From contig JABGWZ010000105.1 in assembly GCA_018675995.1 (NCBI GenBank), positions 1-64,000 on the forward strand: a stretch of 64,000 bases of DNA. Direction: 5' to 3'. The first letter of the stretch is position 1. Every line of letters starts with the position of its first letter. Both the position numbers and the translations under genes were made by a program. Shown piece by piece: positions 1-64,000 of this stretch. The DNA is from Opitutia bacterium. Lineage in GTDB: Bacteria > Verrucomicrobiota > Verrucomicrobiia > Opitutales > Seribacteraceae. The notes beneath the pieces were generated by a model. That model was not told the DNA's origin. It ran no database searches and saw only the letters and a program-made list of their open reading frames with translations.

Positions 1-657
1 CACGACGGCCCAATTCATTTGATTATGAATTTGATCGGTTTATTTTTTATTGGAAGAGCCGTCGAAAATGATATTGGAAAAAGTAATTTTATTTGGTTGG
101 TAAGCATATCTTCATTGGTTGGTTCTTTATTATGGTTAATTTTTAATAACAGTGGTCAAGTATTGATTGGTGCATCTGCGGTTGTTATGTCATGTTTGGC
201 TTGTTTTTGTTTACGAAACCCAAATCAAGAAATAACACTTCTTCTTTTCTTCGTCTTTCCCTGCCGCTTAAAACCCAAATGGATAATAACTGGAACTTTA
301 GCTATTGAAATATATGGTTTCATATTTTCTGAACTGCACGGTGCAAGTGGTATTGCTCATTCTGCTCATTTGGGTGGCATGATCTCCGGTGCGTTCGTAT
401 ATCTATTTATAAAGTCAGGCCGTTATTTCCCTTCTTATGTGTTTAAATTCTCTTCTAATTTCAAAAAAAAAGCCTTCAAGCCTTCTAAGGTTAACAAAAT
501 AAAAAGATCAAATTTTAAAGTTAATCTTTCTAGTTCAGTTGATATGCAAGTTGAAGTTGACCGAATACTCGACAAAATAAATGAACAGGGCTTCGGAGCC
601 TTAACTGAGAAAGAAAAGCAAACACTAGAAAAGGCTAAAGGTTTGCTTAAGAATTAA
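1..657 (+). CDS. Rhomboid family intramembrane serine protease (5' end truncated by window edge)
   Basis: Frame is open from base 1 (HDGPIHLIMN...); GASA serine motif, AHSAHLGG histidine motif, multiple TM segments. Confidence 0.8.
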   Translation, partial: HDGPIHLIMNLIGLFFIGRAVENDIGKSNFIWLVSISSLVGSLLWLIFNNSGQVLIGASAVVMSCLACFCLRNPNQEITLLLFFVFPCRLKPKWIITGTLAIEIYGFIFSELHGASGIAHSAHLGGMISGAFVYLFIKSGRYFPSYVFKFSSNFKKKAFKPSKVNKIKRSNFKVNLSSSVDMQVEVDRILDKINEQGFGALTEKEKQTLEKAKGLLKN

Positions 658-681
658 AAAAATATTTAACTAATAATTATT

Positions 682-2892
682 ATGTTAAAGATTAACTACT
701 CGAAGTCAGTTCGTATTGCGAAATTTATGATTTGTGTATTTTCGCTCATATCTTTTGGTTTTGGGTCTTCCGAACTAAAATCTACATTTATTATGCAGCA
801 AGAAACTCAATGGCTTATACAAGCATTGGAAAAAGCACATTATAAAAAAGTTTCTATTGACGAATTAAATTCAACTAAATGCTTGCTTAGTTATTTGGAG
901 AAACTTGATAAACAAAAACTGTATTTTACACAAAATGAAGTGAGTGGCTTTTGCAATCGATATTCAGCAACTTTGAAAACTCTTTTTAAACAAGGAAATT
1001 TATTGCCGGGCTTTGAAATATACAATGCTTACAAAACAAATGCTATCAAAAGGTTAAATTGGGCCCTACGGTGGCTTGAGGAGGACCTTAAGTTTGATGG
1101 AAATGTATCTTACAATACAAACAGGGATAAGAAAAGGTGGGACATCAACGAAGATCAACTTATTTCTTCTTGGATAAGTCTGGTTAAACATGAGGTCCTA
1201 TCTGATATTTTATTCAATATTGATGCAAATGCCAGTAATGCTTTCTTGGATTCAAGCGAATTTGCTAATGTTATAAAGGAATCCAAAGACAGGGTAAAAA
1301 AGAGGTATGAAGGTTGGATTAAAAATATAAATGAGTTTGAATCTACCGATGTTCAAGAACTCTACTTAACAAATTTGACGCAAATGTTTGACCCTCATAC
1401 AACCTTTATGAACATAAAGGAAAAAGAAAAATTTGATCAATCCATGAACAATGAGTTGGTTGGAATAGGAGCTGTTTTGTCTGATGTTGATGGATTTTGT
1501 ACAATAAAGGAGTTACTTCCAGGAGGTCCGGCAGAAGCATCGTTAGAACTTAATCCAGAAGATATTATTTTAAAAGTGGCACAGTCCGAAGGTAATTTTA
1601 CAGGTGTAGTTGATATGAAATTATCAAAAATAGTAGAACTTATTAAAGGCCCGAAAGATACACTTGTGAGGCTAGAAATAAGACCCATTAACGATCCAAG
1701 TTCATCAAAAGTTGTAAGGATTATAAGAGATAAAATAAAATTAACTTCTAATCTCGCTAAGGCTTCAGTTCATAATGTTCAACATAACGAAAAGACTACT
1801 AAAATCGGAATTGTAGAACTTAGGTCTTTTTATGGTTCAAGTGGAAATGGACCTAAGGCAACGGATGACGTGGAAGAGTTAATTAACAAATTAAAAAATT
1901 TAGATGTTAAGGGAATTATTTTAGATCTAAGAAGAAATGGAGGCGGATATTTGAGTGAAGCGGTTAATCTCGCTGGACTTTTCATATCTAGGGGGCCGGT
2001 TGTTCAGGTAAAAAGTACGGACGGAAAAATTCGCAAAAAATTTGATTTCAATCCTAAGCTATCTTGGAATGGACCCCTAATAGTTTTAGTATCGAGGTAC
2101 AGTGCTTCGGCATCAGAAATTGTTGCGGGTGCACTCAAGAATCACAAAAGAGCTATTATAGTTGGTGATGAATCTACTCACGGAAAAGGTACGGTTCAAT
2201 CTCTTATCCAAATGAACCTTCCTTACAATTATAATACCTCAAGTTTAAAGAAGAGTGCAGCTAAGATTACAATTCAAAAATACTACTTACCATCTGGAAA
2301 CAGTACTCAAATAAATGGTGTTCAAAGTGATATTTCAATGCCGACAATTAATACTTTCCTTCCTATAGGGGAATCTGATTTAGAAAACGCCCTGCCCTGT
2401 GACAGTATTCCTGCCGTTAACTTTAGAAGGCCAGTTAATGAATTTGTATACAATAATAATAACATTGAAAAACTTAAAAAATATAGTTTAGAGCGACAAA
2501 GTATATTGCCTGAATTTTCTTATCTTAATAGGTACGTCGCATGGTATAAGGAAAAAAAGAATGAAGATGTTGTTTCTTTGAACTTTCAAAAACGCTTTCA
2601 GGAGAAAAAACAAGATCACAATTTTACAACTCAATTGGATAATCAATTGGAGCAGTTAGCTGAAATTTCGTTTAAAAAGAAAGACTTTACTTTGGATATT
2701 GTTCAATCGCAAAACTTAAAATCTAAACAAATTAGAGGCGGTGAAGAGGATAATAGAACGGATTCATTTTATGATCCACCCAGACTGGATATTAGACTGC
2801 ATGAATCATGTAGAATAATGTCTGACTGGATTACATTGCTAGCTGACAAAGATTCACTTCCCATTCGATTAGAGTTTTCTAAAGAAATTTAA
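682..2892 (+). CDS. S41 family C-terminal processing (tail-specific) protease with PDZ domain
   Basis: PDZ-like region (GAVLSDVDGFCTIKELLPGGPAEASL), SASASEIVAGAL and HGKGTVQ catalytic Ser/Lys motifs. Confidence 0.9.
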   Translation: MLKINYSKSVRIAKFMICVFSLISFGFGSSELKSTFIMQQETQWLIQALEKAHYKKVSIDELNSTKCLLSYLEKLDKQKLYFTQNEVSGFCNRYSATLKTLFKQGNLLPGFEIYNAYKTNAIKRLNWALRWLEEDLKFDGNVSYNTNRDKKRWDINEDQLISSWISLVKHEVLSDILFNIDANASNAFLDSSEFANVIKESKDRVKKRYEGWIKNINEFESTDVQELYLTNLTQMFDPHTTFMNIKEKEKFDQSMNNELVGIGAVLSDVDGFCTIKELLPGGPAEASLELNPEDIILKVAQSEGNFTGVVDMKLSKIVELIKGPKDTLVRLEIRPINDPSSSKVVRIIRDKIKLTSNLAKASVHNVQHNEKTTKIGIVELRSFYGSSGNGPKATDDVEELINKLKNLDVKGIILDLRRNGGGYLSEAVNLAGLFISRGPVVQVKSTDGKIRKKFDFNPKLSWNGPLIVLVSRYSASASEIVAGALKNHKRAIIVGDESTHGKGTVQSLIQMNLPYNYNTSSLKKSAAKITIQKYYLPSGNSTQINGVQSDISMPTINTFLPIGESDLENALPCDSIPAVNFRRPVNEFVYNNNNIEKLKKYSLERQSILPEFSYLNRYVAWYKEKKNEDVVSLNFQKRFQEKKQDHNFTTQLDNQLEQLAEISFKKKDFTLDIVQSQNLKSKQIRGGEEDNRTDSFYDPPRLDIRLHESCRIMSDWITLLADKDSLPIRLEFSKEI

Positions 2893-2893
2893 G

Positions 2894-3748
2894 TTATTTT
2901 TTCCTAGCTATTATATATCGATTTTTTCTACAGTAATCTTTGATAATGTTAATTTTGTAGAAGCAAACCGACATCATATCGGCTATTTTTTTTTCTTGGT
3001 TAACACCAATTTCTAAAGCAAAAAGACCGTTTTTGACCAAATTATTTTCACTAATTTTTATAATCTTTTTAATATCCGCGATACCATCATCTTTTGCGAC
3101 AAGTGCAATTTTAGGGTCAAATATCTTGACTTCTGGCTCTGCCGATTCCCATTCTCTTTCTGACAAGTATGGTGGATTTGCAATAATAGCATCAAATTTT
3201 TCATTAAATTCATCCTCGTTCCAATTAAAAGGTTTAATTTCGAGGTTTTTGATTTTATTCTTAGCTAAATTCTCGCAGGCAAGAGAAAGTGCTTCCTTTG
3301 ATATATCAACACCTAGACCAATAGCATGTGGAAAATTTTTACATAATGTAATAATTATTCCTCCAGTTCCGGTTCCAAGATCTAAAATTTTCCCTTTGAA
3401 TGAAGAACCAAGCTCATCAGTTACTAATTCGGTAAGAAGTTCAGTCTCAGGACGCGGAATTAGTGCTCTTTGATCACATAATAATTCGCTTCCTGCGAAA
3501 TTAACTTTTCCTAAAATATGCTGAAGGGGGATTCTTTTACCTCTTTCGATGATATTTTTCCTTATTTCATGAACATGATTTTCAGCAACCATGTTTTCAT
3601 AATTTAAATACAGCTCTACCCTTTTTTTTTGGGTTATATTAGAGACTATCCACTCAGTATCACATTTTGCATTTGGCACCCCTCTTTTTTCTAAGTATTC
3701 AACAGATAATTTGATGATGTCTAAAAATGTTAAATGTTTATTGTTCAT
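2894..3748 (-). CDS. prmC: Peptide chain release factor N5-glutamine methyltransferase
   Basis: NPPY motif (ANPPYLSE), SAM-binding DLGTGTGGI, adjacent to prfA. Confidence 0.92.
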   Translation of the reverse strand: MNNKHLTFLDIIKLSVEYLEKRGVPNAKCDTEWIVSNITQKKRVELYLNYENMVAENHVHEIRKNIIERGKRIPLQHILGKVNFAGSELLCDQRALIPRPETELLTELVTDELGSSFKGKILDLGTGTGGIIITLCKNFPHAIGLGVDISKEALSLACENLAKNKIKNLEIKPFNWNEDEFNEKFDAIIANPPYLSEREWESAEPEVKIFDPKIALVAKDDGIADIKKIIKISENNLVKNGLFALEIGVNQEKKIADMMSVCFYKINIIKDYCRKNRYIIARKK

Positions 3749-4817
3749 TTACTCTTAACATTTCTTCTAGTTTCCGGTTTTGATCTTCTTTAGTGAGTGC
3801 GTTTATCAGGTCGCCTAGATCCCCGTAAAGGGTTTCATGAAGAGAATGTGAGGAAAAATTTATTCTGTGATCAGTAATTCTACTTTGGGGAAAATTGTAA
3901 GTTCTAATTCTTTCACTTCTGTCTCCCGTTCCAACTTGGTTTTTTCTGTCTTGTGCGTATTTATCCTTTTCCTCTTTTTGTTTAATTTGCAGAAGCCTAG
4001 ACTTTAAAACTGTCATCGCTTTATTTTTATTTTTCAATTGGGATCTTTCATCTGCACAGTATACAGTCATACCAGTTGGTTTGTGCAAAATTTGGACAGC
4101 AGAATCAGTTGTGTTTACTCCCTGACCCCCTGGTCCACTTGCTCTGCAAACATTGATTTCTAGCTCGGATGGGTCGATTTTAATTTCAACATCCCTAGCT
4201 TCGGGAAGTACGGCTACAGTTGCCGTTGACGTATGAATTCTTCCATTAGCTTCAGTAACTGGAACACGCTGAACTCGATGAACGCCACTTTCGAATTTTA
4301 GCTTGCTCCAAACATCATCTCCCTTGATTAAAAAAATTATTTCTTTAAACCCTCCTGTTTCGGAAGCACTTTGGCTTAAACATTCATTTCGCCAACCCTT
4401 ATTTTCAGCCAACTTACAATACATTCGGTAAAGGTCTGCTGCAAACAATGATGCCTCCCCACCTCCTGCACCAGCCCGGATTTCAATAATTGTATTTCTT
4501 CCGATATCTGGATCCGCAGGAAGCATTGCGAGCAGAAGATCATTATGCAATGCTTCGATGTTTTTATTAAGAAGATCAATTTCTTCTCTAGCTGTTTCAG
4601 CAAATTCAGGATCACTTAGTAATTCTGTACTTTGCTGAATATCGGTCATTGCTGTCCCAATTTTTTGGTGAAGTTCAATAATATTTTTTATTCTACTATG
4701 TTCCCTCGATATAATTGAAGCACCTGTTGCATCTTTAAATAAATCGGGGTTAGCGATTTTTAATTCAAGCTCATCGAATCTTTTTAAAAAAGGTTTTATA
4801 TTTGGCAAATCTACCAT
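3738..4817 (-). CDS. prfA: Peptide chain release factor 1
   Basis: GGQ motif (RASGPGGQGVNTTDSAVQ), RF1-type architecture. Confidence 0.95.
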   Translation of the reverse strand: MVDLPNIKPFLKRFDELELKIANPDLFKDATGASIISREHSRIKNIIELHQKIGTAMTDIQQSTELLSDPEFAETAREEIDLLNKNIEALHNDLLLAMLPADPDIGRNTIIEIRAGAGGGEASLFAADLYRMYCKLAENKGWRNECLSQSASETGGFKEIIFLIKGDDVWSKLKFESGVHRVQRVPVTEANGRIHTSTATVAVLPEARDVEIKIDPSELEINVCRASGPGGQGVNTTDSAVQILHKPTGMTVYCADERSQLKNKNKAMTVLKSRLLQIKQKEEKDKYAQDRKNQVGTGDRSERIRTYNFPQSRITDHRINFSSHSLHETLYGDLGDLINALTKEDQNRKLEEMLRVNEQ

Positions 4818-4860
4818 AGGCTTTAATCATAGCATAAGATTTTCTCTTTAAAACTAGTAA

Positions 4861-5886
4861 ATGAACCCAAATATACAAAACCGTCAAATTCATGGGCAAA
4901 ATATTGTAGCTTGCGTGTGGGATTTTGATAAAACATTAATCCCAGGATACATGCAAAAGCCTCTTTTTGAGCACTTTAATGTTGATGAGAATGTGTTTTG
5001 GTCTGAAGTGAATCAACTTCCTGAATTATACGCTGCACGCGGAATGAATGTATCTTCCGATACGATTTATTTAAATCACCTCTTAAGCTATGTAAAAAAT
5101 GGCCCCATGAGAGGCCTTACAAACCAACAACTTGAAGAAATGGGTAGCGCAATAAAATTCTACCCAGGGTTACCTGATTTCTTTTTAGAATTGTCAGAAA
5201 TTGCAAAACATGCCGAATTTTCTGATTACGATTTTAAATTAGAACATTATATCATAAGCACGGGTATCTCTAAAATTATTCTAGGTAGTGAAATTGCACC
5301 TTATGTAGACGGAATTTTTGCATGCGAATTTATTGAATCTCCATTACCGCCGAACTTCATGAGTCAGACAGAATTTTCATTACCCCTAGATTTGGAAATT
5401 TCTCAAGTTGGCAAAACAGTAGATAATACGATTAAAACACGTTGTATTTTTGAAATAAATAAAGGTACAAACAAAAACACTTCTATAGATGTAAATTCTT
5501 TTATACCACATGAGGATCGCAGAATACCAATAGAGCAAATGATTTACATTGCAGACGGACCTAGCGATGTGCCTGTTTTTACTGTTGTTAAGCAAATGGG
5601 GGGCAAAACATATGCAGTTTATAATCCAGAAAATGAAAAGGAATTTGCCCAAACCTGCGATTTAGTTGAACGTTCAAGGGTTCACAATAATGGCCCCGCA
5701 GATTATCGAAAAAATTCACCTACTTCGATTTGGATGAAGCAAAAAACAAAGGAGATTTTGCGAACAATGGTTAAGAAGCGAGCCGATCAATTGAGGGAGC
5801 GCACTGGAAAGCCACCACAACATATACAAGACAATATAGTTGATGGAGAAACATTCAATTCTAAGCAAGAAACTTTTTGGAAATGA
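4861..5886 (+). CDS. HAD family hydrolase/phosphatase
   Basis: DFDKTL motif I, late IADGPSDVPVF motif IV. Confidence 0.75.
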   Translation: MNPNIQNRQIHGQNIVACVWDFDKTLIPGYMQKPLFEHFNVDENVFWSEVNQLPELYAARGMNVSSDTIYLNHLLSYVKNGPMRGLTNQQLEEMGSAIKFYPGLPDFFLELSEIAKHAEFSDYDFKLEHYIISTGISKIILGSEIAPYVDGIFACEFIESPLPPNFMSQTEFSLPLDLEISQVGKTVDNTIKTRCIFEINKGTNKNTSIDVNSFIPHEDRRIPIEQMIYIADGPSDVPVFTVVKQMGGKTYAVYNPENEKEFAQTCDLVERSRVHNNGPADYRKNSPTSIWMKQKTKEILRTMVKKRADQLRERTGKPPQHIQDNIVDGETFNSKQETFWK

Positions 5887-5949
5887 ATTTGTTTCATTAA
5901 AAACTAGCTTTTCAAAAGACTAAATTTCGAATATAAAACTTCTTCCAAG

Positions 5950-6876
5950 ATGGAGATACCAAAATGGAAAACTAAAAATTTACTTGGGATTGAAAGTTTA
6001 TCCAAATTTGAGATAAGAAAAATCCTTACTCTTGCGAAAAAGCTGAAGCATGAGCCTGCCAAAAATAAAAGCTATTTAGCCGGTAAAAGCATAGTTAATC
6101 TATTTATGGAGCCTAGTACGAGAACGAGAATAGCGTTTGAATTAGCCGCAAAGACATTACATGCAGATGTAATTTCAATTGCAGAAAAATCCAGTAGTTT
6201 AACTAAGGGAGAAACTTTAAGAGATACAGCTTTAAATATTCAAGCACTTGGAGCAGATGCTATTGTATTAAGACATTCTTCACCGGGTTCTCCACTTTTA
6301 TTGTCAAGAATTATTGATGTACCTATTATAAATGCTGGTGATGGTGCTCACGAGCATCCAAGTCAGGCACTATTGGATGTATACACATTAGAAGAAAAAA
6401 TAGGACCTTTGGATGGAAAAAAAATAACAATTTTGGGGGATATACTTTTTAGTAGAGTAGCTAGGTCAAACTTTTGGGCGCTTTCAAAAATGGGAGCAAA
6501 GGTAACATTGGCGGGACCCTCAACCTTAGTACCTAAAAGCTTTGAATCAATGGGCGCGATTGTGTCACACGATTTAAAAGAATCTTTAGCAGATGCTGAC
6601 GCTGTTATGTTACTTAGGATTCAACATGAGAGACAATCATCTAGCCACTTTCCATCACTTGAAGAATATACTAGGATATTTGGATTAAATAAATATCGAA
6701 GTAAATGGCTAAAAAAAGATGCAGTAATATTGCACCCTGGACCTATTAACAGAGGTGTGGAGATTGACTCTGAACTAGCTGATTCAGGAAATTCAGTTAT
6801 TTTAGATCAAGTTACAAATGGTGTTGCTGTGAGGATGGCGATATTATGCCTTTGTACACTATCATATAATAAGTAA
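5950..6876 (+). CDS. pyrB: Aspartate carbamoyltransferase catalytic subunit
   Basis: EPSTRTRIAFELA, HPSQALLDVYT, HPGPINRGVEI. Confidence 0.95.
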   Translation: MEIPKWKTKNLLGIESLSKFEIRKILTLAKKLKHEPAKNKSYLAGKSIVNLFMEPSTRTRIAFELAAKTLHADVISIAEKSSSLTKGETLRDTALNIQALGADAIVLRHSSPGSPLLLSRIIDVPIINAGDGAHEHPSQALLDVYTLEEKIGPLDGKKITILGDILFSRVARSNFWALSKMGAKVTLAGPSTLVPKSFESMGAIVSHDLKESLADADAVMLLRIQHERQSSSHFPSLEEYTRIFGLNKYRSKWLKKDAVILHPGPINRGVEIDSELADSGNSVILDQVTNGVAVRMAILCLCTLSYNK

Positions 6877-8136
6877 ATGAAAACAATTTGCTTAAAAGGA
6901 GGTCGCATAATTGACCCATCTACAGAAAAAGATGAAAAAGGCGATTTATATTTTTATGATGATAAAATAATTAGTCCAAAAGACGCTAAGAACATTGAAG
7001 TTATTGATGTCACTGGAAAAATAATCTTTCCAGGTTTGGTTGATTTAAGGTGCCACATAAACGATCTTAGTGGAGGAAACTGTGAAAATATCTTTAGCGT
7101 GACAAGAGCGGCAGCTGCAGGAGGTTATTCGACAATTGTTCTCATGCCTAATTTAAATCCGATTCCTGATAATCCGGCCACAATTCAGTTTATCAAAGAT
7201 CAAATAAAAAGAGATGCATGCATAAATGTAAAACTTACTGGTTGTTTGACAAAAGGTTCCAATGGAAAAGCACTTGCCCCACTCGGGTCACTAAAAAATG
7301 CAGGAGTTGTAGCGATAACCGACTCACCGTTAAGCCCGCAAGACAATCAAATATTTTGCAAAGCTGTTGAGTATGCATCTATGTTTGATTTGCCAGTAAT
7401 AGATCTACCACGAGATCTATCATTATCAGAAAATGGAAATGCACATGATGGTCCATCAGCATTAAAAATGGGTCTAGGTGGTTATCCGAGAATTGCAGAG
7501 GAATTATTTGTACAGCGGGCAATTTCAATAGCTAGGAGTTTGAATACAAGAGTTCACCTTTCTTCAATATCTTCATTTGCTTCAGTTGATTTGATAAAAG
7601 AAGCTAAAAATAGAAATGTAATGATTACTGCTGATGTATCGCCCCAACATCTTGCATTAACTGAAACCAAGATTCTAAATTATGATACAAATTTTAAAAC
7701 TACACCACCGCTTCGTGAAGAAGTTGATAGAAAATATTTAATAGATGGTCTAATGGATGGTACTATTGATTGTATATCAACAGCGCATGAACCTATAAAA
7801 GAGTACGAAAAAAATATTGAATATGACTTAGCACCTACAGGGGTAACAAGCCTTGAAACAGCCTTTAACATTAGCTTGCAGCAATTAAGTAAACACCAGA
7901 AGTTTACCTGGGTAAATTTGCTAAAGTTTATGTCTTTAAGACCGTCTGAAATCATTAATGTCGAAGGAGGTGAATTACGAGTTGGAAGCACAGCAAATAT
8001 TGTAATATTTGACCCTTTGAAAAAGTGGAAATATCATCCAAGTAAAAGTAAAAGTAGAGCTTTCAATACACCTTTTAATAACGAAGAATTTCATGGAAAA
8101 GTGTCACAAATATATCTTAATGGAAAAGCGATATAA
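6877..8136 (+). CDS. pyrC: Dihydroorotase-like protein, probable non-catalytic PyrC' homologue
   Basis: Amidohydrolase/DHOase fold signatures; starts immediately after the pyrB stop; key metal ligands substituted (see findings). Confidence 0.85.
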   Translation: MKTICLKGGRIIDPSTEKDEKGDLYFYDDKIISPKDAKNIEVIDVTGKIIFPGLVDLRCHINDLSGGNCENIFSVTRAAAAGGYSTIVLMPNLNPIPDNPATIQFIKDQIKRDACINVKLTGCLTKGSNGKALAPLGSLKNAGVVAITDSPLSPQDNQIFCKAVEYASMFDLPVIDLPRDLSLSENGNAHDGPSALKMGLGGYPRIAEELFVQRAISIARSLNTRVHLSSISSFASVDLIKEAKNRNVMITADVSPQHLALTETKILNYDTNFKTTPPLREEVDRKYLIDGLMDGTIDCISTAHEPIKEYEKNIEYDLAPTGVTSLETAFNISLQQLSKHQKFTWVNLLKFMSLRPSEIINVEGGELRVGSTANIVIFDPLKKWKYHPSKSKSRAFNTPFNNEEFHGKVSQIYLNGKAI

Positions 8137-8163
8137 AATTGTAAATCAAATAAATAAAAATAT

Positions 8164-8812
8164 ATGCAATATTTGATTAATATATTTTTAATAGCATTGG
8201 CTTTTTGTATGCTTAAAAAAAAAACAATTCAATTTAGTATCAATTAAAATTGATGATTGGTTTATATTATTAATACCACTGTACTTCTTTTGTGATTTTA
8301 TAAATTTTGCTCATAGTTTTTTATTAATTATAACATTATTTATTCTAGTAAGATTTTTAAACGAAAAAAAGTCGCTAAATCTTAAACTTGATGCTGTAAA
8401 ATTCAGTGTAAGCAAATTAATAATTAGCTGGCCATTAATTATTGTAACATCTTTATTCTCCATGTTTTTATTTAGTGACTTTAAGGAACAGGAAATCGTG
8501 ACTAAGCTTAAAACAAGCATGAATATTTCATTATTGCTAAGCAGTATAGTTATTGCACCCGTACTGGAAGAGATATACTTCAGAATAATTGTATATCGAA
8601 TTTTAAAGAAAAAAATTGGGGTTTTTATAGGAATTGTATTAAGTTCATTTATGTTTGGGATTATTCATTACAATTTATATTCGTTTGGAACACTTTTTTT
8701 AATAAGTATTATTTGTACTATTAATTATGAAAATACGGGTAGAATAATTCACTCTATTTTAATTCACTCCTTTTTTAATTTAATAATGATAATATTTACT
8801 TATATAAAATAA
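8164..8812 (+). CDS. CPBP family intramembrane metalloprotease, reading frame split by an A10 tract at 8215-8224
   Basis: LEEIYFR (EExxxR), FGIIHY and HSFFN motifs; ATG at 8164 in frame 1 continues sensibly into frame 2 after the A-run; ORF track shows only 8462..8812. Confidence 0.7.
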
Positions 8813-9241
8813 ATGAAGGAAAATAAGATATTTTATTCATATTCAATTCCAGACACTGAAAGAATTGCAAAATTCATTTCAGAAAAATTAATTAGTAAAT
8901 CGTGCGTTTATATATCAGGTGATGTAGGTAGCGGTAAAACCTACTTGTCAAAATTTATCGTAAATAACTTTGAAGTCAATGACCTAAACAGTTCAACATA
9001 TTCCAAGGTATCTATATTTAAAGGCTCATTTAATATTATTCATTGTGATTTCTACAATATTAAACCGGACCAAACTTTTATAGAATCTGAAATATTGCCA
9101 AATTTAATATACCCGTGGCTTTTTATCGTCGAATGGCCACATGTTGTTTATGAAATAGAATCCAATCAATTAGTTTCAATAAAATTAGAAGTTATCGGGA
9201 AACATGCTAGGAAGATTTCTTTCACAACCTTTACCCAATAA
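8813..9241 (+). CDS. tsaE: tRNA threonylcarbamoyladenosine biosynthesis ATPase TsaE
   Basis: Walker A GDVGSGKT, HCDFYN and VEWP motifs, typical length. Confidence 0.8.
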   Translation: MKENKIFYSYSIPDTERIAKFISEKLISKSCVYISGDVGSGKTYLSKFIVNNFEVNDLNSSTYSKVSIFKGSFNIIHCDFYNIKPDQTFIESEILPNLIYPWLFIVEWPHVVYEIESNQLVSIKLEVIGKHARKISFTTFTQ

Positions 9242-10367
9242 TGATAGTTGAGTCGGCTAATTCTCTTAAATAACCCTCCTTAACTAAATATAGTATTTCA
9301 ATCAAAATACTTTCTTTAGTACTATCAATTTCATCAAACGATTTAAGGAGTAATTTCTTTTTAGTTATTGGGTTTCTTTTAACTCGGTCAATAATACTTT
9401 TACTCAACTCGGATAATAAATTATAATCGTAACTTTTATTTTTTATCCAAGTAGCATATGTTTTTCTGTCATGCTTTATTAAATGAAAACCTGATCTTTT
9501 TAATGCAATTATTAAGTTTTTATATAAATTGTTCTTTATATCAGCATTCTTTAAATTAACCTCTACATTAAACTTTAGAGACTTTAGATCTTTGTAATTC
9601 AACTTTAATGTATTCTGTTCATAAAAGTATAAATTATCCTTATTTTCTAATACATCTCTTTCAATGTTAATTAAAGAATAAGTTAATTCTGCCTTATTTT
9701 TCTTAGTGAAGTAATATTTAGTTTTTTTGATATTTCGAAAATCTTTAATTTCACTAGCATCTCTTACAGTTTCCAAGTTTTTACAATATCTTTCAAATTC
9801 CATCATAATATTATTTTCATGAATATGATCAATTATGTAATTTTTAAAATCATGATAACTATTCGGTGGGAGTAATTTATTTGTTTTCGGACATTTTAGC
9901 ATTGTCGAAAAAATCGGAAGTCGACTATTTTCTTCGACTGTCCTTTTATCAAAAAATTTATCTATTTGATTTTGCATTACATAAGAAATTAATTCTTTTT
10001 TACTACAAAAAATTATCTTATCGTATTTCGTAACATAAAATTTTTTATCTTCCTTCCAATCAATCTTATAACTTAGTTTATTTTTATCTTTAACAAAAAC
10101 ATCAAAAATTTCATTTAGTTCATATGTAATCCCTACTTTTCTAATTTTATTTAGTAGGTTAGTCAGTACTCCAGAATCTGGGTTCGGATTTATAGTGTAT
10201 TCATTATGACGTTTAGTCCTTTCGAAAGTTTTTACTTTCCGGGTTTTTGGTTTGTGGCTTCGTTCATCATTAATAGGTTTTTTAAATATTTTGTTATCAT
10301 TTTCCCATTTCGGGCCCATTTCTAGGGTTTTCAAGTCTTCTAATTTTATAATGCTATCTTTCTTCAT
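9231..10367 (-). CDS. Lysine-rich conserved-type protein of unknown function
   Basis: 378-aa uninterrupted ORF; motif CPKTNKLLPPNSYHDFKNYIIDHIHENNIMMEFERYCKNLETVRD resembles a hypothetical family I recall from PVC genomes (memory only). Confidence 0.75.
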   Translation of the reverse strand: MKKDSIIKLEDLKTLEMGPKWENDNKIFKKPINDERSHKPKTRKVKTFERTKRHNEYTINPNPDSGVLTNLLNKIRKVGITYELNEIFDVFVKDKNKLSYKIDWKEDKKFYVTKYDKIIFCSKKELISYVMQNQIDKFFDKRTVEENSRLPIFSTMLKCPKTNKLLPPNSYHDFKNYIIDHIHENNIMMEFERYCKNLETVRDASEIKDFRNIKKTKYYFTKKNKAELTYSLINIERDVLENKDNLYFYEQNTLKLNYKDLKSLKFNVEVNLKNADIKNNLYKNLIIALKRSGFHLIKHDRKTYATWIKNKSYDYNLLSELSKSIIDRVKRNPITKKKLLLKSFDEIDSTKESILIEILYLVKEGYLRELADSTIIIG

Positions 10368-10415
10368 TCCTAAATTTCTTTACTCTATCCTTTTTCATGA
10401 TTATATTAAAAAAAT

Positions 10416-10500
10416 GCTCAGGTGGCGGAATTGGTAGACGCGCTAGACTAAGGATCTAGTGCCGTAAGGCGTGGGGGTTCGAGTCCCCCCTTGAGCACCA
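10416..10500 (+). tRNA. tRNA-Leu(AAG), CCA encoded
   Basis: Acceptor GCTCAGG/CTTGAGC, D-stem GCG/CGC, anticodon arm CTAGA-CTAAGGA-TCTAG, variable arm GCC-GTAA-GGC, T arm GGGGG-TTCGAGT-CCCCC, A73-CCA. Confidence 0.95.
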
Positions 10501-10503
10501 CTT

Positions 10504-11478
10504 TTACCCAGACTTCCTATTAAATGTCTTGGTTTTATCTTTATCGAATGTTCTGTGGTTGACTCGCAATCCAAGTTTGTACTCATCTTTATACATCTTG
10601 TTGCCATACCTATCAAATGCTTCGAATAATCCGTCTTTTTGGTTATTATCCCAATGCTCGAGTAGTTTTATTTGAAAGGCACCGCCTTTTAATCTGAAAG
10701 TTTCTACTATGTCTTCATTTATTTTGCTAACATCCTTGGTCGGTTTTCCTTCAATATTGTACGAGTCGTTAATTTCTGCCCACAATGTTTTTTTAGATTC
10801 GCCTGCACTATCTGGATTAATAGGTATATCATAATAGTAGATATGAGTTCCGTGCTTTAAACCTTTAAGGTATTCCATATTGTAAACAGGTAAACCCATA
10901 ATAGTAAAACGCTTAGAAACCCCATGAAGTAACCCATTTGAATATTGTTGAATGGTTAGATTTTGTCCATTTGGGAATTTTTTCTCTACAGTTCCAGTGA
11001 AAGGAAATGTTTCGTTGCCCCAAAACGCTGTTGGAAGTAAATACCATTTTGATTTTCCTTCGAGTTGTATATCGGTAATTACACCATTTTTCACAGATAT
11101 TTTGTTAATTTGAATATCACCATTTCCGCTTCCGGTAATTTTTGCTTCTACATCTTGTGAATAACCGGAACCGCCATTTCTAATTAGGAGGCTTACAAGA
11201 GTACCCTGTTTATTAATTTCCGGCACTATTATTGCACCCGATCCATTCCAAAATAGGTGGTTGTCAACGATTTTTATCTGAGTTGCTTCCATAATCCGCA
11301 ACTTATCTGCATCTTCTATTCTATTTGTGTATGGACTGTATGGCATCCAGTCCTTGTTCCTCGTAAATGATTCCCACCATGTAGATGCATTTTTGATATT
11401 ACCTTCGAAAAGTAACAGAAAAGCAGAGCCTGCAAATGTTACGGCTATGATACTCAGAATTAAAAGACCCTTTTTCAT
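10504..11478 (-). CDS. Secreted/membrane-anchored protein with MORN/YwqK-like repeats
   Basis: N-terminal hydrophobic signal; FPNGQNLTIQQYSNGLLHG and YLKGLKHGTHIYYY repeats. Confidence 0.55.
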   Translation of the reverse strand: MKKGLLILSIIAVTFAGSAFLLLFEGNIKNASTWWESFTRNKDWMPYSPYTNRIEDADKLRIMEATQIKIVDNHLFWNGSGAIIVPEINKQGTLVSLLIRNGGSGYSQDVEAKITGSGNGDIQINKISVKNGVITDIQLEGKSKWYLLPTAFWGNETFPFTGTVEKKFPNGQNLTIQQYSNGLLHGVSKRFTIMGLPVYNMEYLKGLKHGTHIYYYDIPINPDSAGESKKTLWAEINDSYNIEGKPTKDVSKINEDIVETFRLKGGAFQIKLLEHWDNNQKDGLFEAFDRYGNKMYKDEYKLGLRVNHRTFDKDKTKTFNRKSG

Positions 11479-11540
11479 GAAAAGTATGAATTAATCATTT
11501 TGTTTATTAAAAAAATAGAATCAAGTTAATACGGAATTAT

Positions 11541-12605
11541 TTAGATCCACTTTTTCTTTCTGTGCTTTAAAGAATGAATTAGTTTTGAAGGGAAAAATGG
11601 TCCTTCATAGACTAATGGTGTGTATATTTGTAATAATGTGGCTCCTGAATCCAATTTCTTTATTGCTGCATCCGGACTGCCTATTCCACCAACACCTACG
11701 ATTGGAAAGTTATAGTTAGTCACTTTGGAAATAAACTTTATTAGATTATTTGATTTATCTGCTAAAGGTTTACCGCTTAGACCTCCTGGCTCAAATGATT
11801 CAAAACTTTCATTATGGAGTCGCTCAGTTGAAGTGTTAGCAGCAATTACTCCCGAAAACCCCAGTTCTTTTGCTTGGCATACGATATTTTCTATAGTTCT
11901 GAAATTTTCATCTGGTGAGATTTTTAAAAGCAAAGGTACGGGGCTGGATTTGTTTTGTTTTGCTAATTCTAGGTTAACACTTACGAGGTTCTTTAAAAGA
12001 GGTTTAATGTAAGAATCTCTGTGCAGTTCCCTTAAGTTTTTCGTATTTGGAGAACTTATATTTATTGTTATGTAGTCAGCCTCACTATGGCTTTTTTTTA
12101 GGCAATAAATATAATCATCATGTGCATTACTGATGTCTGTTTGTTTCGATTTTCCAATATTTATTCCCAGTGGTACAGTACGATTACCTTTGGGATAAGA
12201 TTTGTTTATTCTTTTGATAATAACATCTACACCATCGTTATTGAACCCCATTCGGTTAACCAAAGCATTGTATTTTGGGTAACGAAAAAGCCTAGGTTTG
12301 GTATTCCCCGATTGATTTTTTGGGGTTACGGTTCCAATTTCTACATGACCAAACCCTAAAGAAGCACTTGTTTTGGGAAAACGGGCGTTTTTATCCATTC
12401 CCGCAGCAAGTCCGAGTTGGTTAGGGAAAGATAGACCAAATACATTTACCACTGATGGCTTATTGTATGTAAAGGATTGAATTAATTTTCTCGAAAAATT
12501 TGATTTTTCTGTTAGCGAAAGACATCGACATGCAATATCATGAGCATTCTCAGGATTTAATTTAAAAAGAATTGGGCGAATAAAATTTCGATAAATATGG
12601 TTCAC
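11541..12605 (-). CDS. pyrD: Dihydroorotate dehydrogenase (quinone, class 2)
   Basis: N-terminal RPILFKLNPENAHDIA helix, GLAAGMDKNA, SSPNTKNLRELH, VGVGGIGSPDAA. Confidence 0.94.
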   Translation of the reverse strand: MNHIYRNFIRPILFKLNPENAHDIACRCLSLTEKSNFSRKLIQSFTYNKPSVVNVFGLSFPNQLGLAAGMDKNARFPKTSASLGFGHVEIGTVTPKNQSGNTKPRLFRYPKYNALVNRMGFNNDGVDVIIKRINKSYPKGNRTVPLGINIGKSKQTDISNAHDDYIYCLKKSHSEADYITINISSPNTKNLRELHRDSYIKPLLKNLVSVNLELAKQNKSSPVPLLLKISPDENFRTIENIVCQAKELGFSGVIAANTSTERLHNESFESFEPGGLSGKPLADKSNNLIKFISKVTNYNFPIVGVGGIGSPDAAIKKLDSGATLLQIYTPLVYEGPFFPSKLIHSLKHRKKKWI

Positions 12606-12721
12606 AAACCTGAATTAGAAAGTTAGAAAAGAATAATAATGGGTAAGATAAAATATAAAATTTACAATATAATTAAAAAAGATGGTTGTCATACAAAAAC
12701 AACTATTCATAAGACAATCCA

Positions 12722-13453
12722 ATGAATAAAACAGGACCTAGCTTAGATTGGTGCATAGTTCGAATCGGAGATGATAAGAACTGGTGGGTTGATTCTATTA
12801 GTGATAACGAGAATTGGGATGTTGATGACCTTGGCATTATAGACCCCAAACAGTTTCTTCATATAAATGAATTATTAGATTCGATGACTGAGTTCGGTCT
12901 TAATTCTCAATTTATTGATGAAGCTTTTTTTACTTTTGCAATAGACGAAGAAAAAAAGGGTGGTTTAATAAAATTAGTTCGAGTAAGAGACTCTCTTTTG
13001 AAAGCTGAAGACATGCTATTTGCACTGCCAGATGTGTTAGATGAGGAAAAAGGCCCTTATGCAGACTTCTTAAATCATGTGTCTCAAATTAGAGTTAGCA
13101 TGCTTAATGACTTAATAGATTTTGTAGAGCCATATACCATAGAAGAAATGGAAGAGGTATTGGCAGAAAAACATAACAACGACTTTTTAGAAGGAAAGCG
13201 GTCTCATTTTAGTGATGAGCTATTTTCAATTTTGGAATTTGTTCCTGAAGGTTTTGCAATAGATACTGACTTGGATGAGGATACAGATAAAAATAAAGAC
13301 GAGGAAGACTATTCTGACCTAGAAGCTGAGTTAATAGAAGTCTCAGATAAAGAAGAAAAGTTATTACCGGATTCTGATCTGAAGTGGGATGAGGAAGAGG
13401 AAAAAGATGATACTACTCCATATGAGGGTGGAGCTCCCGATGAGGCCCCTTAA
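12722..13453 (+). CDS. Hypothetical protein with very acidic C-terminal tail
   Basis: 243-aa ORF; Asp/Glu-rich C-terminal third. Confidence 0.65.
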   Translation: MNKTGPSLDWCIVRIGDDKNWWVDSISDNENWDVDDLGIIDPKQFLHINELLDSMTEFGLNSQFIDEAFFTFAIDEEKKGGLIKLVRVRDSLLKAEDMLFALPDVLDEEKGPYADFLNHVSQIRVSMLNDLIDFVEPYTIEEMEEVLAEKHNNDFLEGKRSHFSDELFSILEFVPEGFAIDTDLDEDTDKNKDEEDYSDLEAELIEVSDKEEKLLPDSDLKWDEEEEKDDTTPYEGGAPDEAP

Positions 13454-14433
13454 ATCTGCTGAATTAACTTTTCCGTAAAGTAAGTAAATATAATATCAGC
13501 CCCCGCTCTCTTAATAGAGAGAATAGATTCCATCGCACAAGATTCCAAATCAAGCCATCCCTGTAGATGTGCGGCCCAAATTCTCGAGTATTCACCAGAA
13601 ACTTGGTAGGCAGCTATAGGAACATCAAAATTATTTCTTGCGTAGTGAATAATGTCCATACAGGGCTCGGCCGGTTTTACCATTAAAATATCAGCCCCTT
13701 CTTGAAAGTCCAACAGTAGTTCTCTTTTTGCTTCACGAAAGTTGGCTGTACTAAGTTGGTATGTGGATTTATCCAGGCAGGTATCCCCCCTGGAGCCAAT
13801 GGCCTCCCTGAAAGGTCCGTAATAGGACGATGAATATTTAGCAGAATAGGATATAATGCCAATGTTTGGAAAGTTGTTATTTTCTAATTCATTTCGAATA
13901 ATTTTAATTCTACCGTCCATCATATCAGAAGGAGCAACAAGGTCATAACCAGACTTTGCTGCTAAAACTGCTCCTTTGGCTAATGTTTCTACAGTTGGAT
14001 CATTGTCAATATTTCCCGTTGAATCTAAAATGCCATCGTGTCCGTGTATAGTATAGGGATCAAGAGCAATATCAGAAATAAGAGCAACATCACTTATCAC
14101 AGATTTAATTTCGAGTGCTGCCCTGAATGTCAGCGAGGAAGGATTTAAAAATTCTGAACCAGTTAAATCTTTTTTTGAATCGTCAATTTGAGGAAAAATT
14201 GCAAATGAACTTATACCAAGATCACGCCATTTTTTTATTTGAGGAACAAGAAGGCCTAAAGGCCAACGAAAAATTTCAGGCATCGAGGGGATAGGCTCAG
14301 GTTCAAGGGCCTGTTCGGAGATAAAAACAGGAAGCACAAAATCGGAATGCCTAAGAGAGTTTTCGCTTATCAAGGAACGTAGTATTGGATTATTTCGAAG
14401 ACGCCTTGGGCGGTGCGTAAAGTTGAAATTCAT
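13450..14433 (-). CDS. hemB: Porphobilinogen synthase (delta-aminolevulinic acid dehydratase)
   Basis: SAKYSSSYYGPFREA and MVKPAEPCMDI active-site lysine motifs. Confidence 0.95.
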   Translation of the reverse strand: MNFNFTHRPRRLRNNPILRSLISENSLRHSDFVLPVFISEQALEPEPIPSMPEIFRWPLGLLVPQIKKWRDLGISSFAIFPQIDDSKKDLTGSEFLNPSSLTFRAALEIKSVISDVALISDIALDPYTIHGHDGILDSTGNIDNDPTVETLAKGAVLAAKSGYDLVAPSDMMDGRIKIIRNELENNNFPNIGIISYSAKYSSSYYGPFREAIGSRGDTCLDKSTYQLSTANFREAKRELLLDFQEGADILMVKPAEPCMDIIHYARNNFDVPIAAYQVSGEYSRIWAAHLQGWLDLESCAMESILSIKRAGADIIFTYFTEKLIQQI

Positions 14434-14540
14434 TGATACAAAGGGTTGAAGGTGAAAGAATGGGATTTATCAAATAATATGTAACTTAATCTGTTCTCTA
14501 CAACAATGATCGTTTATAATAAATCAATCCAATCAATAAA

Positions 14541-16388
14541 ATGATGGACTGGGAAACAATATTAGCCTTTGCACTTTTATTGTGTACATTAATTTCTTTT
14601 ATATTGGAAAAAGTAACTGTTGATGTAACTGCGATAACATTACTTGGCATAATATTGGTTTTTGGTGCATTGAATATAAGTCCTAATTGGCCGAGCGTTC
14701 AAGTTGTATTGGGTGTTTTTTCAAATGAAGCACCCATAACAATTGCAGCCATGTTTGTAATCAGTACTTCATTGAATAAGTGTCGAATAATAGAATCGAT
14801 TTCAAACTCCCTCGGTAAATTATGTAAGTTTGGCTACGGTAAGTTTATGTTAATTTTATTATTAATCGTAGCTTTTATTTCTGCTTTTATAAACAATACA
14901 CCAGTGGTAGTGGTTCTGTTGCCCGTAGTTATAAGTCTTTCAAGGAAGATGGGAATTCATGCATCCAAAATGCTAATACCAGTTTCATACGCATCAATAT
15001 TTGGTGGGTGCTGCACCTTAGTAGGCACGAGTACAAATATATTGGCAAGTGGAGTCATAAGTAATTCATCGGTTTACCCAAGTATGGAACCTTTGGCTAT
15101 GTTTGAATTGGCAAAAATAGCATTTCCTTTGTTGGTAATTGCCCTTGGCTTTTTAGTACTTTTCGGAAAAAGACTTCTGCCTGAGAGAGAGGCTTTAGCA
15201 AGTATTATTTCAGATATTGATCAGAAAGAGTTTTTAACTGAAGCCGTTGTTCAATCCGGTTCATCTTTGATAGGGGAAAAAATTAAATCATCTGGAATAT
15301 CAAAACTGTCCGGGGTGAGACTTTTGGAAGTGGTTAGAAATGGCGTAACAATTTCTATAAATAACCAAAATTTAAATTTTCAGGCCAACGATCGCCTTGT
15401 GCTTTCTTGCAAGCGCCAAGGAATAATAGAAACAAATGAATTTGAAGGAATAAATTTACTTGATGGTTCGTCATTTGGGTTGGAGCAAATCTCATCAAAA
15501 ACTGGGGTTATGGTTGAAAGTTTGATTGGGCCATCATCAACCCTTATTTCCAAAAGTTTGTCAGATGTGAATTTTAGAACGAGGTTCAATTTAACTATAC
15601 TTGCAATTCATAGACGTGGAAGAAATTTGGGTAAGGAATTTGAAAAAGTAAAGTTCCAACCAGGTGATACACTTTTAATCCTAGGAACAGAAGATGCAAT
15701 TGAGCGCTTGAGGAAATCAGAAGAAGTGGTACTGCTGGATCAAGCTCCTGTGCCTTTGCAAAATATGAAAAAAAAGGCACCAATCGCGATTGGCGTATTA
15801 ATAGGAGTAATTGGTTTAGCATCATTTAGCATTTTGCCTATTTCAATTGCATCTATACTCGGTGTTTCAATTCTATTATTGACCGGCTGTTTGCGAGCCC
15901 GAGATGCATATCAAGCTATAGAATGGAATATATTGATACTCATTTATGGTATGCTTGCTCTAGGTGTAACAATGCAGCAGACCGGAGCATCCTCTGAAAT
16001 AGCATCATTAGTAAGGAATGTTGGATTCGGATTCTTTGACCCTGAATGGCACCCTTTAGCTCTTTTGATAGTACTATATTTATGCACAGCATTTTTAACT
16101 GAAGTTTTATCAAATAATGCAACCATTGTAATAATGGCTCCAATTGCATTGGAGGTTGCTAATATAATGGAAATGTCCGCTTATGATGCTAGAGCTTATA
16201 TCTTAACAACCTGTATTGCTGCTTCAGCTAGCTTTGTAACTCCCATTGGGTATCAGACAAATACCTTTGTTTATACAGTTGGTGGATACCACTTTAAGGA
16301 CTTTTTTAAAATAGGTATTTATTTCAATCTTATATATTTTGTGGGAACAGTAACAATCATTTCAGTTTTATGGAATTTGATTCCATAA
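14541..16388 (+). CDS. SLC13/DASS family permease with two RCK_C (TrkA-C) domains
   Basis: NNTPVVVVLLP and SNNATIVIMAP motifs in two TM halves flanking cytosolic TrkA-C-like domains. Confidence 0.85.
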   Translation: MMDWETILAFALLLCTLISFILEKVTVDVTAITLLGIILVFGALNISPNWPSVQVVLGVFSNEAPITIAAMFVISTSLNKCRIIESISNSLGKLCKFGYGKFMLILLLIVAFISAFINNTPVVVVLLPVVISLSRKMGIHASKMLIPVSYASIFGGCCTLVGTSTNILASGVISNSSVYPSMEPLAMFELAKIAFPLLVIALGFLVLFGKRLLPEREALASIISDIDQKEFLTEAVVQSGSSLIGEKIKSSGISKLSGVRLLEVVRNGVTISINNQNLNFQANDRLVLSCKRQGIIETNEFEGINLLDGSSFGLEQISSKTGVMVESLIGPSSTLISKSLSDVNFRTRFNLTILAIHRRGRNLGKEFEKVKFQPGDTLLILGTEDAIERLRKSEEVVLLDQAPVPLQNMKKKAPIAIGVLIGVIGLASFSILPISIASILGVSILLLTGCLRARDAYQAIEWNILILIYGMLALGVTMQQTGASSEIASLVRNVGFGFFDPEWHPLALLIVLYLCTAFLTEVLSNNATIVIMAPIALEVANIMEMSAYDARAYILTTCIAASASFVTPIGYQTNTFVYTVGGYHFKDFFKIGIYFNLIYFVGTVTIISVLWNLIP

Positions 16389-16646
16389 TAATCTAAAAAT
16401 TGGCGATAATCCAAACTTTTGAATCTAAATGCCGATCAAGCCTTTAGAGTAGCTTGTAAGCTCTTAAATTATCTGTTACGCAATCACTGAAATAGTACCA
16501 ATCTAACTAGATTTAAGGTTTTAAAATAGTTTCTATAAAGCATTGATTTAAAGACTTTTATGCTAATAATTTTAATTACAATATAGAATGAGCATAACTA
16601 TAATAGAATTTCGCAAAAAGATTCAATTGATTTACTCATTCTCACC

Positions 16647-16676
16647 TTGACTGAAATGCCTGCAAAAGAGTATAAA
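16647..16676 (+). promoter_or_regulatory. Candidate vegetative-sigma promoter of gyrB
   Basis: TTGACT - 18 bp - TATAAA. Confidence 0.55.
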
Positions 16677-16696
16677 ATACTAATGATTTTTGATGT

Positions 16697-16726
16697 CAAA
16701 ATAACCTTCACTAGTAAGTTATTTTG
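16697..16726 (+). promoter_or_regulatory. gyrB leader inverted repeat (9-bp perfect arms)
   Basis: CAAAATAAC (16697-16705) / GTTATTTTG (16718-16726), loop contains ACTAGT. Confidence 0.5.
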
Positions 16727-16730
16727 ATAA

Positions 16731-19289
<2,559 letters not shown>

Positions 19290-19299
19290 GATTTAAATT

Positions 19300-21858
19300 A
19301 TGAGTGATAATAAAAATTTATTATATTCGGGTAACATAACCGAGATTATGCAATCTGCTTACATCGATTATTCAATGTCCGTAATCGTAAGTAGGGCGTT
19401 GCCAGATGTTCGTGACGGATTCAAGCCAGTTCATCGTCGAGTATTGTATGCAATGCTACGTGAAGGGCTTCTTCATAATCGTGCCTATGATAAATGTGCT
19501 GGTGTTGTTGGTGAGGTTCTAAAAAACTATCATCCCCATGGAGACAGTTCAGTTTATGATACATTGGTGAGAATGGCGCAACCTTGGGTGATGCGTTATC
19601 CATTGGTTGATGGCCAAGGAAATTTTGGCTCCGTAGACGGTGATTCTGCCGCTGCTTATCGATATACGGAATGTAAGTTAACAAAAATCGCCGAGGAATT
19701 ATTGAAAGATATCGATGAGGATACAGTTGATTTCGCACCAAATTATAAAGAAAGCTCAACCGAACCGACTGTTTTACCATCATCATTACCTTCATTGTTA
19801 ATGAATGGTTCTTCTGGAATTGCAGTTGGGATGGCTACTAATATCCCACCGCATAATTTAGGTGAGCTGATTGATGCGTTTTGTCTGTTAATTGATGACC
19901 CGAATTGCTCCATAGATGATATTATGCAAGTTATTCCTGGCCCTGATTTCCCTACTGGTGGAATTATTGCCGGTAGAAGCGGTATAAAATCATACATGCA
20001 CACTGGTAGAGGAATTGTCCGGATGAGGGGCACCATTCTCACCGAAGATTTACCAAATGGAAAACAACAGTTAATTATTACTGAGATTCCTTACAATGCG
20101 AACCGAGCCACATTGGTTACCCGGATCGCTGAATTAGTTAAAGAAAAGATTTTAGATGGTGTTAGTGATCTAAGGGACGAATCAACTGAAACAACACGTA
20201 TTGTAGTTGAGCTTAAATTAGGTGAAATTGAAAGAGTTACAATCAATAAGCTTTTTAAATTAACAGCCCTTGAGAGTAGCTTTGGAGTCATTTTGTTGGC
20301 GTTGGATAAGCGAAAACCAAGGCAAATGAATATAAAGGAAGCTTTGGTATGCTATGTCGAACATCGAAGAGAAGTTACACTTAGAAGGACAAAGTTTAGG
20401 CTGAAAAAAGCAGAAGATCGAGCCCACATATTAGAAGGATATAAAATAGCTCAAGATAACTTGGATGAGTTCGTTCGAATTATTCGTGCATCTGCAAATC
20501 GTAACGAAGCAAAAGAAAATTTAGTTTCTAAATTTACACTTTCAGAACGACAGGTAAATGCTATTCTGGATTTACGATTGTACCAACTAACAGGTATGGA
20601 ACGTGAAAAAATTGAAGCTGAATACCAAGAACTGATGACCTTGATCAATGGATTTAGGGAAATTATTAATAATGAGCATGTTCTTTTGTCTGTTATAAAA
20701 GAAGAAATACTTGCTCTTCGTAGTCAATACGCTGACGAAAGAAAATGTACAATTACAGAATATGAAGGTGATGTGCGCATGGAAGATTTAATTCCAAATG
20801 ATGGTTGCGTAATTACAATTACTAAAAGTGGCTTTATAAAGAGAACTGGTGTAGAGGAATATAGATCTCAAAATCGAGGGGGAAAAGGTGTTATTGGAAG
20901 CGGTCAAAAAGAAGAAGATCCTGTTACCATTTTGCAAACTTGTAATGCTCATGATACGCTTATGTTTTTTATGAAAAACGGCCGTGTATATGTAGAAAAA
21001 GCATATGAAATTCCAGAAGGAAGTCGTACATCTAAAGGAAGAAACATTATTAATCTTTTAGAGATGCAAAAAACAGAAAAGGTGGCAGCTTTAATTTCTG
21101 TAGATTCATTTGAGTCTGAACAGTCTTTAGTATTATGCACCGAAAAAGGAGTAGTTAAAAAAACAAAAATTAATGCATACAAAAATCATCGAAAAGGTGG
21201 TTTGATCGGTATTAATGTTGACGAAGATGACAATTTGTTAAAAGCAATAAAAACCAATCAAGATGACCACATTTTGATTCTAACAAAAAATGGCAAAGGT
21301 CTACGATTCAGTTGCGACCAACTTAGGGATCAAGGCCGAGCCACTCGTGGTGTGCGCGGAATAAGATTAAAGGAAACAGATAAAGTAGATACATTTTTGG
21401 TTGTTGATGATAATAAACTTCTTCTAATTGCTGGTAAAAATGGGCTGGGTATTCGCACCAGGTTTAGTGCATTTTTACCTAATGGCGGTAAAAGTGATAC
21501 AGAAAGTATTGATGATGAAGTAACTCCAAGAAAGCGAGGTGGTCAGGGTGTTACCGCCATGAATACTAAATGCATAGTCGGAGCCCTAAGTGTCGATCCT
21601 GAAAGTGAAATACTTATGATAACTGCGAATGGACAGGCAATGAGGTGTCCGGTTAATAACATAAGAGAAACCAATCGAGGTTCTAAAGGTGTTAAATTAG
21701 TTAATTTGAATGAGAAAGATAAACTCATTGCTGTTTCTGAAGTGGTAGAGCTAAATGAAAGTGATAGTAATGAAAATACAGAGTTAGAATCTAAAATTTC
21801 CGGGATTGAGACGGATCAGGAAGCTGAAAAAACATTAGACGAACCTGCTATTGAGTAA
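19300..21858 (+). CDS. gyrA: DNA gyrase subunit A
   Basis: DYSMSVIVSRALPDVRDG, HPHGDSSVYDTLVRMAQ, GyrA box-like QNRGGKG. Confidence 0.97.
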   Translation: MSDNKNLLYSGNITEIMQSAYIDYSMSVIVSRALPDVRDGFKPVHRRVLYAMLREGLLHNRAYDKCAGVVGEVLKNYHPHGDSSVYDTLVRMAQPWVMRYPLVDGQGNFGSVDGDSAAAYRYTECKLTKIAEELLKDIDEDTVDFAPNYKESSTEPTVLPSSLPSLLMNGSSGIAVGMATNIPPHNLGELIDAFCLLIDDPNCSIDDIMQVIPGPDFPTGGIIAGRSGIKSYMHTGRGIVRMRGTILTEDLPNGKQQLIITEIPYNANRATLVTRIAELVKEKILDGVSDLRDESTETTRIVVELKLGEIERVTINKLFKLTALESSFGVILLALDKRKPRQMNIKEALVCYVEHRREVTLRRTKFRLKKAEDRAHILEGYKIAQDNLDEFVRIIRASANRNEAKENLVSKFTLSERQVNAILDLRLYQLTGMEREKIEAEYQELMTLINGFREIINNEHVLLSVIKEEILALRSQYADERKCTITEYEGDVRMEDLIPNDGCVITITKSGFIKRTGVEEYRSQNRGGKGVIGSGQKEEDPVTILQTCNAHDTLMFFMKNGRVYVEKAYEIPEGSRTSKGRNIINLLEMQKTEKVAALISVDSFESEQSLVLCTEKGVVKKTKINAYKNHRKGGLIGINVDEDDNLLKAIKTNQDDHILILTKNGKGLRFSCDQLRDQGRATRGVRGIRLKETDKVDTFLVVDDNKLLLIAGKNGLGIRTRFSAFLPNGGKSDTESIDDEVTPRKRGGQGVTAMNTKCIVGALSVDPESEILMITANGQAMRCPVNNIRETNRGSKGVKLVNLNEKDKLIAVSEVVELNESDSNENTELESKISGIETDQEAEKTLDEPAIE

Positions 21859-22345
21859 AGTTTTTAATATCTATTAAGTTATAAATTCTTTTGAACAAAA
21901 GAAATGCACATATTGCATCAAACAAAGCATGATGTTGTTTTGTTTTTTGTGTTTTACAATATTTCTTAGTTATTAATATTGATTCACTTTTTATGAAAAG
22001 CTCCTTTAAATTCTTTAGTTCATAATTCTTTAATTTTGGATATAAAGAATTATATACAATTTTAGTATCTAACCAAGGTCCCCATTCAAACTTTCCGAAT
22101 CGATTTATTTTTGTAGGAAACGGCAGATATTTTTTTAATAAATTTTTTTCGGTCTGGATATTGTGACTTATTATGAGGTCAATATCATTCGATAGTAAAT
22201 ATTGTAATTTATTTTTGCATTCGTTTTCATTTCTAATATTGAGATCAAAGAAATCAATAATTTTTGTGCCATTACTTAAAATAGCTCCGATCTCACGAAT
22301 TCCATTGTTCGTGGAACCTTCAAAGTCTAGTGTAAGGATTCTCAA
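21848..22345 (-). CDS. DEDD-family 3'-5' exonuclease-like protein
   Basis: LTLDFEGS...REIGAIL ExoI-type motif, ISHNIQTEKN, HHALFDAICA. Confidence 0.7.
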   Translation of the reverse strand: MRILTLDFEGSTNNGIREIGAILSNGTKIIDFFDLNIRNENECKNKLQYLLSNDIDLIISHNIQTEKNLLKKYLPFPTKINRFGKFEWGPWLDTKIVYNSLYPKLKNYELKNLKELFIKSESILITKKYCKTQKTKQHHALFDAICAFLLFKRIYNLIDIKNFTQ

Positions 22346-22355
22346 TTAAAATATT

Positions 22356-23123
22356 ATGAAACCAACTTTTAATGAATTTGCTGATTTTGTTAGTACAACA
22401 ACAAGCATAACATCAAAATTAATTCAAGATTCATTTAACTCAGATAATCTTTCTGTTTCAAAAAAAAATGACGGTTCATTGCTTACAATTTCAGATACTA
22501 ATGTTGAAAATATAATAAGGGAAAAGATTGCAATAACTTTTCCGGTACACGGTTGTGTTGGGGAAGAATTAGAAGATATTAATATTAATCACAAATATTG
22601 CTGGATTATTGATCCGATAGACGGAACATTTAATTTTGTAAAAAATGTCCCCTTTTTTGGTACATTAATTGGTCTATTGGAGAATAAAATCCCAAAATAC
22701 GGGTCCTTGAGGTTGCCGATGATAGAAAATAAATTATTAACCGGTGATAATCAAAATGCCTTTTTAAATGATGTCGCTTTCAAAACCACTAAATTTGAAG
22801 GATGGAGTAATTCTTTAATATTAACGACCGACTTAAACAGGTTGGAGCGTTCTAGTTTAAATCACCAATTTCGAAAATTAGAAACATTAAATTCAACCTT
22901 TAGGACATGGGGCGATTGTTTTGGCTACTACCTTCTTTGTATTGGAAAAGCTGATGTTATGATCGACATTGAATTAAAACCATTTGATATTTTACCCTTG
23001 GTTCCAATTCTTAGGGGTTCCGGGATTGAAATTATAGATCTATCGCCAGATCAAAATTACTCATCGATTGTCGCTTGCAAACCCGAGGTTAAACCAGAGT
23101 TGGAAAGTATATTTGCTAAATAA
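22356..23123 (+). CDS. Inositol monophosphatase family protein (possible HisN-type histidinol-phosphatase)
   Basis: GEELEDI and WIIDPIDGTFNF motifs. Confidence 0.85.
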   Translation: MKPTFNEFADFVSTTTSITSKLIQDSFNSDNLSVSKKNDGSLLTISDTNVENIIREKIAITFPVHGCVGEELEDININHKYCWIIDPIDGTFNFVKNVPFFGTLIGLLENKIPKYGSLRLPMIENKLLTGDNQNAFLNDVAFKTTKFEGWSNSLILTTDLNRLERSSLNHQFRKLETLNSTFRTWGDCFGYYLLCIGKADVMIDIELKPFDILPLVPILRGSGIEIIDLSPDQNYSSIVACKPEVKPELESIFAK

Positions 23124-23125
23124 AG

Positions 23126-23201
<76 letters not shown>

Positions 23202-23299
23202 AATAATTTTTAAGTTAATAAATTTAAATTTAAGAATCAAGATTATTATAACCAGACCAATGTTTTAGAAAGATAAAATAAATATGTTAATGTTTTTAT

Positions 23300-23327
23300 T
23301 TGACAAAAGGATCGATGATATTACTTT
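23300..23327 (+). promoter_or_regulatory. Candidate promoter for tRNA-Thr-tuf-tRNA-Trp-secE-nusG
   Basis: TTGACA - 16 bp - TACTTT, about 30 bp upstream of tRNA-Thr. Confidence 0.55.
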
Positions 23328-23356
23328 ATTCACTTTTCAATAACTCCATGCCCCCC

Positions 23357-23432
<76 letters not shown>

Positions 23433-23458
23433 CATAAATTCAAAATTAGTCAAAACAA

Positions 23459-24658
23459 ATGGCAAAAGAACAGTTCCAGCGTACAAAACCTCATGTTAAC
23501 GTAGGTACCATTGGTCATGTTGATCACGGTAAAACAACACTCACGACAGCAATATTGCATGCACAAGCAAGACAAGGTCTTGCTGAAGTAAAAACTTATG
23601 CTGATATTGCAAAGGGTGGTACAGTTCGAGATGCATCCAAAATTGTTACCATTGCGGTTTCTCATGTCGAATATGAGTCAGCTTCACGCCACTACGCTCA
23701 TGTTGATTGTCCCGGTCACGCCGACTTTGTTAAAAACATGATAACTGGTGCAGCACAAATGGATGGTGCTATTTTAGTTGTTGATGCAACAACCGGACCC
23801 ATGCCCCAAACACGGGAACACATTTTATTAGCCCGCCAAGTTGATGTTCCAAACTTGGTTGTTTTCTTAAACAAGTGTGACTTAATGTCCGGCGATGATG
23901 AAGAACTTCTTGAGTTGGTTGACATGGAAATTCGAGATTTGTTGAGTAAGTATGAATTCGATGGTGATAACGCTCAAATTATCCGTGGCTCTGCTACAAA
24001 AGCACTTGAAGATGATGAAAGTGAATTGGGCTTAGGGTCGATTCAAAAACTTATGGATGCGATTGATTCTGAAGTCGCTGAACCAGTTCGCGATGTTGAC
24101 AAACCATTGTTAATGGCGGTTGAAGATGTTTTCACCATTACTGGTCGTGGTACTGTTGCTACTGGCAGAATCGAGCGTGGAATGATCAAGGTAGGCGAAG
24201 AAATTGAGATTGTTGGACTCGGTGAATCTATGAAAACAACCTGCACAGGAGTAGAAATGTTCCGTAAAGAGTTAGGACAAGGACAAGCTGGAGACAATGT
24301 CGGCATCTTGTTGCGTGGTGTTGAAAAGGCTGACATCCAAAGAGGACATGTTATTGCTGCTCCTGGAAGCATTAAACCACATACTAAAGCTAAAGCTCAA
24401 ATTTATGTTTTGAATAAAGATGAAGGTGGTAGACATACACCTTTCTTTAAAGGTTACCGACCACAATTCTTCTTTGGTACTGCTGATGTAACGGGTATTG
24501 TTCAACTACCTGAAGGTGTCGAAATGGTTATGCCAGGAGATAACTTAGGTGTTGAAATAGAGTTACAGAAATCCATTGCTATGGAGCCCGGTCAAAGGTT
24601 TGCAATACGTGAAGGAGGCAAAACTATTGGAGCGGGTAACATTACCGAAATATCATAA
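23459..24658 (+). CDS. tuf: Elongation factor Tu
   Basis: [27 protein letters not shown]; switch I is atypical (see findings). Confidence 0.97.
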
Positions 24659-24689
24659 TTTTTTTCGATCCCCTCAGCACTTTACTTTT

Positions 24690-24765
24690 GGGAGAATAGC
24701 TCAATTGGTAGAGCACCGGTCTCCAAAACCGTAGGCTGTGGGTTCGAGTCCCTCTTCTCCCGCCA
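24690..24765 (+). tRNA. tRNA-Trp(CCA)
   Basis: Cloverleaf; anticodon loop CTCCAAA, 3' GCCA. Confidence 0.96.
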
Positions 24766-24781
24766 TTACTTTTTAATTAAT

Positions 24782-24988
24782 TTGAACCCATTCAAAAAAG
24801 TCAGATCCTTTTACAAGGAAACACTAGCTGAACTTGCAAAGGCAAGTTGGCCTAGTCTTGGTGAGCTTCGCGAATCTACTGTTGTTGTTGTTTTGGGAGT
24901 TGTTATCCTAGGCTTTTTTATATCAATTTCAGATTTTTCATTGTCAAACTGGGTGGAGTTTATAACACAAACACTTCGTTCCAGCTAA
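24782..24988 (+). CDS. secE: Preprotein translocase subunit SecE (TTG start)
   Basis: ETLAELAKASWPS motif, single TM helix, between tRNA-Trp and nusG. Confidence 0.9.
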   Translation: MNPFKKVRSFYKETLAELAKASWPSLGELRESTVVVVLGVVILGFFISISDFSLSNWVEFITQTLRSS

Positions 24989-24999
24989 GCCCTTAAATT

Positions 25000-25578
25000 A
25001 TGAGTGAAACTCTAATACCTGGCATGAGATGGTACGCAGTTCAATGCTTGTCAAATCACGAAGATAAAGTGCGAAGATATTTGACGAAGTACAAAGAAGA
25101 AGATGAATCTTTCGCAAAAGATTTAAATGAAATTTTGGTTCCAATCGAAACGGTTTCAGAAGTAAAAAATGGCAAAAAGAAGCAAAGAGACCGTAAATTT
25201 TACCCTGGGTATGTTTTCGTTGAAATGAAACTTTATGACGATCATGGCTCACTAAAAAAAGAACCATGGTATAAGGTCAAAGATACAGACGGGGTCATAA
25301 ATTTTATTGGTCGTGAATCCCCTACGCCATTAAGGGAAGATGAAATTGCGCGGATATTAAACCAAGTTAATGAGGCAAAAGGAAAAGAAGTCCCCAAAGT
25401 CCAGTTTTCGAATGGCGAGGTGGTTAAAATTCTCGATGGTCCGTTCTTGAATTTAACTGGGGAAATAGAAGAAATTGATCCAGGTAAAGGAAGCTTGAAG
25501 GTCTCCGTATCTATATTCGGTAGGTTTACACCAGTTGAACTTGAATTTTGGCAGGTTGAAAAAGCTGACCAAGAATAA
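25000..25578 (+). CDS. nusG: Transcription termination/antitermination protein NusG
   Basis: [25 protein letters not shown] domain. Confidence 0.95.
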
Positions 25579-25586
25579 CATTTATT

Positions 25587-26012
25587 ATGTCTAAAAAAGC
25601 TGTTGGTCTCATAAAATTACAACTACCCGCAGGTGCAGCCAATCCGGCTCCACCCGTTGGTCCAGCATTGGGTGCGCAGGGCGTAAACATTATGGGCTTT
25701 TGTAAAGAATTTAATGCAAAAACAAAAGACCAATCTGGTTTAATTTTACCTGTTGTCATAACTGTTTACGCAGATAAATCTTTTAGTTTTATTTTAAAGT
25801 CCCCCCCTGCTTCTGTTTTGCTTAAAAAAGCTGCAGGCCTTGCTAAAGGCTCTGGTGTTCCCAATAGAGACAAAGTTGGCAAAGTTACGATGGATCAAAT
25901 TAAAGAAATCGTTAAAACAAAACAGAACGACCTTAATGCTAGTAATGAGGATGCTGCTTGCAGGATTATCGAAGGAACAGCCCGAAGCATGGGCATAGAA
26001 GTATCTAAATAA
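25587..26012 (+). CDS. rplK: 50S ribosomal protein L11
   Basis: [20 protein letters not shown]. Confidence 0.97.
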
Positions 26013-26021
26013 TTTTAACAA

Positions 26022-26714
26022 ATGAAACCTCGAAGTAAAAAATACCGTAAATCATTGGAGTCCGTTGTCTCTGACGAATCATCATCATTGTCAGACGCTT
26101 TTCAAAAATTATCGAAATTTGAGAAAGTAAATTTTGATGAAACGGTAGAAGTTTCTTGCTCCATGGGTGTTGACCCAAAACAAAGTTCTCAAGGCGTTAG
26201 GGGAACAGTCAATTTGCCGCATGGTAGTGGTAGGGATGTAAGGGTTATTGTTTTTACTGATAATTCTGACGATGCTATAGCAGCTGGAGCGGATCATGCC
26301 GGTTTGGATGATTTAATTTCTAAGGTCAAGGATGGGTGGATGGATTTCGATGTGGCTATATCAACTACAGACGCAATGAAAAGTGTACGTAGTATTGCTC
26401 GTGTTCTTGGCCCTCGCGGATTAATGCCAACCCCTAAGGCTGGAACGGTTACGGATAATATCGCAGACGCGATCCAATTAGTTAAAGCAGGTCGTGTTGA
26501 ATTCAAAATGGATAAAACTGGAGCACTAGCTGTCGTAGTCGGAAAGAGATCTTTCGCAAATGAGCAATTGGAGGAAAACACTGTTGCAGCTTTAAGTGCA
26601 ATTTCAGAGTCAAGGCCTGATGGTTTTAAAGGTAAGTTTGTTAAAACCGTTTTTGTGAGCAGCTCTATGAGCCCAAGCGTCAAAATTAACACTTCGCTTG
26701 TTAACATTAATTAA
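26022..26714 (+). CDS. rplA: 50S ribosomal protein L1
   Basis: VLGPRGLMPTPKAGTV. Confidence 0.96.
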   Translation: MKPRSKKYRKSLESVVSDESSSLSDAFQKLSKFEKVNFDETVEVSCSMGVDPKQSSQGVRGTVNLPHGSGRDVRVIVFTDNSDDAIAAGADHAGLDDLISKVKDGWMDFDVAISTTDAMKSVRSIARVLGPRGLMPTPKAGTVTDNIADAIQLVKAGRVEFKMDKTGALAVVVGKRSFANEQLEENTVAALSAISESRPDGFKGKFVKTVFVSSSMSPSVKINTSLVNIN

Positions 26715-26724
26715 AATTTTATTT

Positions 26725-27234
26725 ATGAGACCTGAAAAATCATACCTCGTTAAAGAAGCATCTGAATATCTATCACGTTCTAATTATTTTTTTCTTACAG
26801 ATTACAAAGGCATAGATTCAGCTGAAACAAACGAATTAAGAAAGAGACTTTCAGAAAGAGGAGCAGAGTTTCATGTTATCAAAAATAGCTCTTTGAGCAT
26901 TGCTGCCAAAGAAAAAAATCTACCGGATTTTTCCGATTATCTTGTTGGTCACACTGCTATAGTTACTGGTGGAGATGATGTATCCGGTGTAGCGAAGACC
27001 CTTACTACTTTCAATAAAGAATCTAAAAAAGTTTCCGTCAAAGCAGGTAGTCTTGATGATCGTGTGTTAACTCCAGAAGAAGTTAAAATTTTATCAAACT
27101 TACCTAGCTTAGAAATATTACAGTCTAAATTGCTTTCTTTACTCAATACACCCGCAACACAAGTAGTTTCAGTTCTTAGTGCACCCGCACGGTCTCTAGC
27201 GACTGTTATTCAAGCAAAAGCGGACAAATCATAA
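26725..27234 (+). CDS. rplJ: 50S ribosomal protein L10
   Basis: L10 N-terminal YFFLTDYKGI; start MRPEKS preferred over ORF-track start 26698. Confidence 0.92.
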   Translation: MRPEKSYLVKEASEYLSRSNYFFLTDYKGIDSAETNELRKRLSERGAEFHVIKNSSLSIAAKEKNLPDFSDYLVGHTAIVTGGDDVSGVAKTLTTFNKESKKVSVKAGSLDDRVLTPEEVKILSNLPSLEILQSKLLSLLNTPATQVVSVLSAPARSLATVIQAKADKS

Positions 27235-27362
27235 AATCTAAATTTTCTGGGTACTCTACCCGAAATCACAAACAATAATCCACCCACCTAGAAGAAATTA
27301 GGGTTTCACCCTTAAACACCTATAGGTACTAATAATATTCAGGACAGGAGGTATAAATTAAC
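27235..27362 (+). promoter_or_regulatory. Structured rplJ-rplL spacer with strong Shine-Dalgarno for rplL
   Basis: GGGTA-CTC-TACCC (27249-27261), AGGGT-TTC-ACCCT (27300-27312), palindrome ACCTATAGGT, AGGAGG at 27346-27351. Confidence 0.45.
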
Positions 27363-27749
27363 ATGTCAGATATAACCAAAGACCAAGTTATCGATTGGCT
27401 TAGCAACCAGTCAGTCATTGAGACAGCAGATCTCGTAAAACAACTCGAAGAAAAATGGGGAGTAAGTGCAGCAGCACCAGTTGCCGCCGTCGCCGCCGCC
27501 CCAGCAGGAGACGCAGGAGCAGCATCTGCTGAAGAAAAAAGTGAATTCGATGTTGTACTCGTTGAATTTGGAGGTAATAAGATTGCCGTAATTAAAGAAG
27601 TTCGAGCAATTACAGGCCTTGGCCTTAAAGAAGCAAAAGAGCTTGTTGAAGGTGCACCTAAGCCCGTTAAGGAAGGTGTTTCAAAAGATGAAGCAGCTGA
27701 AGTTGGCAAGAAACTTGAAGCAGCTGGAGCAAAAGTAGAAATTAAATAA
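27363..27749 (+). CDS. rplL: 50S ribosomal protein L7/L12
   Basis: Ala-rich hinge, [38 protein letters not shown]. Confidence 0.97.
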
Positions 27750-27783
27750 TGCACCCTCACCCCTCTTTAAATTTATAGCAACG

Positions 27784-27819
27784 AGCCGTATGGTTGTTTG
27801 TCAACCTGCGGCTTTTTTT
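27784..27819 (+). terminator. Intrinsic terminator/attenuator between rplL and rpoB
   Basis: AGCCG-TA-TGGTTG ... CAACC-TG-CGGCT imperfect stem followed by T7. Confidence 0.7.
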
Positions 27820-27856
27820 GTTTCGTACCCTATCATAACAGTTAAAATATCTCACA

Positions 27857-30800
27857 ATGGAAACAGCTATTCGTAAAAATTTCGGTAAACTAACTGAAGC
27901 TATTGAACCACCAAATTTATTACAAAATCAGGTGGATTCTTTTCATGATTTTCTGCAGAGAGAGGTTCCGTCCACTCACAGGAAACAGGCAGGCTTAGAG
28001 GCTGTCTTTAGTGAAGTGTTTCCTATCATTAGTTATGATGAGAAATCTAGGTTGGAGTATGTTAGTTACACAGTCGGAGAATCCAAACTTACAGAGATGG
28101 ATTGTATCGATCAAAATTGTACATATGCAGCACCCTTGCAGGTTAAATTACGCTTACGACTAGAAGTTGAAGGCCAAAGTAAACCTTTTTATTCCGAAGA
28201 AGAAATATTTATGGGTGAGTTGCCTATTGTTACCGAAAGGGGTTCGTTTATAATAAATGGTGCCGAGCGTGTAGTAGTAAGTCAATTACATCGCTCACCC
28301 GGGGTAAGTTTTGAAGAGTCAGTGCATACAAGTGGTAAAACCCTTCACGGATTCAGAATTATTCCTGACCGTGGAACATGGATTGAAGCCCAATTCGATC
28401 AGCATGACCTTTTATATGTTTATTTGGATAGAAGAAGGCGTAGAAGAAAATTTTTAATCACCACATTCTTGAGGGCACTTCTTGATTCAGATTCAGATAA
28501 AGATTCAGATCAAAAAATAATTGAATTATTTTATGAAATTGAGTCGTTATCAATTGCAGACTTATTGAAGCGGGATAATGTTTCTAACTTTGTGTTAGTA
28601 GAACCAATGTTTGATCGCAACAAAGGCACTGTTTTAGCAAAAGCTTTCGAACCATTGACTAAAACTTATTTGAGAGCATTTCAAAAGGCCGGCGAATCTC
28701 AATTAAGAGCAATTGATACGTCAGTTGATGAGGGCGCAGTTATTCGTTGCCTGAAGAAAGATACTACCAAAAATAAGGACGAAGCATTAAAAGAGATTTA
28801 TAAAAAGTTACGTCCGGGTGAGCCACCAGATCGGGCAAATGCTGAAGCTTTAATTACAAGACTATTTCTGGACTCAAAACGCTACGACTTGGCAAAAGTC
28901 GGTCGTCACATGCTTAATCTGAAACTTGGGCTAGACACACCTTTGGAAATTCGTGTTACCACAGTTGAGGATTTAGTCGCCGCGACAAGGAAGTTGACAG
29001 ATTTTAAAAGAGGTAAGTCAAATGAAGAAAAAGCTCGTGAAGATGCTGGAAAATTTTTCGATATGGGCATTGATGATATCGATCATTTGGGTAATCGTAG
29101 GGTTAGGACAGTTGGAGAATTATTAGCAAATGTTTGCAGAAGCGGATTGTCCCGCACCGAGCGAGTTGTCAGAGAGAGAATGACTCTCTACGATCAAGGA
29201 GTAGAGTCATTATCGCCTGGGAAATTAATAAATCCAAAAGCATTAACAACAGTTGTTCGCGATTTCTTTGCGAGAAGTCAACTTAGTCAATTTAAAGACC
29301 AAATTAATCCATTAGCAGAGATGACACACAAAAGACGTTTATCTGCACTTGGACCTGGTGGACTAAACCGTGAGCGTGCAGGTTTTGAGGTTAGAGATGT
29401 GCATCCGACTCACTATGGAAGAATTTGCCCAATTGAAACCCCTGAAGGTCCAAACATTGGGCTTATCAATACATTAGCGACATATGCTAAGATTGATGAG
29501 TTTGGTTTTTTGCAGGCACCATATCACCCTGTTAAAAAGGGCGTTGTTGATAAGAATCCAAAAAATGTACAATACTTAAATGCGTTTGAAGAAGAGAGAT
29601 ATACGATCGCACAAGCAAATACAGAAGTTGATGCATCAAATAAGTTAACTGGACGTGTAACTTGTCGATATCGTGATCAAGTTAGCGAGTACGATCCCAA
29701 GGAAGTGGAATTTATGGATGTATCTCCAAAGCAGGTCGTTTCTGTCGCTGCTGGACTTATTCCCTTTCTCGAACATGATGATGCAAACCGTGCTTTAATG
29801 GGAGCAAATATGCAACGCCAAGCTGTGCCTTTGTTGCAATCTGATTCTCCTCTAGTTGGTACTGGTATTGAAAAGAAGGTGGCAGAAGATTCTAAGACAG
29901 TAACCGTTTCTGAGTCTGAGGGTATCGTCGCTCTCGCTGACGGTAAAAGGATTGTTGTTACCGACGACGGTAATTTACCTCCGAGATTCCTTAAAGAAGC
30001 TCGAAGTGATCATAAGCGCGGTATTTACTGCTACGACTTAAGAAAATTTTTACGCTCTAATGCGGGAACATGTTTCAATCAAAAACCAATAGTTAGAAGA
30101 GGTGATAAAGTTAAAGTCGGACAAGCACTTGCAGATGGTGCATGCACAGACAATGGTGAACTTGCTATCGGCCGAAATATACTCGTCGCATTCATGCCTT
30201 GGAAGGGTTATAATTTTGAGGATGCGATATTAATTTCCGAGAAAATGATTAAGGATGATATTTATACATCCATTCATATCGAAGAGTTTGAAGTAACAGC
30301 CCGAGATACTAAGCTGGGAGCTGAAGAAATCACTCGTGATATTCCGAATGCCGGAGAAGAAGCATTAAGAAACCTTGATCACTTAGGCGTTGTGCGAATT
30401 GGTGCAGAAGTTAAGCCCAGTGATATATTGGTAGGAAAAATTACGCCCAAAAGCGAAACTGACTTGGCGCCAGAAGAAAAACTTCTGCGAGCAATCTTTG
30501 GTGAAAAAGCTGCTGATGTTAAAGATAGTTCACTGAAAGTTCCATCTGGAACTCAAGGTATAGTGATGGATATTAAAGTATCGAGTAGAACGGATGCCGA
30601 GCAAGAGAAGCTTTCGCCATCTGATTTGCGTCGTCAAATGAAACAGATAAAAGAAGACTATCGTAACCAGTCAGATGAGTTACGATCTCAGTTAACGGAA
30701 TCACTTTCTAATATTCTATTGGGCGAAAAAATTCCGTTGAATGTAACAAATTCCGAAACTGGAGATATTATAATTCCTTCAAATAGAAAAATAACTAAAA

Positions 30801-31714
30801 CTCTACTTCGTAGATTATCATCTGTTCATCGTTATATTGATATACCTCCGTCTCCCGTCCGCATAAAAGTTTTTGAAATTATCGAAAGCTATGAATCTAA
30901 ATTTAATGAGCTTGATGATGATCGTGATAGAAAAATTGAATCTATTGAGCAAGGTGATTCTATTGATCAGGGAGCGATAAAAAATGTCCGTGTATTTGTA
31001 GCGAAAAAGCAAAAAATGCGTGTCGGTGATAAAATGGCAGGACGACATGGAAACAAAGGTGTTGTTGCAAAAATAGTTGCAGAAGAGGATATGCCATTTT
31101 TACCTGACGGTACGCCAATTCAAATCTGCTTAAACCCACTTGGCGTTCCGAGTCGAATGAATGTTGGGCAGGTCTTGGAAACTCATTTAGGTTGGGCATG
31201 CGAAAAATTAGGTTTTAAAGTTGCTACACCCATATTTGACGGCATTCCAGAAAGTCGAATTAAAGAATATTTGCAAGAAGCTAATTTGCCCGATACAGGT
31301 AAGTCTGTTTTATATGATGGTTGTACTGGTGAACCTTTTTACCAAAAAATTGTAGTCGGGTACATGTATATGCTGAAACTAAATCATTTAGTTTCTAGTA
31401 AAATCCATGCCCGTGCAGTTGGTCCATATAGCCTTATTACTCAGCAACCATTGGGAGGAAAAGCTCAATATGGAGGTCAACGTTTTGGAGAAATGGAGGT
31501 TTGGGCACTTGAGGCTTACGGTGCAGCTTATACCTTACAGGAAATTCTTACTGTTAAATCAGATGATGTCGCAGGAAGGACAAAAATCTATGAATCATTG
31601 GTTAAAGGTGATAATTCCCTTCAAGCAGGAACACCACAATCATTCAATGTTTTAATGAAGGAGATGCAAAGCCTTTGCCTAGACATACGGGTCCTCGGTG
31701 AGGATACCCTCTAA
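27857..31714 (+). CDS. rpoB: DNA-directed RNA polymerase beta subunit
   Basis: HKRRLSALGPGGL, RDVHPTHYGRICPIETPEGPNIGLI, GGKAQYGGQRFGEMEVWALEAYGA. Confidence 0.98.
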   Translation: METAIRKNFGKLTEAIEPPNLLQNQVDSFHDFLQREVPSTHRKQAGLEAVFSEVFPIISYDEKSRLEYVSYTVGESKLTEMDCIDQNCTYAAPLQVKLRLRLEVEGQSKPFYSEEEIFMGELPIVTERGSFIINGAERVVVSQLHRSPGVSFEESVHTSGKTLHGFRIIPDRGTWIEAQFDQHDLLYVYLDRRRRRRKFLITTFLRALLDSDSDKDSDQKIIELFYEIESLSIADLLKRDNVSNFVLVEPMFDRNKGTVLAKAFEPLTKTYLRAFQKAGESQLRAIDTSVDEGAVIRCLKKDTTKNKDEALKEIYKKLRPGEPPDRANAEALITRLFLDSKRYDLAKVGRHMLNLKLGLDTPLEIRVTTVEDLVAATRKLTDFKRGKSNEEKAREDAGKFFDMGIDDIDHLGNRRVRTVGELLANVCRSGLSRTERVVRERMTLYDQGVESLSPGKLINPKALTTVVRDFFARSQLSQFKDQINPLAEMTHKRRLSALGPGGLNRERAGFEVRDVHPTHYGRICPIETPEGPNIGLINTLATYAKIDEFGFLQAPYHPVKKGVVDKNPKNVQYLNAFEEERYTIAQANTEVDASNKLTGRVTCRYRDQVSEYDPKEVEFMDVSPKQVVSVAAGLIPFLEHDDANRALMGANMQRQAVPLLQSDSPLVGTGIEKKVAEDSKTVTVSESEGIVALADGKRIVVTDDGNLPPRFLKEARSDHKRGIYCYDLRKFLRSNAGTCFNQKPIVRRGDKVKVGQALADGACTDNGELAIGRNILVAFMPWKGYNFEDAILISEKMIKDDIYTSIHIEEFEVTARDTKLGAEEITRDIPNAGEEALRNLDHLGVVRIGAEVKPSDILVGKITPKSETDLAPEEKLLRAIFGEKAADVKDSSLKVPSGTQGIVMDIKVSSRTDAEQEKLSPSDLRRQMKQIKEDYRNQSDELRSQLTESLSNILLGEKIPLNVTNSETGDIIIPSNRKITKTLLRRLSSVHRYIDIPPSPVRIKVFEIIESYESKFNELDDDRDRKIESIEQGDSIDQGAIKNVRVFVAKKQKMRVGDKMAGRHGNKGVVAKIVAEEDMPFLPDGTPIQICLNPLGVPSRMNVGQVLETHLGWACEKLGFKVATPIFDGIPESRIKEYLQEANLPDTGKSVLYDGCTGEPFYQKIVVGYMYMLKLNHLVSSKIHARAVGPYSLITQQPLGGKAQYGGQRFGEMEVWALEAYGAAYTLQEILTVKSDDVAGRTKIYESLVKGDNSLQAGTPQSFNVLMKEMQSLCLDIRVLGEDTL

Positions 31715-31757
31715 TCATTAAGTAAATTATTTTAATAATCTCTCAAAAAGGTAAATC

Positions 31758-34700
31758 ATGAGTGTTGAAGCAGTAAATGAAGCATTAGGTGTGGAAGTAG
31801 GACCCATGGATAGGGTTTCCATCACTGTGGCATCTCCGGATGTTATAAGATCTTGGTCTAAGGGTGAAGTGAAGAACCCGGAAACTATAAATTATAGAAC
31901 TTTTAAACCTGAACCAGGAGGTCTTTTTTGTCAGAAAATATTCGGTCCGGTACGAGATTATGAATGTGCTTGTGGCAAATATAAAAGAATAAAGTATAAA
32001 GGTGTTGTTTGTGATCGTTGCGGTGTTGAGGTCACCGTATCTCGCGTACGTAGAGATCGCATGGGTCATATAGAGCTTGCCGTTCCCGTTTCTCATATTT
32101 GGTTTTTGAAAAGTATGCCGAGTAGGTTGGGCTTGTTACTTAATATGACTGCTAAAAGTTTAGAAAGAGTTCTTTACTATGAGCAGTATATGGTTACTGA
32201 CCCTGGAAATACACCCTTAGAAGAAAAACAACTATTATCTGATAAAGAATTTAGAGAAGCTCAAGACGAGTTCGGAGATGAGTTTGAGGCAAAGATGGGA
32301 GCTGAGGCTGTAAGAGATGTTCTTGCTAGAATTAACCTTGAGGATGAGCTTGAGGAACTTTACGACCAAATGCATGATACCAAGTCCAAGCAGATAAAGA
32401 AGAAGTTGGCTAGCAGGCTTAAGGTCACACAAGGATTTCTACATTCTGGGGCTTCCCCAGAATGGATGGTTCTGGATAGTATACCAGTTATACCACCGGA
32501 CCTTAGACCACTTGTTCCTCTCGAAGGTGGACGATTTGCCACAAGTGATTTAAATGATTTGTACCGACGCGTTATCAATCGTAATAATCGATTAAAAAAT
32601 CTTTTACAGCTGAAAACCCCAGATGTAATTATTCATAATGAAAAGCGTATGCTGCAAGAAGCAGTAGATGCCCTTTTCGATAATGGCAGGCATGGCAGAG
32701 CAATAACCGGTTCGGGAAATCGTGCATTAAAATCTTTAAGTGATATGCTTAAAGGTAAACAAGGTCGTTTTCGCCAAAATCTGCTAGGTAAGCGTGTTGA
32801 TTATTCCGGACGTTCTGTGATCGTTATTGGTCCCGAACTCAAGCTTCATCAATGTGGATTGCCTAAGAAAATGGCATTAATTCTATTTGAACCTTTTATA
32901 ATCCGGAGGCTTAAAGAACTTGGCTTTGTTCACACCGTTAGAGGTGCGAGAAAAATGATAGAAAGCCGCTCGCCTGAGGTTTGGGATATTTTGGAAGAAG
33001 TTACAAAAGGACACCCGGTTCTTCTGAACCGTGCCCCTACCCTGCATAGACTTTCGATTCAGGCGTTTGAGCCAGTTCTTATTGAGGGTAATGCTATTCG
33101 TGTACATCCTCTTGTTTGCACAGCCTATAACGCAGACTTTGATGGTGATCAAATGGCCGTACATGTACCCTTATCAGTTGAAGCCATTATGGAAGCAAAG
33201 CTTTTAATGATGGCTACCCACAATATCTTTTCTCCTTCAAGTGGAAAGCCCATCCTAACTCCTTCTCAGGATATAGTACTTGGTTCATATTTCTTAACTA
33301 TGAACCCAAAAAATGAGCCTAAAGAAGGTGAGAGGCTTCCCTTACTTGGCAGCCTTGAAGAAGCTTTGAGTGCATTACACGAAGGTGTACTTAATTTACA
33401 TGACTGGATAAACATGAAGAATCCAGATAAAGGCAAACAGACTCTCTTTGGGATATCAAAGAAAAGTTGCGTTTGTACAACAGTTGGTCGTGTTCTCTTT
33501 AATACGATATGGCCAGATGAACTCGGATTTTTCAATCAACCCGCACTGAAAGGTGACTTGGGTAATTTAATTTTAGAAACTTTTCGACTTAGAGGCAAAG
33601 AAGAGACTATTGAGTCATTAGATCGTCTTAAGGAAATGGGTTTCGATATGGCTACAAAAGCCGGTATTTCTATTGGGATTTTCGATATGATCATACCACC
33701 GGAAAAAAAGCAGCGAATTACAGTTGCTCGGAAAGAAATTGATAAAGTTGAGGATCAATTCAAAAAAGGAATTATTACACGCGGAGAGAGGCACAATAAA
33801 ATTATTGATGTTTGGACAACCGCAACAGATGATATTGCAAAAGAGGTATTTGCCTGTTTGGACGAAAATATGGGCAAAGATACTATTAATCCAGTTTTCC
33901 TCATGATGGATTCAGGGGCAAGGGGCAACCGTCAACAAGTTAGGCAGTTGTGTGGTATGCGTGGCTTAATGGCCAAACCATCAGGTGAAATTATTGAGCA
34001 GCCAATTTTAGCTTCATTTCGCGAAGGTTTATCTGTTTTGGAATACTTTATGTCCACACACGGTGCCCGTAAAGGGCTGGCTGATACTGCACTTAAAACT
34101 GCAGATGCAGGATACCTAACGCGTAAATTATGTGATGTTGCCATGGATTGCATTATTGTTCGCGATGATGACGATAGAAGAGATGGTGTTGTTAAAAAAG
34201 CCATAATGGAAGGCGACAACGAAGTAGTTCCTTTAAGAGACAGAATTATTGGCAGATATGCCACTGATGACATCATAAATCCTTCTAATCCCAGTGAAAA
34301 AGTTCTTACTTCAGGAAGTCTTATAACGGAGGAAATTGCATCAACTATCGATGCCTTGGGAATTACACGAGTTCGAGTGATGTCGCCATTATCCAGTAGA
34401 ATCAAAAATGGATTGACAGCTTTGGAATATGGTATTGATCCATCAACTAACAGTCTAGTAAAGCAAGGTTCATCAGTTGGTATTATAGCTGCTCAATCAA
34501 TCGGAGAACCGGGTACTCAATTAACAATGAGAACATTCCATATTGGCGGTATCGCTAGTGCTGGAAGGGAAGATCCAGTAATTAATGTGAGAAAAGCCGG
34601 CAAGTTAAATTATAAGGGTTTAAGGTTGGTTACTTTAGCAAATGACCAACAGGTCACATTAAATAAAACTGGCTCGATTCAGGTACTTGATGAAGATGAC

Positions 34701-35849
34701 CGAATAATTGATGACTACCCCATTCCAGCAGGTGCGTTACTCCATTTCAAAGATGGCGATGCGGTAGAGGATGAAGCTCTTTTGGCACAATGGGATCCAT
34801 ATAATATTCCGATTCTTTCAGAAAAGAAAGGTGTTATTTCATTCGAAGATATGCTTCCAGGCGTAACGACTAAGGTAGAAAGAGATGCATCGGGTGGTCG
34901 ATCAATGGTTGTGATCGAGCATAAGGAAGATTTAAATCCTCAAGTCATTGTTAAAGATCCATCAGGTAACCCAATTGCAACTTATTCTGTACCAACTGGT
35001 GCACAAGTTGCTGTTGATGAAGGTACTCGAATTGACGCTGGATCAATTATTGCAAAGACTCCAAGACAAGCATCAAAAACACAAGATATTACCGGAGGAC
35101 TTCCTAGGGTGGCAGAACTCTTTGAAGCCCGTCGCCCTAAAGAAGGCAATGTAGGTCAAATGGCTAAAATTGATGGTATTGTTTCCGAGGCAGGAACATT
35201 ACGATCCAAAAAAAGGTTACTTGTTACTAACGAGGAATCAGGACAGGTTGAGGAACATTTAATTCCTCATGGTAAGCATGTTCTTGTTCAACCTGGTGAT
35301 TTTGCTCAAAAAGGTCAGTTGATTACTGAAGGTGCAAAAGACCCTCATGAAATCTTAGAGATACTCGGTCCATCTGCGGTTCAGGAATATTTAATTGAAG
35401 AAATTCAAAAAGTGTATCGTCTTCAAGGTGTTACTATCAATGACAAGCATTTAGAAGTAATTATTTCTCGAATGCTTTTTAAGGTACGCATAACTGATCC
35501 TGGTGACACAGAATTCTTTTGGGGTGATCAGGTAGACCGATTTGCTTTTATGGATGCAAACGAAGGTATTTCTGAAAAAGGTGGTAAGCCAGCAGAGGGA
35601 GAGCCCATATTGTTGGGAATTACTAAAGCCTCTCTTGAAACAGATAGCTTTATCTCTGCCGCATCTTTTCAAGAAACTACTCGTGTACTTACCAACGCAG
35701 CAACCCTCGGAAAGATTGATGATTTAAAAGGATTTAAGGAGAATGTCATTATGGGCCACCTAATTCCTGCAGGTACTGGACTTCCAAAATGGCGTAGGCT
35801 GAAAATTGATACCCTTGGCTCTGCTAAAGTGGAAGAAAAAACAGCATAG
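31758..35849 (+). CDS. rpoC: DNA-directed RNA polymerase beta' subunit
   Basis: [23 protein letters not shown] (Zn1), [37 protein letters not shown]. Confidence 0.98.
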
Positions 35850-35876
35850 TTAATTTTCAAAATAAAAATTTAATAC

Positions 35877-35904
35877 TTGAGAAATTTATCAAACCTGATA
35901 CTTT
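35877..35904 (+). promoter_or_regulatory. Candidate promoter upstream of rpsL
   Basis: TTGAGA - 16 bp - TACTTT; same -10 and spacing as the tuf candidate promoter. Confidence 0.45.
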
Positions 35905-35930
35905 AGCTACTTTTCCTTAATTTTCTACCC

Positions 35931-36305
35931 ATGCCCACAATAAACCAATTAGTTAGAAAAGGTCGTCGCATTCAAAAAGCGAAGACTAAATCGCCAGCAT
36001 TGAAAGCCTGTCCATTTCGTCGAGGAGTTTGCGTGCAAGTCACTACTCGTACACCTAAAAAACCTAATTCTGCTATTCGTAAGGTTGCAAAGGTTAGGTT
36101 AACTACAGGTCACGAGGTTATTGCATATATTCCCGATGAAGGGCACAACCTTCAAGAGCACAGTATTGTTTTATTACGTGGAGGCCGAGTAAAAGATTTG
36201 AATGGAGTTAGGTATCACATCGTCCGTGGTACTTTAGATTGCCAAGGTGTTGAAAAAAGAAGGAGAAGTCGTTCTAAATATGGCGTTAAGCGTCCTAGGA
36301 AATAG
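35931..36305 (+). CDS. rpsL: 30S ribosomal protein S12
   Basis: [38 protein letters not shown]. Confidence 0.97.
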
Positions 36306-36313
36306 TTTTTATT

Positions 36314-36787
36314 ATGTCACGCAGACGAAAAGCAGTTAAAAGACCAACTATGCCAGACCCCAGGCATGGCAGTCCGTTAGTTAGTACACTCATAAACGCA
36401 GTTATGCTAAGCGGTAAAAAAGCATTAGCACAGAGAATAGTTTATGGTGCTATTGAAAAAATGGCCGAAAAACTCGAGAAAGGAAATCCAGTCGATTTAG
36501 TTCTTGGAGCATTGGAAAACATTCGTCCTAAAATCGAGGTTAAAAGTAGGCGAGTTGGTGGGGCCACTTATCAAGTTCCAATAGAAGTTCCATATGAGCG
36601 CCAACAGAGCTTAGCATTTAGATGGGTCGTCAAAGCAGCAAGTGCTCGTAAGGGTGCCCCTATGTCTGACTCATTGGCAAGCGAACTTATTGACGCTTAT
36701 AATAACACAGGATCAGTCGTTAAAAAACGTGAAGAAACACACAAGATGGCACAAGCCAATCGTGCGTTTGCTCATTTGCGTTGGTAG
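36314..36787 (+). CDS. rpsG: 30S ribosomal protein S7
   Basis: S7 N-terminal [23 protein letters not shown]. Confidence 0.96.
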
Positions 36788-36794
36788 TTTTTCT

Positions 36795-38951
36795 ATGAGC
36801 GATAAAGAAAATTTTTCAAAAGCTAATTCAGGCGAGCGTCCTACTGTCCTTGAGCACACTCGCAATATTGGTATTGCCGCCCACATCGATGCAGGTAAAA
36901 CTACTTGCACCGAGCGTGTTCTTTACTATTCAGGGGTTGTTCATAAAATTGGTGAAGTGCACGAAGGTGGAGCTACAACTGATTGGATGGAGCAAGAGCG
37001 CGAAAGGGGAATAACGATTACTTCTGCTGCAATTTCCTGTGGTTGGACAACAGTAGATGGTCCCTTTTCTTCAATTCCTCACCGCATTAACATAATCGAT
37101 ACCCCTGGACATGTTGACTTCACAGCCGAAGTAGAAAGATCTTTACGTGTTTTAGATGGTGCAGTTGGTGTGTTCACTTCTGTTGAAGGTGTCCAGCCTC
37201 AGTCTGAAACTGTTTGGCGACAAATGGACAAGTATAATGTTCCTCGCTTAGGATTCATTAATAAAATGGACCGCATGGGATCTGACTTCCTTGCCGCGGT
37301 AGGTACTATGAGGGATAAGCTAGGTGCAAATGCTCATCCTCTTTACCTTGCTATTGGTGCAGAAGAAAACTTTAAAGGTTTAGTTGATTTGGTTAAGATG
37401 GTTGCCTATGTTTATGATGAGTCTGACGCCTCTGGTGTTAGATTCACGGTTGAGGAAATACCATCTGATATGGAAGAATTGGCTACGGATTATCGTGAGT
37501 CATTAATTGAAGCGATTTCTGATTTTGATGATGATATTGCTAATAAATTCTTAGAGGGAATAGAAATCTCAGAGGATGAAATTAAGCTTGGTATCCGCAA
37601 GGCAACTTTGTCTTTAAAATTTATTGGAGTAATCCCTGGCAGTGCTTTCAAAAATAAAGGTGTTCAGATGTTGATGGATGCAGTTGTTGATTACTTACCA
37701 AGTCCACTTGACTTGCCACCAATGAAAGGTGAAGATTCTGACGAGAAGCCTGTTGAAGTTTCACCTGATGATGGGGCTAAAGTAGCTGGACTTGCTTTTA
37801 AGTTGATGTCAGACCCTTATGTAGGAAAATTAGTTTTTTATCGAATCTATCAAGGTACACTGAGGAAAGGTTCTACACTTTACAATCCGCGGACTAGAAA
37901 AAGTGAAAGAGTCTCGCGTTTGATGGTCATGAAAGCAAATGACCGCGAGGATATTGATGTAGCTTATTCGGGTGATATATGTGCCCTGATAGGCGTAAAG
38001 GATGTTGTTACCGGTGACACATTAGCAGATAAGGATTTAGATCTAAGGCTTGAACCACCGAGTTTTCCCGAGCCAGTTATATCCATGTCTATTGAACCCG
38101 CAACTAAGGCGGATCAGGAAAAAATGGGTATCGGTCTTCAGCGACTAGCGGAAGAAGATCCAACATTCGGCTTGTCCACAAATGAAGAAACTGGTCAGAC
38201 GATTATTTCCGGAATGGGTGAATTGCACCTCGATATAATCAGAGATCGTTTGTTTCGGGAATTTAAAGTTGACGCTAACGCAGGTAAACCGCAGATAGCT
38301 TATCGCGAAACCATGCTAAAGTCTTCGGAAGGCAATGGTAAATTTATACGTCAATCAGGTGGTCGTGGTCAGTATGGTCATGCTGTTATTAAGATGGAGC
38401 CGCTTGAAAAAGGTAAAGGAATTGAACTGGAAAACAAAATAGTTGGTGGTTCAATTCCCAAGGAGTTTATAAAACCCACTTTTGATGGTATTAAAGAAGC
38501 AGCTTTATCTGGTGTCGTTGCAGGCTATCCTGTAATAGATTTTAAAATTACACTATATGATGGCTCATTTCATGATGTTGATTCATCTGAAATGGCTTTC
38601 AAGATGGCAGGTATATTTGCCTTTAAGGATGCTATGAAAAATGCAAATCCAATTTTACTTGAACCAATCATGAAGGTTGAGGTCTCTACTCCTGAAGATT
38701 ATCAAGGGGAACTCATGGGTGACCTTAATCGTAGGCGTGGTCAAATTCAAGGAATGGAAACTCGTGGTAATGCTTGTGTTATTCAAGCATTTGTTCCTTT
38801 GGAAAATATGTTTGGGTACTCTACCGACATGAGATCACTATCATCAGGCAGAGCAGACTACTCTATGACTCCATCTCATTTTGAACAGGTACCTCAAAGC
38901 CTTGTTCAAACTATTGTTGAAACCTCAAGCAGAGAACCTGCAAGAACATAA
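36795..38951 (+). CDS. fusA: Elongation factor G
   Basis: [27 protein letters not shown]; start at 36795 after rpsG stop. Confidence 0.96.
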
Positions 38952-38960
38952 TTACTTTAA

Positions 38961-39269
38961 ATGAACGGACAGCGCATACGCATTAAACTTCGTGGTTTTG
39001 ATTACCGCGTTATTGATCAGTCTGCTAGTGATATTGTAGACACCGCAAAAAGAACAGGTGCTCGCGTTGCGGGTCCTATCCCTATGCCTACAAGAATCGA
39101 AAGATACACTGTAAATCGCTCACCTCATGTTGACAAGAAGTCCATGGATCAATTTGAGCTAAGAACTCACAAACGCCTTATAGACATCATTGAGCCAACT
39201 GTCCAAACAGTTGACGAACTAAAAAAACTTAACTTACCCGCAGGAGTCGAAATTAACATTAACGTATAG
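38961..39269 (+). CDS. rpsJ: 30S ribosomal protein S10
   Basis: [35 protein letters not shown]. Confidence 0.96.
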
Positions 39270-39273
39270 AAAA

Positions 39274-39293
39274 AAAGGTTACAAATAACCTTT
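39274..39293 (+). promoter_or_regulatory. Perfect 8-bp hairpin in rpsJ-rplC spacer
   Basis: AAAGGTTA-CAAA-TAACCTTT. Confidence 0.5.
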
Positions 39294-39336
39294 AACGCAG
39301 GTTTATAAATGATTAAAACCCCCTGCCGCTTAAAGA

Positions 39337-39984
39337 ATGAAACTTGAATTACTAGGAAAAAAACTTGGCATGAGCCAAGTCTACGACGCTGACAACAATC
39401 TTGTTCCAGTCACGATCATCGAAGCTGGTCCTTGCCCGGTTTTGCAGATCAAAACAGTTGAACATGACGGATATAATGCTGTTCAAATCGGGTACAACCC
39501 TAATGGGAAATCTCCGAATAAAACAAATGCATGTGCAAATGGTCATGCAAAAAAAGCGAAGACTGAAACCCAACAAGTTTCACAGGAGTTTCGCTTAGAT
39601 GATGATCATGAGTTTAAAATTGGTACCAACATAACTGTTGATGATTTTAAATCCGTTGAGAAAGTAGATATTGTCTCTAAAACAAAGGGTAAAGGTTTTC
39701 AAGGGGTTGTGAAGAGATGGAATTTTGGTGGCGGTCCAGCATCCCATGGTTCTATGTTTCATCGAAGAGGGGGATCTTATGGATTATGCCAGTGGCCTGG
39801 TAGAATTTTCAAAAATAAAAAAATGCCTGGCCACATGGGTGATAAAAGTCGGACAACACAAAACCTAAAGGTTGTGAAAGTTCTACCCGAAAAAAACATT
39901 CTACTTATTAAAGGTAGCGTGCCAGGGCATAAAGGTTGTATTATTACTCTTCGTATTGCAAAGAAGACCACTCAAAAAGGATAA
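39337..39984 (+). CDS. rplC: 50S ribosomal protein L3
   Basis: L3 motif WPGRIFKNKKMPGHMGDKSRTTQNLKVVKV. Confidence 0.95.
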   Translation: MKLELLGKKLGMSQVYDADNNLVPVTIIEAGPCPVLQIKTVEHDGYNAVQIGYNPNGKSPNKTNACANGHAKKAKTETQQVSQEFRLDDDHEFKIGTNITVDDFKSVEKVDIVSKTKGKGFQGVVKRWNFGGGPASHGSMFHRRGGSYGLCQWPGRIFKNKKMPGHMGDKSRTTQNLKVVKVLPEKNILLIKGSVPGHKGCIITLRIAKKTTQKG

Positions 39985-39986
39985 TA

Positions 39987-40628
39987 ATGAAATTTAAGTT
40001 TTTTAATTCAGATGGATCTGCAAACGGTGATAAAGAAATCGACAACTTCCCGATTCTCGATGGTGATAAAGGTGTTGATGCACTTAGGCAGTCTATTATT
40101 GCGGTTCATGCAAACCAAAGACAGGGGAATGCTTCTACAAAAGTTCGTTCTGAAGTAAGAGGTTCTGGTAAGAAAATTTACAGGCAAAAAGGTTTAGGTG
40201 TCGGACGTGCTGGAGACAAAAAAGCAACCCAACGCCGTGGTGGAGGAGTTGTATTCGGTCCTAGACCACGCTCATACAGTCAAAAACTTAATAAGAAACT
40301 TAAGATGCTTGCTATGAAGAGAGCGTTAGTTGATCAGGCAAATTCCTCAAATATTGTCCTTATTGATGAGTGGAAGGTTTCTGAAGCTAAGACAAAGATT
40401 TTTCATGGAATTATGAAAAAAATTGTCCCAGATGCTACAAAAGTTCTTGCGATTGATGATTCATTTGACGATCAGTTCGCTTTAGCTGCACGAAATCTGC
40501 CGACAGCTCGTCTAGGAAGAGCACAAGACCTAGGCCCGTTAGACATTGTTCAATGTGACCAAATAATACTTAGCATGAAGGGCCTCGATATCCTACTCGC
40601 TAAATTTAATACGGAGAAAGCCAATTAA
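39987..40628 (+). CDS. rplD: 50S ribosomal protein L4
   Basis: RQKGLGVGRAGDKKATQRRGGGVVFGPRPR; start MKFKFF at 39987. Confidence 0.95.
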   Translation: MKFKFFNSDGSANGDKEIDNFPILDGDKGVDALRQSIIAVHANQRQGNASTKVRSEVRGSGKKIYRQKGLGVGRAGDKKATQRRGGGVVFGPRPRSYSQKLNKKLKMLAMKRALVDQANSSNIVLIDEWKVSEAKTKIFHGIMKKIVPDATKVLAIDDSFDDQFALAARNLPTARLGRAQDLGPLDIVQCDQIILSMKGLDILLAKFNTEKAN

Positions 40629-40918
40629 TGAAAGAAGCAGTTACCATTCTTAAGGAGTCACTTCTCACGGAGAAAGCAACAATGCTTTCATCCAATCTAA
40701 ACCAATATTTATTCTCGGTTGTCTCAACTGCTACAAAACCAAACATTAAAAGGGCGATTGAGAGTACATTCAGCGTTAAGGTTTTAAAAGTTAACACCAT
40801 AAATGTTAAACCTAAGTCAAAACGTGATCGAACAAGACGTAATAAGCTTGGTTTCAAGAGCGGAATGAAAAAAGCAATCGTTACCCTTCAGTCTGGTGAC
40901 AGTATTGATTTAGCCTAG
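40628..40918 (+). CDS. rplW: 50S ribosomal protein L23
   Basis: LLTEKA...YLFSVVSTATKPNIKRAIE. Confidence 0.94.
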   Translation: MKEAVTILKESLLTEKATMLSSNLNQYLFSVVSTATKPNIKRAIESTFSVKVLKVNTINVKPKSKRDRTRRNKLGFKSGMKKAIVTLQSGDSIDLA

Positions 40919-40930
40919 GAGATTTAGTTT

Positions 40931-41770
40931 ATGCCAATTTTACAACAAAAACCAGTCACTCCTTCAGGAAGGTTTTTCCTTAAGAATAAAGTTGATCTCG
41001 CAAAAAAGAGACCTGAGCGTTCTTTAACAAAGTGTGTACATCGTAAAAAAGGTCGTAATGCATACGGTCGTATTACTTCAAGACGCCGTGGTGGTGGCCA
41101 TAAAAGACTTTACAGGCAAATTGATTTTCGGAGAGAACAAATTGATCAACCTTCAAAAGTGTTAGCTTTGGAGTATGATCCCAATCGCACAGCACATCTT
41201 GCTTTGCTTGAGTTTGAAGATGGCACAAAAACATATATACTTGCTCCCACATCTGTATCAGTCGGTGATACCCTGTTAAGTTCAAATCAAAAAATTGATT
41301 TCAAACCTGGTAATGCCCTTCCTCTTAATCTAATTCCTCTTGGCACAAAGGTACATTGTGTTGAAATGTTGCCCGGGGCAGGTGCAAAATTAGCAAGATC
41401 AGCAGGTTGCGAGGTGCGCTTAATTTCTGTTGATGGAAATCATGCTTCTTTAAAAATGCCGAGTGGTGAAATTCGTTTAGTTAAAGAAACATGCCGTGCC
41501 ACAATTGGTTCGGTTGGTAATTCTGCACACCAAAAATCTACTATCGGTAAAGCCGGAAGAAATCGCTGGAAAGGTCGCAGACCAAGGGTTCGTGGCGTAG
41601 CGATGAATCCTGTTGATCACCCAATGGGTGGTGGTGAAGGTAGGACATCAGGCGGTGGGCACCCTTCATCTCCTTGGGGGCAATTGTCAAAGGGATTTCC
41701 AACAAGAAAAAAATCGAAACCTTCTAATTCTCAGATACTTGTTCGTCGAAATGGGCGAAGAGTTAAATAA
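40931..41770 (+). CDS. rplB: 50S ribosomal protein L2
   Basis: RGVAMNPVDHPMGGGEGRTSGGGHPSSPWG. Confidence 0.96.
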   Translation: MPILQQKPVTPSGRFFLKNKVDLAKKRPERSLTKCVHRKKGRNAYGRITSRRRGGGHKRLYRQIDFRREQIDQPSKVLALEYDPNRTAHLALLEFEDGTKTYILAPTSVSVGDTLLSSNQKIDFKPGNALPLNLIPLGTKVHCVEMLPGAGAKLARSAGCEVRLISVDGNHASLKMPSGEIRLVKETCRATIGSVGNSAHQKSTIGKAGRNRWKGRRPRVRGVAMNPVDHPMGGGEGRTSGGGHPSSPWGQLSKGFPTRKKSKPSNSQILVRRNGRRVK

Positions 41771-41782
41771 CAAATTTATCCT

Positions 41783-42052
41783 ATGACGCGTTCTATTAAA
41801 AAAGGCTTTTTCGTTGAGCCAGGCCTTATGAAAAAAGTGATGAAAGCACAAAATGCAGGTGATCGTAAACCTATAAAAACATGGTCACGAAAGTCCACTA
41901 TTACTCCCGATTTTGTAGGCTTAAACTTTACTGTTCATAATGGTAAGAGTTTCCTACCTGTATATGTGACTGAAAATATGGTTGGTCATAAATTAGGCGA
42001 GTTTTCGGCCACCCGCTCTTTCAAATCACACAATCCTCACACCCAGAAATAA
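41783..42052 (+). CDS. rpsS: 30S ribosomal protein S19
   Basis: [10 protein letters not shown]..., [22 protein letters not shown]. Confidence 0.96.
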
Positions 42053-42060
42053 AATATATC

Positions 42061-42396
42061 ATGGAAGTAAAATCGTATTCAAAATATATGAGGATTTCTC
42101 CTAAGAAAGCACGTGAAGTTGCTAGGATTTTACCCGGTAAAAAGGTAACCGAAGGTGTATCCTTGTTAAAATATATTCCACGAAAAGCAGCACGGCTTTT
42201 AGACAAAACTTTAAAATCAGCAATGGCGAATGCAGAGAATAATGATAATCTTAATGCAGATGATTTATTCATCAAGGAAGCGATTATTGAGGAAGGCCCT
42301 GCTTTGAAAAGATTTAGGCCCTGTGCTAGGGGTTCATCTCACCCTTACAAAAAACGTATGAGTCACATACGTATTGTTTTAACAGACGAAGCTTAA
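42061..42396 (+). CDS. rplV: 50S ribosomal protein L22
   Basis: RISPKKAREVARIL, HIRIVLTDE. Confidence 0.95.
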   Translation: MEVKSYSKYMRISPKKAREVARILPGKKVTEGVSLLKYIPRKAARLLDKTLKSAMANAENNDNLNADDLFIKEAIIEEGPALKRFRPCARGSSHPYKKRMSHIRIVLTDEA

Positions 42397-42401
42397 TTAT
42401 T

Positions 42402-43037
42402 ATGGGACAAAAAGTTAATCCAATAGGTTTTCGTTTAGGTGTTAGGCGTAATTGGAGTGCTCGTTGGTATGCCAACAAGCATGATTACTCTAAATTTCTT
42501 GAAGAAGATAATTTAATAAGAGCGTTTCTTGAGAAAAAACTACGATTTGCATCTGTGCCAAGAATAGTAATTGAGAGAGCATCAAGCAGAACTCGCGTTA
42601 CTATTTGGACAGCACGTCCTGGTATTGTTATTGGTCGTAAAGGACAAGAATTGGATACCCTTAGGGATTCCCTGAACAAGAATATTGGCAATGACATTAG
42701 ACTTGAAATACAGGAAATTAAGAAACCTGATTTAGTTGCGTCATTAGTTGCTGAAAATGTTGCGTTACAATTAGAGCGAAGGATTGCATTTAGAAGAGCG
42801 ATGAAAAAAGCGGTTCAAACGACTATGTCAATGGGTGCTGAAGGGATTCGTATTCAATGTGCTGGTCGTTTAGGTGGTGCTGATATTGCAAGAACTGAAC
42901 AGGCAAGAGAAGGCAGGGTGCCACTCCATACACTCCGCGAAAATATTGATTATGGTCTCGTAGAGGCAAATACAGTTTATGGCATCATTGGTATAAAGTG
43001 CTGGGTATGCCTTAAGGACGAAGATAAAATTTTCTAA
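42402..43037 (+). CDS. rpsC: 30S ribosomal protein S3
   Basis: [45 protein letters not shown]. Confidence 0.96.
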
Positions 43038-43048
43038 ATCATCTTGTT

Positions 43049-43471
43049 ATGCCTAAATTACTTCCATCCCGTACAAAATATAGAAAAGTTTTTAAAGGCC
43101 GCGTGCGTGGTACAGCTTCAAGGGGGAATACCGTTTCCTTCGGAGAGTTTGGTATTCAATCTTTAACGCGTGGCAGAATGACTTCTAACCAAATTGAATC
43201 AGCACGTGTTGCTATCAATCGCCACCTTAAAAGAAAAGGTAAAGTGTGGATCCGAGTATTTCCCCACAAACCTGTAACTAAAAAGCCAGCTGAAACAAGG
43301 CAGGGAAAGGGAAAAGGCCCCGTAGATCATTGGGTTGCTGTTATTAAACCGGGCCATGTTCTTTTCGAAATTGCAGGTTGTTCATTAACTCTAGCACGAG
43401 AAGCACTTGGTCTCGCAGACGCAAAACTTCCTTTTCGTTGCCGTCTTGTTCAACGAAAACAAACTTTTTAA
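43049..43471 (+). CDS. rplP: 50S ribosomal protein L16
   Basis: L16 [26 protein letters not shown]. Confidence 0.96.
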
Positions 43472-43477
43472 TTTTTC

Positions 43478-43675
43478 ATGAAAATTTCAGAAATTAACGA
43501 TTTATCAGATACCGAGCTTGAGATGAAATTTCGAGAACTTGGAAAAGAATTGCTAGATCTTCAGATAAGAAAACAAACTGGTCAGGTCGAAAAGCCTCAC
43601 CTTATTAAAAGTATTCGTAGAGATCGGGCTAAAATTTTAACAGTATTAACTCAACTTAAGTCAAAAAGTGCTTAA
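43478..43675 (+). CDS. rpmC: 50S ribosomal protein L29
   Basis: Position plus L29-like ELGKELLDLQIRKQTGQVEKPHLIKSIRRDRAKILTV. Confidence 0.93.
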   Translation: MKISEINDLSDTELEMKFRELGKELLDLQIRKQTGQVEKPHLIKSIRRDRAKILTVLTQLKSKSA

Positions 43676-43687
43676 CCATAAATTTGT

Positions 43688-43960
43688 ATGACTACTGAAG
43701 ATATAAGAAATAACCGAAAAGAATTAATCGGTTTGGTAAGAGCAAAAACCGGAGACAAGTCGGTGAAGGTTGTTTACGAATACAAAACGCCCCACCCTCT
43801 TTATAAGAAGGAGATACGGAGAAAAACCACGGTACATGTCCATGATGAAAAGAATGATTCATCAGTTGGCGACAAAGTTAAAATAACATCCACTAGGCCT
43901 TTGAGTAAACTTAAGCGTTGGCGGATATCGCAGATTATTGAAAAAGCCCCCGTATTATAA
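43688..43960 (+). CDS. rpsQ: 30S ribosomal protein S17
   Basis: LIGLVRAKTGDKSVKVV, DKVKITSTRPLSKLKRWRI. Confidence 0.94.
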   Translation: MTTEDIRNNRKELIGLVRAKTGDKSVKVVYEYKTPHPLYKKEIRRKTTVHVHDEKNDSSVGDKVKITSTRPLSKLKRWRISQIIEKAPVL

Positions 43961-43966
43961 ATTGCC

Positions 43967-44329
43967 ATGATTCAATTACTAAGTAGATTAAATGTTGCTG
44001 ATAATACGGGTGCAAAAAAAGTTCGTATGATTCGCAGGATTGGTCAAAATAAGAAAACTGCCTCAATTGGTGATATCATAGTTTGTCATGTTAAAGAAAG
44101 TTCGACTGAAGCTTCAGTCAAAAAAGGCACTGTAGTTAGAGCACTGGTAGTTCGTACCAAATCTCCTGTACGAAGAAGAGATGGTAGTTATTTAAGGTTT
44201 GATGAAAATGCGTGCGTGATTGTTAATGATGATGGTACGCCGAAAGGGACTCGTATTTTCGGTCCGGTTGCACGCGAATTGCGCCTTAAGTTTATGAAAA
44301 TAATTTCACTTGCTCCGGAGGTTTTGTAA
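43967..44329 (+). CDS. rplN: 50S ribosomal protein L14
   Basis: [25 protein letters not shown]. Confidence 0.96.
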
Positions 44330-44331
44330 TC

Positions 44332-44568
44332 ATGTCAAAGAATATAAAAAAAGGTATTGAAGTTGTTGTTATTGCTGGTGACCATAAGGGAAAAAAAGGA
44401 AAAATTCTTCATGTAAACCGCGTTAAAAATAGGGTTTTAGTTGAGAGTGTTAACATGATAAAGAAACACGAAAAAAAATCTCAGGATAACCCCCAAGGTT
44501 CAATTGTCGAAAGAGAATCATCAATTCACATTTCAAATGTAAAACCTGCTGTACTAGCTAAAAAATAG
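44332..44568 (+). CDS. rplX: 50S ribosomal protein L24
   Basis: [21 protein letters not shown]. Confidence 0.94.
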
Positions 44569-44601
44569 TATTTCATATTACCCTTAAATATATAAAGATT
44601 A

Positions 44602-45177
44602 ATGAGTGTTCCTGAACTTAAAAAGATTTACTTAGAAGAAGTTGTTCCAGCTCTTCAAAAAAATTGTGGTTTTCAAAATTTACATCAAGTACCCAAAATT
44701 GATAAAGTGGTACTGAATAGTTCTTTTGGTGTTGAATTAGATAAAAACGGTATTGAAGAACTTCGTAAAGATATAACTGCACTCTCTGGGCAGGCTCCAA
44801 TCGTGATTAAGGCAAAGATGAGTGTATCTAATTTCAAATTAAGAGAAGGGATGCCTGTTGGAATCAAAGTTACTCTTCGGGGTAATGTTATGTGGGAGTT
44901 TCTTCTTAGGTTAATTGCAATTGCCCTTCCTAACATCCGTGATTTTAGAGGTGTATCTTCCAAACTAGATGGTTTGGGAAATTATACATTAGGAATAATC
45001 GACCACAGTATTTTTCCTGAAATTAACGTAGAACGCCAAAGAACAAATACCGGGCTTGATATTTCAATCGTCACCACTGCTCAGAATGATGAGCACGGAA
45101 AAGAACTCCTGCAACTTCTTGGTATGCCTTTCCGGAAGCAACCAACTCAAACTTCAAGCGAGCAAAAAGCTGCTTAA
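44602..45177 (+). CDS. rplE: 50S ribosomal protein L5
   Basis: [23 protein letters not shown]. Confidence 0.95.
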
Positions 45178-45190
45178 CATTTTCATAACT

Positions 45191-45496
45191 ATGGCTAAGA
45201 AATCAGTAATTCATCGAAACAAGAAAAGGGAAATGCTCGTCGCAAAATATGCCGCAAAACGAGCATCTTTAAAGAAGATATTAACTGACCCTAATACTTC
45301 TGAGGAAGAATTTTATATAGCACAGGCAAAGCTAACAAAACTCCCTAAAAATTCTTCTCCTGTAAGGCTTGTTAATCGTTGTACCTTGACGGGTAGGTCT
45401 AGAGCTACGATTCGGAAATTTGGCCTTTCTAGAATTTCTTTTAGAGAACTTGCATTACAAGGCAAGATCCCTGGTGTTATTAAAGCATCTTGGTAA
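45191..45496 (+). CDS. rpsN: 30S ribosomal protein S14 (long, zinc-less form)
   Basis: [27 protein letters not shown]; no CxxC pair; start [10 protein letters not shown] at 45191. Confidence 0.95.
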
Positions 45497-45517
45497 ATAA
45501 TTTTAATTTAATTCATT

Positions 45518-45916
45518 ATGTCAGTACACGATACCATTGGTGATTTTATAACCGTTATCAGAAACGCAGGCCAAGCCGGCAAAGTAACCTGTAGTTACCC
45601 TCATTCTAATTTAAGATTAGGTATTGCACAGATTCTAAAATCCCGCGGATTTGTTGAAAATTGTGACGAAGAGTCAACGCCTGCAGGCCACAAAAATATA
45701 CAAATTACTTTAAAGTATATCGACGGAGAACATGCAATTCGGGGTATTAACCGCGTTAGCACACCTGGCAGACGTACTTATTGCGGATATCGTGATATAC
45801 CACGTGTTTTGGGAGGTCTTGGAATTTCAATTCTCAGTACGCCTAATGGTGTTATTGATGACAAAGCAGCTAGAAAAAGCAAACTCGGTGGGGAAATTCT
45901 CTGCAGCGTTTGGTAA
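45518..45916 (+). CDS. rpsH: 30S ribosomal protein S8
   Basis: S8 C-terminal GISILSTPNGVIDDKAARKSKLGGEILCSVW. Confidence 0.95.
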   Translation: MSVHDTIGDFITVIRNAGQAGKVTCSYPHSNLRLGIAQILKSRGFVENCDEESTPAGHKNIQITLKYIDGEHAIRGINRVSTPGRRTYCGYRDIPRVLGGLGISILSTPNGVIDDKAARKSKLGGEILCSVW

Positions 45917-45936
45917 CTATCTTAAATTTATTTATA

Positions 45937-46473
45937 ATGAGCAGAATTGGAAAAGTACCAGTACAAATACCCGCAGGCGTGGAGGTCAAAATCACTGATC
46001 AGAATGTTTGTATAAAAGGACCGAATGGTGAATTGAGCAAAGATTTTTCACCCCTTGTCTCGATTAGTGAAGCCGACAATACAGTTGTTGTGAAACCAGT
46101 AAACAATACTAGGGCAGCTCAAGCTAATTATGGCACGACACGCTCAATCATTTCAAATATGGTAGAGGGCGTAACTAAACCTTTTAGTAAAGACCTGCTA
46201 ATCGAGGGAGTAGGATTCAGGGCAACCGTTAAGGGAAATAAAATTGATTTGGAACTTGGGTACTCACATCCAATACTCCATGATATTCCTGAAGGTGTTA
46301 CAGTTACCGTAGCTGATAATGTTAAGATACATGTAGAAGGTGCTGACAAACAAAAGGTTGGTCAAATGGCTGCTGAAATTAAAAGTTTTTACCCTGTTGA
46401 GCCATACAAAGGTAAAGGTGTTCGAATTTTAGGTGAATATGTCCGACGCAAGGAAGGTAAAAAATCTGCATAA
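45937..46473 (+). CDS. rplF: 50S ribosomal protein L6
   Basis: MSRIGKVPVQIP; C-terminal EPYKGKGVRILGEYVRRKEGKKSA. Confidence 0.95.
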   Translation: MSRIGKVPVQIPAGVEVKITDQNVCIKGPNGELSKDFSPLVSISEADNTVVVKPVNNTRAAQANYGTTRSIISNMVEGVTKPFSKDLLIEGVGFRATVKGNKIDLELGYSHPILHDIPEGVTVTVADNVKIHVEGADKQKVGQMAAEIKSFYPVEPYKGKGVRILGEYVRRKEGKKSA

Positions 46474-46476
46474 ACA

Positions 46477-46833
46477 ATGAAACTTTCTAAGAAAAAAGAA
46501 CTCGTACAAAAACGTCGCTGGCGTATCCGAAAAAAAATATCAGGAACTTCTGATCGTCCTCGTATTGCTGTACGTTTCACTAATAAGAACATTCACGCAC
46601 AATGTATAGATGATATAAAAGGTCACACCCTTATTGCTTTGTCTACAACCCATGCTGACCACAAGGGTGTTTTACCGAATATGGACGGTTCTAAAATATT
46701 AGGAACTGCTTTCGGAGAACAAATTAAAAACAAGGGTTTCAATTCTATCGTTTTTGACCGCTCAGGTAGAAAGTATCACGGCTGCGTAAAAGCATTTGCT
46801 GATGCACTAAGAGAGCAAGGCTTAAAATTTTAA
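46477..46833 (+). CDS. rplR: 50S ribosomal protein L18
   Basis: [46 protein letters not shown]. Confidence 0.95.
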
Positions 46834-46838
46834 ATACA

Positions 46839-47429
46839 ATGAGTTATCCGAATCGAAAAAGTAAAAAAGCACCTGTAGTGTCTAATGATGAACCTGAACT
46901 GTTTGAGAAGGTAGTTCACATAAATCGATGTGCAAAAGTTGTAAAGGGTGGTAGAAGATTTAGCTTTGCCGCTCTAGTTGTAGTAGGAGATCAAAATGGT
47001 AAAGTTGGCTTTGGTTATGGAAAAGCTCAAATGGTTCCTGATGCAATCCGTAAAGGCACTGATCAGGCTAAGAAAGCTATGAAAAGTGTTGCCGTTTATG
47101 GCGACACGATTCCGCACTCTATCTTGGGTAATTTTGATGGAGGAAAGGTGTTGTTAAAACCTGCTCGTCAAGGTACAGGCATTATTGCTGGTGGAGGAGT
47201 ACGTGCAGTTGTTGAAGCAGCTGGTGTAAAAAACATTTTGTCTAAATCTTTGGGATCGAACAATCAATTATCTGTTGTTTCAGCAACTATAAATGGTTTA
47301 TCTAAATTGAGGACTGCCCAAACAATATCTAAAGTTCGCGGAGAAGAAGTAAGGGGACCAGCATTTATGGAAACCAAATCTGTTATCGATACAGTTGTTA
47401 GCAGTGTAGAAGAATCGCCTAAATTGTAA
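46839..47429 (+). CDS. rpsE: 30S ribosomal protein S5
   Basis: [25 protein letters not shown]. Confidence 0.96.
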
Positions 47430-47435
47430 TTTATC

Positions 47436-47867
47436 ATGAAAGAAAACGAAATACCCGCAGGATCAAATCGCAAAAAAAGGTGTATTGGTCGAGGTGAAGG
47501 CAATGGTCATGGAAAAACATCTGGTCGTGGTCATAAAGGAGCAGGTTCAAGGTCAGGATACTCTCTTCGTGCAGGATTTGAAGGTGGGCAAATGCCTCTT
47601 TTCAGAAAATTGCCTCAACGAGGTTTTAACCGTACGCGCTTTCAAAATCCTTGTGCAACTGTTAATCTTTATGAGCTAGATAAGTTATCCGGTGATAAGG
47701 TGGATCTTGAGACTCTCAAAGAAGCTGGGTTAATAAGATCGAATTCCAATGCAGTAAAATTACTAGGATCAGGTGAGGTTACTAAAGCTTTTACAGTCGA
47801 AGTATCAAAACTTTCCAAATCAGCTAAACAAAAAATAGAAGCAGCTGGCGGTTCTATTAAAGAATAA
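47436..47867 (+). CDS. rplO: 50S ribosomal protein L15
   Basis: GRGEGNGHGKTSGRGHKGAGSRSG. Confidence 0.95.
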   Translation: MKENEIPAGSNRKKRCIGRGEGNGHGKTSGRGHKGAGSRSGYSLRAGFEGGQMPLFRKLPQRGFNRTRFQNPCATVNLYELDKLSGDKVDLETLKEAGLIRSNSNAVKLLGSGEVTKAFTVEVSKLSKSAKQKIEAAGGSIKE

Positions 47868-47884
47868 GTCCCACTGTTAATTTC

Positions 47885-49438
47885 ATGCTCTCCGCATTTA
47901 CAAACTGTTTAAAAATACCTGAATTAAGGCAAAAAATATTTTTTACCTTGGCTTTGCTTTTTATCGCACGAGTAGGAGCTAATATTCCTTTGCCTGGGGT
48001 AGACCCATCTCCAATTAAGGAATTTTTTGAATTGAGGGAGCAAACCCGCAGCGAGTCTGAAGGAAACGACATTTTAGGTTTTTACAACATGTTTACTGGG
48101 GGTGCCCTTCTGAATGGTGCTCTTTTTGCACTTGGTATAATGCCTTACATAAGCGCATCAATTATAATGCAATTGATGGGGGCTGTTTTTCCTCAATTGG
48201 CTCGGCTTCAGCAAGAAGGTGAGCCAGGGCGGCAAAAGATTTCACAGTACACGCGCTATCTTACCATTTTCATTTGTTTAGTTCAGGGAGCATTACTAGC
48301 AATTGCACTTCAGAACAGTCCTGGAAGTCTTATACAAGGTTTTAATCCGGCGGAAATTGGATTAGATGGCAAACCGCTTGGAGAAATTGTGGTAGCCTCC
48401 TCCTCAACAATGTTTTTGGTAACATCTGTTATTTTTCTTACTACAGGTTCGCTTATTCTAATGTGGCTTGGTGAGCAAATTACTCAAAGGGGTATCGGCA
48501 ATGGTATTTCCTTACTTATTACTGTGGGAATCTTATCCGACCTTCCTAAGGCCTTAGCTGATGCATATGCTTTAGTGTTTCTTGCTCCTGCTGGTGATAA
48601 TATGGTAATTGTTAAGGCTCTATTGATGGTAGGGTTGTTTTTAGTTGTTGTGAGTGGAATAATTGCCGTTACACAAGCTCAGCGCAAAATACCGGTTCAG
48701 TATGCCAAGAGAATGGTCGGGCGCAAGGTGTTCGGGGGACAAAGTTCATTTCTTCCCTTGAAGGTTAATTATGCGGGTGTCATGCCAGTAATATTTGCCA
48801 GTGCAATTTTAATGTTCCCAGCTCAACTTTTAAGAACTTTGGGGGCAGCAATTGCTGATTCTCCATCTGAAACTAATTGGGCCATAGATTTAGCCAATGT
48901 TTTTGCTGATCGTGGTTTATTTTATTACTTTGTTTACGGAGGACTTATTCTTGTATTCAGTTATTTTTGGGTTTCTATCATGTTTAAGCCCGTCCAGATT
49001 GCTGATGATTTGAAGAAAAATGGAGGTTATGTACCTGGCGTTCGTCCTGGTGCACCTACAGCTCAGTTTCTTGATTTTGTCATGACAAGATTGACATTAG
49101 CAGGTGCGATTTTCTTAACAGCTATTGCAGTATTTCCAGATTTTATTTTCAAGACGGCAAATGTTTCTTACAATGTGGCAACTTTTTTCGGCGGCACTGG
49201 CATGCTTATCATTGTTGGTGTTGTGCTTGATACGATGCGACAATTGGAAACATTTCTCCTTCAAAGGCATTATGACGGATTTTTGCGAAAAGGTAGAATT
49301 CGTGGGCGTTCATCATCACAAGGAATCGAATCTTTGGAAATTAAGGACTTTGAGGCACAATGGCGCTGGCTTATTCGTGGATCAATAATTCTTTTCTTAA
49401 TTGGCTTGGTAGCTTATTTCATGAAGGACGCCATTTAA
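47885..49438 (+). CDS. secY: Preprotein translocase subunit SecY
   Basis: SecY motifs GIMPYISASIIMQL, GIGNGISLLI; 10 TM-type hydrophobicity. Confidence 0.96.
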   Translation: MLSAFTNCLKIPELRQKIFFTLALLFIARVGANIPLPGVDPSPIKEFFELREQTRSESEGNDILGFYNMFTGGALLNGALFALGIMPYISASIIMQLMGAVFPQLARLQQEGEPGRQKISQYTRYLTIFICLVQGALLAIALQNSPGSLIQGFNPAEIGLDGKPLGEIVVASSSTMFLVTSVIFLTTGSLILMWLGEQITQRGIGNGISLLITVGILSDLPKALADAYALVFLAPAGDNMVIVKALLMVGLFLVVVSGIIAVTQAQRKIPVQYAKRMVGRKVFGGQSSFLPLKVNYAGVMPVIFASAILMFPAQLLRTLGAAIADSPSETNWAIDLANVFADRGLFYYFVYGGLILVFSYFWVSIMFKPVQIADDLKKNGGYVPGVRPGAPTAQFLDFVMTRLTLAGAIFLTAIAVFPDFIFKTANVSYNVATFFGGTGMLIIVGVVLDTMRQLETFLLQRHYDGFLRKGRIRGRSSSQGIESLEIKDFEAQWRWLIRGSIILFLIGLVAYFMKDAI

Positions 49439-49474
49439 TTTTATAACTTTTAACCTAAACAGAAAAAACTTATT

Positions 49475-49849
49475 ATGGCTAGATTGCTCGGTGTCGACAT
49501 TCCAAACAGAAAAAAAATTGAATTTTCTTTAAGATATATTTATGGCGTTGGTCCTACTCGTGCCAAAAAAATCTTAGAAGTAACGGGAATCGATCCAAAT
49601 CGACGTACCCAAGATTTAAATGAACAAGAATTAAGTAAAATCAGTAATTATATTATTGATGAAAAGGTTATGGTTGAGGGCGACTTAAGAAGATCAGTCA
49701 CTAACAACTTAAAGCGACTTCAAAGTATCCGTTGCTACCGTGGACTTCGTCATCAGCGTGGACTCCCCGTTCGTGGTCAAAGAACTATTACTAATGCACG
49801 TACTCGCAAAGGCGGGAGAAAAACTGTCAGTGTGGTAAAAAAAGCGTAA
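49475..49849 (+). CDS. rpsM: 30S ribosomal protein S13
   Basis: [37 protein letters not shown]. Confidence 0.96.
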
Positions 49850-49865
49850 TTTTATACAATTTGTA

Positions 49866-50432
49866 ATGAGCGAAGAAGAAAAAAAAGAAGATGTTACTCC
49901 TATTGAGGAGAAAGCACAAAAACTCGAAAAAGTTGAAAAGGCTGAGAAGCCTGAAAAAGAAAATTCTCCTGCAGAAGGTAAAGATGAGAAGGAGGCAAAA
50001 GTAGAGAAGAAAGAAGAAACTGCAGCGGATTTGCTTGGTGCCAATATTGAGCAGGTAAAAATTCGTAAAGCAAAAGGAAGCAAAAATATCACTTCTGGCA
50101 TTTGTTATGTGGTTGCTACATTCAACAATACTAAAGTTTCATTTACTGACATGAAGGGTAATGTTATATCCTGGTCCAGTTCTGGAAAATGTAACTTCAG
50201 AGGCTCGCGTAAATCTACTGCTTATGCTGCACAGGTTGTAACACAAGATGCAGGTAAAGTAGCAATGTCTCATGGCATGAAAGAAGTCTTGGTAAAAGTT
50301 AAAGGTCCCGGCATGGGGCGAGATTCTGCAATCCGTGCATTACAAAGTTTGGGATTTAGCGTATCATCTATTTTGGATGTTACGCCCATTCCTCACAATG
50401 GTTGTCGAGCACCCAAGAGACGCCGCGTTTAA
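49866..50432 (+). CDS. rpsK: 30S ribosomal protein S11 with long charged N-terminal extension
   Basis: [29 protein letters not shown]; about 60 extra N-terminal residues. Confidence 0.95.
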
Positions 50433-50466
50433 TTTACACTATTACTACAGTTAGAAAGTCTTAATT

Positions 50467-51075
50467 ATGTCACGCTACACAGGTCCCACTACTAGAATCA
50501 ATCGCCGTTTTGGAATGGCTTTATTTCCAGCAAATAAAGCATTCGAGAGAAGGGCTTACCCGCCGGGGCAACATGGCCCAAATTTTCGCAGAAAAGTAAG
50601 CGATTATGGACTAGGTTTAATCGAAAAACAAAAATTAAGGCTCATGTACGGTTTAACCGAAAAACAGTTCCGTAATATGTACGAACGTGCGAAGAGGAAA
50701 AAGGGAGTTACCGGTGAAGTTTTTCTTACAATGCTAGAGACACGCCTTGATAATGTTGTTTATCGCTTAGGATTTGCCAAAACAAGACAAGCTGCCAGGC
50801 AATTTGTTAATCATGGTCATCTTTTGGTAAACGGTAAAAAAGTTGATATTCCAAGTTTTGTTGTATCCGAGGGTGATGAAATTGGAGTAAGAGAGAAAAC
50901 TTCCTCTCGTCAAGTGGCTACGAAAAATTTGGAGGGTTCTCAGTACCACCCTTCTCCCCCATGGGTTGAAGTAAATGCCGATTCCCTTCAGGGAACGGTA
51001 ACTCGTTTGCCACAAGCTGATGAACTCGAGCAAAGCGTAAATGTCCAACTTGTCGTCGAATTTTACAGTCGTTAA
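50467..51075 (+). CDS. rpsD: 30S ribosomal protein S4 (zinc-less form)
   Basis: RRAYPPGQHG, S4 domain RLGFAKTRQAARQFVNHGHLLVNGKKVDIPS. Confidence 0.96.
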   Translation: MSRYTGPTTRINRRFGMALFPANKAFERRAYPPGQHGPNFRRKVSDYGLGLIEKQKLRLMYGLTEKQFRNMYERAKRKKGVTGEVFLTMLETRLDNVVYRLGFAKTRQAARQFVNHGHLLVNGKKVDIPSFVVSEGDEIGVREKTSSRQVATKNLEGSQYHPSPPWVEVNADSLQGTVTRLPQADELEQSVNVQLVVEFYSR

Positions 51076-51116
51076 CTATTAAATAAACTTTTTAAGCTCA
51101 ACCCCCACAAATTATC

Positions 51117-52115
51117 ATGGCAACAAGATTAGGAAAATTTGAATTACCAAATCGTCTCGTAAAAGAAGAGGAAACAGCTACTGAAAAGTACGCTAAATTT
51201 ATTGCAGATCCTTTTGAATCCGGATACGGACATACCATTGGCAACGCTTTTCGTAGAGTACTTCTCAGTTCAATAGAGGGTGCAGCGATCTCATCTATCA
51301 AAATCGAAGGTGTTCAACACGAATTTCAAAGCGTTGATGGTATTGTCGAGGATGTAACTGATATAGTTTTGAATTTGAAAAAAATTCTTATTATAAGTCA
51401 CAAGGCTGAGCCTGTTTCGATTACTTTAGATGTTGAAAAAGAGGGCGAAATCACCGCTGGTGATATTTCTCCTATTGAGGGCATTGAAATTATTAACCCT
51501 GAACAAATCATTCTGACAACTGACCGTAAGCAGAAAGTCTTTGCGGAAATGACCGTTACTGTAGGTCGAGGGTTTTGTTTGGGTGAAGATAGTAAAGACG
51601 ATGGCCAACCCATTGGTATGATCAATGTCGATGCTCTTTACAGCCCAGTAAAACTTGTTAAATATGATGTTCAGAATACCCGTGTTGGTCAAATGACTGA
51701 CTACGATAAATTAATTCTAGAGGTTAATACAGACGGTCGTATTTCCCCTGACGACGCACTTAAGCAATCTGCTGCAATCCTTCGCCACCATTTAGATGTA
51801 TTTGATCAGATAAGCGAAGAACAAATTGAATTCGAAAGCCATACTAAAGAAGTAAGCGAAGAGCAAAATCGCCTTAAGAACTTGCTAAGCATGAGTGTAA
51901 ATGAAATTGAATTATCCGTTCGAGCGGCTAATTGCCTTAATAATGCAAACATAACTACTGTAGGAGAACTTGCTACCAAGTCTGAACCGGAAATGCTTAA
52001 GTATAGAAACTTTGGTAAGAAGTCACTTAACGAGATCAAAGCTAAACTTGAACAATTAGGTTTATCTTTAGGTATGAAATTTGAAAGTCGTTTATTGGAA
52101 ACGATCGCTAACTAA
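51117..52115 (+). CDS. rpoA: DNA-directed RNA polymerase alpha subunit
   Basis: GYGHTIGNAFRRVLLSSIEGAAI, alpha-CTD LSVRAANCLNNANI. Confidence 0.97.
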   Translation: MATRLGKFELPNRLVKEEETATEKYAKFIADPFESGYGHTIGNAFRRVLLSSIEGAAISSIKIEGVQHEFQSVDGIVEDVTDIVLNLKKILIISHKAEPVSITLDVEKEGEITAGDISPIEGIEIINPEQIILTTDRKQKVFAEMTVTVGRGFCLGEDSKDDGQPIGMINVDALYSPVKLVKYDVQNTRVGQMTDYDKLILEVNTDGRISPDDALKQSAAILRHHLDVFDQISEEQIEFESHTKEVSEEQNRLKNLLSMSVNEIELSVRAANCLNNANITTVGELATKSEPEMLKYRNFGKKSLNEIKAKLEQLGLSLGMKFESRLLETIAN

Positions 52116-52132
52116 ACAACTGATTTAACAAG

Positions 52133-52834
52133 ATGAGACATCGTAAACACAATCATCTACTTGGTGTTAAAACTGCACACCGTACTTCACTGATTGCAAA
52201 CCTGTCTTGCTCGCTTATTGAAAACGGACGAATCAAGACCACCATTGCAAAGGCCAGAGCTCTGCGCCCTGCTATTGAGAAAGCTATTACTTTAGCCAAA
52301 AAAGCTCATGCCACTGATGACTTGGCTAAGAAACTTCATTATCGAAGACAAGCAATTGCTCGGTTGAGAAGTAAACTGGCTGTGAAAAAGCTTTTTGATG
52401 AATTAGTTGGTCAATTCGCGGGAAGAAACGGTGGGTATACCAGAATTTATAAACTCGCAATTCCTCGCTTAGGCGATGCCGCTGAAATGGGAATCATTGA
52501 ATTTGTCGAAGAACTTCAAAAGAAGAAATCTAAGAAGAAAAGAAGCTCTACTAAATCAATAGCGAACAAATCAAAAACTGAAGACAAAGATATTGATGCT
52601 ACTGAATCTACAGAGCAGTCTAAAGAATCGAGTGACTCTCAATCCTTAGATACAGAAGTTTCAACTAGCGAATCTGAAGAAAAGAAGGATATTGAAAAAG
52701 GTTCTGCTACATCTGAAAAATCAGATACAGAAGGCAATGAAGATGTCTCCGAAGCGGACAATGAAGGTACAGCAACTGACTCATCTAAAAAGAATTCAGA
52801 TACCGAAGCTACTTCAGGTTCTGCCTCACAATAA
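52133..52834 (+). CDS. rplQ: 50S ribosomal protein L17 with long Ser/acidic C-terminal tail
   Basis: MRHRKHNHLLGVKTAHRTSLIANLSCSL; about 105 residues beyond the L17 core. Confidence 0.94.
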   Translation: MRHRKHNHLLGVKTAHRTSLIANLSCSLIENGRIKTTIAKARALRPAIEKAITLAKKAHATDDLAKKLHYRRQAIARLRSKLAVKKLFDELVGQFAGRNGGYTRIYKLAIPRLGDAAEMGIIEFVEELQKKKSKKKRSSTKSIANKSKTEDKDIDATESTEQSKESSDSQSLDTEVSTSESEEKKDIEKGSATSEKSDTEGNEDVSEADNEGTATDSSKKNSDTEATSGSASQ

Positions 52835-52961
52835 TTTGCAGAATAAGAAATCTTTTAAAAGAACTTATTTATTTGGCTTAGTTTGTGTTGCTACAGGCAA
52901 CGCATATGCTTTTGTTTTCTTATTTCAGTAATTAAGAAGTCATTTCTAATTTTATATATTT

Positions 52962-54500
52962 ATGCCTCATACTATAGTAGTTCTAGATTTTGGTTCGCAA
53001 TATACTCAGGTTATTGCAAGGCGAATTCGGGAGGCAAATGTTTACTCTAAGGTTCTTCCTTTCAATACTGCAATCAGTGAGATCAATAAAATTAATCCCG
53101 CTGGGATTATATTATCAGGCGGCCCAGCAAGTGTTCACACTAAGGGAGCTCCAAAACCCAAAAAAGAAATTTTTAACTTAGGCATTCCAATTCTCGGAAT
53201 TTGTTACGGCTTACAATTAATGGCGTCAATGCTCGGTGGAGAAGTTAAGAAAAGCCAACTCAGAGAATATGGTCGCGGAAAGTTGACCATTCTAAAAAAA
53301 GGACTTCTTTTAAAGAATTTACCAAAACAACTTACCGTTTGGAATTCCCATGGTGATTGTCTGGTTAGTCTGCCGAAGGGTTTTCAAGCATTGGCTAAAA
53401 CTGAAAACTCGAGTTATGCATCAATTGAAAACTCTGATAAAAAGTTTTATGGAATACAGTTTCACCCAGAAGTAGAACATTCTGAAAAAGGTGTAGAAAT
53501 AATTAGAAACTTTCTTTTTACTGTTTGTAAGTGTAAAGCAGATTGGGGGATGGATGATTTTACCATTTCCGCAGTTAATGAAATTAAGCAGAAAGTAGGG
53601 GGGAAGAAAGTAATTCTAGGCTTAAGCGGTGGAGTCGACTCGTCAGTCGCTGCTGCATTAATTCATCGAGCTATTGGCAACCAGCTAACTTGTATTTTTG
53701 TTGATAACGGCTTGCTTAGATTAAACGAACGCGAGCAGGTTAAAGAGCTATTTAAACAGCACATACCCGGTAAACTAAAAGTTGTTCTTGCTGGAAATTT
53801 ATTTCTTTCAAAGCTTAAAGGTGTAACCGATCCGGAGAAAAAAAGAAAAATCATCGGAAAAACATTTATCGAAGTATTTGATGCAGAAGTAAGAAAACTG
53901 GGAAAAGTTGATTATCTTGCTCAGGGAACATTGTATCCAGATGTCATCGAAAGCGTTCCAATTGAGGGCAACCCAGCTTCATTAATTAAAAGTCATCATA
54001 ATGTTGGTGGTTTACCAAAGAAAATGAAGTTAGCTTTGTTGGAACCACTTCGGGAATTATTTAAAGATGAGGTCAGAAACTTGGGGCGTTCTCTTGGTCT
54101 CAGCGAATATGTTTTAATGCGCCACCCATTTCCTGGTCCAGGACTTGGAGTCCGCGTAATAGGCGCTCTTACATCAAAAAATTTGAGAGTCTTGAGGGAA
54201 GCTGACTCTATTTTTATTGATGAACTAAACAGTTCTGGTTGGTATCATAAACTTTGGCAGGCATTTTGTGTTTTTCTTCCCGTTAAAAGTGTTGGCGTGA
54301 TGGGTGACGAAAGAACTTATGAAAATGTAATTTCACTCAGGGCGGTAACAAGTAGCGATGCTATGACAGCAGATTGGGCTCAATTACCTGACAAATTATT
54401 AAGGAAAGTTTCTAATCGAATCATTAATGAAGTAAAAGGAGCTAATCGGGTTGTTTATGATATTAGTTCTAAGCCACCTAGCACGATAGAGTGGGAGTAG
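52962..54500 (+). CDS. guaA: GMP synthase (glutamine-hydrolysing)
   Basis: [42 protein letters not shown]. Confidence 0.96.
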
Positions 54501-54515
54501 TCTCCCCTAGATCAT

Positions 54516-55811
54516 ATGAATGAAGGATTTACAAGATATAATGATGGTTTGTTTGAAACATTAGGTGAATTTTGTTCCTTTTCTAGTTCTCAAGATCAAG
54601 TGCAGAGAGTTGTTGAAGAAATACTTCAAGACATAAAGCTCAATGGGGATGAAGCGTTACTAAGAAGAACTTTACTTTATGATAAAGCGACCTTAACTAA
54701 AAGAGAGCTTGCTGTAAGTAAATCAGAATTAGATATTGCTCGTAAGCGCTTATCTGAGACTGAAAATAAAAGCATTCTGGATGCGATTAAGAATGTTACT
54801 CTTTTCCATGAGAAAAGTATTCCAGAGAATTGGAACAGTGTTAATTTACATGGAGCAAAAGTAGGTGAATTATATTACCCTATTCGTAGAGTTGGAATCT
54901 ATATTCCAGGGGGAAATGTGCCTTTAATTTCGACAGTCATTATGACTGTTACTCTTGCTAGGGTTGCAAATGTTAATGAAATTGTAGTTGTTACCCCCCC
55001 AGATTCCAATGGCATGATTGCCCCACAAATGCTGGCAACGTTAGATATTCTTGGTATTAAAGAAATTTATAAGGCAGGTGGAGCTCAAGCTATTGCTGCT
55101 TTGGCATATGGTACTGAAACAATACCTGTTGTGGATAAGATATTTGGACCAGGAAACTCCTTTGTAAATGAGGCGAAAAGACAGGTTTACGGAACTGTCG
55201 GAATCGATTTACTACCTGGCCCAAGTGAAGTAATGGTAATTGCGGATTCAACCGCAAATGCATCTTTTGTTGCTGCAGCTTTGCTTGCTCAAGCCGAACA
55301 TGGGTCTGGAAAGGAAAAAATCTTCTTACTTTTTTCTGAAGAGAAACAGTTCCAAGAAATTCTAGTTGAGATCAATCTGCAGTTGGAAAAATTAACCCAT
55401 AAAGAAGCTATAAGAAAAGTCCTTACAAATGGATTCTTAGCAGTTCATCTTTCCTCATTAGAGCGAATGGTAGAAGTTGCCAATTTTGTTGCCCCAGAGC
55501 ATTTAGAATTACAGGTTGACGACTGTAATGTGGATTACTTGGTCAAAAATATTACCACGGCCGGAGCATTTCTTGTAGGGCATATGACCGCTACATCGCT
55601 AGGAGATTTTCTTGCTGGTCCAAGTCATGTTTTACCTACGGGAAGATCCTCACGCTTTTCATCCGGCTTACGGTTGCATGACTTTTTACGTCGTTCGAGT
55701 TTTATAAAATACGATAAAGATTCATCCATAAAAGCAGCACCAGCGTTGAAGGTTTTTGCTGAAATGGAAAAACTTGACGGTCATGGTAGGTCGTTTTCTA
55801 TTCGACTCTGA
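54516..55811 (+). CDS. hisD: Histidinol dehydrogenase
   Basis: VGIYIPGG, GPGNSFVNEAKRQV, ATSLGDFLAGPSHVLPTG. Confidence 0.95.
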   Translation: MNEGFTRYNDGLFETLGEFCSFSSSQDQVQRVVEEILQDIKLNGDEALLRRTLLYDKATLTKRELAVSKSELDIARKRLSETENKSILDAIKNVTLFHEKSIPENWNSVNLHGAKVGELYYPIRRVGIYIPGGNVPLISTVIMTVTLARVANVNEIVVVTPPDSNGMIAPQMLATLDILGIKEIYKAGGAQAIAALAYGTETIPVVDKIFGPGNSFVNEAKRQVYGTVGIDLLPGPSEVMVIADSTANASFVAAALLAQAEHGSGKEKIFLLFSEEKQFQEILVEINLQLEKLTHKEAIRKVLTNGFLAVHLSSLERMVEVANFVAPEHLELQVDDCNVDYLVKNITTAGAFLVGHMTATSLGDFLAGPSHVLPTGRSSRFSSGLRLHDFLRRSSFIKYDKDSSIKAAPALKVFAEMEKLDGHGRSFSIRL

Positions 55812-55829
55812 AAAGTCTGATTTCTCAAA

Positions 55830-56927
55830 ATGTTCACTAACGACCTTGTCTCCCAAAATATTTCAGGTCATGAACCTTATATTCCTGGTAGGCAGCCAAA
55901 GTTAAATGCTGAAACGATCAAACTTAATACAAATGAAAACCCCTACCCGCCATCACCTCTTATTTCAGATGGACTTCATGAACATATTGACAATCTTAGG
56001 CTCTACCCAGATTCATCTTGTGAAGAGTTAAGAAATTCAATTGCACAGCTCCATAGTGTAGATCCAGATGAGGTCATAATTGGAAATGGATCAGATGATA
56101 TTCTGAATCTATGTACACGTTGTTTTTCTGATGTATCCAAACCAATAGGTTTTTTTGAACCAAGTTACTCGCTTTATAATGTTTTAGGCTCTCTACAGGG
56201 TTGTCCGGTAAAAAAAATACCATTTCAAGATAATACATTCGAAATCAAAAATGATCTTGTCTCAAAATCAAAAACGAATTTATTTTTTATAACAAGCCCA
56301 CATGCACCTACCGGAAGGACTTATGAAAATTCTCTTTTTTCTTCTATTTTAAAAAATTATCGTGGTATTTTAGTTATTGATGAAGCTTACGCTGATTTCG
56401 CATCTACCAATGCAATAAACTTATTAAAAGAAAGCGAAAGGCTAATTATTACTAGAACTCTTTCAAAGTCTTATTCACTTGCAGGGTTACGAGTGGGGTA
56501 TGGTTTAGGATCTAAGAAAATAATTTCTGTTCTTAACCGTGCAAGAGAAGTTTATAATGTGGACAGAATTGCTCAGTATATTGCATGGGTTGCCTTGAAC
56601 GACCGAGATTATTTTTCAGAGACAAAAACAAAGATTATTAACTCTCGAGAAAAACTTTATTCTAAGTTTAAAGAATGGGGGTGGGATACTTACAAAAGTG
56701 GTGCCAACTTTTTATTTACCCGTCCGGTTGATAATAATGGTAATAGTGGAAAAGATATTGCTCAATCGTTATTTAATTTTTTGCAGCACCACCAAATTTT
56801 CACCCGTTATTTCCCAGCACACATTTTAACTGAACCATATTTGAGAATCAGTATTGGCAAAGAAAGAGAAATGGATATGCTAGTTACTAAATTGATTCAA
56901 TGGCAAACCAAAGATCTGCAAGTATAA
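55830..56927 (+). CDS. hisC: Histidinol-phosphate aminotransferase
   Basis: [34 protein letters not shown] lysine motif. Confidence 0.94.
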
Positions 56928-57502
56928 GTCGGAAAACGAATGAAACAAACATCGAGATTTCTCTGAATCTCGATGGTGTTGGCAGTGGAAAGATTACGTC
57001 CGGAATTCCTTTTTTTGATCATATGCTGGAATTATTTTCAAAGCATGGTTTTTTTGATCTAACGATAGATGCAAAAGGGGACATAGACATTGATTATCAC
57101 CATTTAGTCGAAGATATGGGTATCACCTTAGGGCAGGCCTTTAAAAAAGCATTGGGTAACAAGTCAGGGATAAAGCGTTATGGCTTTTTTGTTCTCCCTA
57201 TGGATGAAACTTTAGTTAGCGTTGCACTTGACTTAAGCAATCGTGCTTTCCTTGTTTATGACGCGAATGCACCTATATCAATGGTACGAGATTTTAATAT
57301 ATTATTGTTTAAGGAGTTTTTTCAAGCGTTTGCTAATGAAGCAGGATGTAACCTACATATTAGATTAGAGCACGGAAAGGAACCGCATCATATTGCAGAA
57401 GCAATATTTAAGGGGTTTGCTAAGGCATTAGATATGGCTACTCAAACTGAGTCCCGCTTAGATGGTGGCGTGCCTTCAACTAAGGGCACCCTCTCCTCTT
57501 AA
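56900..57502 (+). CDS. hisB: Imidazoleglycerol-phosphate dehydratase
   Basis: [38 protein letters not shown]. Confidence 0.95.
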
Positions 57503-57517
57503 GTTGAATATAAGCCT

Positions 57518-58165
57518 ATGTCATTAGGTGGTCATAGGATTGGCATTCTTGATTACGGTACGGGTAATCTGAGGAGTGTTGAGAAAGCATTCTTTCACTT
57601 AGGTGCAAATGTAAAAATAATAACCTCTCCTGATAATTTGGCTGAAATTGACGCATTAGTTTTCCCGGGTCAGGGTACTTTTGACCAGTGTATGCAGGCA
57701 TTAGAAGAAAAGGGTTTCTCGGTTGCAATTAAGGAATGGATTCAGCTCGGAAAACCTTTCCTAGGAGTTTGTTTGGGTCTTCAGGCGCTATTTGAAAGAT
57801 CTGAAGAAGGTCAAAAACTTGGCCTTGGAATATTACCGGGTTATGTAAAAAAGTTTTCTTTGAAAAAAAAATTCAAAATTCCTCATATGGGTTGGAATGC
57901 GGTGGAATGGGGAAATTTATCTGCTAACCCAATTACCAATGGATTGGATAATGGAGATCAATTTTATTTTGTTCATAGTTATCATGTTGTCCTCGAAGAC
58001 GATTCACTGAATACTATTACTAGTAGCTATGGATACCCTTTTGTAAGCGGAATTTTATTTGATAATTGTTTCGCAACTCAATTTCATCCCGAAAAAAGTC
58101 AGGCAAAAGGTTTGCAAATTTACCGAAATTTCATTGAAAAGGTAGTTGCAGATAATTCTCCCTAG
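57518..58165 (+). CDS. hisH: Imidazole glycerol phosphate synthase glutamine amidotransferase subunit
   Basis: LDYGTGNLRSVEKA, GVCLGLQALFE, TQFHPEKSQ. Confidence 0.95.
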   Translation: MSLGGHRIGILDYGTGNLRSVEKAFFHLGANVKIITSPDNLAEIDALVFPGQGTFDQCMQALEEKGFSVAIKEWIQLGKPFLGVCLGLQALFERSEEGQKLGLGILPGYVKKFSLKKKFKIPHMGWNAVEWGNLSANPITNGLDNGDQFYFVHSYHVVLEDDSLNTITSSYGYPFVSGILFDNCFATQFHPEKSQAKGLQIYRNFIEKVVADNSP

Positions 58166-58199
58166 AATATCTCACATTATTCTTAATACCCCACTTCTC

Positions 58200-59486
58200 A
58201 TGGATAACAATGCAACACTGACTATTGGTGATAACGACTTTACCCTAAACATGCTTGAGGGCGCTGAATCTGAACTCGCCATCGATATCAGTCAACTGCG
58301 CAAGCAGAGCAAAGTAATTACTTTTGATGATGGTTATGGCAATACCGGCTCGTGTGAAAGTAAAGTTACTTTTATTGATGGTGACAAAGGTATTCTCCGT
58401 TATCGCGGTTTTGATATTGCTGATCTTGCAAATCGCTCAAACTTTTTGGAAACATCTTACCTTTTAATCTATGGAGAGTTACCCACATCCATAGAACTTT
58501 CTAGTTTTACTGAAAGAATCTCAAGCTATGCAGATCTTCCTGATGATGTTATTTCTGTAATAAAGGCACTTCCGGCAAAGACTCACCCAATGGGCGTATT
58601 AGCCTCTGCAATGCAAGCTCTAGGTGGTACATATCCCCAATTTTGCACCAATAACCGTAAGACTGACTTAGAAACATTTGATGAATCAGCTGCACTGATT
58701 ATGTCGGCAATGCGAACTATTGCCTCAACAAGGCACAGGTTTTTACAAAATGAGGTTTTGCCGAAATCCAACCCAGCTAACAGTTATTGTGAGAATTTTC
58801 TCAATATGATGTTTAGGAATGACTCTGATTCGACAGAAATACCTCCTTCTGTGGAGAGTGCATTGGATTTAATTTTTTTATTACATGCTGATCATGAACA
58901 AAACTGCTCAACATCAACCTGCAGAATGATTGCCTCTGGGGGAGCAAATCCGTTTGCTTCTCTTGCTGGTGGGGTATCTGCATTATGGGGCCCTCTTCAT
59001 GGTGGAGCAAATATGGCAGTTATAAAAATGCTCAACGAGATTCATGAAGCTGGTGACGATGGTAGTCGTTTTATTGAATCTGCCAAGCAGGGTAAAACTC
59101 GTTTAATGGGTTTTGGTCATCGCGTTTACAGAAACTACGACCCAAGAGCTAAAATTCTAAAATCCGCGTGCGACGATGCGTTAGAAGCATTAGGTTTAAG
59201 CAGCCCTATCCTCTCGATCGCTCGAAGGCTCGAAGAAGAGGCATTAAAGGATTCCTATTTTGTTGAAAGAAAACTTTATCCTAATGTAGATTTTTACAGT
59301 GGAATAATTTTGCAAGCATTAGGATTTCCAACAGATATGTTTACAGTACTTTTTGCTATTGGTAGAGCACCAGGTTGGTTAGCACATTGGAAAGAAATTG
59401 CTGAGAATGGGAAAAAAATTCACCGCCCTCGACAAATTTATCAAGGTCACACACTAAGGGCTTACCAAGAATTAGAAAATAGGTAA
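58200..59486 (+). CDS. gltA: Citrate synthase
   Basis: GILRYRGFDIADL, LWGPLHGGANMAVIKML, MGFGHRVYRNYDPRA; start MDNNATL at 58200. Confidence 0.95.
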   Translation: MDNNATLTIGDNDFTLNMLEGAESELAIDISQLRKQSKVITFDDGYGNTGSCESKVTFIDGDKGILRYRGFDIADLANRSNFLETSYLLIYGELPTSIELSSFTERISSYADLPDDVISVIKALPAKTHPMGVLASAMQALGGTYPQFCTNNRKTDLETFDESAALIMSAMRTIASTRHRFLQNEVLPKSNPANSYCENFLNMMFRNDSDSTEIPPSVESALDLIFLLHADHEQNCSTSTCRMIASGGANPFASLAGGVSALWGPLHGGANMAVIKMLNEIHEAGDDGSRFIESAKQGKTRLMGFGHRVYRNYDPRAKILKSACDDALEALGLSSPILSIARRLEEEALKDSYFVERKLYPNVDFYSGIILQALGFPTDMFTVLFAIGRAPGWLAHWKEIAENGKKIHRPRQIYQGHTLRAYQELENR

Positions 59487-59505
59487 GCTGTACTGGTATT
59501 GCCTT

Positions 59506-60276
59506 TTATTTAGTGTTGGATTGATTCAGCACTTCTTCAAGAGTAAGCCCAGCTAACTGACGAATACCTTTAATAAGAAGCCAAAAAGTGTATGCACTAA
59601 CAATCATACACGGCAAAGAGATGATCGGGAAACTTAAAGCCATCATTGTCCCTACCTCCTCATTAAAAGATCGCATGTCAATAAAGGGTTCAGTTTTTAC
59701 GATATAAATTGCAAGAATGTAGTTCAGGCATGCACTCATAATGAATGTAAGAGCGATAAACCAGGTGCACTTCTTTAATAAATCGTTAAATTGATCAGTT
59801 GTGTTTCGTTCAACTAATGCTTGATCAACTAGGTCAACCTGGATGACTTGGGGGTTATACAAAAATAGCTTAACAAGTGGCGTTTTTGTTTTTAAGGTTA
59901 CGATTGTTGCGATTGCTAAAATTGTTGGAAGAGCAGCTTCTTTTATCGCAAACATTGAAACTGTTGCTCCAGGTATTAGCCCAATTCCACCAGTCAGTAA
60001 TACACTTACAAATCCTAGCACGGATATATAATTTAGTTTTTTTCTTCGAATATAGTCCCACAGTCCATAGCTTACGGGAAATGATAGTGCAATAACTAGC
60101 ATTATAGAATCCACCAAGGTATCATCTTTTGAAATTTGAAAAAAATCTTCCAGATGTGAGCCGAACCAATCGTATCCCTTGGTTAGTAAAAGGTATGGCA
60201 CTATAATATTAAATCCTATATTTAAAAGCATGCTTTCTTTTTTAGGTTTACTATGGCTGGTAATTGATTGAATCAT
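59506..60276 (-). CDS. Multi-pass membrane protein, VC0807-like
   Basis: TM segments with SYGLWDYIRRKKLNYISVLGFVSVLLTGGIGL pattern; family call from memory. Confidence 0.55.
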   Translation of the reverse strand: MIQSITSHSKPKKESMLLNIGFNIIVPYLLLTKGYDWFGSHLEDFFQISKDDTLVDSIMLVIALSFPVSYGLWDYIRRKKLNYISVLGFVSVLLTGGIGLIPGATVSMFAIKEAALPTILAIATIVTLKTKTPLVKLFLYNPQVIQVDLVDQALVERNTTDQFNDLLKKCTWFIALTFIMSACLNYILAIYIVKTEPFIDMRSFNEEVGTMMALSFPIISLPCMIVSAYTFWLLIKGIRQLAGLTLEEVLNQSNTK

Positions 60277-60325
60277 TGTTCTTCATTAAAGCATGAATTA
60301 CGTTTAAAGTCGCTTACATTATTCT

Positions 60326-60964
60326 ATGGTAAAAAGTCTAAATTGTTTAATCTCTGCGGGGCCAACAAGAGAATGGATTGACCCCGTACGGTTTATATCT
60401 AATCCGTCTTCTGGTAAAATGGGATATGCTTTAGCGAGCGAAGCATATAAACGAAATTTTAAGGTAAATCTAGTTTCTGGTCCCGTTTTATTGCCAATAG
60501 AAAAAGGAATTTATGTTACTTATGTTGAATCTGCAGAGGAAATGTCAATTGCTATGATGTCTCAATTTAATGAAGCTGACCTAATTATTATGTGTGCTGC
60601 AGTTTGTGACCATAAGCCTACGAAAATGTGGAGCCAAAAGAGAAAAAAAGCTGATTTCCCCCCTTCAATTGAATTAGTTCCAACACAGGATATTTTATTC
60701 GAATTAGGAAAAAGAAAGAAAGAAAATCAGAAATTAATCGGTTTTGCTGCAGAAACAGAAAGTTGTGAGGAAAATGCAAAAAAGAAATTAAATCTTAAAA
60801 ATTTAGATTGGATTGCATTAAACGATGTGTCGATAAAAGAGATTGGTTTTGAGTCAGAGTTGAATGAAGTAACTTTATATTCATCTAGTGAAAAGAAAGT
60901 TAAACTTAGCATTGCAACTAAAGAAGAGCTAGCGGAACAAATTTTTGATATTATAACCAAGTGA
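60326..60964 (+). CDS. coaB: Stand-alone phosphopantothenate-cysteine ligase (CoaB domain)
   Basis: SAGPTREWIDPVRFISNPSSGKMGYALA; no CoaC domain. Confidence 0.88.
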   Translation: MVKSLNCLISAGPTREWIDPVRFISNPSSGKMGYALASEAYKRNFKVNLVSGPVLLPIEKGIYVTYVESAEEMSIAMMSQFNEADLIIMCAAVCDHKPTKMWSQKRKKADFPPSIELVPTQDILFELGKRKKENQKLIGFAAETESCEENAKKKLNLKNLDWIALNDVSIKEIGFESELNEVTLYSSSEKKVKLSIATKEELAEQIFDIITK

Positions 60965-62151
60965 AAACATCTAAAAGCCCACTTGACAAGGTATTAGGAA
61001 AACTCGATGACCTCGACGAGGTCAATCTTGGCATCCTAGTTCAGAGACTAGCTCGTGAGAGAAAATTACTGGAGACAGTGTTTGATGTTATTCGAGATGG
61101 AATTTTAGTATTAGATGATACGGGTATGATAAGTTATGCGAATATTCAAGGTAAAAGACTGATCGGGTTAAAAGACAACCCAACCGGACAGATTTCTTTA
61201 TTGCGTGTTGCTCCCGAAATTGCATGTGCCTTGGGTTTAGACCAAGGAAACGAAGGTATGCAAGCGGAAGTGATTGTGAGAGAAATGGAAATTTCCTATC
61301 CAGAATTGAGGTATATTCGATTATATGCTGTTCCGATTGAGGAAACCGTAATGAATAAATCTCAAAACATGAAAATCGGTTTGGCGATTATAATAACTGA
61401 TATCACCCAAGATAAGGTTAGCCTTGACCAAAGAATAGAAAGCGAAAAGGTTTCAAGTATCATGGATTTAGCTGCTGGAGTTGCTCATGAACTTGGAAAC
61501 CCCCTTAATTCAATAAACATTCATTTACAGGTTTTAAAAAGAAATTTTACAAGTGAAAAAAATAATCCCGAAAAAACCGAGAAATCTTTAACTACATGTA
61601 TAAATGAGGTTGAAAGACTGGATGGTATAATAGCACATTTTCTTAAAGCAATTCGCCCACAAACACCAGATTTCAAGAAAATTAATTTACTTAAAATAAT
61701 TGAAGAAACAGTTCACTTAAAAAAAGATGAATTAAGTGCAAAAGAAATTAATATCTCGATGGAAGCGGGTGTAAGAGAGCCCATTATAAATGGTGATTTT
61801 GAGCAACTAAAACAAGTTTTTTTCAACGTTATTGGAAACGCAATTGATGCAATTTCTTGCAACTCTGAAATTCGAGTTTTGACTGGACGAGAGGACCGTT
61901 TTGTTTTTGTGAAAATTATAGACCACGGTAGCGGAATAAACAAAGAAGATTTATCTAAAGTATTCGAACCATATTATACCACCAAAAAAAGTGGCCACGG
62001 AATTGGTATGATGATAGTACATAGAATAATGAGAGACCATGGTGGGGACATTGGAATAGACAGTAAACCTGATGCGGGCACTATAGTAACTCTAAGGTTT
62101 CCGCGTTCCTCATCCCGTGGTAGGTTGTTGGAGTCAAGTAACACTGTATAA
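60961..62151 (+). CDS. PAS-containing sensor histidine kinase, NtrB-like (GTG start, 4-nt overlap with coaB)
   Basis: VAHELGNPLNSI H-box, HATPase GHGIGMMIVHRIM. Confidence 0.9.
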   Translation: MKTSKSPLDKVLGKLDDLDEVNLGILVQRLARERKLLETVFDVIRDGILVLDDTGMISYANIQGKRLIGLKDNPTGQISLLRVAPEIACALGLDQGNEGMQAEVIVREMEISYPELRYIRLYAVPIEETVMNKSQNMKIGLAIIITDITQDKVSLDQRIESEKVSSIMDLAAGVAHELGNPLNSINIHLQVLKRNFTSEKNNPEKTEKSLTTCINEVERLDGIIAHFLKAIRPQTPDFKKINLLKIIEETVHLKKDELSAKEINISMEAGVREPIINGDFEQLKQVFFNVIGNAIDAISCNSEIRVLTGREDRFVFVKIIDHGSGINKEDLSKVFEPYYTTKKSGHGIGMMIVHRIMRDHGGDIGIDSKPDAGTIVTLRFPRSSSRGRLLESSNTV

Positions 62152-62162
62152 TAACTCGAAAC

Positions 62163-63536
62163 ATGAAACCGAATCTTCTAATAGTCGATGATGAACGCCA
62201 TACTCGAGATGGACTGGAGATGGCTTTAGAGGATAAGTTTGAAGTTTTTTTAGCAGCTAATCCTAATGAAGCGTTCAATGTTATGAATGCCGAGCCATTA
62301 GAAGTGGTCCTGACCGATTTGAAAATGGGCAGTGAATCAGGAATGACCGTGATCGATAAAGCAATTTCATTAGAGCATAAGCCGATTTGTATCATGATGA
62401 CTGCCTATGGTGAAGTGGATGTTGCTGTGGAAGCTATGAAAAGGGGAGCTTTTGATTTTCTTTCAAAACCAGTAAATTTGGAAAAGCTCGATCTTTTAAT
62501 TAAGCGGGGCTTGGACACCAAAAAATTAAAAGCAGAGAACCAAAATTTACATCATAGACTCGATAAGAAATTTAGCTTTGACGGGATTTTAGGGAAATCA
62601 CAAGCACTCGAAAAAGTTTTAGAAAAAGTAAAGCTAGTTGGACCTTCAAGAGCTACAATTCTGATTACTGGCGACACGGGTACGGGAAAAGAATTAATTG
62701 CTCAATCTATTCACCAAAATAGTGAGAGATCAAGAGGGCCGTTTGTACCCATACACTGTGCAGCTTTACCTTCAAATCTTTTAGAAAGTGAATTATTCGG
62801 ACATGAAAAGGGAGCTTTCACAGGTGCTTCTGATAGACGAATTGGTCGTTTTGAATCGGCTGATAAAGGGACACTCTTTTTAGATGAAATTGGAGAGATT
62901 GATTCAGCTACACAAATCAAACTGCTCCGCTTTTTAGAAACTAAATCTATTGAACGCCTCGGTAGTTTGAAGACTATTGAAGTTGACACTAGGCTCGTCT
63001 GTGCAACGAACAAGAACCTGCTAGACATGGCTCAAAAAGGGAACTTCAGGGAAGACCTTTATTATCGACTGAATGTTGTTACCATTGAACTTCCCCCGTT
63101 AAAAGTGCGTGATGGCGATATCCCTCTTTTATTGGATCATTTTTTGAGTCATTTTTCCAACGAGAATAACTTTCCATGTCCAACTCTCTCCGTAGAAGTC
63201 ATAGAAATTTTAACTTCATATCCTTGGCCTGGAAATATTCGTGAGCTCAGAAATTTTTGCGAAAACCTAGTCGTTTTGAACAGAGGAGGTGAGATCACTT
63301 CCTATGATTTAGAACCGCGCTTTTTAAATAGTGTAGACGGAGGAAGCGAACCATCACAAACCTTCAGTCCAAATTTATTAGTTGAGGAAAATGAAAAAAG
63401 ACTTTTGCGTAACGCCCTTTTACAGTCAGGTGGGAACAGAACAAAAGCAGCAGAGCTAATGGGTGTAAGTCGAAGAACGCTTCATCGTAAATTAGTGCGT
63501 TGGCCAGAATTAGATATTCAAAAAGAAGCAAGCTAA
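62163..63536 (+). CDS. Sigma-54-dependent response regulator, NtrC/AtoC-like
   Basis: Receiver DLKMGSESG, Walker A GDTGTGKE, GAFTGA loop, C-terminal Fis HTH GNRTKAAELMGVSRRTLHRKL. Confidence 0.95.
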   Translation: MKPNLLIVDDERHTRDGLEMALEDKFEVFLAANPNEAFNVMNAEPLEVVLTDLKMGSESGMTVIDKAISLEHKPICIMMTAYGEVDVAVEAMKRGAFDFLSKPVNLEKLDLLIKRGLDTKKLKAENQNLHHRLDKKFSFDGILGKSQALEKVLEKVKLVGPSRATILITGDTGTGKELIAQSIHQNSERSRGPFVPIHCAALPSNLLESELFGHEKGAFTGASDRRIGRFESADKGTLFLDEIGEIDSATQIKLLRFLETKSIERLGSLKTIEVDTRLVCATNKNLLDMAQKGNFREDLYYRLNVVTIELPPLKVRDGDIPLLLDHFLSHFSNENNFPCPTLSVEVIEILTSYPWPGNIRELRNFCENLVVLNRGGEITSYDLEPRFLNSVDGGSEPSQTFSPNLLVEENEKRLLRNALLQSGGNRTKAAELMGVSRRTLHRKLVRWPELDIQKEAS

Positions 63537-63546
63537 TTGACGGAAA

Positions 63547-63621
<75 letters not shown>

Positions 63622-63694
63622 TTCAAGTGCAATTATGAGGCATCCTTTGATTTCTGTCAATCATCAGGATACACTATGGGATTATTATATAAAA

Positions 63695-63723
63695 AAGGCC
63701 CTCGCTATTCCAACGAGGGCCTT
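63695..63723 (-). terminator. Intrinsic terminator for the leftward TonB-type receptor transcript
   Basis: AAGGCCCTCG/CGAGGGCCTT perfect 10-bp stem; T6 follows on the minus strand. Confidence 0.85.
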
Positions 63724-63764
63724 ATGCATATTTTTCAACTTTTTTTCCGTCAAGTTTAAATTTT

Positions 63765-63794
63765 CCTCGTCCCGTTTAAGCCACCGGGACGAGG
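63765..63794. repeat. Perfect 10-bp inverted repeat, second hairpin of the array
   Basis: CCTCGTCCCG-TTTAAGCCAC-CGGGACGAGG. Confidence 0.7.
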
Positions 63795-63800
63795 TTTTCC

Positions 63801-63855
63801 GTTTTTGTTATCTGCCCGAAACAAAAACTATATTTTCAAGGTTATAAACTTGAAA
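63801..63855. repeat. Two further hairpins
   Basis: GTTTTTGTT/AACAAAAAC (63801-63809/63820-63828) and TTTCAAG/CTTGAAA (63834-63840/63849-63855). Confidence 0.6.
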
Positions 63856-63865
63856 CAAACAAAGT

Positions 63866-64000
63866 TTAGAAATCATAAGACATCCCCACGCTTATGGCAC
63901 GAGGCTTTCCGACACGGTAACCGTCAGGTAGCACGCTGTGAACATATGTTTCGTCTGTTAAATTCGTAACCTTTGTGAAAACTGTTACTCCTTCGCTGAC
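63866..64000 (-). CDS. C-terminus of a TonB-dependent receptor-like outer-membrane protein (5' part outside window)
   Basis: Minus frame to TAA at 63866: VSEGVTVFTKVTNLTDETYVHSVLPDGYRVGKPRAISVGMSYDF*, terminal-Phe beta-strand with GxPR motif; absent from ORF track. Confidence 0.75.
   Translation of the reverse strand, partial: VSEGVTVFTKVTNLTDETYVHSVLPDGYRVGKPRAISVGMSYDF

Follow-up and report, generated by a model that had tools for sequence, protein, structure and literature searches.

The gene that follows pyrB in the window (the whole 64,000-nucleotide stretch of DNA analysed here) very probably encodes a catalytically inactive dihydroorotase (DHO) subunit, which is kept as a structural partner of PyrB in a class A2 (Pseudomonas-type) aspartate carbamoyltransferase (ATCase) and which arose after a second DHO had been gained. 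Class A1 ATCases consist of active PyrB and active DHO, and class A2 of PyrB and an inactive DHO (PMC7053772; PMC4581275). A pair of this kind is already known; the new and more interesting part is a recurrent pattern linked to replacement of the enzyme. It is likely that the change from class A1 to class A2 happened several times independently within the phylum, in every case in a lineage with one or other of two replacement DHOs, and that intermediates were left behind, such as genomes of family f10 in which both enzymes are intact and genome G090, in which D153 alone is changed (to N).

The gene adjoining pyrB

The product of pyrB scored 383 bits against NF002032 (cut-off 263) and 301 bits against TIGR00670 (cut-off 237), and its catalytic motifs STRT, KGET, HPSQ, LRIQHE and HPGP are intact. 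The product of the next gene, hereafter pDHO, is a full-length type I DHO homologue according to its score against TIGR00857 (324 bits, cut-off 279), and the comparison with the Aquifex DHO gave a phmmer E-value of about 1e-72 and 35% identity. It fell below every DHO equivalog cut-off among the matches listed. An earlier note on this DNA had placed the start of the gene directly after the pyrB stop, and indeed the ATG at 6877 abuts the TAA at 6874-6876 with a 0-base gap; the two are separate adjacent genes and not fused, as the note had worded it, and its span of 7030-7805 encloses the diagnostic motifs but not the whole gene (Table 1). Further downstream, at 8164-8812, a stretch of some ten A residues near 8211-8220 seems to break a CPBP-like membrane protease gene into two frames, the break being a sequence error, slippage or the mark of a pseudogene.

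Table 1. Positions in the window of the two genes and of the pDHO residues aligned with the Aquifex active site
Feature	Position	Strand	Basis
pyrB, aspartate carbamoyltransferase catalytic subunit, 308 aa	5950..6876	+	profile scores and motifs
Predicted inactive dihydroorotase (pDHO, PyrC'-like), 419 aa	6877..8136	+	profile, phmmer, AlphaFold2 model
Zn alpha-site ligand H61 (Aquifex) replaced by Arg58, codon AGG	7048..7050	+	alignment; ligand role PMC3880350
Zn alpha-site ligand H63 (Aquifex) kept as His60	7054..7056	+	alignment
Zn alpha-site ligand D153 (Aquifex) replaced by Ser150	7324..7326	+	alignment
Beta-site H180 (Aquifex) replaced by Leu177	7405..7407	+	alignment
Beta-site H232 (Aquifex) replaced by Ser230, codon TCA	7564..7566	+	alignment
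Catalytic-site D305 (Aquifex) replaced by Ala303, codon GCG	7783..7785	+	alignment

In the Aquifex DHO, zinc is bound by H61, H63 and D153 with D305 adjacent, and H180 and H232 form a vacant second site (PMC3880350). The motifs PGLVDLRCH (His to Arg58), TAHEPI (Asp to Ala303) and VHLSSIS (Ser230), from which the earlier note had predicted a loss of catalysis, are all present as it described, and the prediction is supported more strongly than was claimed, since five of the six positions that bind metal or take part in catalysis have changed and only H63 is retained. The losses beyond those already pointed out are D153 to S150, H180 to L177, H309 to I307 and R65 to N62. At the four residues that mark an active type I DHO (H61, H63, D153 and D305), the window has R, H, S and A. 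Because the Aquifex double alanine mutant of H180 and H232 still works (PMC3880350), the loss of these two alone is no proof of inactivity; the joint loss of H61, D153 and D305 argues strongly that the window pDHO would be inactive. Chance or sequencing error was ruled out by six further genomes from the window's family (f1), in which the five replaced positions are occupied by R, C, L/F, S and A/S.

The AlphaFold2 model of the window pDHO (pLDDT 95.3) superimposed on ATC-bound Aquifex DHO (3d6n, 4bjh) with a TM of 0.95-0.96 and an rmsd of 1.6-1.8, and fitted the free latent form (1xrf) more poorly (rmsd 3.5). Since the alignment that fed the model was dominated by active DHOs, this match shows a kept fold and not a complex.

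A second DHO in the same genome

The earlier note held that an active DHO must exist elsewhere, and a search of the assembly (2.6 Mb, 293 contigs, 92% complete) bore this out: one other DHO-type gene was found, on contig C79, encoding 444 aa with 25% identity to the window pDHO and scoring 663 bits against NF006688 (PRK09236 dihydroorotase, an NCBIfam equivalog with cut-off 535). The nuance is that its first motif, IDDQVHFREPG, has Gln for the first His (Q-x-H and not H-x-H), as in its nearest solved relative, Porphyromonas gingivalis 2gwn. The other motifs are GVKVFMGS with the lysine, HCED, HVLH and TDHAPH, and membership of this family suggests that the C79 DHO is active. No type II PyrC above cut-off was found in this assembly.

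The QxH DHO is present in 11/11 genomes of f1 at 63-100% identity, and its presence throughout the family in step with kinship ruled out bin contamination as the source of the C79 gene. A plasmid search returned ordinary distant DHOs only. Four genomes of the family (G097, G121, G074 and G060) have the QxH DHO and no PyrB at E <= 1e-40, either because their assemblies have gaps or because pyrB has truly been lost.

Degenerate copies and replacement DHOs across the phylum

When 132 genomes of the window's order (Opitutales, to which named relatives such as Opitutus sp. and Puniceicoccaceae also point) were searched and the residues at Aquifex positions 61/63/153/180/232/305 were read as a string, most families gave HHDHHD and five were degenerate (Table 2). 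D153 is the sole position lost in all five. Among genomes whose PyrB-partner DHO is degenerate, 31/31 had a replacement DHO, of the QxH type or the TIGR00856 type II; where the copy is intact or almost so, 4/56 had one, all four belonging to f10. Fisher's test of degenerate copy against replacement DHO gave p = 1e-19; the genomes are related and not independent, and therefore the count of lineages outweighs this value. Three of the f10 genomes carry type II PyrC together with an intact PyrB-partner DHO, so the presence of a second DHO need not lead to decay. The fourth, G090 (L045 / L193), also has type II PyrC, and its PyrB-partner DHO is changed only at D153 (D153N), possibly an early stage of decay.

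Table 2. Degenerate PyrB-partner DHOs and the replacement found with them
Group	Residues at positions 61/63/153/180/232/305	Replacement DHO
f1 (window's family)	R H C/S L/F S A/S	QxH type
f3	Q H G H N D	QxH type
f11	N S S P S N	QxH type
f19	N/C H/R S/T/A H H D	QxH type (part), type II PyrC (rest)
f20	H H G H H/Q A	type II PyrC
g76 of f29 (outside the order)	HHGRTD, HHGRLA, HKAATD	type II PyrC in 4/4 tested
f44 (outside the order)	HHCYNG, HHAFNG	type II PyrC in 4/4 tested

Reading of 66 further genomes outside Opitutales gave two more degenerate groups, genus g76 and family f44. The five other f29 genomes that were read have an intact DHO without type II PyrC, and in two f33 genomes with intact copies the TIGR00856 matches lie under the cut-off. 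Degenerate DHO homologues with differing patterns (e.g. HSGHTD and HSARCD) were also seen in four Planctomycetes (L225, L226, L228 and L263), three of them adjoining pyrB.

One genome is an unexplained exception to the replacement pattern. G329, met only in the wider search and belonging to family f13 of the window's own order, is a single-contig genome whose PyrB-partner DHO (L190) reads HHGHHG (D153G, D305G), the family being otherwise intact, and neither of the two replacement types searched (QxH and type II) was found in it. To judge by sequence, the other DHO-like protein of this genome (L363) appears to be an allantoinase; its gene lies beside an allantoate-amidohydrolase-like gene. Transfer of an f3-like operon into G329, at which the DHO tree hinted, was unsupported, as its PyrB and DHO are nearest to those of f13, f24 and f4.

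Number of losses

On the rpoB tree, which omits f11 (no rpoB), the dead families f1, f3, f19 and f20 form separate groups among intact families and at least four changes are needed; a single ancestral loss, with all dead copies in one clade, was rejected (AU p 1.3e-5). The PyrB tree, weakly resolved, needs four changes, and the DHO tree built with the catalytic columns removed needs at least five across the phylum. The DHO tree does not reject the joining of f1, f3, f11 and f20 (AU p 0.785), a grouping possibly caused by the fast evolution of dead copies, and the dead DHO may have spread horizontally. As f3 has kept D305 and lost H61 and f20 has kept H61 and lost D305, any dead ancestor shared by these two can scarcely have lost more than D153. 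A cautious count of losses across the phylum is about four or five, and there were perhaps eight.

As a separate observation on rpoB, the rpoB of a genome from the window's genus (G001:C50:50724-54920) carries about 350 extra bases, in frame, at a point that falls between residues 564 and 571 of the window RpoB.

Retention of the predicted inactive subunit

A DHO homologue, dead or intact, is kept in 88/88 Opitutales genomes that have PyrB. In genus g37 of f19 (L065, L072, L077 and L089), pyrB is on another contig and the dead DHO has a different gene neighbourhood; it is an intact conserved ORF with dN/dS of 0.05-0.07 in close pairs. More widely, related dead copies are under purifying selection, close pairs mostly giving dN/dS of 0.05-0.2 where dS is unsaturated. 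Most pairs within f1 are saturated for dS. In that family the evidence comes from the unbroken reading frame and from residue conservation: of the 114 columns that are conserved among intact copies, f1 retains 64%. The dN ratio of DHO to PyrB has family medians of 1.7-2.6 in dead and 1.2-2.0 in intact families.

These data are consistent with a course that would have begun with a class A1 ancestor, whose PyrB and DHO formed an active complex like that of Aquifex; the lineage would then have gained a second, stand-alone DHO, freeing the PyrB-bound DHO from catalysis. The active site of the latter would have decayed, and the dead subunit would have been retained since PyrB would need it to form its trimer or to remain stable. 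We infer the physical PyrB-pDHO complex, the dependence of PyrB on pDHO and this order of events; gene pairing, conservation and the Pseudomonas precedent suggest the role as ATCase partner.

Retention of the subunit might, with catalysis likewise lost, chiefly serve regulation or the dodecamer's closed reaction chamber instead of PyrB assembly, as the Aquifex complex has an internal chamber (PMC4581275) and the Pseudomonas ATCase-pDHO is nucleotide-sensitive, though its authors blame destabilisation of the complex (PMC7053772). We consider this unlikely: the inactive DHO of Pseudomonas is required for ATCase activity and no ATCase trimer forms without it (PMC7053772), and a chamber with no active DHO inside would presumably serve no second reaction. 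Far less probable is that the altered site (R58, C/S150, P178, S230) performs another hydrolase reaction. R58, P178 and S230 are each conserved in 7/7 genomes of f1, as such an enzyme would lead one to expect, but the metal ligand set is gone, the homologue is always paired with PyrB, and the replacements differ from one dead family to another in a way that does not suggest one new activity. That the gene is a functionless, decaying remnant in the pyrB operon is hardly credible despite the faster change of dead copies relative to PyrB, since dead copies read whole have a full-length open frame, dN/dS is well below 1, and the gene is kept even where unlinked from pyrB and never missing alongside it.

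With retention as a structural partner of PyrB as the preferred reading, annotation pipelines are likely to label the window gene dihydroorotase and so assign it the wrong reaction. In the phylum one can compare repeated losses of catalysis in which the partner role was retained, at several stages and with two replacement enzymes, so that the reason for keeping a dead DHO with ATCase, and the division of residues between catalysis and assembly, become testable. If true, the repeated passage from A1 to A2 is a replicated natural experiment on an enzyme becoming a pseudoenzyme subunit.

Comparison with known systems

No report of a PyrB-dead DHO pair in Verrucomicrobiota was found in the open literature, which is weak evidence of absence as subscription papers lay mostly outside the scope of the search. 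The window pair has the sequence features of class A2, namely pairing with pyrB, lost ligands and a separate predicted DHO (C79); hallmarks of the class are a dodecameric 6+6 complex and a PyrB that is inactive alone. The Pseudomonas PyrB-PyrC' (PyrX) system, reportedly described by Schurr et al. in 1995, likewise joins PyrB to a full-length DHO homologue without catalytic residues; its pyrB and pDHO genes lie side by side, and the genome has active DHOs besides. It differs in belonging to another phylum, and the replacement in the window genome is a PRK09236-type DHO; the Pseudomonas and window pDHOs are likened here by description and not residue by residue. The fungal CAD-like URA2 also retains an inactive DHO with ATCase, but there the pseudo-DHO is a fused domain of a eukaryotic multifunctional protein. 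The DHO-ATC reactor complex of Aquifex aeolicus (class A1; 3d6n, 4bjh; PMC3880350) has a homologous DHO subunit that works with ATCase, and differs in that its DHO is active, with zinc on H61, H63 and D153, whereas the window pDHO keeps only H63 of these.
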